A program made the position numbers and the translations under genes. The notes beneath the pieces were generated by a model. The model was not told the DNA's origin and searched no databases. It saw only the letters and a list, made by a program, of their open reading frames with translations. From contig CM041198.1 in assembly GCA_023078555.1 (NCBI GenBank), positions 10,793,874-10,857,873 on the forward strand: a stretch of 64,000 nucleotides of DNA. The letters are read 5' to 3'. Within the stretch, counting starts at the first letter, position 1. Each line of letters begins with the position of its first letter. Below are positions 1-64,000 of the stretch, piece after piece. This stretch comes from Ulva prolifera. Taxonomy: Eukaryota; Chlorophyta; Ulvophyceae; Ulvales; Ulvaceae.

Positions 1-1
1 G

Positions 2-463
2 CATGACTTGGACATCAAGATTGTGCGCATCTTCAATACGTACGGTCCGCGGATGGCCCTGGATGACGGCCGTGTGGTTTCTAACTTCCTTGCTCAGGCG
101 CTGAAGGGCGACAACATTACCGTGTATGGAGATGGCAACCAAACGCGGTCCTTTCAGTATGTGTCTGACCTGGTAGCTGGTATCGTGGCCGTCATGGGCA
201 CAGACCACAATGACTCAGGTCCATACAACGTCGGAAATCCAGGGGAATTCACAATGCTTGAACTAGCCGAGATCCTCAAGCAGGTGACTGACTCAAAGTC
301 TGAGATCACCTACCAGGAGAACACCGTAGATGACCCCAAGCAGCGGAAACCTGACATCACCAAGATCCAGACAAATCTGGGGTGGGAACCCAAGATGCCA
401 TTGCGACGTGGCTTGGAGCTGATGCTAAGTGATTTCAAAACGAGGTTAGGTCTGCAGGGGTAA
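2..463 (+). CDS. UXS: UDP-glucuronic acid decarboxylase (UDP-xylose synthase), 3' end
   Basis: This is the C-terminal part of an extended short-chain dehydrogenase that converts UDP-glucuronate to UDP-xylose for wall and glycan synthesis, in the cytosol or Golgi. The frame is already open at the window edge, so the Rossmann glycine motif and catalytic YxxxK lie outside. What is visible matches the family closely: RIFNTYGPRM, then DDGRVVSNFLAQAL, then TRSFQYVSDLV, and the usual substrate-domain end with RKPDITK and LGWEPK. The frame ends at a TAA at 461-463. An AT-rich stretch with short TATA-like runs follows at about 585-640 and may be 3' UTR. Identification is firm; whether this is the soluble or the membrane-anchored type cannot be told. 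Confidence 0.92.
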   Translation, partial: HDLDIKIVRIFNTYGPRMALDDGRVVSNFLAQALKGDNITVYGDGNQTRSFQYVSDLVAGIVAVMGTDHNDSGPYNVGNPGEFTMLELAEILKQVTDSKSEITYQENTVDDPKQRKPDITKIQTNLGWEPKMPLRRGLELMLSDFKTRLGLQG

Positions 464-2795
464 GCAGCAGGTGGCTGCACAGGGTTGCATGCTCAGCATG
501 TGTGGCCGATATCAACCGGATATGAGATGCAGACAGCCTGGGCTGCTGTGTAGCATCAGGTTCTGCAGGCCCTTCACAAACACTTTTTAAATAGTAGTAT
601 AGTATAATTGATCCTCGACCAGTTTAAAGTATTGATCTCTTATGAACAGGTGCTCCCCAAATCGGCTGGAATTTGTTTTGCCTGCTTTCCATGTGCTGCA
701 CCACACTCCTGCTCAATCAAGCCACAAGATTTGGTGTAAATCTGCGACTCGTCATCTGCTGTCTTTCGTTGGGGTTTGAGTGTAAGCAGCAAACGCAAGA
801 TAATGCGCTCAGTATGACACTTGTTCCGACCATGCTACCGGCAGTTGCTGCAACAGGACGGGTGACGTTTGTAAAAAATGATCTATTCTCCTCTAGAGGA
901 CGGTGTTTGAGAGTCTCCGCTGATGCGATGCTCACACAGCACATGGTGAAATGGTGGTGGAAAGCGTGGTCTGGAAGTAAAGAGTGGAGTGTCCTGCGGC
1001 ATGTAGACACAATTGCTGAATGCGATCATAAGGCAAAGGAAGCTGCACCTGGAGACATGACTAGGGAGAGCTTGTGCGTGCCAAAGTCACGCGCGTCCCC
1101 ATTTGTTGTTTCAGTCAGCCTTCTGTATATGCCAGTGCGAATCCAAAACGAGTGCACTCAAGCAAAATTCAGGCACCGCTTCAGAGCAATTTTGTTTGGA
1201 TTCATCACGTGGATGGCGCAGTGGCTTCATTACACTGATACGATGGCAGGCTGTGTGCTCCGCAGGGGAACACAAGAAGCGTCTGCTTCACACTAAGAGT
1301 TGCCACGCAGTCAAGCTGAACCTGAGATCTGGGGAAGGGCGGGATGATTCAGAGTTACAGGGTATGGCAGCCACTGATGGCATGGCAGCAGCTGGGAATC
1401 ATGCTGGTACTGGCCGTTGCGTGATTATGGCCGTGGTACACAGGTGGCGCTTCTGAAGGCACGAGCTCCCGCAGCCCATGGGCAGAGACCAATATGAGTG
1501 CTGGCAGCCACAGATAACATCCTCGATGTGGGACAAGCAACACAAATGGTCATGGACCTACATGAGAGCGCATGTAGGTGTGATATCATGCTGGTGTGTG
1601 CCTTGCTGACAACTGTACCTGAAAATGCAAGGCATCCCTGTTTTCCGGCTATGTGGTCCGCCATGTCTATTGGGTCATTGCCAGAGTGGCCAGATAAGTA
1701 TGGTACTCTACATGTAAGTGCAATGGGTCGAGTTCGCAAGCCGCCTCAATCTAGTCAACTTCACGGAATGACAGCGCTGCTACTTGCAACAGCCAGAAGC
1801 TCGCGGCAGGGTGGACACGCGTGGAGAAGTTCACGCGCAATCTGCTGCCTCTGCTAATGCATATCTCTTAAAATTGCAGGCAAATGTGGGTGAATCAGTG
1901 TGTCAGTGCATGGGGCCCGTGTTTGTATGGGGTGATGATTCTTCATGTATGGATCCGGCACATCGCTTGGGATGTGTGACCTGTGCGTCCGCTTGGTGGC
2001 AGGGTTCTTTATCAGTGCCTCGGTGCGGGTGTGACGGGGTGCGGTGGAGCCTTTCGCGCCCACCAGGGACATGCAGTGATTTCGTGGCTCTGTGTGCAGC
2101 CCTGCCCAGGTTGCAGTCATTGCCAGGTCAGTCTTGCGTGTGCTTGCGATCTGTCCGTCCAACGGAGTGCTGAGGTCGACCCGGAATGCTGAGGTCGCAA
2201 GGAGAGTCTCGGACACGCAACACCTTGTGCATGCAATGGTGTCCTGCGGGTGTGTAGCTGATGCCAGATCTGGTGAGGCCAGGTTTCCAAGAAACCATCG
2301 CCACCTCAGGGTTGAATAAACATTCCAGCGGCGCTCAGGCTGGACGGTATGCTGAATCTACTTGCGTGCCAGTCATTAGCTTAGCTACAAGTCGCCGCGT
2401 TTCACAATTACTATTGCCACGTTGCCGGCGGCAACTTGCCGCGCCAGTCACAGGTACTATTGCCGCGTTGACCTACTCGGGCGCGGCCAGGCCACGCCTC
2501 TGGTTTGTGAGCTACAGCAGCACGACAACGCAGTATCTCCTGGAGAAACTCCTGGACAAGGTGACCTTCCACGGTAATGGTATACAGCGAACAAAATGCT
2601 CTGCAGTGCTGGGCCTTATTTTGCTTGAACTGCACATTTGCTAGCACCAGATGAGCTGCGCTTGCTGGGCGTGCAACTTGTGCCCCATATTTAAATAAGT
2701 ATAGTAAATATATATACTATACATATATATACAAATTATACAAAGGACAGAGGTCGGGCATCAAGCCGTTTCTCGGAATCCACTCGCAAATCCAC
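464..2795. other. Intergenic region without a recognisable gene
   Basis: Several medium ORFs overlap here on both strands (for example 673-1296 plus and 717-1010 minus). Their translations are rich in Cys, His, Met and Trp and show no domain, and none chains into a spliced gene. An AT-rich patch with repeated TATATA lies at about 2695-2745. I see no gene I can support. Confidence 0.5.
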
Positions 2796-3326
2796 TCACT
2801 CATTCATGGCACTAGGCCGGGCACGAGCGCGTACCACAACCCTGCCGGTGATTCCAGCCAAAGAATGAAGCCCCGCACGGAGCACAATCGTATTCCCTTT
2901 GCACAACGCCACACTCAACTGGCGCAGAGCATTCGTGAAAAACACACCGCGGGCCACCACACCACACTGAGAGGCAACCTCCGCCAGTCGATTCAAGTGA
3001 TCCATAGCAGGCTGTCCCAAGCGACCATGCATCTCATGTGACAACGGCACAAAGCTATATGCATCAGGGTCGTACAAACGATAAGCATTGCGTTTCTGCA
3101 CGTCCCACGTCACCGCAGCACACCCGCCCTCCCGGGCCGCCCGACCGCAATAAGTATCAGCACAGGGGTTTACAATCAACATATCCCCTATGCACAAAGG
3201 GTCATCTGGCGGCATAAACATGATGTCCCCCAGCTTATCCCGGGCCAACGCCCTGAGCACCTGCTGCAGCCCCTCCGCCTGCGCGGCAGCGGCCTGCACC
3301 CCAGGCCCTGCCGCAACCTGGCCACC
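2796..3326 (-). pseudogene. C-terminal remnant of an algal LINE-type reverse transcriptase ORF
   Basis: On the minus strand the translation contains a Tyr-Ser-Phe-Val-Pro-Leu-Ser-His-Glu motif followed by GRLGQPAMDHL, then a FFTNALRQLSVALCKGN segment and a short Arg-rich end. From family knowledge this is the pattern at the C terminus of many non-LTR retrotransposon ORF2 proteins in green algae, where it follows the reverse transcriptase domain. No catalytic residues of the RT (Tyr-x-Asp-Asp) are present. An in-frame TAA at 3327-3329 and a frame-scrambling GC-rich stretch upstream show a 5'-truncated dead copy. Assignment rests on motif memory only. Confidence 0.55.
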
Positions 3327-3467
3327 TTACACCGCCGCTGCCGCCGGCGCCGCAGCCTGCGCAGCGTCCGGCGCGGGTCGCCCCACATGGGTGCTGTGCC
3401 CAGCATCGGCATCGGCGGCCTGAGCAGTCGTCGGCGCCGGCGCCGCAGCCGCGTGCGCGGCCGGCGG

Positions 3468-3495
3468 CGGGGGGGGGGGGGGGGGGGGGGGGGGG
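3468..3495. repeat. Poly-G tract
   Basis: An uninterrupted run of roughly 26 G sits in a very GC-rich, low-complexity stretch (3230-3570). Length is unreliable in any assembly. Similar runs are at 8621-8642 (G) and 9211-9221 (C). Confidence 0.9.
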
Positions 3496-3577
3496 CGCAG
3501 GTGTCGGCTCCGCGGTCAAGGGTACCGCGCGCGAAGGGCGCGCGACCAGGGAGGCGGGCTGTGGCGGGGCAGGGGGG

Positions 3578-3662
3578 CGCCCATATTATTCTTACACGCG
3601 CGGTGTGCCCTCGCCACCCTCGCCAGCTTGGGCAGTCCACAGAAGTCAGCCGCACGAGCAGT
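3578..3662 (+). repeat. Left arm of an ~85-bp inverted repeat
   Basis: The sequence from TATTATTCTTACACGC to CGCACGAGCAGTA reads almost identically on the opposite strand at 4947-5032. The two arms enclose about 1.3 kb that contains the ORF at 3833-4453. They could be terminal inverted repeats of a small DNA transposon or two dispersed repeats in opposite orientation. Confidence 0.7.
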
Positions 3663-3832
3663 AAGGCAGCAGCAGGAACACTATCATTACTTGATCTATC
3701 GATTGATCTATTGATCTATCTATCTAAACCAAGGCCAGGAATGCCTTCGCGGCCAAAATGCGTGCATATACTTTGGCGCTTCCGACGACATCCCCGTTGA
3801 CGGACCTGTCCATTGCGGTAGACGTTTGAGAC

Positions 3833-4453
3833 TTGAAACTGGAACCTCAACAATGTGATGAGTCTATATCTTTTGATAGTATACGCTGGACTCTTGATTC
3901 ACGCAAGGATACTGTTGCTGCGTGTCTTCATTGTGAGGATGTCAACAACGTCCTTGAAAATTTCAAGCGCTCTGAGGATCAGCGGGGCAACTGCAGGCTA
4001 TGTAAGCGTAATCAGAAACCTGGCAAAACAACTACGTTGAACCACACCTATCTTTGCAATTTCGGGGCCAGCCGATGTACAGCAACCAAAGAAAAGCAGG
4101 ATGCTGGGCTGGTTGGGGCTTATGCTGCTAAAATGGCTGCAAAGGCAGATCAAACAGCTGCTGCCAATGGACCTTCTCGTGCAGGCAGGGATGCAAGGAG
4201 TACTGGAGTGACCTGCTATGGTTGCAAGTACAAGATGCACTGCCGCGTGTTCCTCAACCATCCCAATGACTTGTACATTGGGATGATTTTACCCTTCTAT
4301 GATTTTGCCAGTGCAGAACGCTCTAGTGTCTTCACTGACCTTTATAGTCTTGTGCGGACATCCCTCCTGTGTGGGATCACTGCTGTGCTTCCCATGATTG
4401 TGCAACACCCGATGAGCGACATATTGGCATGTACGATATGGTGTTCTTGTTAA
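3833..4453 (+). CDS. Hypothetical Cys-rich ORF, member of a dispersed repeat family
   Basis: This 206-residue frame has no recognised function. It is notable for paired cysteines: CLHC near residue 30, CRLCKRN near residue 55, an NHTYLC motif around residue 70, and CYGCKYKMHC near residue 130, which could bind zinc. The first codon in the frame is not an ATG. Related sequence at 31129-31481 shows that the segment is repetitive. Position inside the inverted repeats 3578-3662 / 4947-5032 suggests mobile-element cargo or a BED/hAT-type zinc-finger remnant, but no transposase catalytic motif is visible. Coding status is uncertain. Confidence 0.35.
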   Translation: MKLEPQQCDESISFDSIRWTLDSRKDTVAACLHCEDVNNVLENFKRSEDQRGNCRLCKRNQKPGKTTTLNHTYLCNFGASRCTATKEKQDAGLVGAYAAKMAAKADQTAAANGPSRAGRDARSTGVTCYGCKYKMHCRVFLNHPNDLYIGMILPFYDFASAERSSVFTDLYSLVRTSLLCGITAVLPMIVQHPMSDILACTIWCSC

Positions 4454-4946
4454 CAAACGGCAGATAGATGCATTGTTTTGATACTGTGGCAGAAACATAT
4501 TGATTGACACCGCTGCAGCGGTCTGCTGGTGTAAGAGTTAAGTTGGTTCCATTCGCATGTTCATGCTGAGCCCACGTTCAATGTATATCTGGCATGACCA
4601 GTTCCAGCATCCGCCTTAGCCAGTAAAGCGCCACTGATTGCATTCTTTACGCACGTCGACTGATCAACTTGATACCAGATTGCGTTGGCGTTGTGGCAGC
4701 ACGAAAGCCAACCTCGTACCAACCGCAACCAAGTAGGTTCAGATGTACAACGAAGCTTAAAAATAGCAATTAAACCAGCAAGGTGCATATTTGCGACTTC
4801 TCGGCGAAGTACGGCGCATCTAAGAGCAACAAGCCGATCCGAAGCCTGCCAGTGTGGCGCCATACTCATGGCAGCACCGATCGGTTGTGGTTTCCGGTCG
4901 TCAAGGCCGATACAGTTCGCGATGTGAAGCATAGAAGTTGTTTGTG

Positions 4947-5032
4947 TTTCTACTGCTCGTGCGGCTGACTTCCGTGGACTGTCCAAGCTGGCGAGGGTGG
5001 CGAGGGCACACCGTGCGTGTAAGAATAATACG
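4947..5032 (-). repeat. Right arm of the ~85-bp inverted repeat
   Basis: Reverse complement of 3578-3662 with a handful of mismatches. The outer ends of both arms (…AAGAATAAT) abut G-rich sequence. No convincing target-site duplication was found outside the arms. Confidence 0.7.
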
Positions 5033-5426
5033 GGGGCAGGGGGGGGCGGGCCAGCGGGCCAGTCTCGTCGTTGTCACCTCGCCCAGGAGTGCAATGGCAT
5101 CTTCTCGCAAGTGTCTGTAACTTGGCATTCCACGCATGTGGAGAGGCGGATCCGGCTCGACCGAATCGCTGTACGCGTGCATCGCTGCTCTGCTCCCGGG
5201 ATCCCGCGGAAGCTCGCCAGTATCGAAAGCAGCCATGGACAGCCAGGTTGGCCTGCAGCACGGAACCAGGCTGTCGGCAATGATAGAAAAGCCAAATTTA
5301 AATATTCTTTTCTGCTTTGGTTGGACAACTGGATTCTTGTCGTGTGCACTGCGTCTGGCGAGAGGGTAGAAATTGGTGAGACTGCTCGCGCGATTCACAG
5401 TGAAACAACTGCCAAGCGCTCTGCCA

Positions 5427-7536
5427 ATGCGCGTGTTTCCGACTCAACCAGGATCATGCAAGCGTCTTGCTATTGGCCTTGTCGGGCCGGGCATGATCGG
5501 TGCGTTCTTGCACATTGCTGCGGGGCACGCCCCAGCGGTATCGCGCTGCTCGCAGCCAATGGCGAGTTCAGTCAGCTGCTGCAAAATGAACAACGACGCT
5601 GATCACCCTGAGGATCTGAACCAGTGGATTATTGCTTGGCTGCAGGCAAGGTTCTGATGAAACAGATCGCAGGACAGGAGAAGTACCTGAAAGTACGAAC
5701 GCGAAGTTGCCCCCCCAAATACCATTGCCTGTGCAGTCAGGAATTTTAAGTGTGGTTCTATTTCCGTGCAGGACCGCTTAGGTGTTGAGGTGTCCTTGGT
5801 GGGTGTGACCAGCAGCCAGAAGATGCTCTTGGAGCCCAAGGGGTTGTCCCTGGATTCGTGGCAGGACCAGTTCAGCACTTCGTCTTCAGCGGCAGATATG
5901 CAAGCTTTTACTGATGCAATGAGGGACGTGGACTCAGATGCTGTCGTGTTTGACTGCACCGCAAGTGATGTGCCAGGACAGTTCTACCCTCAGTGGATGG
6001 GCCAAGGGGTCCACATCATCACCCCCAACAAGAAGCTGCATTCCGGTCCCCTCAGGGAGTATCAATCTGTCCGCGATCTGCAAGCGCAGGGAAAGGCTCA
6101 TTACTTTTACGAGGTTAGTTCTGCATCATTTGTCACATTTTATCACTGTCATCGTTGCGCTGTCCATGCGACCATCAAAGAAGGTTTGCCTGAATGCGTC
6201 ATGTTTCAATGGAATGGTTTGACTTCCGCTCCGACCTGAACGGCATTGGTTTTGTGAGCGCGATTTGTGCTCAAGGTCTTCCTACTGCCGCATCTGCCTT
6301 TCCCCGAACACCATTCCTGCTGTGAGATTGAGGTATGGCGTTGAATTCTTCAATCTCTAAGGGGATTGAGGCAATTGGATTGCATCTTCCAGCGAAGCCA
6401 AACAAAGGATGTAGTCGCTCAGTCCCACCGTCTCTTTCCATGGAAAGTCAAGAGGACGGGATTGGACGACCGCAATCACAGCCTACGGCTCAGTGCCGTG
6501 GTGCCACTCACTCTGTGCATATTGCATACAAGCACTGATCCCTCATACATCGTTTCGCCATGTCCCAGGGTGCAACCCTCAGCGCTGCTGCAGACTTCAT
6601 GCGGTGCTGGTCTGCCAGTGCTGAGCTCCCTCAAGGCTCTCATTGAATCTGGGGATGAGGTCATCTCAATAGAGGGCATTCTGTCCGGCACTCTCTCTTA
6701 CATCTTCAACACCTGGAAAGCTGGGGAACCTTTCTCCAGCGTAGTTCTCAGTGCTAAAGATCTAGGCTATACGGAACCAGATCCTCGAGAAGATCTCTCT
6801 GGGATGGATGTCGCTCGGAAGGTGTGCATCGCCCTCTCAGCAATTGTGGCAGGCTGCATATGCCATTAGGTGTATATGCCTGGTCGAATCAGGCTAGAGT
6901 AAGTACTTGCCCATGGTGTGGGGATGTTGCTGCAAAAGGTGAAGGTGAATCCTGCACGTCATGTGGGCGGAGTGACATTGCACCCAGTCAGGGAAGACGA
7001 CCTTGCTGTGTGTCATGCTGGGCATAGAATTGTTACATGTTTGCTGACTCATGTAGTAAGTTTCAGAGAGCCTCACTGTTTGATCGGCGGGATGATTGCC
7101 TCTAGCAACGATGCAGGTGACAATTTTGGCACGCGAGTGCGGCTCGAAGGCGACCCTTGAGGAACTGCCTGTTGAATCACTGGTCCCTGAGGCACTGCAG
7201 GATGTAGACGCAGCTAAATTTCTGCAAAAATTGCCGGAGTATGATGCGAACATGGCAGCACAGCTGGAAGAGGCTCAGGCTGCAGGGAATGTATTGCGGT
7301 ATGTCGGCAAGTATGATGCAAGAGCCGATGCTTGCAGCATCACGCTAGCAACGTACCCCAGCGACCATCCGTTCGCGGCTCTGAATGGGTCTGACAACAT
7401 TGTCCAGATCCGTACGGCGCGGTACGACGCGCTGCCATTGATCATCCGGGGTCCCGGTGCTGGGGCAGAGGTCACAGCTGCGGGGTGTTTCGCCGATATG
7501 CTACAACTGATCCGCTACCTCGGTGCTCGCAGCTAG
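5427..7536 (+). CDS. Homoserine dehydrogenase (plant AK-HSD-type HSD domain)
   Basis: The enzyme reduces aspartate semialdehyde to homoserine with NAD(P)H on the route to Thr, Met and Ile, in plastids in plants. Five exons keep frame: ?-5499, about 5643-5690, 5772-6113, 6594-6821 and 7117-7536. Exon 1 carries the nucleotide-binding GLVGPGMIGK. Exon 3 has HIITPNKK with the conserved lysine and HYFYE. Exon 4 has GAGLPV, IEGILSGTLSYIFN and GYTEPDPREDLSGMDVARK with catalytic acidic and lysine residues. Exon 5 ends GPGAGAEVTAAG…YLGARS. Wording throughout resembles the C-terminal domain of plant bifunctional aspartate kinase-HSD. No kinase motif is visible upstream, so the ATG at 5427 (about 10 residues before the Rossmann motif) may be the start of a monofunctional enzyme, or earlier exons were missed. 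Confidence 0.88.
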
Positions 7537-9268
7537 TAGTGTCTCATGTAATCTTGTGGCGAACTAATGCGCTGCTCCGTCTCTGTTGCAGCTCGTCGGG
7601 CTCCGCTCCATCTACCACTGCATGTATCCAGCCAGCCGGCAGTTTCGGGGCGAACTGTTGACCAGAAGAGTGGTGGCATGTGCAAAGAAGAGGGACTCTC
7701 GGTGGGCGGTGACAGGATAGTGTTACGTGCTGGTAGCAGCTGTGTTTTCAGATTAGGCTTGAATTTTTGACCCGACACCATGAGCGGTCGGGTAATGCTG
7801 AAGCTACACCACAATCACGATACCAGAGGGATGTAGTGTTAAGTTTGGTCCTTCGGTGGCATCGGGCTTGGGACACGTGGCACATCAGCATCCGGAACGG
7901 AACTTGCATGTATACTGAGGAAGAAAGTTCACTGATTGATGCTGTATTACATGAACATCACGGACCGGCATAACATGTTCCGGCCTTGCCAAAGGGCCTC
8001 ATCAGACGCCTACGTGAGTCAAGCCAACACCGAACCAGCTCGCAAGTTCCCTAATATTCAGTCCTCTAGAGCGAGACTGACTGAGACTGGAAGAAACGTC
8101 CAGAGCCCAGAAAACCGACACGAGATATTAACGAGATAAGGCACATCACGGCGCCCGCAAATGTGGGCAATGCAACGCAAGTGCACCTCCAGCTCAGCCG
8201 CACGACAAAATAGGCCAACTGCCCAAAAAAACGCAGGAAAAGCAAGAAATCCTAGATGGCAATGTCCGTGGCAGGAGGACAGCCAAACTTGTCAGTGACA
8301 ATGACAGAAAATCACAGTAGACTACAAAACAGCTGCATGACAACGGAACTTGCATGGCCCATGGACAAGGCGATTTTGCACAATCACCATCCAAAAGATT
8401 TGCATTATCTCCCCAGGGAACGCCACGGTGGAGGGCTTTATCGTTTTAATGTGCAGACATGGTGTGCCCACATGTGACACAACGGTAGTGACACATTGTT
8501 ACCCATTTCGGCATTTCGGCTGCACGACACGACATATCTATTTCCGATGTAGGAGGCATAGTCGTGGCAATTGTAAATTGTACAAGGCCATTTTATGCCC
8601 ACACCAGACAGCTTGGGAGGGGAGGGGGGGGGGGGGGGGGGGATAATGTGTGGTGGTGTGTACGAACTGGATTACCCTTAAAAACAAGATTAATCTGTCC
8701 CAAACAAGATTAAGCTGTCCCGCACGACCTGGTGTCGACAGCCTGGACACCACAGTGTGAGCTGAAGTGCCCACGCCTGACCACATAATCAGGTGTGTGA
8801 AAATGGTACATATATCTTGGCCTGACATATTGACATGGGACCTTCGCGTGATTAATTACACTTTATGTTGTTTGATATGCCGTTCGTACTATCTTGAGTA
8901 ACATCGGCGTAGGTGATTGCACAACAGATATTTGAATTGTATCATCCTGCGATTAGTGTATGTACTATAAGAGGTTTGTGGTATTACACGTTGGCGTTAT
9001 TTGCTGTAATTTGTTCTGAAAAGGTTGTTACTATGAGGTGTGTGTGTATACACCGCAGACGTTAAAGGCATATAGAATGGTACATCACTATGGTTGGATT
9101 GTTGGCTTGGAAGAGTGATAAGAGTATACATCATTACAATGGTAGTTGTCCATTCTGATATTTACATTTTCTCTCAAAATTTCACTCCAGTAGTGTCTCC
9201 TGTTGTCCCCCCCCCCCCCTCTTGTGCTAAAAAATTCTTATCAGACCATTACTGCCGACAATACGACA
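7537..9268. other. Intergenic / 3' regions between HSD and PsbS
   Basis: This stretch lies downstream of the HSD gene (+) and downstream of PsbS (-), so both 3' UTRs point into it. It holds a G22 tract at 8621-8642, a C-tract at 9211-9221 and moderately AT-rich DNA. I see no coding region. Confidence 0.55.
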
Positions 9269-10236
9269 CTACTCATCAACAAAATCACCACTACCCTCAT
9301 TGATAGCAGCGAACAAAGTGAACAGAATGCTGAAAATCAGTAGCGGCTCAGTCTCGCTAAGTGGAACACCTGTTGTGAAACCAATCTGCCCAAGAGGCCC
9401 AAGGTCACCTGGCAGGAGTGTTTCACCAAGCAACATAGCCGCAAACCCCAATTGTGCCATACGCCCGACAAACAGCTCATTTTCCTTTGTAAAACCGAAG
9501 CCAGAAATTCCGAAGAATTTCTTGGGTTGCAGGACGGATACACTAGGATCCTGTAGGGAACCCTTGGGCCTTGCCTCAAACTCATCCTCTGGCAACACCA
9601 GTTTTCCCTTCGCAGGCAGCAGGGCAGCAATCAAGTTGAAAGCAATCAAAAACAGTACAGCACCATCAATGTCCGTGATGGATGAACCTGTTTCGATGCT
9701 CAATTGCCCCAGTGGTCCCTTCCCTGTGATGACTTCACCGATGGCAGCGAACGCTACACCAAGCATGGCCATCCTGCCAACAAACAGTTCATTGTCTGCA
9801 CGCAGTAGCATTGTCAACGTGGCTATTTTGCTCTCAACAACGGTGTGATTTTGATTAAACGGCACCGCACGCAAAACCAAACAGCAGTTTTTGACACGCG
9901 GCTTCAGCTAGTGTCAAGACCTCCATGACATACCACGTAAGAACAGCTGAATTGTGACTCGCACAAACATTCATCATACGTACGTGCGGAAAATTGAATC
10001 CGCACGCGGACACAGTAACAGATACGTAATCAGCCACTGATGTGCGGGACGGCCATTGGAGTGACCACACGTCGAGACCGGAGCGCACTCTTTGTGAAGC
10101 CCAAGGTGATTGGTACAGTTGTACTTTTGCCCAGGCGGACCTGGAACTGGGTTGCGTTGATATCGTCACGTTGGTTGGAGACAACACGGCCTTTGCCTTT
10201 GCCTGGGATATTTGTCGACGTCTGCAACCGGCCAAC
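9269..10236 (-). CDS. psbS: Photosystem II 22-kDa protein PsbS
   Basis: PsbS is a thylakoid membrane protein that senses lumen acidification and switches on energy-dependent quenching of excess light. The secure exon is 9269-9795 and encodes two tandem repeats, each starting NELFVGRMA, the LHC-superfamily helix signature, followed by a second hydrophobic helix; four membrane helices in total, ending AAINEGSGDFVDE. The upstream exon is tentative: a frame at 10038-10236 reading …RSRRVVTPMAVPHI looks like a plastid transit peptide, and its GT donor at 10037 joins in phase to the acceptor before 9795. That frame has no ATG of its own, so a further 5' exon is needed. In repeat 2 the lumenal loop keeps SETEP; in repeat 1 the matching positions read TDIDG. 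The doubled NELFVGR repeat separates it from one- or three-helix LHC proteins. Confidence 0.85.
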
Positions 10237-12468
10237 TTATCACATCCTGGCGTACTCGCAAATCTTCACTACTGAGATTCATAAGTTCTAACTTTTGGGT
10301 AGCGGGGAGGGTGCATTCGAAATACACACATTCCAACAGATGCGAGGGCGATGTTAAACTTGCAGGCGCAGGTCGAGATAGATCTCCTACGCACGACATT
10401 CCGCAAGCCAGACAGCTGCTCACACATAATTGCGCCGCAGTTGCTCAATTGTAGATGAGGCGTGTTGGTGGCTGTCTCGAGCAGTAACACGAGCATCCGA
10501 CGTTCCGGTCTACGGCATGGAGGCCGGAATGACATGTACTTGCGAGGCCTACGTCGTCGAGCGCGCCAGTCGCAAAGCCCCACTCACTGGTCATACCTTC
10601 GCAGCTTGGGCTCGCATGATGAGACCCCTTGTGGAGGTGGAAACAGGGCTAATGCCAGTGCAGAAAGCCATTGTGATGTCTATTACGGTAACTGGAAGAG
10701 AAGGTGTCTCCAAAATGAGCTCTCGAGAGGAGGAACAGATTATAAGATTCAAAATCTTGAAGTACATGCGTGCAGAGAGTGGAGCTAGCATATATATAGG
10801 CTCGTGCAAGCACTTTGAACTGCAATTGCATCTACAATCCTCAACGTTACTGGTTCGAATGACTTGCCCATATGGCACGTTGCGACATGTCGCGGCATAT
10901 GTGGTAGCCGTACAGCATTCGTGGTTGTAAACAGCCGACATCCTTCGGGATAACGGAATCCGATGATGTCAGCCGTCCACAGCCACAAACAGCGCGGGGA
11001 AAAGGAGTCCACCGTGCCCTCCACACTGGAGTGCCCCACTGACAGTTGTAGAAGGCGCCAAAACGCGCTCCGCTGCATCGCTATATAGTTTGAAATATCT
11101 AAGCTGATTAGAGTGTGTCTGAGACTTTGGTAACGTTGACACTGAAACAGAAAGCGCCGGCAATGTTGGGAGCGAAGTACACCGCTCCGGGGTCAAGTAC
11201 CGCAAACTTGCAGCGAGCAATCGAGGGACATGGGGAGGGCCAACCTACGATCGCATCAGCTGTCGTCCTTGCTTCTGGGAGACGGCGACATTCTGTCGGA
11301 ATGGGATTGCGACAAATTCGAGAAGTTGTGTCAGAATTGTCGCTGTGCCTACGCCTTTAAGCTATTCTGTTACAGTCGCTTACGTGCCTTCGATCACAAG
11401 CGATTCCATAGCAGCTCTGGCTACAGCGGTGCAGCGCGTTTCCCTAGTACGGACAGATGATTCAGTCCCCAATGCGCTCATCTCAGCGGTTTTCGCTGAA
11501 TACGCTTGGCCGTGTTGTCGCGCGTCGCGGCATTGCATGGCTGAGCACCAAACGAAATACCAGGCATTGCAGCCAGAAGCAGTGATCCAAAGGTCCACAC
11601 AATCCCAAGCATTCAACTCACAACAAACACCACGCCAGGCGATAACTACCCTTGGCACGATGACTATCAACACTCTTTCATCACACACACACAGACATAT
11701 CCACCGGCTCATCGAAGGCGGGGGTGAAATGATCCCCGCATGACCAGGCCCAGTCAATGTCTGCTCATAGTTATAGGAGAAGTTGCGCAGGCAAGGTCAA
11801 AACTGGCCCTCTTCATGGTTTTATCAAACAGCCCCTTTTCGGGTGTGTAGTTGGCGCAACGTTGGTGAGAGTACATCTGATATCCATTGCCTATGTGCAT
11901 TCACGAACTGATGCACGTAATACCCCTAGGCATAATGATAGTCCCAGACATTGTACATGCCAATTCAAAACTTCAGGGAAACCACATGACTGTGATGAGG
12001 CACCACCTGGGCCCGCTGTATGTCAGTATTCTTAGCTATGTCTACTGAGACATTGGCAAGATCTTGACAACTCCGGGACCGAATGTCAAGTGTGACTTGG
12101 AAGGCATTCCAACATAGAATCTGCAGTGCTATTTTACCGAGTGACCACCCACTCCACAGTGGCCAGGCCATAGTCCGGCTGGGAAGTGCCTCATGTGGCA
12201 CTACCACGAGTCCTCCCAAGGACGCACAGTGCCATCTGTCTCATGTTGGCCGCCAGCATTGGACACATGTTCAATGGCCACACATGGATACCATTGTTAC
12301 ACACAAAATGATGGTCACTGACTCCCATTCTTGCTATACACAGAAACGGCAACCTGCGCTGCAGCCGCCGTGTAGCCAGGCTGCCAAACTGGCGAGCAAA
12401 CATGCCATGCAGCATGGCATCCGGAAACAAGTGAGAACGTGATACTGTTCGCGCATCAGCCAGAAATT
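10237..12468. other. Region without a confident gene
   Basis: It should contain the promoter and any first exon of PsbS and the 3' end of the GTPase gene at 12469. Opposing ORFs at 11345-11743 (+) and 11380-11757 (-) overlap; neither has a known domain, though the minus one contains a short hydrophobic stretch. A GGTTCGAAT near 10853 resembles a tRNA T-loop, but no stems fold around it. Confidence 0.45.
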
Positions 12469-15317
12469 CTATTGGTGCCTCTTCATCAGGGCGACCCAGT
12501 CAGCTTTCTTCACACGTGGTGTGCGCCTGCTGGCCAGTTCCCAGACTTCTCCCTCAAAGCCAAGATCAATCAAGGACTCCTTTATTTCCTGTATTGTCAT
12601 CCCCTCAGCTGCACCCACTGATTGATCAAGCATGTCTACATCCACTGGTTCGCCAACAGCATCTCCGTGGCTGTCACGCGCTGAACGGCTCAGCTGGGCA
12701 ACATGCTGCTCAGTCTCAACCTGCAACCGCCTCAGCAAAGCATTTTGATCATCGTTGCCCTTTATGAGTTCCTTGTTCTCTTTCTTGACTGTTTCGAGCT
12801 CTGCTGTCAAAGCAGCTACCTTTTCCTACAGGACATAGTGGCAATAAAGACTACGCCCAGAGCACACTGTGTTCACCAATAGGCCTCACTAACGCACCTG
12901 CGCTGATATCTGTGCTTTATAAACCACAGCTTCCAAATCAGAAGCACGCAGCTGTTCACTTTTCAACTGTAAGGTCACCTCGTCCAGCTGACGCTGTACG
13001 CTTTCTTGCAGAGCCTGTGCTCGCTGCAAATCAGTTTCTGAACGAGCTTTTTCTGCTTGAGCCTTGCCGAGGACTTGCCGAATTTCATATAGCTCTGAGC
13101 TGAGCTTGCTTTCGCTCGTGCGTCGGTCATCCTGCACCAGTTGCCCCAACTGCAAGAACACAGCGTTGCAACTGCATATGCAATCCACTGAAAAGTTATC
13201 AGTGGGTACAGGCGTACCTGCATTTGTGCTCGAACGCGTTCCACTTCGTCAGCTATCTTCTGGTGTGCCGCATGCACTTGCCCCTCTAGAGCTCGTGCCC
13301 GTGCCTCCTCTGAACCTGCTGCTGCGCGGAGCTTGGCCACATCGGCTCGCTCCGTGTACAGCTTGGCCTCAGTTTCGGCAAGTGCTCGACTTGCAGCATC
13401 CTGTCGTGCATTAGCATCGCCCTCAACACGTTTCACGATTACTCCAATAGCAGACTGCAAGAATTCTACAAGCTTTGGCCACTTTGATGGGCCTTCCGCA
13501 GCATTGCGGAACTGGTTCAGGGATTCTTTGAGACCAGCAATGATTTCAGCTGTTCCATGTTGGCGGTCTGCAATGAGCCCGTTCAGATGGACATGCATGT
13601 CACTGATCAGGCTTGAAACCACTTGAGACGCTTGAGCGATGCGCTTTTCACGGACTTGGTCAAAAGCTCGATCCACTGCCGCACGCCATGTTTTGTGCAA
13701 TGCAGTCTTCACCATCTCATCTCCAATGGCTCCCTGCAGTAGAGCAGCTACCACTGACAAGTTTTTAACACAGTTGAATTCTGGCGCAGTCAAGGCGGCT
13801 CTATTTTGATCAGCTACAGGTATGCTGCAAACGCTGGTGTTGTTGGTATTGCAAGCCACATACCTCATTGTACACGGACGTGGCGACTGAGAGTGCGCGT
13901 TCGTGCTCTGCTGTTAAGACAATCTCATCTGCTGGCACATCTTCATTGAAAACTTCATGATACTTCTTTTCTGCGGCGTCTGCAGCACGCCGACATTCAG
14001 CCTCTGCCACTCCCTGCCATGCCGTGGCTATAGTTGGAACGGCCCCGCCGTTGATTGCATCCACATATGCGCTGACGAGTCCCGCTAGCATCGGACCAGT
14101 CAGCACTGTGCTGCCGATGCGCTTGGGTCGAGCACGAGAGAAGCACAAACTTACTAGCTTTGCAAGCCCATCCTGGAATTCAGGACGGAGCTGTGATGGC
14201 GCAACAGTTTCCAGGTGCGCCAGCTTCTGTTCATCTGAGATAGGCCGAACAAGCGCGAAGCAGTCTCGATCTGGAAACAGAGACTTGATTGACTCCCGAA
14301 TGCTATTCTTCGCCTTGGCGCCAGAAGATGTCTCTGGTACAGCACCGAGGGCTGTCTCCAGGTACTCTCTCGGTGTCACCTGTCTGCCATCTTCCTCAAG
14401 CTGCAAGTAAAAGTCCCTCAGCAGCCACAGGAAAGACGGAGTGAATTCTGAAAGTTCACCTTCAGCTGCTTGCCCTACAAACAATTCTTCATCATATCTC
14501 TGCAAATCAGTATATTTGACAGTCCACAGGCGTCCCATGCAGCAAAGCGCCTACAGACTGAACAACTGTTGTTTTGCCGAGAAGCCTAGGTACATTGAGC
14601 ATGCAATCCTGAAAATGGAAAGCACCTTTGTTGGCACGCACACGGATGTGCTTGGTCATCTCTGTTACAAGTGAAAGCCTGTCCAGTGCTGCTTCATCAA
14701 TGCCCCCCATTTGGTTGTAAACAAACAGACTTGACAGGAGGACAGCCAAAGAGAATATTTGAACACTGTACTGCCCTGTCTGGTCCCATGCATCAATACC
14801 TTCTGTATCCAGCATTACCTGTACTGGAACTGCAAGAGATGAGCACACATCTGATGAATGTGCAGAGCACACACAGATAGGACACATGTGCCATTGGCAC
14901 CACAGCCAGTGCATTCGAACAGAAATTTGGTCGCGACTTCACATTCCAATTGCAGAGTGCACCCTGCCGTCCACGTGAGCACACCAGATAGTTCTTGCTG
15001 CCATCTGGCAATATCCTCTCCTGAGGGGAAGACCACATCCATAATCCTTTCGTGCAGGGCCGGTGAGTTGGCGCAACCGTGAAACCAGAGGTTTGTCCAA
15101 GCAACTGGTTCAGAATAAAGGACTTTCCTTGCCGGGCCCGTCCGCAAACGCTGATCACTCCCATTGGCCCATTGACACTACGCAAGACCGACAAAGCTTC
15201 CTCACCGACTTCGAAACGTTTACTTGTGGAATCATATCGGACCAATTCGAGAGGCTGCCCGGAGCGTTCGGTGGTGGAGGAGCCGAACCAGCGTTGCATC
15301 ATACTCTTCTGCGTCAT
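12469..15317 (-). CDS. Guanylate-binding-protein-like large GTPase
   Basis: Dynamin-superfamily large GTPase of the atlastin/GBP group, with six exons at about 14985-15317, 14594-14818, 13864-14499, 13218-13813, 12898-13149 and 12469-12825. The start MTQKSMMQRWFG fits plant GBP-like proteins. Motifs in order: P-loop GRARQGKS; the cap APTHRPCTKGLWMWS; switch DTEGIDAWDQTG; and FVYNQMGGIDEAALDRLSLVTEMTKHIRV. Then comes the helical domain with FLWLLRDFYLQLEEDGR, a long coiled coil in exons 4-6, and a C-terminal SAP-like segment (MTIQEIKESLIDLGFEGE…W). The exon 2/3 and 3/4 junctions have alternative donors; the intron between exons 3 and 4 is only about 46-50 nt. In plants such proteins act in nuclear condensates during defence; the role in this organism is not known. 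The tyrosine-recombinase element ends about 215 bp upstream of the ATG. Confidence 0.88.
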
Positions 15318-15531
15318 CGGAAGAGCATCATCTGCAAGCAGTCAAGCCCAAACAGTGATTCACACGATAACGTCATGCGTGGCTTCCTGATCAATGTGTT
15401 AGTCTTGGGCTTGGAAGGACTTGAAACACGGGCCTCTAGCGCAACGTGGATGCTCCGCGGAAAAGCTTGACGTCGGCATGCATGGCAACGGCGCATGCGG
15501 TGCAGGAGAAATAGCGCGCTAGCACCAGCGG

Positions 15532-15722
15532 CTCTTCCCCACTTACACTGACGGCAAGAGGGCGCAAGGACGCCTCGAGATAACGAGGCCAGGAGTCAGC
15601 CCAACGCCGAGTCCTGCACTTGACATAACAGACAAGTACATGTAGGAAAGAGACAAACAAGCACAGCATCGTTCGTTGCTGAGCCTGCATGAAGTCTACA
15701 GGTCCAGCTTAATAAGAATCGC
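15532..15722 (+). repeat. Split direct repeat A1
   Basis: Left terminal repeat, from CTCTTCCCCACTTACACTGA to AATAAGAATCGC. It matches A2 at 21445-21635 over 191 bp with three substitutions seen by eye. Confidence 0.92.
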
Positions 15723-15728
15723 GGTAAG

Positions 15729-16352
15729 ATGTTGGAAGAAATGTTGACCGAGGGACACACGACGGCCGACACCAGCGATGACTTCGTCGCGTACACGCCA
15801 ATTTTCAGAGTACGCAAAGATCAGGTCGAAATTATTGGATTTGTGCGAGGTACTTCGTCAAGGGATCCGACAGGAGACGTGGGCTCTGCGCTATTCGTGC
15901 CCCACACAACGACAACGCTGAACGGGCTCCACCAGAGAATTGCTAACTTGCTTATTCCAATGACTCTGCTGTTCTCACCGAGCTTAAATGGCTTCAGCAG
16001 CGGCAGGGCGTACGTGGACATCGACGAAGCAGAGGTACCACAGGAGCGCAGACTAGAACTTATCGGCTGCATCCCAGAAGAAGACGTGGAAGCAGCGCTC
16101 GGAAAAACAAAACTAGCAGAACAGCCCCGAGGCTCGATATGGCTGGCGACTAAGACCGTCGACCCGCCCAGGCCGGAGACTAGATGCACTCAGAACGTTG
16201 AACCACCACAGGAGCTAGGAGGGAACCAAGAGAACAGGAACAGTGAGTTTAATCTCCCACCACCAGGCATGTCCATCACAGCACAGACCCAAGACTCAGA
16301 AAGCCCTGGACCTACTAGGAAAACCCGACACGACCACTCAGCCAAGGTATGA
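15729..16352 (+). CDS. Hypothetical 207-aa ORF of the recombinase element
   Basis: The frame opens with ATG (MLEEMLTEGHTTAD) just inside repeat A1, which is where PAT-like elements place their first, gag-like ORF. The translation is acidic and has no zinc knuckle or other domain that I recognise; the last third is Pro/Glu/Thr-rich and probably disordered. No close neighbour ORF on the same strand follows; the 49-bp minisatellite begins about 260 bp later. Gag-like identity is inferred from position only. Confidence 0.4.
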   Translation: MLEEMLTEGHTTADTSDDFVAYTPIFRVRKDQVEIIGFVRGTSSRDPTGDVGSALFVPHTTTTLNGLHQRIANLLIPMTLLFSPSLNGFSSGRAYVDIDEAEVPQERRLELIGCIPEEDVEAALGKTKLAEQPRGSIWLATKTVDPPRPETRCTQNVEPPQELGGNQENRNSEFNLPPPGMSITAQTQDSESPGPTRKTRHDHSAKV

Positions 16353-16610
16353 ACACCTCGCCACAGAGCAGGCCACCACGCCACTTGCCATGCCTTCCAG
16401 CCTGAAGTCAGCCACATTTAAGCGCACCCAGACCCAACTAGAAAGCCTGCCGCCTACGACTTCCACCGATAGGTAAGGGGAGACCGAGCAGCGGTCACCA
16501 TCAGAAATGCAAACCAACTGGGTAACATGAACGGTCGGCTAAGTGCAGCCCTAGCAGGGCGAGAGGCCCGTGGGAAAGAGCGAGGACACGCCGAGGCAGG
16601 GAGTTACGAC

Positions 16611-17147
16611 CTGCCCAGGTGCAGAAGAGCGAGGACCTGCTGCGGCAGCGAGCTGAGACCTGCCCAGGTGCAGAAGAGCGAGGACCTGCATAGGCAGCGA
16701 GCTGAGACCTGCCCAGGTGCAGAGGAGCAAGGACCTGCTGCGGCAGCGAGCTGAGACCTGCCCAGGTGCAGAAGAGCGAGGACCTGCTGCGGCAGCGAGC
16801 TGAGACCTGCCCAGGTGCAGAAGAGCGAGGACCTGCTGCGGCAGCGAGCTGAGTCTGCCCAGGTGCAGAAGAGCGAGGACCTGCTGCGGCAGCGAGCTGA
16901 GACCTGCCCAGGTGCAGAAGAGCGAGGACCTGCTGCGGCAGCGAGCTGAGTCTGCCCAGGTGCAGAAGAGCGAGGACCTGCTGCGGCAGTGAGCTGAGTC
17001 TGCCCAGGTACAGAAGAGCGAGGACTTGCTGCGGCAGCGAGCTGAGACCTGCCCAGGTACAGAAGAGCGAGGACCTGCTGCGGCAGCGAGCTGAGTCTGC
17101 CCAGGTGCAGAAGAGCGAGGACCTGCTGCGGCAGCGAGCTGAGATCT
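16611..17147. repeat. 49-bp minisatellite, about 11 units
   Basis: Units start near 16611, 16660, 16709, 16758, 16807, 16855, 16904, 16952, 17000, 17049 and 17097. The core is CTGCCCAGGTGCAGAAGAGC followed by GAGGACCTGCTGCGGCAGCG. Some units lose two bases (GAGTCTGCC for GAGACCTGCC), making 47-48 bp. The period is not a multiple of three, so no protein repeat is encoded. A diverged stray unit lies at 18347-18432. Confidence 0.95.
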
Positions 17148-17389
17148 AAGAGGCTATTCAGCTACTACAAGGCGCTGCAGCGTTGCCACAGGCGAAAAAG
17201 GGAAGCCACAGGCAAAAAAAAAAAAAGGGGGGGGGTAGCTCGTTGAGGGCAATGCTATACAGTCTACAGAGCAGGACACGGGGTGACGGTCCACACTTGT
17301 TTCAACATGCTATGTACAGCCATCACAGAATCAATCGCCTTATGGAGCAGAACAGCAGAATCAACTTGCCAATGATCCGAGCAGTATGT

Positions 17390-19740
<2,351 letters not shown>

Positions 19741-20083
19741 GTACAATGAACTCCTGTTGTGTTACACAGCGCCATGGACGACGAGATGTATCTTCAAGAA
19801 AGTCTAAATTGAATTCTGGCGGTTGTATCGTTACCGCATGTAAGGCTGAAGATCATATGTATAGAGAGGCACAATTTTCATTGTGAGTCTGCTCACGTGG
19901 TATCAGGAGCACCCGTCAGAAGAAGATAGCCAGCTGGCCAGGGAAAAATGTGATTATCAATGATTGCTACGGTGCTGCAATGTGGCCCACATCAGCAAGA
20001 CCTGGCAACCACACAAGTGGCCAGTGGAACACCGGCTTATAGAGTCTGCTCATCACATGAGACTAATGGTATATAATGTACGC

Positions 20084-21190
20084 CTATCGCAGGTGACGCC
20101 CACGGTCAGCGTATCGGTCGAAGGTAGCAGAACTGGCCATGCCAGTCCGCCTCATGGTGACCGCTGCAGGCTCCGCAGCAGCTTGGGCAGTTTGCACATG
20201 CCCTCTCCGGAAACTGTGCATAGTCTCCCCGCCGTCAACACCAAACCGCACGAGATTAGCCCTCACCCGGTTGCCGGCCGCTTGCGAAGACAGCCGCGGG
20301 GAACCAGGCCGCTGGGACCGAAACACAGCCCCAACAGGCGGCCTGCCGGACAGGGCACGCTGCCATTGATATAGGAGGCGGAGGCGCCGGATAGCACAGA
20401 GATCAGAGTTCTCCTGTATCGCAATCTCCTGGGTCTGGGGTCGCCGAAACTGCTCTGTCTTGCTGCGGCAGGGTACCATGAGAAGGCAACCAATCGGCGC
20501 CTCCGAATGAGGGAACTCCCCTGCCCAGGCATCACTGACCGAGACAACCGTACGGTCCGCGCGCTGCAAATAAAGATCCTCCCAGTCCACATACAGGGCA
20601 TCCTGACCCCTACGGCCACTGTTCCACAGATATAGGATATAGGTAGCATCCCTCAGGAGCACTGAGACCCTGGTAGCCACACCAGCAGCCGCTGCGGCGC
20701 GCAGCTCAACGTCCATGCGACCAATTAGAGCAGTCACAGTCTGGGGGGTAAAAGGCACAGCACTGCGTGGGCGCACCCCAACAACAGCCTGCCGCCGCTG
20801 GTAAGCACGCACAGCACCGCGCACCAGCTCCGATCGCACTGGATTCCCGTACCCCTCGTCACACCAGTCCCGGCTGCGCCCCCGGAAGTCGAAACACCGA
20901 CCCAGCGCACTGACCCAGCTTTGGAGGGTAGAAGTGGCCACACCCGCACAGGAGCGGCCGGTTAGGTTTGGGAGAAGATGCTCATGGAGGGACAAGCACA
21001 CATGGTCTGGGCGGCACGTGGCCCACCCCTGGTCCACTGTGGCAAACATCAGCTGCAGGAAAGGCGCAAACAGCTCGTTGGCCTTGGAATAGTTGGACTC
21101 CGTTCGGGGATGACGACAGAAGGAGCGCTCATCAGCGATCAGTCGTTCGCGCTCGGCGCGCAGCCGGGCCTCACGAGTGTTCGGAGACAA
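20084..21190 (-). CDS. Tyrosine recombinase of the split-repeat element
   Basis: A 368-residue frame with the catalytic pattern of tyrosine recombinases: the first arginine in SGRRGQD (residues 193-194), a beta-strand lysine candidate in CRSKTEQ (K244), the HSFR box (H325, R328) and the nucleophile in FDRYADRG (Y360). An N-terminal helical region (residues 30-150) would be the core-binding domain. Such enzymes cut and rejoin DNA through a 3'-phosphotyrosine and insert circular element DNA. The frame is opposite to the ORF at 15729, an arrangement I recall for some PAT-like elements. Oddity: the frame stays open to 21280 with no ATG; the first Met after the N-terminal region is residue 48. A spliced leader exon or decay are both possible. 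All catalytic residues are intact. Confidence 0.85.
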   Translation of the reverse strand: MSPNTREARLRAERERLIADERSFCRHPRTESNYSKANELFAPFLQLMFATVDQGWATCRPDHVCLSLHEHLLPNLTGRSCAGVATSTLQSWVSALGRCFDFRGRSRDWCDEGYGNPVRSELVRGAVRAYQRRQAVVGVRPRSAVPFTPQTVTALIGRMDVELRAAAAAGVATRVSVLLRDATYILYLWNSGRRGQDALYVDWEDLYLQRADRTVVSVSDAWAGEFPHSEAPIGCLLMVPCRSKTEQFRRPQTQEIAIQENSDLCAIRRLRLLYQWQRALSGRPPVGAVFRSQRPGSPRLSSQAAGNRVRANLVRFGVDGGETMHSFRRGHVQTAQAAAEPAAVTMRRTGMASSATFDRYADRGRHLR

Positions 21191-21354
21191 ACACAGGCCA
21201 TCTGCAGAGGGGCGACTGGGCCCGAATCGAAGAGCACTGAGATGCTGCTGAGCCTCAACCTGAACAGAACAAGTGAGAACTCAGTGCGAGTCAGACAGGA
21301 GTCAGACAGAGGTATGCTGCAAGCAGCGATTGGAATTGGATCTATAGGGCGGGC

Positions 21355-21449
21355 GGGGCCGGAAGAAGCTTCCATCGGGGGCCACCGTCTCATGCAAACT
21401 AATCAGCGGCTACCATCAGCTGAACGATACAGTGTAAAATCAGTCTCTT
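21355..21449 (+). repeat. Split direct repeat B1
   Basis: Ninety-five bases from GGGGCCGGAAGAAGCTTCC to CAGTCTCTT, repeated as B2 at 21943-22037 with very few differences (for example TCCATCGG against TCCACCGG). It overlaps A2 by the five bases CTCTT. Confidence 0.92.
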
Positions 21450-21635
21450 CCCCACTTACACTGACGGCAAGAGGGCGCAAGGACGCCTCGAGATAACGAG
21501 GCCAGGAGTCAGCCCAACGCCGAGTCCTGCACTTGACATAACAGACACGTACATGTAGGAAAGAGACAAACAAGCACAGCATCGTTCGCTGCTGAGCCTG
21601 CATGAAGTCTACAGGTCCAGCTGAATAAGAATCGC
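21445..21635 (+). repeat. Split direct repeat A2
   Basis: Internal copy of A1, directly abutting B1. The B1-A2 junction corresponds to the joint that would form if the two element ends were ligated in a circle. Confidence 0.92.
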
Positions 21636-21942
21636 ACCCACCCACCACCCAATAGCAGAGGAACGGAAACCGCCGGAGCACAGCTCGAAGGAGAGAACGC
21701 AGGAACAGCCCTACACACACAGAGGAGTAATCAAGAGAGAACCGAGACTCGACACCGGGAGATGCAACAAAAACGGGCACAGCCCCGACCTAGAGAGAGT
21801 GACACAAACAGACACACGCTGTTGGTAGCCCGCTATACAATTCCCCAGCTGTGAAGGCAGACAGCTGGCACAGACAGCCCGACATGCATGTGCACATGTA
21901 GCCACACGTAGCCATCAGTCATGTCGTGGCGGCGCCCACCCG

Positions 21943-22037
21943 GGGGCCGGAAGAAGCTTCCACCGGGGGCCACCGTCTCATGCAAACTAATCAGCGGCTA
22001 CCATCAGCTGAACGATACAGTGTAAAATCAGTCTCTT
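21943..22037 (+). repeat. Split direct repeat B2 (right end of element)
   Basis: Right terminal repeat, ending CAGTCTCTT before flanking GCACGGTGTTGCGG. No longer duplication of flanking DNA is seen beyond the shared CTCTT. Confidence 0.9.
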
Positions 22038-22489
22038 GCACGGTGTTGCGGTTGATGCGTCAACAAACACGGCCCGCTGCATGAGTCCCTCGATCTCCAC
22101 CATAAGGTAGCGCCCTCGTGATACCCATGACACTCGCACTGGTCAGATTCAGCGGGGACTTGCCTCGGGGCTTTACGTATGTACCAATCCATGTGATGTC
22201 TCATCAAGCAATACGCCCTAGTGCACCAATCCAAGCTGCTTACGCAACCATCTGGACACAGAGCTCTTACTACAAAAACAAGGATTTGAGTTTTAAGCGA
22301 GTTGACATCATTGGGCTCATCATAGCAGGTCGCATCCCGCCGTCGATGCATTATCTGCACACGCTTCTGCCATAACGGCATTCGGGTAATGGCTGTGCTT
22401 GAATATACTCGCGTCCTTACATCTATGCAATCATTTCTCTGCGGTCAGCCAAACGCTATTGGGGCCATTCAACATACACATCACTGTTA
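22038..22489. other. Flank between the recombinase element and the dispersed repeat
   Basis: About 450 bp without a recognisable gene. A minus-strand ORF at 22028-22381 has no known domain and runs into the end of the element. Confidence 0.5.
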
Positions 22490-22975
22490 GAGCTGTAAAA
22501 TTAACTTTACCCCCATTTCAACATACTCTAAAATAATATTTTACTTGAATGTTTTAACGTTAAAACGATTTCGAGGCTTCAAAGCGGTCATTTTACTTTC
22601 GTTTTACTTTCACGCATTTTAACTTTACGGGTGCTTTAAAACCAAAGTTGAAGCCAAAAAAGGCTGTATTCAGATGGCTTTGACCGACCTCATAGGACAA
22701 ATATCACTAGCAAAGCACGGTGGCCATGATATAACTCGCAGCACACCTGTTGCTGGCTCCTAGTACTTCCGTGAAGCTATGCGCTTGCTCATGCTGTGGG
22801 AGCAGTTTCCTTAGCCCGTGTGCACCTGGCATTGATTTGGCGGTGAGCAACTTCCGGACATGGCACAAGACAAGCATCCTTCTGAATCTCTGCAATAGAC
22901 TGAAAGTTCTGATGAGGCAATTCTGGCTGATTTGGCAGATGTTGGTGGCTCCAATCTTCGAAGAAAGCCAGCTGC
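22490..22975 (+). repeat. Dispersed ~480-bp repeat, copy 1
   Basis: Begins with AT-rich AGCTGTAAAATTAACTTTAC, contains a TTTTAACGTTAAAA palindrome, and continues through the GAAGCTATGCGCTTGCTCAT region to AAGCCAGCTGC. The same sequence lies inverted at 62240-62742. It is cut at 22975 by a copia LTR, whereas copy 2 continues. The class is unknown. Confidence 0.8.
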
Positions 22976-23646
22976 TGTCACAATGCATGCGCCTGCTGGC
23001 AGCAGTGTGGTGACAGGTGCATCCATGCACGATCGGTATGCGGATCGCAGTGCAGGGGTAAGTTGCCAGCAGGATTGTCCCGGAGTAGTGAGGGAGATCC
23101 TGCGAGGATCTCCCGCCGTAATCTTGACTATTCCGTGTGCATATATGTCTGTGCACACAGAGCGCTGTAACCGTTATTCTTACTGTTTCACTGTACTAGT
23201 AATATATCTCCCTAGCATTCCTCGGTTCTACTCTGTGCGCAACAAGCATGGAATGCTGGCTAGCTGAGTTGACCTATGCATGACTGCGCGTCAGACCTAT
23301 GCATGACTGCGCGTCAGACCTGCATAAAGGATAGCATTTCTGACATGGTATCGGTGAATGTTTGCGTTGTGTCTGTTATGGTCTTGTTCAGGAAGCCATT
23401 GGCCAAAGTCTGCGCGGGGACACGGCACGCATTCCACTGTTCTGCCGGCGCTTAGACCGCGGTCACAAGCGCAGGCATTCTTACTGTCACAATGCATGCG
23501 CCTGCGGGCAGCAGGGTGGTGACAGGTGCACCCATGCACGATCGGTCTGCGGATCAGGTGTAGGGGTAAGCCGCCAGTAGGATTGTCCCGGAGTAGTGAG
23601 GGAGATCCTGCGAGGATCTCCCGCCGTAATCTTGACTATTCAGTGT

Positions 23647-23920
23647 TCGAATGCAAGCGCGAGTGGAAGCGTCATACCGTAAGTTTAGTCGGGCGAAATG
23701 TTAAGTATGTGTGCGGAGTACTTAGCACATGACGCCTGAGATCTGGGATCACACCTGCATGGTCAGTATCTGAGTCAAATACTTGAACCATGACCTTGTT
23801 CGACCTATACAGAGAGCTGGAATGTGTCTTCTCATTCGCGGGCTGGTGACTGCCACGTGTCACCCCGTGTGTGCATCCGCATGTGCACATGCCTTGTGCG
23901 CTACGAGGCAATTTCACAAC
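23647..23920. mobile_element. 274-bp insertion with 9-bp target duplication
   Basis: The host LTR reads ATTCAGTGT at 23638-23646 and again at 23921-23929, so the segment between is a clean insertion. Nine-base duplications are typical of Mutator-like elements. The ends (TCGAATGCAAGC… / …GGCAATTTCACAAC) show no clear inverted repeats, and no ORF is present. A non-autonomous Mutator-like element lacking TIRs is a guess. Confidence 0.65.
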
Positions 23921-23987
23921 ATTCAGTGTGCATATATGATTGTGCACACAGAGAGCTGTAACCATTCTTCTCACTGTTTCACGGTAC

Positions 23988-24335
23988 TGTCAGAAATGCT
24001 CTATCTTGTCAGGTCAGACGCGCAGTCTTTAGTACAGGTCAGGTCAGGGCAGCCAGCGTTCCATACCTGCTTCGCACAGAGGTAGAACCGAGGAACGCTT
24101 AAGGGGAGTGCTAGCACCGGGAAACAGTAAGAAGAATGGTTACAGATCTCAGTGTGCACAAGCTTATATGCACACTGAACACTTAAGGTTACGACGGGAA
24201 AACCCTCGCGGGATCTCTCTCACTACATCGAGACAATCTCGGCTGGCGGCTTACCCCTGCACTGGATCCGCGGATCGTCCGTGCATGGGTGCACCTGTCA
24301 CCACACTGCTGCCCGCAGGCTCATGCATTGTGACA
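23988..24335 (-). mobile_element. Solo copia LTR nested in an older LTR (TSD GGTAC)
   Basis: A 348-bp LTR in minus orientation (plus strand TGTCAG…TGTGACA) interrupts the plus-oriented LTR. The five bases GGTAC occur at 23983-23987 and 24336-24340. It proves repeated self-insertion by this family. Confidence 0.88.
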
Positions 24336-24562
24336 GGTACTAGCAGAATCCAATCTCTCCCTGAGCATTCCTCGGTTCTACCTCTGTGCGCAGCAGATAT
24401 GGAATGCTGGTTTCCTGACTTGGCCTGTGCATGACTGCGCGTCTGACCTGCACGAAGGGTAGCCTTTCCGTCAATGCATGCATGCCCCTTTTGCGTTACG
24501 AGGACAAAGTTGGAGAGCCGGGTAGCACCGCCGGAACTACAAGAACATAATTGCCATCCCTC

Positions 24563-24910
24563 TGTCAGAAAGGCTATCCTTCGTCAGGTCAGACACGCAG
24601 TCTTATGTCAAGTCAGGAGGCCAGCATCTCATACCTGCTGCGCACAGAGGTAGAACCAGAGAGATGCTGAGGAGGAGACAAGATACGACTAGTACCGTGA
24701 AACAGTGAGAGAAAGGTTACAGCTTTCCGTGTGCACAGCCATATATGCACACTGAATAGTCAAGATTACGGCGGGAGATCCTCGCAGGATCTCCCTCACT
24801 ACTCCGGGACAATCCCGCTGGCGGCTTACCCCCACAAATGATCCGCAGATCATTCGTGCATGGGTGCACCTGTCACCACACTGCTGCCCGCAGGCGCATG
24901 CATTGTGACA
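24563..24910 (-). repeat. 3' LTR of copia copy 1
   Basis: 348 bp, ends TGTCA…TGACA. It contains a TATA-like CATATATG flanked by TGTGCA-type inverted words, a likely U3 promoter region. Confidence 0.93.
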
Positions 24911-24927
24911 CTCCCCCATAAACCCTG

Positions 24928-26427
24928 CTAAGTCTCCACTAGCTGGAGTTTATTACGAACTTCCTGCAAGGCAGGTCCGGGCAGCACTTTGGTAAACACA
25001 TCCGCCAACTGATCAACAGTGCCAACCCATGCTACCTTAAGTTCATCCATCTGGACATATTCCCGCACTCGCAAGTGCCGCACACGAATGTGCTTGGATC
25101 TGTCAGTGGAAACAGCGTTCACGGCCAAAATATTGGCACTCTTATTATCACCCCACAGAGTTGGCTTACGTGGGACAAGTTTCACATCGAGAAGCAACTG
25201 CTTCATCCACATGAGCTCGTTGGCTGTTGCACTCATCGCAATGAGCTCAGCCTCTGTTGTATCCCCAGCCACTATACTCTGCTTCTTCGAACGCCAGAGA
25301 ACACAGTTCCCATACACCCGAACAATCATACCAGACACACTCTTCAGATCTGCAGAATTCGCAAAGTCTGCATCTGAAAACGCCTCTAGTAGGCACCCAT
25401 GTCCCTCAGAGCCTATAAATTTTATTCCTAAATTCTTTGTGGACTGCAGGTATCTCAGAACATGTTGCACGGCAGACCAATGTTCCTTCAGACTACTAGA
25501 CATGTGCCGGGCCAGGGCATGTGCCACATAGCTCGGGTCAGGTCGTGTCACTCCTGCAATATACTGGATGCTCCCTACAGCACTCATGAACCTGGAATGC
25601 TCAGCAGCACTGGCTTTCTCCACGTCAGGGTGCTCTTTCACACTCCTTAGCTGTTGCCGCGGCACTAATGGAGTGGGAGATTTACGACAGTCAGACATAC
25701 TGTACTTGTCTAGCAAGTTCTGGATTTTGTTGCGTTGTGTCATTGTGATGGTTTGGGCCTTTCGATCACGCGTGATCTCAGTGCCAAGTGCCCAAGACAG
25801 GTCACCTAGGTCTCTGCCTTCGAATTTTGTGAGAATGACACCGACGATTTCCTGCAGCTCCGCGGAGCAACTGAAAATAAATAAGTCATCCACCCACAGG
25901 AAAACAAAGCATCGACCGGTTTTACTGACATACAGTCCAGGATCACTCTGTGCGCACACAAATCCCAGTGCAGCCAAGACCTTTACTAAAGCTTTATGCC
26001 ACTCGCGAGCGGCTTGCTTCAGGCCATACAGAGTCTTATGCAATTTCCATACACGTGCTGTCCCATCCGTGAAGTACGGGGGCTGTTCAACGAAAACGTC
26101 TTCCTCCAGGTCACCGTTCAGAAAAGCACACTGTATGTCTATATGCTTAATCTCCAAGTCCTCCTGAGCAGCAATAGACAGCAACACACGCAGTGTCGCG
26201 TAACTACCGACAGGGGACCAGGTCTCGAAGAAATCAACTCCTTCTACCTGAGAATAACCACGAGCTACATATCGTGCCTTGTAACGCTGAATCTCACCAG
26301 CAGGTCCGCGCTTGATCTTGAACACCCACTTGCCCGAGATAGCTTTCTTACCCGCAGGCAGATAGCACAACATAAATGTCCCGTGCTCACCCAGTGCTTC
26401 CACTCCTCCTGCATGGCACGCAGCCAA
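24928..26427 (-). pseudogene. Copia reverse transcriptase and RNase H
   Basis: A 499-residue frame covers the RT from GKWVFKIKR through FFETWSPVG, IDIQCAFLNGDLEEDVFVEQP, YGLKQAAREWHKAL and the catalytic VDDLFIFS (in the position of YVDD). RNase H follows with SDADFANSADLKSVSG, TTEAELIAMSATANELMWMK and WGDNKSANILAVN. The end DQLADVFTKVLP…LQLVET is the normal copia C terminus. The frame is intact but joined to the upstream domain only through a frameshift near 26400. Confidence 0.92.
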
Positions 26428-27225
26428 GCATCCCTGTCTGGACCCGCGAGTCCTTCCTTCATAGAAGGCAGATCAGGGTCGGAAGGCTTCTGCTTCCTGG
26501 CGGCAGCTGCTCTGCGTGACCCACGACGCTGAGCACTCTGCTGCTCACCAGACTCCCCATGCTGATGCTTCAGGCCTGCACCGGACACTCCACAGTCAGC
26601 CGCGGCTGATGTGTCCTGATTGCAGCCTGGAGACTTGATGTCAGCTACTACTGTTTCACAACTAGCAAGATCAGAGCCCGCGGGCTCATGCACAGCAGCT
26701 ACATCCACAGCCAAAGGAACAAGGCGTCTACGTACAAGAGGATTGATTTTAATGCGGGGAAGAGCAGCTGGAAAGGCTCTTACCTCATCAGGCAAATCAA
26801 CCCCGACAGCGGCTGAGGGGGCAGCCTGGACCTCTCCCCCTAATTCGGATCCGGACTCCATCTCAATTTCATCTGGCTCATCCTCCCAGGAAGGTTTCAG
26901 CCCCTCAGCCCCTCGCAGGGGCTTAGCTACTGCTCCCGCGCCAGATGCTGAGGCCGCAGCCGAATTACTCCCTGATCGGACCCGCTGAGCCTCGCGATTC
27001 TGATGGGCCGCAGCCCGTTCATCATCGCTGATGGTGTACTCCTCCATCTCATCTGCATCGTCCTCATCGTAGATGCCAGGACCGTCGTCGTCATCATCTT
27101 CGTCCATCGAATCATCAGACGACGGCGGAGGCATGGGCAGGACACATGCAGCTTCGATGCCAGGGTCATGGAGCTGAGGATTGCGAGTCACCACATACTC
27201 GACAGTGCGTGCTGGAGGGGCCCCA
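26265..27225 (-). pseudogene. Copia integrase-RT linker region
   Basis: A separate frame encodes the acidic, low-complexity linker (runs of Asp/Glu, then Ala/Ser-rich) and ends in DRDAWLRAMQEEWKHW, the start of the copia RT. It is offset from both neighbours, so single-base indels near 27200-27230 and near 26400 broke one original polyprotein. Confidence 0.8.
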
Positions 27226-29440
27226 GATAGGCGCGCCTGTCCTGGGACCCGAAGAGGGGTTCAACGTCAGGGTGGGCAGCTGCACGAGCAATCGCACGCG
27301 TGCGATGCATGGTGTGCCTGGCCACCTCCGGTGTGTCCCGCGCAGGGTCACGCCGGAGCACCTCAGCGGAGGAACCTGCGCCGAAACGCGGAGAGTACAT
27401 TGCCTCATCAGGCAGTGCGTCCTGTCTGAACGTCATGTCCATGGCAGGGACTCTACCATGACGTGGGGGGGCGTGCGAAAATTCACGCAGACGTCGCAGC
27501 ACTCCCCCATCATGTGTGGAGTCAGTGACGAACGAGGGGACATCACTGTCAGTCACGCGGACACCCTCGTCATCACCCTCAAAGACAACTTGCAGGGAGT
27601 TCGCAAACTCTGCAGGTTCTCTCTTGTCCACAACAGCGGACGCATCGTACTTACGTACGTGTCGGATCATCTGATCCGTGGTGCACATGATCTGCCGCAC
27701 CACCACAACCCTACCCCCAGGAACGTCATGGGCGTACACACGCTGCATGCTGGGCCCCAGCCCAGCACCAACCCAGTATGCGACCATACCCTGCGCGGAC
27801 AACTTCCGCAACTTATCATCCCTAGGGTACGCATACACCTCAACCCCCCATGGACGCTGCTGCTTCACCAAATCCTGGAACACCTCAACGGAGGTGTCTC
27901 TGAAAAAAGACATGTAGGGAATGATGTCCCTATCACAAGACCTGGTCAAAAACTCATCCAGTTCTGTCATAGTGAGCAACTCCCACTTGCGCTTCTCCTC
28001 CTCCCGCAACTTATCACGTTCGGCCTTTTTCATGCGCTTATTAGCCCGCTCAGCCTGCTGTACATCCGCAGCTGTATTGGCATCACGCTGAGCTTTCTGA
28101 GCTTTCATCATTATTGCCAGTTTGTCATGGTGCAGCGCCGAGCACGGCGTGAGATTGTGACCATGGATGACACTGGCAAGGCATTCAATCCACAGGAACA
28201 GAGGAAGACCGCTCGCAAGCAGTACAGCTCGGACTGCCTCGAAAGCAATACCGATCCTCCGCTCGATCATGCCATTACAGCGATGATCAGCTGTGGGGGT
28301 GGTGCGGTGAGTGATGCCACGACGCTGGAGGTAGAGCTTTAAGGCCTCAACCATGAACTCTCCCCCTTTGTCGGTGTGAAGGATGCGCACACCCGGTTCA
28401 CCTGGCTTCACCACATTCACCCGAACGCGCTCAATGATGTAAGAGATCATGGCCGCAGCCTCACTCTTCTTACGCAGACCGACAATGAAAGTATAACGCG
28501 TGAAGGCGCACATCACAAATAAAACATACTTCACACCGCCGATCCCAACTGGAGTGATGGGACCAGCCAAATCAGCATGCAATTGCTCGCCAGGGTATTT
28601 CGCCTGGCCTAAGAGCTCACGATTATTGGCTGAGATTTTGCCCGCGGGCACTTTGCCAATTCTGCAGCCGTGACAACGATTCCCCATTGGCTCGGGGTCA
28701 ACTTTCAAATTCAGGTCACCATAAAAATCACTATTTGACTGCATCCGTTTTAAGACCCACGTCGACTGATGAAACGACAAATGAGCTAGGAATGCAGGTT
28801 CCAGCAAGTAAGCATCATGTGGGACCTCAGCTCCCCCAGCATTGAGGCGCTTGAGGTCGATCGCCGCAGCGGCCACATGACACCACTGGTGTTGATCTGC
28901 CACAACAGAGGTCGGACTGCTCTGGTCGGACCACACCACTCCCCTGTTGACAGGATGACCCTCAAGAACAGGCTTCTTGATGGAACACATTTTGAAAGCA
29001 AAGACGCGACACTCATCCTCATCCAGCTCCTGGTGTTTGGACGCATCCTCAATACCAGTAGCCATGTCTCCGAAACCGGGGACATACAACACACTCCTAC
29101 GCGTGTCTAAGTAGATCTTCTCGTGACGAAGACCCATAGTACTCAGTATGTTATATGGACACTCAGGGGCATAGTACACACCCGGGATTTCCACATCCAG
29201 AGGATGCTTATTCCCATGCTCATCCACATAGGTGCCCAGGTTCACCTGAATGGTTCCCCTGCCCATAATGGGGATCTTGCCTGGTCCCGCGGGATTGGCA
29301 GTTCTCTGGCACGGACCATACTCAGTGAACATGTCGCGATTGCCAACAATGTGAATGTCAGAACCGCTATCAATGATAAAATTCCACGGTGCTAATGCAT
29401 CATGATCCGGGAACTCTTCAGGCAGTTCTACAGCACAAAC
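27188..29440 (-). pseudogene. Copia protease and integrase
   Basis: Protease: FIIDSGSDIHIVGN with the DSG triad. A GAG-pre-integrase region follows with HLSFHQS and GNRCHGCRIGK. The integrase core has the DDE set: HADLAGP, HTDKGGEFM and CNGMIERR. The later part contains the GRVVVVRQIM segment of the integrase C-terminal region. The catalytic residues are intact, but the frame is disconnected from gag by an apparent 2-bp deletion near 29440 and from the linker by an indel near 27200. Confidence 0.9.
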
Positions 29441-30470
29441 ATCTTTGGCCGGCCTGTTTGCGCTGGGGGCAGTTCGCACGCAAGTGTCCCTTCTTCTTGC
29501 AGAAGAAGCAGGTCCTGGTCTCCTCGCGAGGAGCCTTGCCAGCGTCGAGCGCGGCAACTGCGGGACCGTCGCCTCGCTGCTGATTGCGGCAGCCTTGGCC
29601 TGGTTTGCCCGCGGGCGGACCAGACCTAGCCTGCAGCCGCTGCTGCTTGAGCAAATCAGCATGCTCAGGCAAACGTGCAATGATGACATGAGGGGAGGAG
29701 TGTTGAACTTCGCCGCGCACAGCATTGAACTCCTCCCCCACTTCTAAAAGTTTTAATCAGAGCCATCGCTGGCCCACATCGGCACCTAGTGCCTCCAATT
29801 GAGTGTACACACTCATCACTTCACCACAGTACGACCCAACGTCTCTATTTCGCTGTGACAGAGAGTTGAAACGACTCCACAGTCTGTGGATCTCAGCGTC
29901 AGTGCTAGGCCTCTACTTTGCAGTGAGATAGGCCCATGCTTCACACAGATGTGACATGCGATAGACAGTGGTCCTATCCGCGTCAGGCAAAGACATAAGG
30001 ACTTGGGTCCTTGCTCTGGCGTGGACACGCTGTTCGTCCGCGGACGGTGCGTGCTGCAACAGATGGTCTAACTCAAACTGTCCTAACCACAAAAAGACTT
30101 TCTGCTCGTACGCAACGAAGCTTTCGGTCTTAAAATTCCATTCAGGCAATTTCCCTTTGGACAGATCAGGCTCGTTACGTCCCCGAGATGCACGCAGCGC
30201 TTCGGTCAACGTCTCGAGTGTGATGAAAGACTCAGTGTGACCATGATCGTTCACAACATGAGAGGAAAAAGGCACCTGCTGGCTGCTCTGCCCAGTCTGG
30301 GAAGAGGGACGTGGTCGGATAACTCGTCCGCCACGAAGTAACATGCCCGCGGGCTGTTCTCCTTCAGGGAGCTGCTGGTCAGCGTCCCTGTTGTCGATTG
30401 GCTGATGATCAGCCTCGTCCTGCCTCTCCTCGCGAGGAGAGTTGGCGTTAGAGCGATCGGAGTTAGACAT
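29418..30470 (-). pseudogene. Copia gag, interrupted by stops
   Basis: The likely start is the ATG at 30468-30470 (MSNSDRSNANSPREE). The capsid-like part contains LPEWNFKTESFVAYEQKVFL. A zinc knuckle follows, CFFCKKKGHLRANC (CCHC). Compared with copy 2, an in-frame TAG replaces a Tyr codon near 29920 and a TGA replaces an Arg codon near 29760. The gag reading frame is therefore dead. Confidence 0.88.
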
Positions 30471-30775
30471 CCTGCAGTAGGACGGAGGGTGGTTTGTTGC
30501 GCGCAGCAAACAAAACCATGGGATGGCTCGCAAGCCGATAGGTTGAGAAAATAAACGAACGCATTCGCTTTTCCCAGCGCCGATCATTAAAGCAAGCGTC
30601 TCGAATTGTATCTAATAACAGTGTTGCGAGATCGCCTAATGATGCCTGCGCTTATGACCGCGGTCTGAGCGCCGGCAGAACAGTGGAATGCCCGCCGTGT
30701 TTGCGCACAGACTTTGGCCGACGGCTTCCTGAACAAGACCATAGGTCAGAGGATCGTAACCTCTCACCGATACCA

Positions 30776-31123
30776 TGTCAGAAAGGCTATCCTTCGTCAG
30801 GTCAGACACGCAGTCTTATGTCAAGTCAGGAGGCCAGCATCTCATACCTGCTGCGCACAGAGGTAGAACCAGAGAGATGCTGAGGAGGAGACAAGATACG
30901 ACTAGTACCGTGAAACAGTGAGAGAAAGGTTACAGCTTTCCGTGTGCACAACCATATATGCACACTGAATAGTCAAGATTACGGCGGGAGATCCTCGCAG
31001 GATCTCCCTCACTACTCCGGGACAATCCCACTGGCGGCTTACCCCCACACATGATCCGCAGATCATTCGTGCATGGGTGCACCTGTCACCACACTGCTGC
31101 CCGCAGGCGCATGCATTGTGACA
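30776..31123 (-). repeat. 5' LTR of copia copy 1
   Basis: 348 bp, near-identical to 24563-24910. It is followed on the right by the CCCTC duplication. Confidence 0.93.
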
Positions 31124-31128
31124 CCCTC

Positions 31129-31481
31129 CTTTGTGGGATCACTGCTGTGCTTCCCATGATCATGCAACACAATGTACAAGTCATTGGGATGGTTGAGGAA
31201 CACGCGGCAGTGCATCTTGTACTTGCAACCATAGCAGGTCACTCCAGTACCCTGGCATTACTGCCTACACGAGGGGGGCCATTGACAGCAGCTGTTTGAT
31301 CTGCCTTTGCAGCCATTTTAGCGGCGTAAGCCCCAACCAGGCCAGCATCTTGCTTTTCTTTGGTTGCTGTACATCGGATGGCCCGTAAATTTCACAGATA
31401 GGTGTGGTCCATCGTAGTAGATTTGCCAGGTTTCTGATTATGCTTACACAGCCTGCAATTGCCCCGCTGATCCTCAGAGTA
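31129..31481. repeat. Rearranged copy of the 3977-4410 repeat
   Basis: Bases 31129-31165 match 4366-4405 in direct orientation, while 31166-31481 match 3977-4290 in reverse orientation. The copy therefore contains a fold-back joint at about 31165. The reading frame of the 206-aa ORF is not preserved. Confidence 0.75.
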
Positions 31482-32294
31482 AGGTCCGCCGAAAACGTAT
31501 AACCTCGGTCATATACAATTCACCAGTCGTATAATATTTGAATCTCTCGCTTTGCCGTATATTGTGCCGTATGGCGTATAAAATGCCGTAAGAGCGTATA
31601 ATGCACCGTTGTTGTAATGGCCAAATCGGTCTGCTCAGAAGCACACCTATTCCAGATGTGCAGGCACCAATTGTGGATACATGTGTATGTATCTCAGGCT
31701 AGTGCCTTGCAAACTTGAGCCAGCCGAAAGTATACCAAAGAATACCTCAGAATGCCAGCCTGTACCATGTCACAGCTGTGCACATGAGCTGCATGCATAC
31801 AGCTACATGTGCATAATTCCACATGCCCATAAAGTGCCACCAGCATTCCTCAGCATGTATAATCTCACATACCTATCCCATGCGTCATGCCACCTTATGC
31901 CTTAGCCTTTTGGCAGTGCGAAGTGCCAGCGCAGTGCGTGCCCCATCATGCATGCGTCGCATGCATACCCCTGGACGGCGCTTGCGCACGCCAAGGGTGC
32001 ATCGTCAATGACCATGCAAGCCAGTCTACGTCTGTGTCTCCATGCAGCACCATCATGCTGTATTGGATTGACAAAGGATGATACATACAAATCCCAATGC
32101 CCGCAGAAGATCGCCAGATCTCGCGGGATGCTGCACCCTGATCCGTACAGAGATCAACGAGCAGCGCGATTCCATAGCTCCACAGAGCTATCAGTAGCGA
32201 GGACAGCACAAAGCAGGGATGGGCCTGGGCACATATATTCCAAGTGTTTTGCTGTGATCGACACAATTACCTTTGGTCGATTGGGGCGCTTCTG
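31482..32294. other. Unassigned DNA with a cluster of CGTATA words
   Basis: At 31497-31610 the words CGTATA and GCCGTA recur many times at short, irregular spacing. The rest holds CATGCA-rich DNA and no credible gene. Confidence 0.5.
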
Positions 32295-32642
32295 TGTCAG
32301 AAATGCTCTATCTTGTCAGGTCAGACGCGCAGTCTTTAGTACAGGTCAGGTCAGGACAGCCAGCGTTCCATACCTGCTGCGCACAGAGGTAAAACCGAGG
32401 AACGCTTCAAGGGAGTGCTAGCACCGTGAAACAGTAAGAAGAAGTGGTTACAGATCTCAGTGTGCACAAGCTTATATGCACACTGAACACTCAAGGTTAC
32501 GGCGGGAAACCCTCGCGGGATCTCTCTCACTACATCGAGACAATCACTGCTGGCGGCTTACCCCTGCACTGGATCCGCGCGCCTCCGTGCATGGGTGCAC
32601 CTGTCACCACACTGCTGCCCGCAGGCTCATGCATTGGGGACA
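32295..32642 (-). mobile_element. Degraded solo copia LTR
   Basis: Minus-oriented LTR, from TGTCAGAAATGC to a damaged end GGGGACA instead of GTGACA. The flanks TTCTG and CAGCA do not match, so its target duplication is lost or it was cut by recombination. Confidence 0.8.
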
Positions 32643-32819
32643 CAGCACGCCGCGCATTTTCCTCGTCGCCCACCGGAGTACCCCGGCGCCGTCCCAGAAA
32701 ACTGCCCGGAATTTTATCAAAAAACAAATTTTTGCCTTGACTTTCCGGCGGACTGTAGACCCCTGACACTAACACTAGCTGCGCCTCAGATTCGCTAACA
32801 CTGCGCTGCACGCTGAATA

Positions 32820-33184
32820 TGTCACAATGCATGAGCCTGCGGGCAACAGTGTGGTGACAGGTGCACCCATGCACGAACGATGCGCGGATCCAGTGCAGGG
32901 GTAAGCCGCCAGCCGAGATTGTCTCGATGTAGTGAGAGAGATCCCGCAAGGGTTTCCCGGCGTAACCTAGGTTGAGTGTTCAGTGTGCATATAAGCTTGT
33001 GCACACTGAGATCTGTAACCATTCTTCTTACTGTTTCACGGTACTAGCAGTATCCGATCTCTGACTCGCATTCCTCGGTTCTACCTCTGTGCGCAGCAGG
33101 TATGGAATGCTGGTTACCTGACCCGACTTAAGACTTAAGACTTCAGACTGCGCGTCTTACCTGCAGATAGAGCATATTTCTGAC
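32820..33184 (+). repeat. 5' LTR of copia copy 2
   Basis: 365 bp, TGTCA…TGACA, followed by TGGTATCGATG at the primer-site position. It is slightly longer than the copy 1 LTR owing to a small ACTTAAG duplication near 33125. Confidence 0.9.
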
Positions 33185-33525
33185 ATGGTATCGATGAATG
33201 TTAGCGTTATGTCTGTCTATGGTCTTGTTCAGGAAGCCGTCGGCCAATGTATGTGCGCAGACACGGCGGGCATTCCACTGTTCTGCCGGCGCTCAGACTG
33301 CGGTCAAAAGCGCAGGCATTATTTAGCTATCTCGTAGTATATTGTTGTTAGACACAATTCGAGAAGCTTGTTTTAATGATCAGCGCTGAGAAAAGCGAAC
33401 GCGTTAGCTTATTTTTCTCGACCTGTCTGCTTCTGGACAGACTGTCTGCTTTCTCGACCTGTCTGCGAGCAATCCCATCGGTTAGTTGCTGCGCGCAACA
33501 AACAACCGTCCGTTCCTACTGCTGG

Positions 33526-34575
33526 ATGTCTCTTTCCAACGCCAACTCCAACGCCAACTCTCCTCGCGAGGAGAGGCGTGACGATGCTGACCAGCAGCCT
33601 CTCGTCGACAGGGACGCTGACCAGCAGCTCCCTGACGGAGAACAGCCCGCGGGTATGTTGCTCCGGGGCGGACGAATTGTCCGGCCACGACCCTCTTCCC
33701 ATACTGGGCAGAGCAGCCAGCAGGTGCCTCTTTCCTCTCATGTTGTTGACGATCACGGTCACACTGAGTCATTCATCACGCTCGAGACGTTGACCGAAGC
33801 GCTGCGTGCATCTCGGGGACGTAGCGAGCCTGATTTGACCAAAGGGAAATTGCCTGAATGGAATTTTAAGACCGAAAGCTTCGTTGCGTACGAGCAGAAA
33901 GTCTTTTTGTGGTTAGGTCAATTCGAGTTAGACCACTTATTGCAGCACGCACCGTCTGCGGACGAACAGCGTGTCCATGCTAGGGCGAGGACACAGGTCC
34001 TGATGTCTTTGCCTGACGCGGATAGGACGACTGTCTATCGCATGTCACACCTGTGTGAAGCATGGGCCTATTTGACTGCAAAGTATAGGCCTAGCACCGA
34101 AGCCGAAATCCACAGACTGTGGAGTCGGTTCAATTCTTTGTCACAACGCAATAAAGATGTCGCGACATATTGTGGTGATGTGATGAGTGTTTACACTCAA
34201 CTGGAGGCACTAGGTGCCGATGTGGGCCAGCGATGGCTTCGTTTGAAACTGTTAGAAGTGGGGGAGGAGTTCAACGCTGTGCGCGGCGAAGTCCAACACT
34301 CCTCCCCTCATGTGATCATATCACGTTTGACTGAGCATGCTGACTTGCTCAAATCACAGCGACAGCTGCAGGCTAGGTCTGGGGCGCCCGCGGGCAAACC
34401 AGGCCATGGCTGGCGCAAGCAGCACCGTGGTGATGGTCCTGTGGTCGCCGCTCTCGCGGCCGGCCAGGCTCCTCGCGAGGAGACCAGAGCTGTTCCTTCT
34501 GCAAGAAGAAGGGACATTTACGTGCGAACTGCCCCCAACGCAAACAGGCTGCGGCCAAGTATGTTTGCGCTATAG
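33526..34575 (+). pseudogene. Copia gag of copy 2
   Basis: Starts MSLSNANSNANSPREE and is open through the capsid region where copy 1 has stops. A 1-bp indel just before the zinc knuckle (near 34490) throws it out of frame; the knuckle itself (CSFCKKKGHLRANC) continues in the frame of the following protease. Confidence 0.85.
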
Positions 34576-35141
34576 AGATGCCTGCCAAGTATCCGCAACC
34601 GGACGCGTCTCTGCCGTGGAACATTATTGTCGATAGTGGGTCGGACATGCATATAGTAGGAAATCGTGAAATGTTCACTGAGTACGGTCCGTGTCAGAAA
34701 GTTGCCAATCTCGCGGGACCAGGGCAGCTTTCTATCATGGGCAGGGGAACCATTCAGGTGAACCTGGGTACTTATGTGGACAAACATGGGAACAAGCATC
34801 CGCTGGATGTGGAAATCCCTGGTGTTTACTATGCCCCTGAATGTCCGTACAACCTGCTCAGCACAATGGGTCTTAGACATGAGCAGATGTTCCTAGATAC
34901 GCGTAGAAATGTGTTGTATGTTCTTGGTCTGGGTGATATGGCTACCGACGTAGAGGATGACGTCAAATATCCGGAACTAGATGTGGATGGTCACCCTGTC
35001 TTTGCGCTCAAAATGGCAGTCGAGACCAAACCAATTCTCGTCGGTGCTCCTGTCAATAGGGGGGTAGTCTGGTCTAACCAGAGCAGTCCGACCTCAGTGA
35101 TTGAGGATCAACAGCAGTGGCATCATGTGCACATGTGCGGG
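34490..35141 (+). pseudogene. Copia zinc knuckle and protease of copy 2
   Basis: Contains the CCHC knuckle and NIIVDSGSDMHIVGNREM with the protease DSG. The frame ends artificially where a solo LTR enters at 35142. Confidence 0.85.
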
Positions 35142-35492
35142 TGTCACAATGCATGAGCCTGCGGGCAGCAGTATGGTGACAGGTGCACCCATGCACGGAC
35201 GATCCGCGGATCCAGTGCAGGGGTAAGCCGCCCGCCGAGATTGTCTCGATGTAGTGAGAGAGATCCCGCGAGGGTTTCCCGAGCGTAACCTTGAGTGTTC
35301 AGTGTGCATATAAGCATGTGCACACTGAGATCTGTAACCATTTCTTATCACTGTTTCACGGTACTAGTTGTATCTTGTCTCCCCTCAGCGTCTCTCTGGT
35401 TCTACCTCTGTGCGCAGCAGGTATGAGATGCTGGCCTCCTGACTTGACATAAGACTGCGCGTCTGACCTGACGAAGGATAGACTTTCTGACA
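35142..35492 (+). mobile_element. Solo copia LTR inside copy 2
   Basis: TGTCACAATGC…TTTCTGACA, 351 bp, interrupts the pre-integrase region. Flanking GCGGG (35137-35141) and GCGGT (35493-35497) look like a 5-bp target duplication with one change. The protein resumes with AVAAIDLQRPNAGGAEV after it. Confidence 0.85.
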
Positions 35493-36106
35493 GCGGTCGC
35501 GGCCATTGACCTGCAGCGACCCAATGCTGGAGGAGCTGAGGTCCCGCATGATGCATACTTGCTGGAACCTGCTTTTCTTGCGCACTTGTCTTTTCATCAG
35601 TCGAATTGGGTTCTCAAACGCATGCAATCCAACGGTGAATTTTATGGTCATTTGAATTTGGATGTCGATTCCGAGCCACTGGGAAATCGGTGTCACGGCT
35701 GCAGAATTGGCAAAGTGCCTGCGGGTAACTTTTCTGCCAATGATCGTGAGCTCATGGGTCAGGCCAAGTGGCCTAGTGAGCAACTGCACGCCGATTTAGC
35801 TGGTCCTGTCTCTCCAGTAGGAATTGGTGGTGTGAAATATGTTTTGTTTGTGATGTGTGCCTTTACCCGTTATACTTTCGTGGTCGGTCTGCGCAAAAAG
35901 AGTGAGGCTGCGGCCATGATCTCTTACATTATTGAACGCATTCGGGTGAATGTGGTGAAGCCAAGTGAACCGGGTGTGCGCATCCTACACACCGACAAAG
36001 GGGGAGAGTTCATGGTCGCGGCCTTAAAACTCTACCTCCAGCGTCGTGGCATCACTCACCGCTTGACCCCCACAGCCGCTCATCGCTGTAACGGCATGAT
36101 CGAGAG
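35493..36106 (+). pseudogene. Copia integrase fragment of copy 2
   Basis: Continues through GNRCHGCRIGK, HADLAGPVSPVG, HTDKGGEFMVA and HRCNGMIER. It therefore keeps all of the DDE core, then stops at the rearrangement joint about 36107. Confidence 0.88.
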
Positions 36107-37402
36107 GAGCTGCTACATCCGCAGCCAATGGAACAAGGCGTCTGCGTACAAGACGATTGATTTTAATATGAGGTAAGGCAGCTGGAATGGCCCTCACCTC
36201 GTCAGGCAAATCAACCCCAACTGCGCCTAATTCGGACCCGGTCTCCACCTCATCTGGCTCATCCTCACAGAAGGGCCTCGGCGCCTCAGCTCCTCGCAGG
36301 GCTGAGCAACTGCCCCCGCGCCAGATGCTGAGGCCGCTGCCGAATTACTTCCGGAACGGACCCGCTGAGCCTCCAGATTCTGATCGGCCGCAGCCCGTTC
36401 ATCATCTAAGACGGTGTAAGCCATGCGTTGTTCATCATCGTCGTCATAGATGCCAGGACTGTCGTCGTCCTCATCCATGTCATCATCAGACGCACTGACA
36501 GACATTTGAACAGGAAACGCAGCTTCCACACCAGGGTCGTGCAACACGGCATTGCGCGTGACAACATACTGCGCAGTGCGAGAGGGCATGGCGACAGGAT
36601 GATGCACTTCGCCGTGCACACGAGGGGGGACAGGGACGTCAGGGTGAGCAGCAGCTCTGGAAGTCGCACGCGTGCGATGCAAAGCTGCTCTGGCTATTTC
36701 CGGTGTTGCCCTAGCAGGGTCACGTCGGATTATCTCCGCAGAGGAGCCAGCTCCAAATCGTGGAGAGTACACAGCAGGACTGGGCTCAGGGTTGTCCTGC
36801 CGGAATGTCATTTCCATGACAGGAACCCTACCATGACCAGGGGGGGTGTGAAGCTGGTCACGCAGACGGCGCAACACTCCCCCATCATGCGTGTGCTCTG
36901 CCGCGAAAGGGAGGACATCAGCATCAGTCACACACTCACCCTCATCGTCCCCCTCGAAGGCAACCGTATACAAACTCTGCACATGACCTGACGCACAACA
37001 AAAACCCTACCCCCCGGAACATCCTGGGCGTACACACGCTGCATGCTGGGGCCCAGACCAACCCCGACCCAGTATGCAGGCACACCCCGCGGGGACAACT
37101 TCCGCAGCTTGTCATCCCTAGGGTATGCATACACCTCAACCCCCCACGGACGCTGCTGCCGCAGCAGATCTTGGAACACCTCAACGGAGGTGTCTCTGAA
37201 AAAGGCCATATAAGGAATGATATCCTTATCACAAGACTGCACTAAAAACTCGTCTAATTCTGTCGTCGCAAGCAACTTGTACTTGCGTTTCTCCTCATCC
37301 CTCAACTTATCGCGCTCGGCCTTTTTCATGCGCTTTCCCTTCCCCAGGCTTTTCTCAGCTTCGTCAACATCCGCAGATGCGTTGACAGCATGCTGACCTT
37401 TT
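36107..37402 (-). pseudogene. Inverted integrase-C/linker segment of copy 2
   Basis: On the minus strand it encodes KKAERDKLRDEEKRK, FFRDTSVEVFQDLL, PWGVEVYAYPRDDKLRKLS and GGRVFVVRQVM, then the acidic linker to RRRLVPLAADVAA. These follow the integrase core in copy 1. The segment is internally deleted and frameshifted near 36960 and joined directly to an LTR at 37403. Confidence 0.85.
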
Positions 37403-38015
37403 CTCATACCTGCTGCGCACAGAGGTAGAACCGGAGAGATGCTGAGGGGAGACAAGATACAACTAGTACCGTGAAACAGTGATAAGAATGGTTACAGATC
37501 TCAGTGTGCATATGCTTATATGCACACTGAACACACAAGGTTACGGCGGGAAACCCTCGCGGGATCTCTCTCACTACATCGAGACAATCTCGGCTGGCGG
37601 CTTACCCCTGCACTGGATCCGCGGATCGTCCGTGCATGGGTGCACCTGTCACCACACTGCTGCCCGCAGGCTCATGCATTGTGACAGCGGGCAGCAGTGT
37701 GGTGACAGGTGCACCCATGCACGGTCGATCCGCGGATCCAGTGCAGGGGTAAGCCGCCAGCCGAGATTGTCTCGATGTAGTGAGAGAGATCCCGCGAGGG
37801 TTTCCCGCCGTAACCTTGTGTGTTCAGTGTGCATATAAGCATATGCACACTGAGATCTGTAACCATTCTTATCACTGTTTCACGGTACTAGCAGTATCCG
37901 ATCTCTCCCTCGCATTCCTCGGTTCTACCTCTGTGCGCAGCAGGTATGGAATGCTGGTTACCTGACCTGACTTAAGACTGCGCGTCTAACCTGCAGATAG
38001 AGCATATTTCTGACA
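37403..38015. repeat. Head-to-head LTR palindrome
   Basis: A minus-oriented LTR piece (37403-37686) abuts a plus-oriented LTR (37687-38015). Arms of at least 230 bp share private variants (for example CACACAAGG / CCTTGTGTG and GATAAGAATGG / CCATTCTTATC), with only about 15-19 bases unpaired at the centre. The distal parts differ, matching two LTR variants. Confidence 0.85.
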
Positions 38016-39391
38016 GAATAAATGCATCAGGCGTCGCAGAGCATATAGATGTGCTTGAGCTGCAGGCTAGAATTGATGAAAGACTGCTGGGGAGCAGCGG
38101 CAGCCTCACTACTTAAGTTGCCGCAGCAGTTGCCCCGTCACCTCGATGGGGACGGGCACGTGCACTGCACTGCGTTTGCGGGTTCCGCTGGCATACTGGC
38201 GCAGCTCAGCTATCTCAATACAGTTTCCACAAACTGGCTGGCAACAGGGTTGCCAGTGCGGTTTAAGTAATCGCAAGGCCAGCTTGCTGCGGCCGATCTT
38301 GCAGTAATACATGTTGAGGTTCGTCGCCAACTGTCTCGGTGTGCGGGAAGTGATCTCCCCACCGTCGAGGCCCTCACGCTGGGAGACTACGTTGCGGAGG
38401 TACAACCTGACTCGCATGCTGGCTAGCAGTATTTCCGGCGTGCATATGCATATGGTCCACTGGGCATGCATGGGCACGGAGTGGGGTCCGCCACTGCAGC
38501 AGAAATGCAAAATTCGCCAAACTCGTGATATGGCCCCTCGATTTTTAGCCACAGGATGAGGACCTCGCAGCAGCCAGCGCATGTCTGCGATGTGAGTCAC
38601 CATGTGACCACGCACGGCTCCAGCTAGGGCGGTTCCTGCTGGACCCGCGACAGCCCGCACGGACACGCTCCGTCGGAGCGCCGGCCTTGCGCAGGGCGGG
38701 CCTGGAATCCACGCCCTGGATTGCTTGAAGTGCTGCAGCGACAACTGCTCCACACGCGCACGCTTCAATTCAATATACCATCGTGAGTAGACAGGGGCGT
38801 AAACAAGAAGCTGGGAAGCATCATGGCAGGTCCGAACCTCAGACTGTATACCTTGCTGGTAGCACGCTACTTCTCGCGTCTCTAGCCCGTGTTCCCGTGC
38901 ACAATCTGTCACTATGCCGGCGCGGTGCAGTAACTGTCACTTGAGCTCTCGGAATCATACAGGCATGAGCTGGGATCACTGGGTGAATCAGCCTGAGAGG
39001 ACCACGGCGGAACAGTCACAATCACGACGCTGAGACCGGGCAGCAATCGCTTTCGCCATCAGAAGGCCAAGCATTCAAGCAGAAGGCGGTAGTATGTGCT
39101 AGTCCAGTGGATTTACATGCGATGTATACAGAGACGAGCTTGTTCACAGCTGCACCACCACCAACCGTCATGCTAGCGGTACCTGTGCGCCGCCTGGGCA
39201 GCATGAGGGGACGTCTGAACGTCAGACCGCGTAGACTCTGCTAGCAGCATGCTATTGCTCACGCCTTCCCGTAAACAAGCCGCCACAATGCCGGCGCAGT
39301 GCAGTAACAATGTTCTCTAATGTGAAACAGATGTTTGGCACACACCCATTGTTCTACATTAGCAAGCGGGCCCAGCAGATTGCATTTCCTT
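38016..39391. other. Region without a confident gene
   Basis: A 267-residue minus-strand ORF at 38109-38912 is the only long frame. It is Arg- and Cys-rich with no domain, and I do not call it a gene. Similar words (ATGCCGGCGCGGTGCAGTAAC) at 38920 and 39288 suggest a small local duplication. Confidence 0.4.
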
Positions 39392-42126
<2,735 letters not shown>

Positions 42127-43383
42127 CTGCACAGCAGCAGCCTGAAGTGGCATCTCTTGCATGAGGGGCAGCCTGGTTGTGCATGAGACGTATCCTCATC
42201 GTGACCAATGCAGGATCAAGGAATTTACATCTGAGCTGACAAATGCTCAGCTTGATAACAATGCACGCAGCTGCAGGATGCACATGTTGAACTATCTTGA
42301 TTGCAGGAGCCCGATTGACAACAAGTTGAACTAGCACGTTTGGCAGAGCTGATCCACGAAAGGATTTGCCGTGCTGCAGAGTCCTAACGAAGGCTGCCAA
42401 TGATGAATGGGTGGTGCCATGTCCGCATACATGTGCAGACGGGATGTTGATCTCGCCAGCTGGCAGGTGAGAGTCTCACGCATAACGCACAACAAAGAGT
42501 GCAAAATGTAAGGCGTTACACTTGAAGTGTGCCACTGCCATACTCTTCCGTTTTTCAGGTGCTTGCGACCCCGCCGTACCACTGCCGGCGAGACAAGCTA
42601 TGACAAATGTGCGTATCACAAATATCATGACACATATTTATCAGTCATGTGTGCTGTGACCATGGGTCTGGTGATACCGAGCTCTGGTATACTGTCGACT
42701 ATTTCCGGCCGAGTCAACCAAACACAAAACATCCGGAGATCATGCATAGACACGCAATATGGATGAAAACACAAGCTGGAACAACTTGTGCAGGACTCGT
42801 TTTGCGTCAAAATCTGGCCACTGAAGCTTTTAGAGAGAACCTGATTGCCAGTGCCGAAAAACCGAAATCGCCCAGCAAGCAGTGTATAGTAAGCACTAAG
42901 ACCTAGTGAAGCACACCTCTCGAATGAACGTATTTGTATTTTCCGCATGTCCGGCATGCCGAATTTGATGGGCCGCGACAGAGCCTAAGCCGATCGCGCC
43001 AGCCCGGCCCTGCTGGACGCACCAGCCTCCAAGTACGTGAGAAATTGATCTAATCATTGTAATCAGCATTCACTGGCGTAGGTGAGCAAATTGAGTGTCA
43101 GTTTGATAGACGTATGAACACAGCGCTCCAATCAGTCTCGGGTAATTTGCATGTTCCACGAGAGCGGCGCATGACATCGTTCAAAATTTAAAAGGGCTGT
43201 ACGGATAGCGGAATGAATTCATGTGGCCTGATGGTTGAGCTCCGTCACGACAGTCTCTACACCGGTATCTCTACAGCTACCCACGTCAGCAACGCCGAGT
43301 CACGAGGCGTCCTCGTGGCACTGCATATGCACACGGCTTGGTACCTCGAAACGAATCCTAAGGGCTCGAGAATTCGATTCATC
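42127..43383. other. GDH 5' region and intergenic DNA
   Basis: Should include the GDH leader exon(s) and promoter. Nothing else in it can be supported; plus-strand ORFs at 42527-42906 have no domain. Confidence 0.4.
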
Positions 43384-46300
43384 TCATCTCGGAGAGCGCG
43401 AACGAGTCCTTTGCTTATCCGCCATCCCCGCCCGTTGCAAGACCTGCTGGCTGTTTGCAATATATGCCCCAACTGTTTGCTGGTTGGCTTTGAGGATGTG
43501 CCCCATATTCTGCACCTTATCCCGGAGAGACTCGTTCTCCTGCTCCAACGATTTCATGAGCTGCTTGAGCTCCGGGTTTGTTTCCGCAGCCTGAGCTGCC
43601 TGAGTCCTGCACAAACATGAATTTGGTGAACTGCGTTGCATGAGAGTTGCTTCGCATGTCATCATCAACTGTGCAGCTTTTTGTGTCACCCTCGCACATT
43701 GTATGAAACCGTACTCTTTAAGCGGGAACCGTGGGGAGGTGGGCGGGATCGCACGTTGCCTCCTGCTGCAAATCTTTTACACGTGTCTTCAGTCGCTCGT
43801 TCTCTTTTTCACGCTGCTGCACCTGCTCAGCCATCTCTTTCAGCTGACGCCGCAGCTTGTCTTGCTCCTCTGCATGCTCATGGCCAGAGCTGCCGGTGCC
43901 ATTGCTGGCGCCACTGTCCACAGAGCAGTCGGCGGAGGTACCAGCGCTGCTGTTTGCATCCACTTCATCTTTGTAAGGACCCCCTCCCTTCAGCAGTGTC
44001 TCCGCCTTGACCATCAGCTTCTCGTTTGCCAAGGCTTCGCGCTTAAGCTCGGCCTGGAGCTGCTGCAATGCTGAGTGCAGCATTGCTCCTGGTCCTTTGC
44101 CACCTGCCCCGGACTGCCCTTGCATATCGCTGCCCCCTCCAGTCAGATCCGCAGTGTCGAGCAGCGCTGTCACCTCATCCTCGAGGCTGGACTTTTCGCG
44201 CTGTGCTTGCTGCAACTTACAATCCTGAACCTCCAGTTCTCCCTGCACCCTTTCTCATACCATCAGCATTGGCCTGTGCTACAAGTTCTACGTGTGTATA
44301 GGCCATCGCATGATACAGTGCTTGGGCGTTTCTTCCAGATAGACATGGGTTTGTGCGCCTGTGCCATGGCGCACCAGGCCAGCCAGGCAAAGCGTAGATT
44401 CAAAATCACATTGAGCCACAAGACCCAAGGAAAGCCACCCTGTGCACAAGCAAGCAGCATTCTGAGAAATGTCCAAGCCAGACAAGCCGGCGCACCTGTG
44501 CGACCCGAAGGGCCTCTTCCTTGGTAGCCAGCACGGACTCAAGCACCTCCATGCGCTCAGTGAGCTGGCTGGTAACTGTGGCAGCGTCTTGTAACTCAGT
44601 TGCCCAGCCAACTTCCCGCCGCTTCAACTTGTCCACCTCCGCACGCAGCGCAGCCATCTCATGGTCTTGGCGTTCCATTTTCTGCACCTCCAGTGAGGAC
44701 ATCAGTGTTGAAACAACACCTGAAGAAAACTTTGTGAGCTCCAGGTTATCATCAAGCATATATTCTATGCTTGCATCGTCCACATGTTCTATGCTCGACT
44801 ACAATAACGCCGATCACCATTGGCACTACGAGTCGATGAGCGTTGTAGCTGCAGCTCCCCTACATGATACTGGAATTTCGTATTGACATTGCATCTGCAT
44901 CTGCATGTTCAGTTGTCTCGCACCTCTGTGCCTTCCCTGAGATTTGTGCGCAGCTCAGCAAGCAGGTTGTCCTTGCTCTTGATGGCGTCTTGCAGTGACG
45001 TCAGCTGCTCGCGCACATCTGACAGCTGAGTCTCTGCTGTATCGCTCTTGCTACGTTCTTCACTGAGTTCTTTAGAAAGCCTTGAAGTTGTCTCTTTGAG
45101 AACCTTTTCTCGTTCAGACACCCCGTCCAGGTCTTCCCGCATACGCTGTAATTTCTTTTCAGCCTCCCCTATACAGTAATGACTTGATATCATGCACTGC
45201 CACTAGCACACGTTAGAGAGGTAGCAGAACAGCAAGACAGACATTCCATACCTGCTGCGGCTTTCTGACTGCGCAATTCTTTTTGCAGCTCGGCCGTTCG
45301 GTGCACATTGCTGGCCTCTCCACCAGACATGCTCCGGAGTTCATCTTCCAGCTTCAGCGCATGGCTGCGAATGTTCACAACTTTGCCCTGCAACTGGCTA
45401 ATTTCGTCACACTTTCCTTCCAGCTCATCTTGTGTGTCCCGCAATTCCCCTCTCAACTCACGAAGCTCAATCTTCTGATCCTCCACAGTCTTATTAGCAA
45501 CCTTCAGCTGCTCTTCTGCAAGCACAGATTCATGTGAGACGTGAGGGTCCGCCTTGTTTGCAGTCCCAGCAGCAAAACGGCAGACATGAACAGAGGACCA
45601 ATGTGCCACAGATCGAGCATAAAGCAGTGAGGTCAAAAGTGAAAGCTACGCACTTGTCAGATGTAACTCCTTCAGCTGCTGCTGGACTTGATGCTTGAGC
45701 TGCTTCAGCTCCGACTTGGCTGCATGCAGAGCTTCAGCCTTCTTATGCAGCTCTTTCCTCAACAAGCGGATCTCCTCCGCTGACTCTTGAACGCATTTAC
45801 TTCTCACATCCAGGTCAGCCTTCAGCACTTCAACCTGCACAGATTATTCTTCTGCTTGTTTCCCAGAAGCCGAGCCTGTCAGAAATCATAATCGCCTACG
45901 TCCACGGAATAAGGTTTCCGGAGAAGCATAGAGAATGCGGCCATCCCACCTGCGCTGCGCTTGCCTTGTATTTGTCTTCCCAGTCATGCCCCCGCAGCTC
46001 TTCCAGCTCCATTGTGAGGAGGGCAATCTCTTGAAGTCCTCCTTCCTGCTTCTCCGTGGCCTCAGCCTGCAGAGCCTCCACTCGGCGTTGAAGTTCTGCC
46101 TGGGCGCACTGTGCACTGAGCTGAGCCTCGTGATGGGTCCGCGAAGCCGCTGACAGTTCCAAGCGTGCACTCATAAGGTCACCCTCCACCTTGTCAATTC
46201 GTTCCTCAAGCTTGGCCGCGTACTGCTCTGCATTCTCAATCTCAGCTTGCACCTGAGCCTTGCCCTTCTTCTTTCTGGATCTCTTCATGGCATTGTAATT

Positions 46301-47625
46301 CCGTTGGAGCAATGCAAACTTGTTGCGCAACGATGACACTTCCAGATCCATTTGCCCCTTGGAAGCCTGCATCAAGTGTATCTGCGATGTAAAATTGCTG
46401 CCGCCACACTGGGGCCGACTTGAGCAATCAAGCGACCAAATTACTTGCAAGTCACAGGACTATAAACCAGAAAGCAATGAGACGCCAAAAGCATCAGCAT
46501 TAGCAGGCGCTGAGATCCGCCAGGCAGAAGTATCATGATGGCATTGCAAGTGACTGCCCATGCTACTAGCAGTCCAGTGCATGGAAGTACCTTTGCAGCT
46601 TCTGCAGCAGCAGTCCTCTCCTGTAGTTGGGTCTGAGCACCCTCCAACTCCGACACCATTCGAGAGATCTCAGCCTCATTTGCTGAGACCCTAGCGCGTA
46701 GATTCGCTGCCTCGGAGTCCTTGGCCTCAAACATGCTGGTTCCGCGCATGCTCTCAGACTCTACCTCATCGAGTGCAACATGCAGCTCCTCCTCCATGGA
46801 CCTCAGTCGAGTAACGGCCTCCTCCAGGTTTTCTGAGCGGACCTCGCTCAAAGCCTGGATGGAGATCCAGAACAGGTCACACTGAAGCGCCTCGAAAAAG
46901 AGACTATGAAGTCTGATTTATTGAATTGCACTGACAACTGCGGAGAACAGGGAACACAAGGCGAAGGTGTAACCCACGTATTTGCGAATGCTCTCAGGCA
47001 TCTCATGTTCCACGATGCGTTGCAGTGGACAACAACTGTTGTAATCAGCTGTGTACCCGTAAGTTCTCGGGCATACAGACTACACAAGGGATGACACGTA
47101 GCTGCACCAGCGGGATGAGGACCAACGACCTACCATGCCATGCCATGCATCATGAAGGTCATCCTACACTTCAGGCTGCACACCACGCCGGGTGTTTGCA
47201 CTTGCATCCAGAGCTCACCTGGAGGTCTTCCACCAGTCGTGACGATATTTCACTCTGCACCTCTAGAATAGCTGCACGCTCTGCCTGCAGCCGCAAAACT
47301 TGAATTTCTTCCTCGGCATCTGCGAGCTTCTCTTGTAGCATGTCCACAGTTGCTTGATCCTCATTATGCTGCTGTATCAGCGTTTGGAGCTCTGCTGCCC
47401 CTGTTTGTGCTGAAGCACGCAGATGTGTTACCTGGGATGCAATCTCCTTGCCCTGCACTCCCATCCCAAGCTTCAGGTTCTGGTTGACTTGATGCAAGTA
47501 AAAAATCGACCGTACTATCGGCTATTCTCATTGTATCGCGTGACACCGCTACTCACCTTCGACTGCGCAAGCTCAAGCCATTGCACAGACTGTGCTGCAC
47601 TGCCTTCCGTGTTGGTAGGGGTAGC
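43384..47625 (-). CDS. Long coiled-coil protein with Arg/Ser-rich tail, unknown function
   Basis: Ten in-phase exons: 47557-47625, 47219-47479, 46591-46854, 45950-46366, 45654-45834, 45252-45515, 44924-45168, 44496-44798, 43755-44242 and 43384-43606. They encode about 904 residues plus a missing N terminus. Nearly all of it is heptad-rich coiled coil (for example ELRELRGELRDTQDELEGK, QLKEMAEQVQQREKENERLK). A basic patch KRSRKKKGK lies about residue 220, a Gly/Ser-rich break falls in the ninth exon, and the tail reads MADKQRTRSRSPR. I do not recognise a family; golgin-like tethers, centrosome/basal-body components and myosin-tail-like proteins would all look like this. All splice junctions keep phase, so the gene is real. 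Confidence 0.8.
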
Positions 47626-48904
47626 CTGCATAAAATCGATGGCAATTTTGAATCAAATAATATGACGTTTACGTTTGTGAGGGAAGCGTTGGAGTGTAAG
47701 TGCCCATCGTATGCAATGTAGGTTGTGGGGTGTGTAAACGTCTCGCCCACACGCAAAACCGAGATAGACAAGAGTATTCGCTGCACACCTTGGTCTCTTC
47801 ACCTGCCCGCCTTAGTGACGTTCTACCTGTATGTGCGTTCTCGCTGGCGTTGAGAGTATGCTTGCTCACATAGCGCGCGGGCTTGAACGAACGTGCGTCA
47901 TGCCATGCACCTTCAAAGCCGATGAATTAGCAGCCTGACACATGACAATGCCGAAACTGTCATGCAAGTTGTGTTAAGCTCGATCGTACGTGGAAGCTTT
48001 CTTTGATGCGCGGACTGCGCGAATGGTGGGCCCTTTTCCCAAAGCACACACTGCCGGGGTGAAGGAGTACTACTTTGAATGTACCGCTGTGCAAGCGAAT
48101 GCATTGAAGAGCTAAACATGACTCTCGTCACGGGTGCATCTTGGTTACGTTCGCCACGTACAGGCAGTGCTTGCAAATTACTGTTCTGCAAAGTCACAGA
48201 GTCCAGCTAAGCGTAAAGCAAATACACTGACACGACATCAAATCGAAAGCGGTGAACTCGCCCTTTGATAACCTCTGGAGGCGGGCCAAGCTTTGATGTG
48301 CGGGATCTTCCGGTCACGGCTTGTGCTGCATGGTGCACGTGCCAAACGACGCGTGAAGTTGACAGGTCGGCAAATGAGGCGGACATGGTTGTACGCAGCT
48401 GCGATTTTTTGAGCGGCGAAGCAGATTACTGCCCGTGTAGAATGCGGCTTCTTTCGGCTTTGCTGCATAGATTACATGCTTGTTCTCCCTCCATCAGGTC
48501 CATGGCACGTGCGTTCTGTTGCACGCCGTTTCAGCCCAAGTTGCCTGCTAGCACTTTGATCTGCAGGAGCAGTGCCCAGGCAGATACCAGCCTAGTTCAT
48601 TCCGTGCAGACATCTTATTCTGCCATGATCTGTCATTAAGTCTGAAGTTCGGCGTACCGCGAGTGCCGCTGATTCCACCGCAGGTCAAGCCGAAAGCTGA
48701 TGCATTCACCGGTGTGCCAATACTGTTGTTACAAAATATGCATAAGAGAAAATTTGCACCTAACCCAAATGAGTTGGTGTTCACGGCTGGTCCGTGAGCA
48801 GTGTGCACGCGGATGGCGTTGGCAGCAAAGGCATGGTGCGACTGGGACACGACAGAGACGCCAGTACAGTCACAGGGAGAAGTCAGCGAGTGTTCATATA
48901 GGAA
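47626..48904. other. Divergent intergenic region
   Basis: Separates the minus-strand coiled-coil gene from the plus-strand TraB gene. It should hold both promoters and unresolved first exons. No clear coding exon was recognised. Confidence 0.4.
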
Positions 48905-50645
48905 AATGCGTCGCAGCATCAGAAGCGTCTACAAAACTGATTTCCAAGCATGTTGTCCTGGAGTCTGATGCAGGCATTCCTATCTACGTGCTGGGAGTTG
49001 ATCATCTAGCACGCCAATTTGATCTAGGTCTGCCTTTCGCTGCTAGGGATGGACTTTGCCGTAGCTTGGCAGAGGGCAGCCGTGACGTTCCATGTGGCAC
49101 GGCGGGCTCTGAGCTACCCCAATCAGCCTTGCATTATACCAATCAGCCTTGCATTATACTTACCCAGTGTCCGACCAGATCTATTGCCCCTACCCCATAC
49201 ATCCATACCCATGCTTAGATCGCGTCCAGCGGCCTGCAGAGAAGGCGCCACAGGCACCCCCTGCGCACCCACGAACTGGCCATGGCGGTAGCGTCGGGAT
49301 ACCGGAACGGGATAGCCCAAGCAGCATGCATGTTTCAGTCCAGCTTTTCTGTGTCTCTCGTATATGGCCTATTCGCATTACAGCCATCCGATGCCCTGAT
49401 GGCAATGTGCTTGTTGTAGCTCTGATCGCATGGCTGCCCGTTTGGCTTGCAACATCACAAAGTTGCTGACTGAAGCATGCCTCAACTACAAGAGGCCTTG
49501 CAGGAGAGTTCATCTTGGAGGAAAAGCCGCATGCGGTCGTGATGGAGAGTGCGTTATCGCCTGAGTTTGGCAGCGAAACTGGCAACACGCTATGTGCTCA
49601 GGATGCAGATGCGGGCCGTAGTGATGCTACAGCACTGCGTATGCTCTTTGCTGTCAGCAAAGCATTGCGCTGCGCGAACGTGCCATCACAGTCTGCGGAC
49701 TGGCTGGAGGTAAAAAATCGTATGTATGGAGAACAATTGGTCGCAGTGGCGGCCATGACAGCTGATTCACAATTGGTATATGGTGATGTGCCAAAAGCGG
49801 TGACATTCCAGCGTCTACTTCATCTGTGTGACTCAATAGACCTGGACCGGTCCTTTGGTCACAGGAGTGCCCAGAACTATTCAAATGTTCTTGGTAAGGA
49901 GGTACCTGTTGCAACAGATGATCCCGTGGAACAAGTGCTTATGACAGAGCGTGAGAGTGCATTGTGCTTCAGCATTGAAAAAGCCGCATCACAGGCGTCT
50001 GTCAGTGGCCGGTCAATTGTCGCTGTAGTTGGTGTGTCCTTTTCTGTTGTCCTGGTGGTGTGACGGTCACTAACGATGACCAATGCCTTCAAACGCCCGC
50101 AGCTGTTTGCAGGCGAAGCTCATTTGCCAGGGCTGCAATGTCTTTGGAACAGCGGTGCTTGGAATAGCAGGATACAGAGCGCAGACTGGAAGTCGTGCGT
50201 TTTCCAGAGACCTCCAAAAGAGATCATGGAAGCATCGAACCAGAAGGGATCAGGTCTGTGTACCTTGATGCTAATCAAGGCTTTCAGTCCACACAACATG
50301 AATTCCATGTTCAACCTGTGTGCAGGTGTGCGGCGTGCACTGGCTGAGGCTGTGGTGGGTCTGCGTGGCTCAAAACTTGTTGTGAATGCTATGATCAAGG
50401 AGCTTGGCCCGATACCACATGACCAACTGGAGTCGTACATGATCACATCAGAGACATATGGGTGCTGCCGAATGCTGCTGGCTGCACTTGAACAAGATCT
50501 CTTCAATGAAGTGGTTGCTGGCCGAGGATGTGATTTCTGGGCAGAGCTGCAACCACTCCGGGACCTCAGGCCTGTGAACGGGGGGCCAGGCCATAATCTT
50601 GGGTTGTTGATCGAACTAAGAGAGCTTAATTTCGATTTATCCTAG
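48905..50645 (+). CDS. TraB-family protein (TRABD-like)
   Basis: TraB/Tiki fold protein; eukaryotic TRABD-like members are often linked to mitochondria or ER contacts. Exons: about 48905-49027 (start unresolved), 49504-50031 and 50113-50645, joined in phase. The two GxxH motifs that define the fold are present: GVDH in IPIYVLGVDHL and GEAH in VAVVGEAHLPG. Between them are PHAVVMES with the conserved Glu after the hydrophobic strand, YGDVPKAVTFQRL and LMTERESAL (the ER of the family). After GEAHLPG comes an extra ~165-residue C-terminal region without a recognised domain and without the membrane helices of some plant members. Substrate and activity are unknown. No ATG could be fixed, so at least one short upstream exon is missing. 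Confidence 0.78.
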
Positions 50646-50767
50646 ACTGTCACGCTCCCATAATTTCCACAGTTGGGTAAGATCTACTAATCTCCATTCG
50701 CCACTGACCAATCGTCAACCCAAGACAATTGCGCGAAGTGATTCCAAGGTATCCCCGGCATCGAGAT

Positions 50768-52172
50768 TTAGCTATTGCTATCCTGCTCCTGACTTTTAGT
50801 CGGCATTGCAAGGTTCCTTGCAGACATGGCTTCCAACTTTCTATGAATCTGAGATGGAAGAGCTGCAAGTGGCATGTGCCGTTTCGGCAGCAACGTTGTG
50901 GCCATGGGTTTGTCTAGCAATGCAATTACTCTGTCCATTGCCCTCGGATCATCACTTTGCTCCCGGCTCTGTGTTAGCGGACATTCTGTAAACGCTTGCT
51001 CTTGACAATTGAACTCCTTTGCTAGTCCACAACCTGCTTGATCTTTTGCATCCAGACATGCTACAACAAGGGCTTCTGCATGCACTGGTGGGTGCGTGTG
51101 TGTACAACATGTGTCTTGGCAGCCAAAGTCAGTTGCAAGCAGGTTGCTAACTCGACGTTCGGTTGTGATGAAATGGATGATCCCGGCAGACTCTGTTGCA
51201 GCTGCATTTGCATAAGCCTGCCCGCACGCCTCATGGGGCACAATAGCCTCGATGGATTGTGCTTGTATTGATGTGGACACTGCCTCACAAATTTTGAATT
51301 GGCCTGCTCTGCACGGATGGGTAGCATCCACTGACACCTGAGCACCCTGTTCTTTGAGCTGGGCTCCCACCACTGATGCCATGACTGATGATTTGGACCG
51401 AGTTCGTGCGCCAATGCTGGAAGCCAGTGACCGCCGCTGCGTTCGATTAGAATTATCAAAAAGTGCATGTATCACCTGACTATCATGCTTTGAGTCGCTC
51501 ATCCTTGTCAGTGACATGTCCAATGACGGTTGATTGTACAGAACCTGCAGCCGAACAAAATGTGCAGCCGTCGCACACGCGCTTGCGCAACCAGCTGCAG
51601 GCTCCCACATGTACAAAAATTACCTTCAAAAACTCATCGAGCCTGAGAATACCATCGGACTCGTCGTCACAAAGTGCAAAGAACCTTCTGATTTCTGCGT
51701 CTGTCAGGGAATTTCCAGTTGACATCATTATATCCCGGAATTCAGAAAAGGAAATCGCTTGCGAATCGTTCTGTAACAAAAAGGTGAATGAGTTCCTGAT
51801 GATTTCAGCTTCTGACTGTGCTTCCTGGCAATAGTACGCCCAGACCTGCTGCCATCATAAGTGTCAATGAGTATGCATGCATCTTGGCCTGTGCACGCAT
51901 ATTCCCCCTGCAACCTACTTCTGAATTGTGCTCATGCATCCTCATCTACAAGCAACAGGTATATTTTATACCTCAACAAACTCGCCAAACGTCAATGTTC
52001 CCGTATTGTCAGTGTCAAATGCTGCCAGAATCTCTCGAACACGCTCCTCAGTGGGATTGAAACCCAAAGATTGGAGCAGCGGTGTAAGCTCTGTTGAATC
52101 TATAAATGACGAGGAGTCAGAATCGAACGCTTGAAAACGTTTTTGAAGCGCTTCTAGCTTACTTTCATCAAC
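50768..52172 (-). CDS. EF-hand calcium-binding protein with long disordered tail
   Basis: Exons 51972-52172, 51624-51824 and 50768-51544 join in phase 0 (N terminus missing). Four EF-hand positions are visible: FDSDSSSFIDSTEL and FDTDNTGTLTFGEF look able to bind calcium. LLQNDSQAISFSEF is degenerate, with its first acidic residues lost. CDDESDGILRLDEF is mostly intact. Spacing (about 36 residues within each pair) is calmodulin-like. The last exon adds about 258 residues of Ser/Gln/Ala-rich, Cys-containing sequence of no known domain, which could be a regulatory tail. A likely calcium sensor; the partner is unknown. Further 5' exons may lie in 52.2-53 kb, but none could be confirmed. Confidence 0.75.
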
Positions 52173-53336
<1,164 letters not shown>

Positions 53337-53476
53337 GTAGATGACCGTACTGCAGGGAAATTGGCGGATTCTGTGAATCCTGGAAGTATCAATGGTGAAA
53401 GCCAGCCACGTCGACGTGCCATCCTATCGGGTATACTTTGGACACCACCTGTCTAAGACGAAGTCAAGTAAATCTT

Positions 53477-56400
53477 CTAGTCTGTGGGATTGAAGAGCCT
53501 AAATTCAGCTCCAACGTCCATACTAGCCAAGTCTGACAAGCATGGGGATATCACTCTCGCATTCCGTAAGTCTGCACTGCTATCACGCTGATTCCTGCCA
53601 TGCGCTTTCTTTGTTGGTGGTCTGTATCCCAGCTCTGCTTCCAAAGCCCCCATAGCCTCATCAAGAGCGCCAGTAACGCTGTGATGGACATGTTTTGTCC
53701 ATTGCACTTCACCGTGACGTCTGCAGCTTTCATCATGATCCGTGGCATTTGAAACCTGCGAGTGTGCGTTTGTTGCGCTCTCACAGCGACCTGAACTGCT
53801 GCTTCCATCATTCACAGCTAGCGAATGCATCCTTGAAGTGGTATCGCATCCGTTTGCTTTCCTGCCTTCGCGAACCCGGCTAGTGCATGAACGTTTTCCC
53901 TCAAGTTCCATATGAACATCTTGCACTGACCTGGGAGTAGCATCTTCGTTTGAGTATGAAATGTGTCTGATTGAAGTGACGGTGGGAGCGTGATGACAAT
54001 GTGCTTCTGATGGGCTTCGCACTGCACCCACATTCAACTGAAGCGGATCATCCTTGGCTTTGCGACTGGCATTCTCCGGTCCAGAAAACGGACGGCAACT
54101 GGTGGCCACCTCGGAAAACCCAGTTGCATGATCTGTCAATGAATCAGTTGGCATGGGGCTTGGCCTAGACAGACCGCAACACTGTGTTTCCAGAGTCCCT
54201 CGTGCTGGTGAACAGCTGCGGTGCGATGTCCTGCCAGAGTCATGCAGCCGACGATGACGGTGGTGCAATAGAAGTTGTTGATTAAGGCTATTCAGATTTG
54301 GTGTGAGAGCCTGGCCATCAGAATGTTGCAGCTCTGATGGATGTGAAGGCCTGTGGTGAGCCATTTGAGCGCATTGGACCCAACCTTGCATGGATTGGGC
54401 ACTGTGGCCACATTCCAATGCGCTGCTACTATCCTGTGGCAGATCCACAGTAAGCCCATGCTGGCATTCGTCGCTACTGGCAGGCACATCTCCTACAGAA
54501 GTTCTGCATGTGTCATGTAACAGTAAAGCAGAGCATCATTTGGAAATCGACTCAAATGGGCAAACCTTTCCGTAGATGTGCTGTTTTTGATTGCTTTCCC
54601 AGATGCGTCTGCGTCTCAGCGGCTTGAACCATCGCGTGCCACTGAGCACGCTCCATACGCATGACGTCCAACCTGTCCTGAGAACTTTTCAATCGCTCCT
54701 CCCATCTGGCCACCTCCCCTGGCACCAATCTTTCACACCTATTCTAGTGATCGGCTAAGCAGCATTCTTCATGGTGTCTGAATGGCAGATGCGCATGTGG
54801 GAACGGGTCTGTTCTGGACTGGGACGTCACACCTGGGTTGTAATCTGGGACCTGCAATGGATAGGCATTGTCATTGCCGGCTTCCACTGACTTGCCTGCT
54901 CCTGCCTGCACATAATGCATGCGGACGGTTCACGCAGGCCCAGACTGGGGTAAGAAGTAAGCATCGCAAGAAGGTCATGGCAGGCTTGTGCACTTGCACT
55001 ATGCAAACTTCGTGGGCACACTGAAGCAAGGAACTGCACTGTACCTGATCATCGTGGGCATGCTTCGCTATCTCATGGACATGATTCGAGCCTGGGGGAG
55101 ATGCCACATGCTGTCTGCAAGCATCGGATGACTGCTCTCTAAAATCATCCCGACTTGGGATGTTGAACTGTATTCCAACGGAGTCCATGCCATGCCTGCT
55201 TTGATCTGCGACAGGATTCAGCAAGCGACAGCCTGTTCCAGCAAGCATGGATCCACTGTCATTCCCAATACTGCAAGCTGCAGCACGACCTAAGCCTACC
55301 GGTCTCAACTGTGTTTGCGCAGTGCAGATTGAAAATGCCGCAGCATTTTCAGAATCATTTTCTGGACTGTGCAGGTCACCATGTTGATCACGGCTGAACA
55401 GGTCTGATGGTTCCATTGAACCCAACTGGCCATTTGCACACAAAGGTACATCAGGAGTTGACTTGGAATTCACAGCCCACTTTCGTGGCCTGGCGATGTC
55501 ATGTTGACATGTCTTGCCATTTGAGCTTCTACGGGCTCCTACTGGACGTGTGCTGCTGTCAGGGGCAGCTGCGGCATGATGAGAACTTGAATGCAAAGGG
55601 CTATGTGTGCTGCGGTGGGCAGCTGCAACAGGATTTGAATTATGCTGAGCTGCAGGAGTGGACAACATCAAACATGCATTTTTGTAGGGTTTCAGCATGT
55701 GATCTGCCTCCAAGAAGTCGTGCTGTGCTATTGGTGTCGAAGCCAAGGCTAGCATATGATCTGAGCTTGCATCACCCCTAGAATCGAAGCTCCGAATGAC
55801 AGACAAAGGTTGTGATGACCCCATCTGGTGGCTGCTAGTGACATGAGCAGACATCTTATGTTTGATCTGGGACGCCTCAGCCTCCAAGATGCGAATTTGG
55901 TCACAGCTATTGCCATACTCACGTCGCAAAGCTTCCTATATACCAATTGCTTGTTATATGAGTGGTCAGGCTCCAAAAGAGAGCTTCATATGTGCCTGAG
56001 TGCACACCGTTGTATTCTCGGCTTCTTTCATGACCTGCTGTAGTTCACATTCTTTGCTGACCAGGTTTTGGACAGAGACAAACAGCTCGTCTTTTACTTT
56101 GGCAATTGCTACATGCGATTCTTCAAGTTCAAGCTGCAGCTGATGGTTCACGCCGGTCACATCATTGACCTGCACATCGCCTTCAAGTCAGCATAGGTGG
56201 TGAGCTCAGGTGATGCACAGCCAAATTGAAAGTATTCATGCATCTGCCTGGGACATGGCAGTACAGGCATCATGGGGTCGCAGACACACAGTAGACAGAG
56301 GCCTGCCTGATCATGCAGCATTTTAATTTCGTTGTCTTTTCCCTGCAACAGAGATTGTTGGATCGCCACTTTGGCAAATGCTTCTCTGGAGCGCTGTCGC

Positions 56401-57840
56401 TGAGCCACACTCTGTGATTTCCAGTGAACAGCATCTGCTACATGTGCGCGCTTTTCTTCATCTAATTGATTCACAGACATTTTTAACTCTGTTGAAGTCT
56501 CCTTCATGCGAGAATGCATGCTTTCAAGCTGTGACTCCAGAGCCTTCTGGACTGCCAATAGCTCTGCCACCCGCCCATCCAGTCGCACTTGCCATCTGGC
56601 GTCAACACTTTGACACTCCGCTTGGGTGGTCATGTCACTGGTAGCCAGAGCTTGCTCGAGCTGCCTTACCTTGGCTTGAAGAGAACCCATATGTGACTCC
56701 GTATCTCGACCAGCAGACTTGAGATCCTTCATTCACACAATCCCTCATCAGGCTGTAAATCTTTTGTATGCGTACGGAGGCCCAACGTGAAGTGCGTGAC
56801 TATCCTATTCAGCAAGTCCGAGATAACATGAAGACAGGGCGGTAGGCCAACCTGCACAATAGTCTTTTGTTCGCGCAATTCACATGTAATCATATCGTGA
56901 TCCACAGTGAGCAGGTCGAATTGCTTCGAGGCATCGACAAATGCTGTCTGCACCCTGAGAGCTTCCACCTCAGCTGCACGTTTCAGATCTTGCAGCCACT
57001 TCAACTCATTTTGCATGCAGACATACCCTTGCTCCAGGTTTCGGGCGGTCCTCTGAGACTGTGCCAGTTGCAATGCCAGGTGTACATTTTCTTCACGAAC
57101 CTGAAGGGGCAAGGTATCTATGGCTCGAGCCCTATGGGGCACACGGAACCAACTGCGCCTCAGGTATGGACATACGTCTTCACGTCGGGTTCGCAAACGC
57201 ACCTTTGCAACAGAGAGTATGAGACTGGATTGCACGTTTGAGCCATCTTCAAACTCCTTCACATGTACGTCCAAAGCCGCTCGCAGCATGCCAATTTCTG
57301 TTTCATACTTCTCTAGCACAGCATTGGCAGCTCGTGAACAAGCTTCGGCAGTATTGGCGCGTTCAGATAGTTCAGCGACAGCTTGTCGGTGTTTCTGTGA
57401 TAGCTGGATATGAGGCTTGGCCTGCATGATGGAGCTTTGGAGCTGTTCGATAGTGTTTTGATCGGTGGATGCCTTCCCCTACGAGACATCAGCGGGTAAG
57501 CACACAAGTTGCCATAGCTTGTCAAGCCATGTGATAGCTTGAAGCCATGTGACAATTGTAGCCATATGATGGCTTGAAGGTGCTGTACCAGATGTCACAC
57601 ACCTGCAGTGTGGCACGCTCGCCTGCGAGCTTCTCTATCACTCGATTTGCAACATCGAGCTGCTGATCTCGCTCACGAAGGCAATTTCGACAGTTTTTCA
57701 GGGCCTGGCGGAGGGCGTGCGTCTTCTCAGATGCACGGTCGTAAAACCTTCTCATTACCGACAGCTGGTCTGCAAGGGACTGACTGCCACGCAGGCATGC
57801 ATCCAATTCCGCTCCGCGTGGCGATGAGCGTGTCGTTATC
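53477..57840 (-). CDS. Coiled-coil protein with long Ser/His-rich region, unknown function
   Basis: Eight in-phase exons: 57601-57840, 57203-57478, 56852-57100, 56307-56726, 56008-56169, 55045-55935, 54566-54713 and 53477-54492, giving about 1130 residues, N terminus missing. The first five exons and the seventh are coiled coil (for example LRQALKNCRNCLRERDQQLD, MSVNQLDEEKRAHV, LQLELEESHVAIAKVKDELF). The sixth and eighth encode long low-complexity regions rich in Ser, His, Gln and Thr, probably disordered. The intron after 56307 appears to start with GC rather than GT; this keeps phase 0 exactly. No family recognised. It lies about 430 bp downstream of MCMBP on the same strand. Confidence 0.75.
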
Positions 57841-58264
57841 TACACGTGAGAGATTGTCCACTGACATCGTTCATGGGCTGGTGCAACAATCACTGACAGC
57901 GATTCACCTTTGACCCTTCCACGTTGGAGTGGCATTTGTCACGACGCTCGTGATGCTTCATGGACGATAGCTTTGATCTCTATAAGTACATGATGTGAAG
58001 TTATCGTCTGCTTGCCCTTCATGAACGCGTGATTGCATATATTCCTGACCGGCGAGTGGCTCGGACAATCACGATTTACAATGGTTCGAATGTGCACTTT
58101 GAAAGAATAAAACAAGATCGTGTAAACTGGATACATCAAGTGCGTTTTCCAGCCCCAAAGAGGTATATCGCAGACGAGAGCATCGCGAATTTCCAGCGTT
58201 GACGCACTGCGCCACAACTGCTGATGGCACACAAGCACCAGCAGTGCAACAATGCAACACGGTA

Positions 58265-61139
58265 CTAAGAAAGCTGGCCATTCTCTCGCAGCCTGGCAAG
58301 CATAGCCTCCCCTGCACTTAGTGCCGGCCTATCTTGCTGGGGCGATGAAGTGGGCGATACTTGTGCCTCATGCAGCTGTCCCTTGGGCAGCTGCATGAAG
58401 CTGGCTTGTGCGGACGGCACAGGCAATTCCACAGGCAATTCCCGTCCTCTATCGGCAACACGCTGAACGAGGTCCTCCAACAGCGCCCAATGCTCTTGTG
58501 AAATGAGGTTGCTTCCATGGCTGACCGCGATGCAGTGCAGCAGCACAACCGTTGCCTCATATGCACGCACTGTGTCGGTGCACGCACTGGACAGCCCATT
58601 GAGGACTTTCGCCATCGCCTTGCCACGAGAGACAAGTTTTTGCTGTACCCATTTATTGGACGACCGGTGCTCTGAACCTTTATCAACATATGAGATTCCT
58701 TGCCAAATATCCCAGGCAGATGCAAGGTATGATCTGATCCCCTGGAGTGGAATCTGGGCTCCGGAACTGCTGCTTTGACCTGTATCATCTGCTGAACGGA
58801 TAGAGACATGGCACGTGCTGGTGAATGCTGATGGTTGTGTTGCCAGCACCAAGGCCGATCCAGAAACAGGCAATTGGATTTGTTGCCAAGCATAGTCTGC
58901 TTCAAGGACCCCACTGGAGAGGAATGTTTGAAGAGACCGCACATTTCGTGCACGCATGGCATCATGTGCTGAGATTGCTGGAGTCAATGGCAGGATGCAC
59001 TCATCCAAAATGATGCATGCATGCGGCGCCTGCTGAAGCATTCCAGTGCGCAGCCTGTTTGCACTCGCATCATGATAAGGGAACAAGCTCCTATTCGCAG
59101 TCGTCTGCATAAAACTAACATTGTCAGCATGGTGCTTTGGCGGCTGGAACGAAGACATTTTCAGGAGCTTCTGCATGATGCCAGAAACAAGTTCAGTTGA
59201 GCGCACCGAATCAGTCACAGGCAGGACGTTCACATAAGGATAAATGGCTGCAGTAGCAGCTGCAACAGCGTCAGCAATTTCTGATGTGGTGCCAGGGGGA
59301 TGGCCCACGCCAGGAGGTCCAGCATTGTCCGCCATGCTCCCCCAAGACTTGCCTGTACTGCTAACATTCTTCGCAAGGTTATCTGGCCCCCATCGAGGGT
59401 TGTAAATGTTGAGGGTCATCCTCCGAGCCACACGTCCAGCAAAGAACCCTGAGTTCTTGCATAGGAGCTGCAACAGCATTAATTCTCCACATAAACGGTC
59501 TCCGCAGAATGGGCGAGAAAGCCAGTCAATTGCAGCAACATGCATCTGACGGAGAAATTCTCCTGCCATGCTGCGTTTGATGAAAATATTCTCATACGGG
59601 CTGCTGTTCATATTCCTTAGGATCTTCACATGCATAGCGTGTACGCGGTATACACGTCGAGCCTGCACAAAGCTTGTCCGTGGACATTGAGAGCGTTTAT
59701 GTTCATGCTTTTAATTTCTAAAAGGCCTCTGATCACAGCCACAGCTAAAGTGAAAGAAACAGTAAATTGTTGATGCAGGGCATGTGGAAATTGCTGATAC
59801 ATCCACATTGCTGATGATCTTGTATGCCTCTTACATCCAGTATGTTTCCCACATGCGATGTAGGATAGCCGGAACCCTTCACATGCTATGCCCACATGCC
59901 ACGACATGACATCAGCTAGGTCGTGCTGTGTTTGTTGTCATGATATACAAAAGTTTGTCAGAACATTCATTATTGTGGCTGTTTGTTGTGCGGGGAATAT
60001 TCCATGCCAAGGGCAGTTGGCGCGGTTCATGATCAAGCAAGCCAGCGCACATTTGGATGGGGCAAGTTGGCGCCCCGGTTCTCATGGGATTCCACGTTTT
60101 CAGCATCCATGATAACATCAAAATCATCGGCCCGGGCATCGTCCCCGTCAGTCCCTTCGAATTGTTCCTCGAAGTCCAGCACTCCAATGACGTCGATTAC
60201 GTCATGAATTTGTACTGCTGCAGCTGCACTGTCATACAGCAACACAACACAGTGGCTCGCATCTGGCTCTCTTGGGTCTAGGAATTGCGTATCGCAGATA
60301 CTCTGATTCATGAACTTGCTGCAGACATTGTCAACGGGCCCTGTACACCACAGCATTTGCAGATTATGGCGGTAGGTCAACTTCCGTTCGCGAATGGTTT
60401 GTACACTATAAATGGGTTCAATCGCAGACTAAACATCATGAATGCCTCACCTCTGCCATGGCACCATTCAGCCGCGCCAGGAACTCTCTGAACGAGGACT
60501 GGAATCCTCTCCCAGTAAGCCACCTTCTTGGGAGTACCGTTTTGTAACGCGCTGCCATTACTTCCGTACTTGGAGCACCTCCACTGCCCAGTGTGATCTT
60601 GAACAGCTCCAGGATAGTACTCGGGATCCATCGTCTCGACCACGGACATTTCGACTCTGACGAGCTTGCCACAAAACTCGTCGGCCCGTTTTGCGCCGAC
60701 CACCTCTTGTAAAACATGGACCTACGTAAGACCTGAATCGCTTGTACGCATCCAAATTGATTTTGGCGCGTTCTTGCATTGTCGGGTGTGCATGCGACAT
60801 TGCCCGGGAGGGATATTGATGCTGTGGCCGCGAGACCGACCACGGAGATACCTAGCGTCTCAAGCAACAAACATTATTTGCAGGGCATACTTGATGCTGG
60901 ATACGTTTGAACTGTGCTTGTGTATCAGTGTCGTCAAGTGACGGTTCGGCAGGAGTTCCGGCGGTCGTCAGACCTGCAAACTGACCGTCGGACCAGTGCT
61001 CGAACCAAGGGACACTATATGCTTCACTGATCATTTCTGATAGTCCAAGTTGCAACTTGGAGATACTATCACTTATGCCCGACAAGCCTAGTAAAGAAGA
61101 CCAGCGCATCGACAAACAGCAGTTCATTAATGCAGTCAT
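58265..61139 (-). CDS. MCMBP: Mini-chromosome maintenance complex-binding protein
   Basis: MCMBP (ETG1 in Arabidopsis) binds MCM2-7, helps unload it from chromatin late in S phase, and supports sister cohesion. Four phased exons: 60891-61139, 60451-60703, 60051-60277 and 58265-59662, about 708 residues. Recognisable blocks in order: LVRVEMSVVETMDPEYYPGA followed by a W…KYG region and ERIPVLVQRVPGAAEW; CVVLLYDS…IHDVIDVIGVL; VYRVHAMHVKIL; FCGDRLCGELMLLQLLCK…RRMTLNIYN; and FPYHDASANRLRTGMLQ…CIILDECIL, the ATPase-like degenerate core. The end is LLHCIAVSHGSNLISQEHWALLEDLVQRV. The ATG at 61137-61139 is a reasonable start, but its N terminus is weakly conserved, so an earlier start is possible. The exon-4 region has extra Ser/Pro-rich insertions, making the protein a little longer than usual. 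Confidence 0.9.
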
Positions 61140-62239
61140 CGATTTTCTCCTGCTGCAGCAACAGCAGTTCGAGGCTGATTTCTGAATGATTCCTGGCGCA
61201 GGGTACTGGTACAGCCGGATGCACAACACACATGCAGCATACCACACAAACTGTGTTTTATCCCGCTGCCTCGATGGCACGCGTGGCCACGGATGTCGAC
61301 AATGTCAGCCACGGAAAGTGACCGCCAGTCATCAGTCATGCGCGACAGCACCGTCGTCGACGTCGACCTTCGAACACAAAAAAATTTGTTGACGCCATCG
61401 TTCCGCGCTGTCGCCTACACAACTGCTCCAATGAATCCCGAGTCATAGATCCATGTTCAAGCGACGTGGTATTGATGCTGCGCATTGTGTAGCCATTGCG
61501 ACGGCAGCCGAATGACCCGCCATTGCAATCAATTGCAACTTGCAATTCCACTGTGCTTGGGCTGCCGCTCAGGCCTCTGCGCATGCTTGGCGTGACAACG
61601 CCGCGCCTGTAGCGCCTTGCACAACATTTTCAACCCCAAGGACCCCTACACACCAAAGTGGTCACCACGCCACCCTCGCTAGCGTGCGTTCACGTCCAAA
61701 CTCCATGTACGAGCATCAGAACAGCAGCAGAAGCGCAAAGAAGCCTCATTGTGTTGTTCTCTTGCGATTCGCTGCCTTCGCTGAGGACATTTGATGCGTT
61801 CTGGTGCCGCTGCGGCGTCGCCTGACAGTTGAGTGGCTGCAGTTCTCAGAAAGACGTCGTATCTTAACAGGAACTCACAACATTCATTCAAATTTCGTTG
61901 AACGTGAGAGCCAGTTCACCCGACCTCGACGCATCAGCCGATCAGCTTGCATGCTGTAAAGCGATACAACTGCACTATCCATGACGCATCCTGTCACCGC
62001 CAGAGAGAAATAGCAGTGATTGATCCCATCAAAAGCACGTGTCGAGGAGGCAGTTTCGTCCAATTGTTCATGTTGGTGTACATTGTCGTTGCCAGCGTAC
62101 TGTATTTCATTCACCTTCTCTTGGCGGTCAAGTTGTCTACAGATCTCCTAGATGCCACAGCCTCTCCACAGCTGTAGAGCAGGGCTTCGCAGACATCAAT
62201 GGCAGCCTCTCTCGGCCAACATTTCAACAACACAACGAG
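61140..62239. other. Region upstream of MCMBP without a confident gene
   Basis: Should contain the MCMBP promoter. Overlapping short ORFs on both strands (61336-61584 minus, 61679-61891 minus, 61947-62177 plus) show no domain. Confidence 0.4.
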
Positions 62240-62742
62240 ACACACCGTTAGTCGCAGCTGGCTTTCTGCCAAGATTGGAGCCACCAACATCTGCCGAATC
62301 AGCCAGAATCGCCTCATCGGAAATTTCAGTCTATTGTGGAGATTCAGAAGGATGCTTGTACTGTGCCATGTCCGGAAGTTGCTCACTGCCAAGTCAATGC
62401 CAGGTGCACACGGGCTACGGAAATCCCACAGCATGAGCAAGCGCATAGCTTCACGGGTTTAAGTACTAGGAGCCAGCAAAAGGTGTGCTGCGAGTTATAT
62501 CATGGCCACCGTGCTTTGCTAGTGATATTTGTCCTTCGAGGTCGGTCAAAGCCATCTGAATACAGCCTTTTTTGTCTACAACTTTGATTTTGAAGCACCC
62601 TTCAAGTTAGAATGTGTGAAAGTAAAATAAAAGTAAAATAACCCCTTTAAAAGCCTCGAAATCGTTTTAACGTTAAATGAGTGAAAGTAAAATATCATTT
62701 AAAAGTTTGTTAAGATGGGGGTAAAGTTAATTTTGCAGCTGT
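62240..62742 (-). repeat. Dispersed ~480-bp repeat, copy 2
   Basis: Inverted relative to 22490-22975 and highly similar along its length, ending in AT-rich GTAAAGTTAATTTTGCAGCT. Unlike copy 1 it continues past the AGCCAGCTGC site where the copia LTR landed, so it shows the uninterrupted sequence. Confidence 0.8.
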
Positions 62743-63337
62743 ACTTGTACATCACCACGTCCAAGTAGAATATTCACAGCATGCATCTGCTATCAACGGC
62801 AGCGACTGCGCTGGTTATATCTTTCAGCCATGCAGTGGTGCATCGCATCTTAAACGCACTACAAACATGATGACTACACCGAAACATGAGGTAGGCTACA
62901 GTGCCATGCGGTGTACCTTGGTGACCTGTTATGCAATGGTGCAAGTTCATGTAAATTGGTAAGCTGCCATGGTGCAAAGAGAGACTAATCGTGGCATTTG
63001 AATATTTTAAGTCTTCAAATTCCAGAATATGTAATGTGGGCTGGATTTTCAGTCACGGTTAGCTAGAAGAACCCATATATGCACCTTTTCGAGGCCACTC
63101 CCACGTCTGTGTCACGAGGGCAACACTGTGTGGCAATTACCAGACCACAGGGCGACTGGAAAACTACGACAAGCCCCTTGACCCAGCTTGGACCAAGGCT
63201 TTGAGAGACTTCATTGTAGCACTGCTCTTTGATTTTTTGTTAACCCAGACCCCTTCAGCCACAGGGCCATCACCGCGCTGGTCCACAGTGCAGGAAGCCT
63301 ACATTTGCATGAACATGTTATCTGATGCGCGGCCGTG
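62743..63337. other. Intergenic DNA
   Basis: No ORF of credible coding content; likely the 3' flank of the minus-strand gene that follows. Confidence 0.45.
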
Positions 63338-64000
63338 TCACGATTCCAGTAGATTGAGAATAGCACTATGTGCTGCAATATTCAGCCGTGCTTGACAGGT
63401 CTGCAGTAAGACTCGCACAGTCGTGTGGGTTCGTTGTGCCACAGCCTTCAACTGAGCTTCCCCAATCTGCAAGTGTTTCCGAAAAAGGTCTGCATGTCTG
63501 GAGTAGGAATTAGACTCATGATTTGTCCAGTGTCGCCGTTTCAGGTTCACATCTGGCGGCTGCTTGGCAACTTCCCCAAACAAAATTGGCTCAGCGTGAA
63601 AAGGATCCTTGCTTGCCGTCTGCTGGCTTCTTGATTCAGGAAGAAAACCCCTAGCCACCCCCTTCTGGTCAACCTGGATGTCAATGCTGAATCGCTTCGG
63701 AGCATCCGACCATACCTATGGATGAGTACTCCACTTCACAGAATGCATCTGCTGAGCGTGATTATCCTGGGTTTATTCAGTTCCATGCGCATGCGACATA
63801 TTGACGTTTGAATACTATCTGACAATATCTTTTTCTCACCTGTGTGCAAGATGCAGCCTTGCAACGCTTCTTCCATTGCCGAAGCCGGTCATTTCGCTTT
63901 GCTTTCGTCTGTGCTACAGGCCTGATTGTCGACACGTCCACGCCTGCCACACGCCCGGCTTCCCTGGTACAGAACACACCAGGTGCAGATTCAGCACCAT
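63338..64000 (-). CDS. 3' exons of an unidentified basic protein, possibly CCDC137-like
   Basis: Two exons join in phase 0: 63840-64000 (open at the window edge) and 63338-63715. The first is very basic (QTKAKRNDRLRQWKKRCKAA). The second contains EPILFGEVAKQPPDVNLKRR, which recalls the FGEVV-x-x-PP segment of CCDC137-type nucleolar proteins. The remainder (RKHLQIGEAQLKAVAQRTH…) is helical and ends at LLES-stop. The family call rests on one short motif; splice phase and conserved-looking composition support a real gene. Confidence 0.45.

What the first reader, a model, noticed from the sequence alone, without database searches (positions are those of the whole stretch)
15532..22037. Split-repeat tyrosine-recombinase element that appears to lack a reverse transcriptase
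Seen: repeats in the order A1-ORFs-B1A2-B2, with exact 191-bp and 95-bp copies, and a full tyrosine recombinase (R193/194, K244, H325xxR328, Y360). Known: this architecture belongs to PAT/Ngaro/TOC1 retroelements, which need RT and RNase H to make cDNA. Here the ~3.7 kb that should hold them is satellite DNA. Inference: either a non-autonomous TOC1-like element that kept its own recombinase and borrows an RT, or a DNA-only recombinase element that converged on split repeats. Either is unusual, because non-autonomous elements normally lose their enzymes.
Basis: partly seen in the sequence, partly recalled or inferred. Interest (0 to 1): 0.78.

Follow-up and report, generated by a model that had tools for sequence, protein, structure and literature searches.

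The report
Algal jumping gene missing its copier
This is a mobile DNA element of what looks like a green alga; it has lost the enzyme it needs to copy itself but kept the enzyme that inserts it, and since relatives in the same genome still carry the copying enzyme it most likely borrowed theirs to move recently.

Summary
A split-direct-repeat element (A1 … B1A2–C–B2, real ends about 15534–22034) encodes a tyrosine recombinase (YR) on the minus strand and has no recognisable reverse transcriptase (RT), RNase H or Gag. The repeats are near-exact (3 and 1 mismatches). Six RT-less copies were found, five with the full repeat set, at unrelated sites with precise ends and no target duplication; L031 differs from the window copy by 5 substitutions in 6.5 kb. 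Four same-family loci keep Gag, RT and/or RNase H in the missing place; the most complete has the same A and B ends and a YR 97% identical. A decayed piece of the lost polyprotein's last ~70 residues remains beside the YR in the RT-less copies. So this is a non-autonomous PAT-like (DIRS-order) retroelement, not a DNA-only convergent one. The '3.7 kb satellite' is the element's own module. The unusual part: RT-less copies keep an open YR frame (5 of 6) with dN/dS 0.09–0.18, whereas the YR is broken in 4 of 4 RT-bearing loci found. Window and L031 are mosaics of RT-less and RT-bearing parts. RT in trans is inferred, not shown.

The parts
15534..22034 (.). Whole RT-less element, A1 to B2 (ends CTTCCCC / CAGTCT)
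   Evidence: ends set by comparing flanks of six insertions; L031 99.07% identical over 15534-22035
15534..15722 (+). A1 repeat (left end, just before ORF1)
15729..16352 (+). ORF1 from its first ATG (frame open 15693-16352), function unknown; of the type found in RT-bearing loci
   Evidence: no Pfam match
16576..17144 (.). 49-bp tandem array, shared by RT-less and RT-bearing copies
17160..19850 (+). RT-less module: degenerate 43/44-bp units with an AG run at 18813-18942; stands in the place of Gag-RT-RNase H
19866..20063 (+). Decayed relic (stops inside) of the C-terminus of the RT/RNase H/MT-like polyprotein, tail-to-tail with the YR
20084..21280 (-). Tyrosine recombinase frame, 398 residues, R223/R224-K274-H355xxR358-Y390
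21260..21280 (-). Pyrimidine-rich stretch ending in CAG, splice-acceptor-like; YR probably begins in an upstream exon (inference)
21355..21446 (+). B1 repeat
21447..21635 (+). A2 repeat, directly abutting B1 (the internal circle-junction copy)
21636..21942 (+). Spacer C between A2 and B2
21943..22034 (+). B2 repeat (right end)

Best explanation
A non-autonomous PAT-like (DIRS-order) YR retroelement, probably of a green alga. An ancestor with A1-ORF1-49-bp array-Gag-RT-RNase H-MT-like domain, tail-to-tail with an inverted YR, then B1A2-C-B2, lost Gag-RT-RNase H, and a ~2.7-kb block of degenerate 43-bp units stands in their place. Proposed working: its RNA is copied by RT/RNase H from relatives (inferred); the internal B1A2 junction templates restoration of the ends and a circle (PAT model, recalled; repeat rewriting seen here); its own YR, or a sibling's, inserts the circle without target duplication (ends seen, activity inferred). 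Co-replication with RT-bearing siblings allowed template switching, giving the window/L031 mosaic (structure shown, route inferred).
For: Six RT-less copies (window, L031, L032, L033, L034 complete; L041 lacking A2-C and one B). Both ends read at 6 sites (the five complete copies plus RT-bearing L035/L036): same ends, unrelated flanks, no TSD. Four RT-bearing same-family loci; in the most complete (C5:7735.5k to 7704.6k) the order is A1, ORF1, array, Gag, RT (frame 722 aa open), nested insertion, RNase H/MT, inverted YR 97%, B1A2, B2. The partial RT of L049 matches Pfam RVT_1 at E 4.5e-5. Relic of the polyprotein C-terminus in the same place in 6 of 6 RT-less copies, clear in four, weak in L032 and L034. 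Gag and RT searches of the genome gave 9 hits each, none inside the six RT-less copies; RT profile nothing above shuffled controls. Window vs L031: 5 substitutions, 4 in repeats, 3 of which make L031's A1 equal to A2. A1=A2 within L032, L034 and L035/36 despite changes private to a copy. Mosaic 5' modules.
Against: No intact RT-bearing copy of the same family was found: the YR is broken in 4 of 4 loci, and one has a 24-kb gap between RT and RNase H, so the present RT donor is unknown. Repeat homogenisation could come from ordinary gene conversion. The window has A1 differing from A2 by 3 and L033 by 5. The YR tree interleaves RT-less and RT-bearing copies with supports of 36-51 at those nodes, so the number of RT losses is unclear. 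YR dN/dS is also below 1 between RT-less and RT-bearing copies (0.11-0.43), so the selection need not have acted in the RT-less line. No RNA, circle or transposition data.
Confidence: 0.86

Rival explanations
1. DNA-only YR element: after losing RT it moves by YR excision as a circle (Crypton-like) and re-integration, the split repeats being left over.
For: YR frame open in 5 of 6 RT-less copies with low dN/dS; RT gone from six copies whose YRs differ by up to 0.20 at synonymous sites; no intact same-family RT-bearing copy found.
Against: A1 rewritten to the A2 sequence in a near-identical copy and A1=A2, B1=B2 with private changes in L034 fit templated copying; YR excision by itself does not homogenise repeats. 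Window and L031 are mosaic with RT-bearing relatives.
Confidence: 0.07
2. Dead passengers: the copies spread by segmental duplication or ectopic recombination, and YR conservation reflects recent descent from RT-bearing masters.
For: Reticulate modules; the YR of window and RT-bearing L035 differ by dS about 0.04.
Against: Flanks differ at each of six sites while ends are base-precise; the joined window flanks find only the two window flanks, no duplicated locus; window and L031 are nearly identical in two unrelated contexts.
Confidence: 0.06

Closest known systems
Same-family RT-bearing loci in this genome (C5:7704.6-7735.5k, C5:394.8-399.1k, C5:6898.7-6906.2k, C4:6888.1-6893.3k)
   Same: 49-bp array in 4 of 4, A end and ORF1 in 3 of 4, inverted YR 97% and 95% identical in the first two, broken pieces in the others
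   Different: Gag in 4 of 4, RT in 3 of 4, RNase H/MT in 4 of 4; YR broken in 4 of 4
Kangaroo (Volvox carteri), PAT group of DIRS
   Same: green alga, split direct repeats, inverted YR (PMC4157794 passages)
   Different: Kangaroo's internal repeats lie between MT and YR; here B1A2 lies beyond the YR next to the right end; RT absent here; no sequence compared
Unnamed Daphnia pulex PAT element (PMC4157794 passages)
   Same: inverted YR with internal repeats next to the 3' terminal repeat, as here
   Different: crustacean host, placed by its RT; no sequence compared
TOC elements of Chlamydomonas (TOC1, TOC2, TOC3)
   Same: algal PAT group with split repeats (PMC3266345 and PMC4157794 passages); TOC1 recalled as RT-less and non-autonomous (no text seen)
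   Different: Toc3's YR is not inverted; no TOC sequence compared here
SIRE, truncated non-autonomous derivative of VIPER (PMC6681497 passages)
   Same: non-autonomous relative of a YR retroelement with split repeats
   Different: SIRE keeps only end sequences; this element keeps a full YR frame

Membership tests
PAT group of DIRS-order retroelements | split direct repeats A1 ... B1A2 ... B2 | tested here: met
PAT group of DIRS-order retroelements | tyrosine recombinase | tested here: met
   motif residues (the lysine does not align in the 33-35% relatives); PHROG integrases E 2.7e-5 and 0.0026. Against: no Pfam or PDB-sequence match, structure model unusable
PAT group of DIRS-order retroelements | RT and RNase H encoded by the element | tested here: not met
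   not found in the window copy; present in same-family siblings. Hence filed as a non-autonomous derivative, not as an autonomous PAT element
PAT group of DIRS-order retroelements | no target-site duplication | tested here: met
   6 of 6 sites with both ends read; the two ends share 0-5 nt
PAT group of DIRS-order retroelements | MT-like domain after RNase H | tested here: inconclusive
   siblings have a conserved domain there and the window keeps a relic of its end; that it is MT-like is recalled, no Pfam match
PAT group of DIRS-order retroelements | placement in an RT tree with PAT references | not tested
   no reference PAT, DIRS or Ngaro sequences were on hand; sibling RT only partly held
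Kangaroo | inverted YR with internal repeats between MT and YR | tested here: not met
   YR is inverted but B1A2 lies beyond it
Toc3 | YR not inverted | tested here: not met
   YR tail-to-tail with RNase H in siblings
Crypton (DNA-only YR transposon) | no RT | tested here: inconclusive
   this copy has none, but its lineage had one: polyprotein relic and RT-bearing siblings

The most novel reading that the evidence does not exclude
A two-part retroelement: RT-less copies supply a working YR (frame open in 5 of 6) while RT-bearing copies, with broken YR in 4 of 4 loci found, supply Gag/RT/RNase H, so that neither type moves alone. Selection then keeps the YR in a lineage without RT, and template switching between co-packaged RNAs makes the mosaics seen in the window copy.
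Probability: 0.12. Interest if true: 0.8.

Novelty: new variant of a known kind. Interest (0 to 1): 0.52.

Why it matters
Non-autonomous retroelements usually shed their enzymes (general knowledge). Here an RT-less lineage keeps an open, conserved recombinase frame, moved very recently, and shares modules with RT-bearing siblings. That gives a natural test of which steps of PAT/DIRS replication work in trans and which in cis, and whether YR prefers its own DNA; the replication model for this order rests largely on anatomy (recalled). The window/L031 pair also gives a snapshot of A1 apparently rewritten from A2.

Tried and rejected
Host satellite capture: rejected, because the 17290–19960 block was found in or beside element copies or fragments (45 matches from 16 candidates; one place, C3:11093115-11093680, not checked; the tool calls such counts lower bounds). 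Hidden RT in diverged form: the sibling-built RT profile gave nothing above shuffled controls in 6 of 6 RT-less copies (its positive control, L049, was itself in the profile); the Gag profile had no positive control, so Gag absence rests. Pfam RVT_1 over the genome scored 150 of 452 candidates and is not used as negative evidence. Viral contigs held no relative of the YR. PDB sequences gave no YR match. The structure model was unusable (mean pLDDT 32, made without an alignment because the rows of mine came from sources that tool does not list). An empty site was sought with joined flanks and not found. Literature: seven searches, of which aimed at non-autonomous or TOC elements. I saw no paper on an RT-less, YR-keeping PAT element, but two reviews of YR retrotransposons looked up by DOI are not held, so this is not proof of absence. 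Papers were seen as listings or passages only.

Rows left out: one search shows hits of 80 bases or more, at most 40 rows a locus; dN/dS used 12 sequences, the window and 11 others, out of the 59 YR matches, and the YR tree 14 sequences; L041 is left out of the A1/A2 and B1/B2 comparison because it has one A and one B only.

Errors of mine: one search used loci on the wrong strand for L033, L034, L049, L050 and L052; its numbers are discarded and replaced. One search stopped before its last pairwise table; one search stopped after the tree, and the YR-upstream part was redone. output was cut. E-values use composition statistics off and a set database size; the genome-wide value for the relic in L033 is 2.9e-4.
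Full report
Setting. The window is G000:C3:10793874-10857873 of an 88.9-Mb, 44-contig assembly. The host looks like a green alga: an LHC/PsbS-like frame lies at 9269-9907 minus (identity recalled), and a guanylate-binding-protein gene lies just left of the element.

The element. Repeats were confirmed. A1 is 15534-15722 and A2 21447-21635; B1 is 21355-21446 and B2 21943-22034. A1 and A2 differ by 3 bases and B1 and B2 by 1, so they are near-exact. The flanks of six insertions (window, L031, L032, L033, L034 and the RT-bearing L035/L036) fix the ends at CTTCCCC...CAGTCT. They show no target duplication and no fixed target; in the window copy CTCTT occurs at both ends and also at the B1A2 junction. 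The YR frame is 398 residues on the minus strand with R223/R224, K274, H355xxR358 and Y390. R223/R224, H355, R358 and Y390 are invariant in the 8-sequence alignment; the lysine does not align in the 33-35% relatives. Profile support is from PHROG integrases (E 2.7e-5; L058 relative 4.8e-7); Pfam and PDB sequences gave nothing.

RT-less copies. Searching the genome with window 21340-22037 gave 39 matches. RT-less copies are the window, L031 (C3:10.63M), L032 (C7:3.54M), L033 (C5:0.39M), L034 (C1:6.09M) and L041 (C3:11.11M); five have the whole repeat set, L041 has one A and one B only and a diverged left end. Five of six have an open YR frame; L041's is split over two frames. The block 17290-19960 gave 45 matches; they lie in or beside copies and fragments of this family, except one place that I did not check (C3:11093115-11093680). 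It is thus an element module, not host satellite.

RT-bearing siblings. The YR search (59 matches) and the RNase H/MT search (34 matches) show four same-family loci that keep missing genes: C5:7704.6-7735.5k, C5:394.8-399.1k, C5:6898.7-6906.2k and C4:6888.1-6893.3k. Gag is found at 4 of 4, RT at 3 of 4 (none at C4), ORF1 at 3 of 4, RNase H/MT at 4 of 4, the 49-bp array at 4 of 4. Only C5:7704.6-7735.5k shows both A and B ends; there the order is A1, ORF1, 49-bp array, Gag, RT (722-aa open frame), a nested insertion, RNase H/MT, inverted YR, B1A2, B2. The RT fragment of L049 has LPFGL, VDD and LGF motifs and matches RVT_1 at E 4.5e-5, under Pfam's own cut-off score (23.7 against 29.6 bits), with only the second half of the domain held. 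In 4 of 4 loci the YR is interrupted by a stop, truncation or fragmentation. Sisters with YR 54-55% identical (L052, L054) and the related L055 also have the RNase H-tail region tail-to-tail, so RT is taken as ancestral.

Relic. On the plus strand at 19866-20063, beside the YR stop, the window keeps a stop-ridden stretch matching the last ~70 residues of the sibling polyprotein (38% to L049). A profile built from nine siblings finds it in all six RT-less copies: E 1.2e-5 (L033), 4.6e-4 (window, L031), 5.4e-4 (L041), but only 0.027 (L032) and 0.26 (L034); the best among six-frame texts of 20 shuffled elements was 2.2. The copies are related, so these are not six independent finds. The RT profile found nothing beyond shuffled controls in the six (best 4.6 against 0.26 for a shuffle). 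Genome searches with sibling RT and Gag gave 9 hits each, none within the six RT-less copies.

Mosaics. L032, L033, L034 and L041 share a 5' module of about 650-840 bp without ORF1; window and L031 instead carry the ORF1 module of the RT-bearing type (98.9% to L036) and the RT-less body. From the YR to B2 the window is 97.6% identical to RT-bearing L035, while left of the YR stop no DNA similarity was found between them. The YR tree places RT-bearing L035/L049 among RT-less copies, with weak supports of 36-51 at those nodes. Template switching during shared reverse transcription is the natural reading, but ectopic recombination would also do.

Repeats and recency. Window and L031 differ by 5 substitutions in 6.5 kb plus a 54-nt and a 2-nt length change; 4 of 5 lie in A1 or B1, chance 2.6e-4 by area. 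Three of them make L031's A1 identical to A2; the B1 one is private to the window. A1 equals A2 in L031, L032, L034 and L035/36 (4 of 6 examined); window has 3 and L033 has 5 differences. B1 equals B2 in 4 of 6, with 1 difference each in window and L035. L034 shares private changes in both A and both B copies. This is what templated restoration of the ends predicts; gene conversion is a weaker alternative.

Selection. Among RT-less YRs (window/L031, L032, L033, L034) dN/dS is 0.09-0.18 with dS 0.04-0.13 (Fisher 1.1e-4 to 1.6e-10); pairs with L041 give 0.22-0.31; RT-less against RT-bearing L035/L049 gives 0.11-0.42, or 0.31 and 0.43 where the RT-less one is L041; the RT-bearing pair L035-L049 is 0.60 with Fisher 0.17. 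Because YR modules move between RT-less and RT-bearing copies, part of this selection may have acted in RT-bearing ancestors.

YR expression. The YR frame has no ATG before residue 78, yet nine residues before it (E37 to L75) are invariant down to the 33-35% relatives. A pyrimidine-rich stretch ending TTCTGTTCAG at the start of the frame is the same in the five copies with an open YR and in L035. A spliced YR mRNA is inferred.

Verdict. A non-autonomous PAT-like retroelement derived from RT-bearing relatives in the same genome, recently mobile, keeping its own recombinase frame. Architecture (inverted YR, B1A2 next to the right end) matches the D. pulex PAT element described in PMC4157794 better than Kangaroo or Toc3 (passages). 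What is open is where RT now comes from, and why YR is kept.

Noticed in passing
window 24928-30611 (-) and 33352-37491: Two Ty1/copia-type retroelements with long Gag/Pol-like frames close together (type recalled from motifs, not searched).
   Followed up: no
window 12975-15341 (-): Guanylate-binding-protein gene frames (Pfam GBP and GBP_C); the element sits about 190 bp from the start of the first recognised frame and may affect its promoter.
   Followed up: no
L058, L059, L061, L062 (C7:1.80M, C6:0.28M, C3:6.56M, C6:5.52M): A second PAT-like family, YR about 35% identical with 438-aa open frames and RNase H-like frames 94-96% alike, tail-to-tail: a possible RT donor; whether its RT frame is whole was not seen.
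   Followed up: partly
G000:C6:2492340-2497642: Open frames distantly related to ORF1 (28% and 25%) and Gag (28%): perhaps a third family with the same ORF1-Gag order.
   Followed up: no
L033 / L005 / L049, C5:388-400k: An RT-less copy abuts the 49-bp-array end of an RT-bearing copy, whose YR is in turn cut short next to a copia-type frame.
   Followed up: partly
window 17160-19850: The RT-less module differs less between copies (2-8.5%) than YR synonymous sites in most pairs, win-L032 being an exception; it may be constrained as RNA, or mutation rates differ.
   Followed up: no
window 53187-53302: A perfect (GT)58 run.
   Followed up: no
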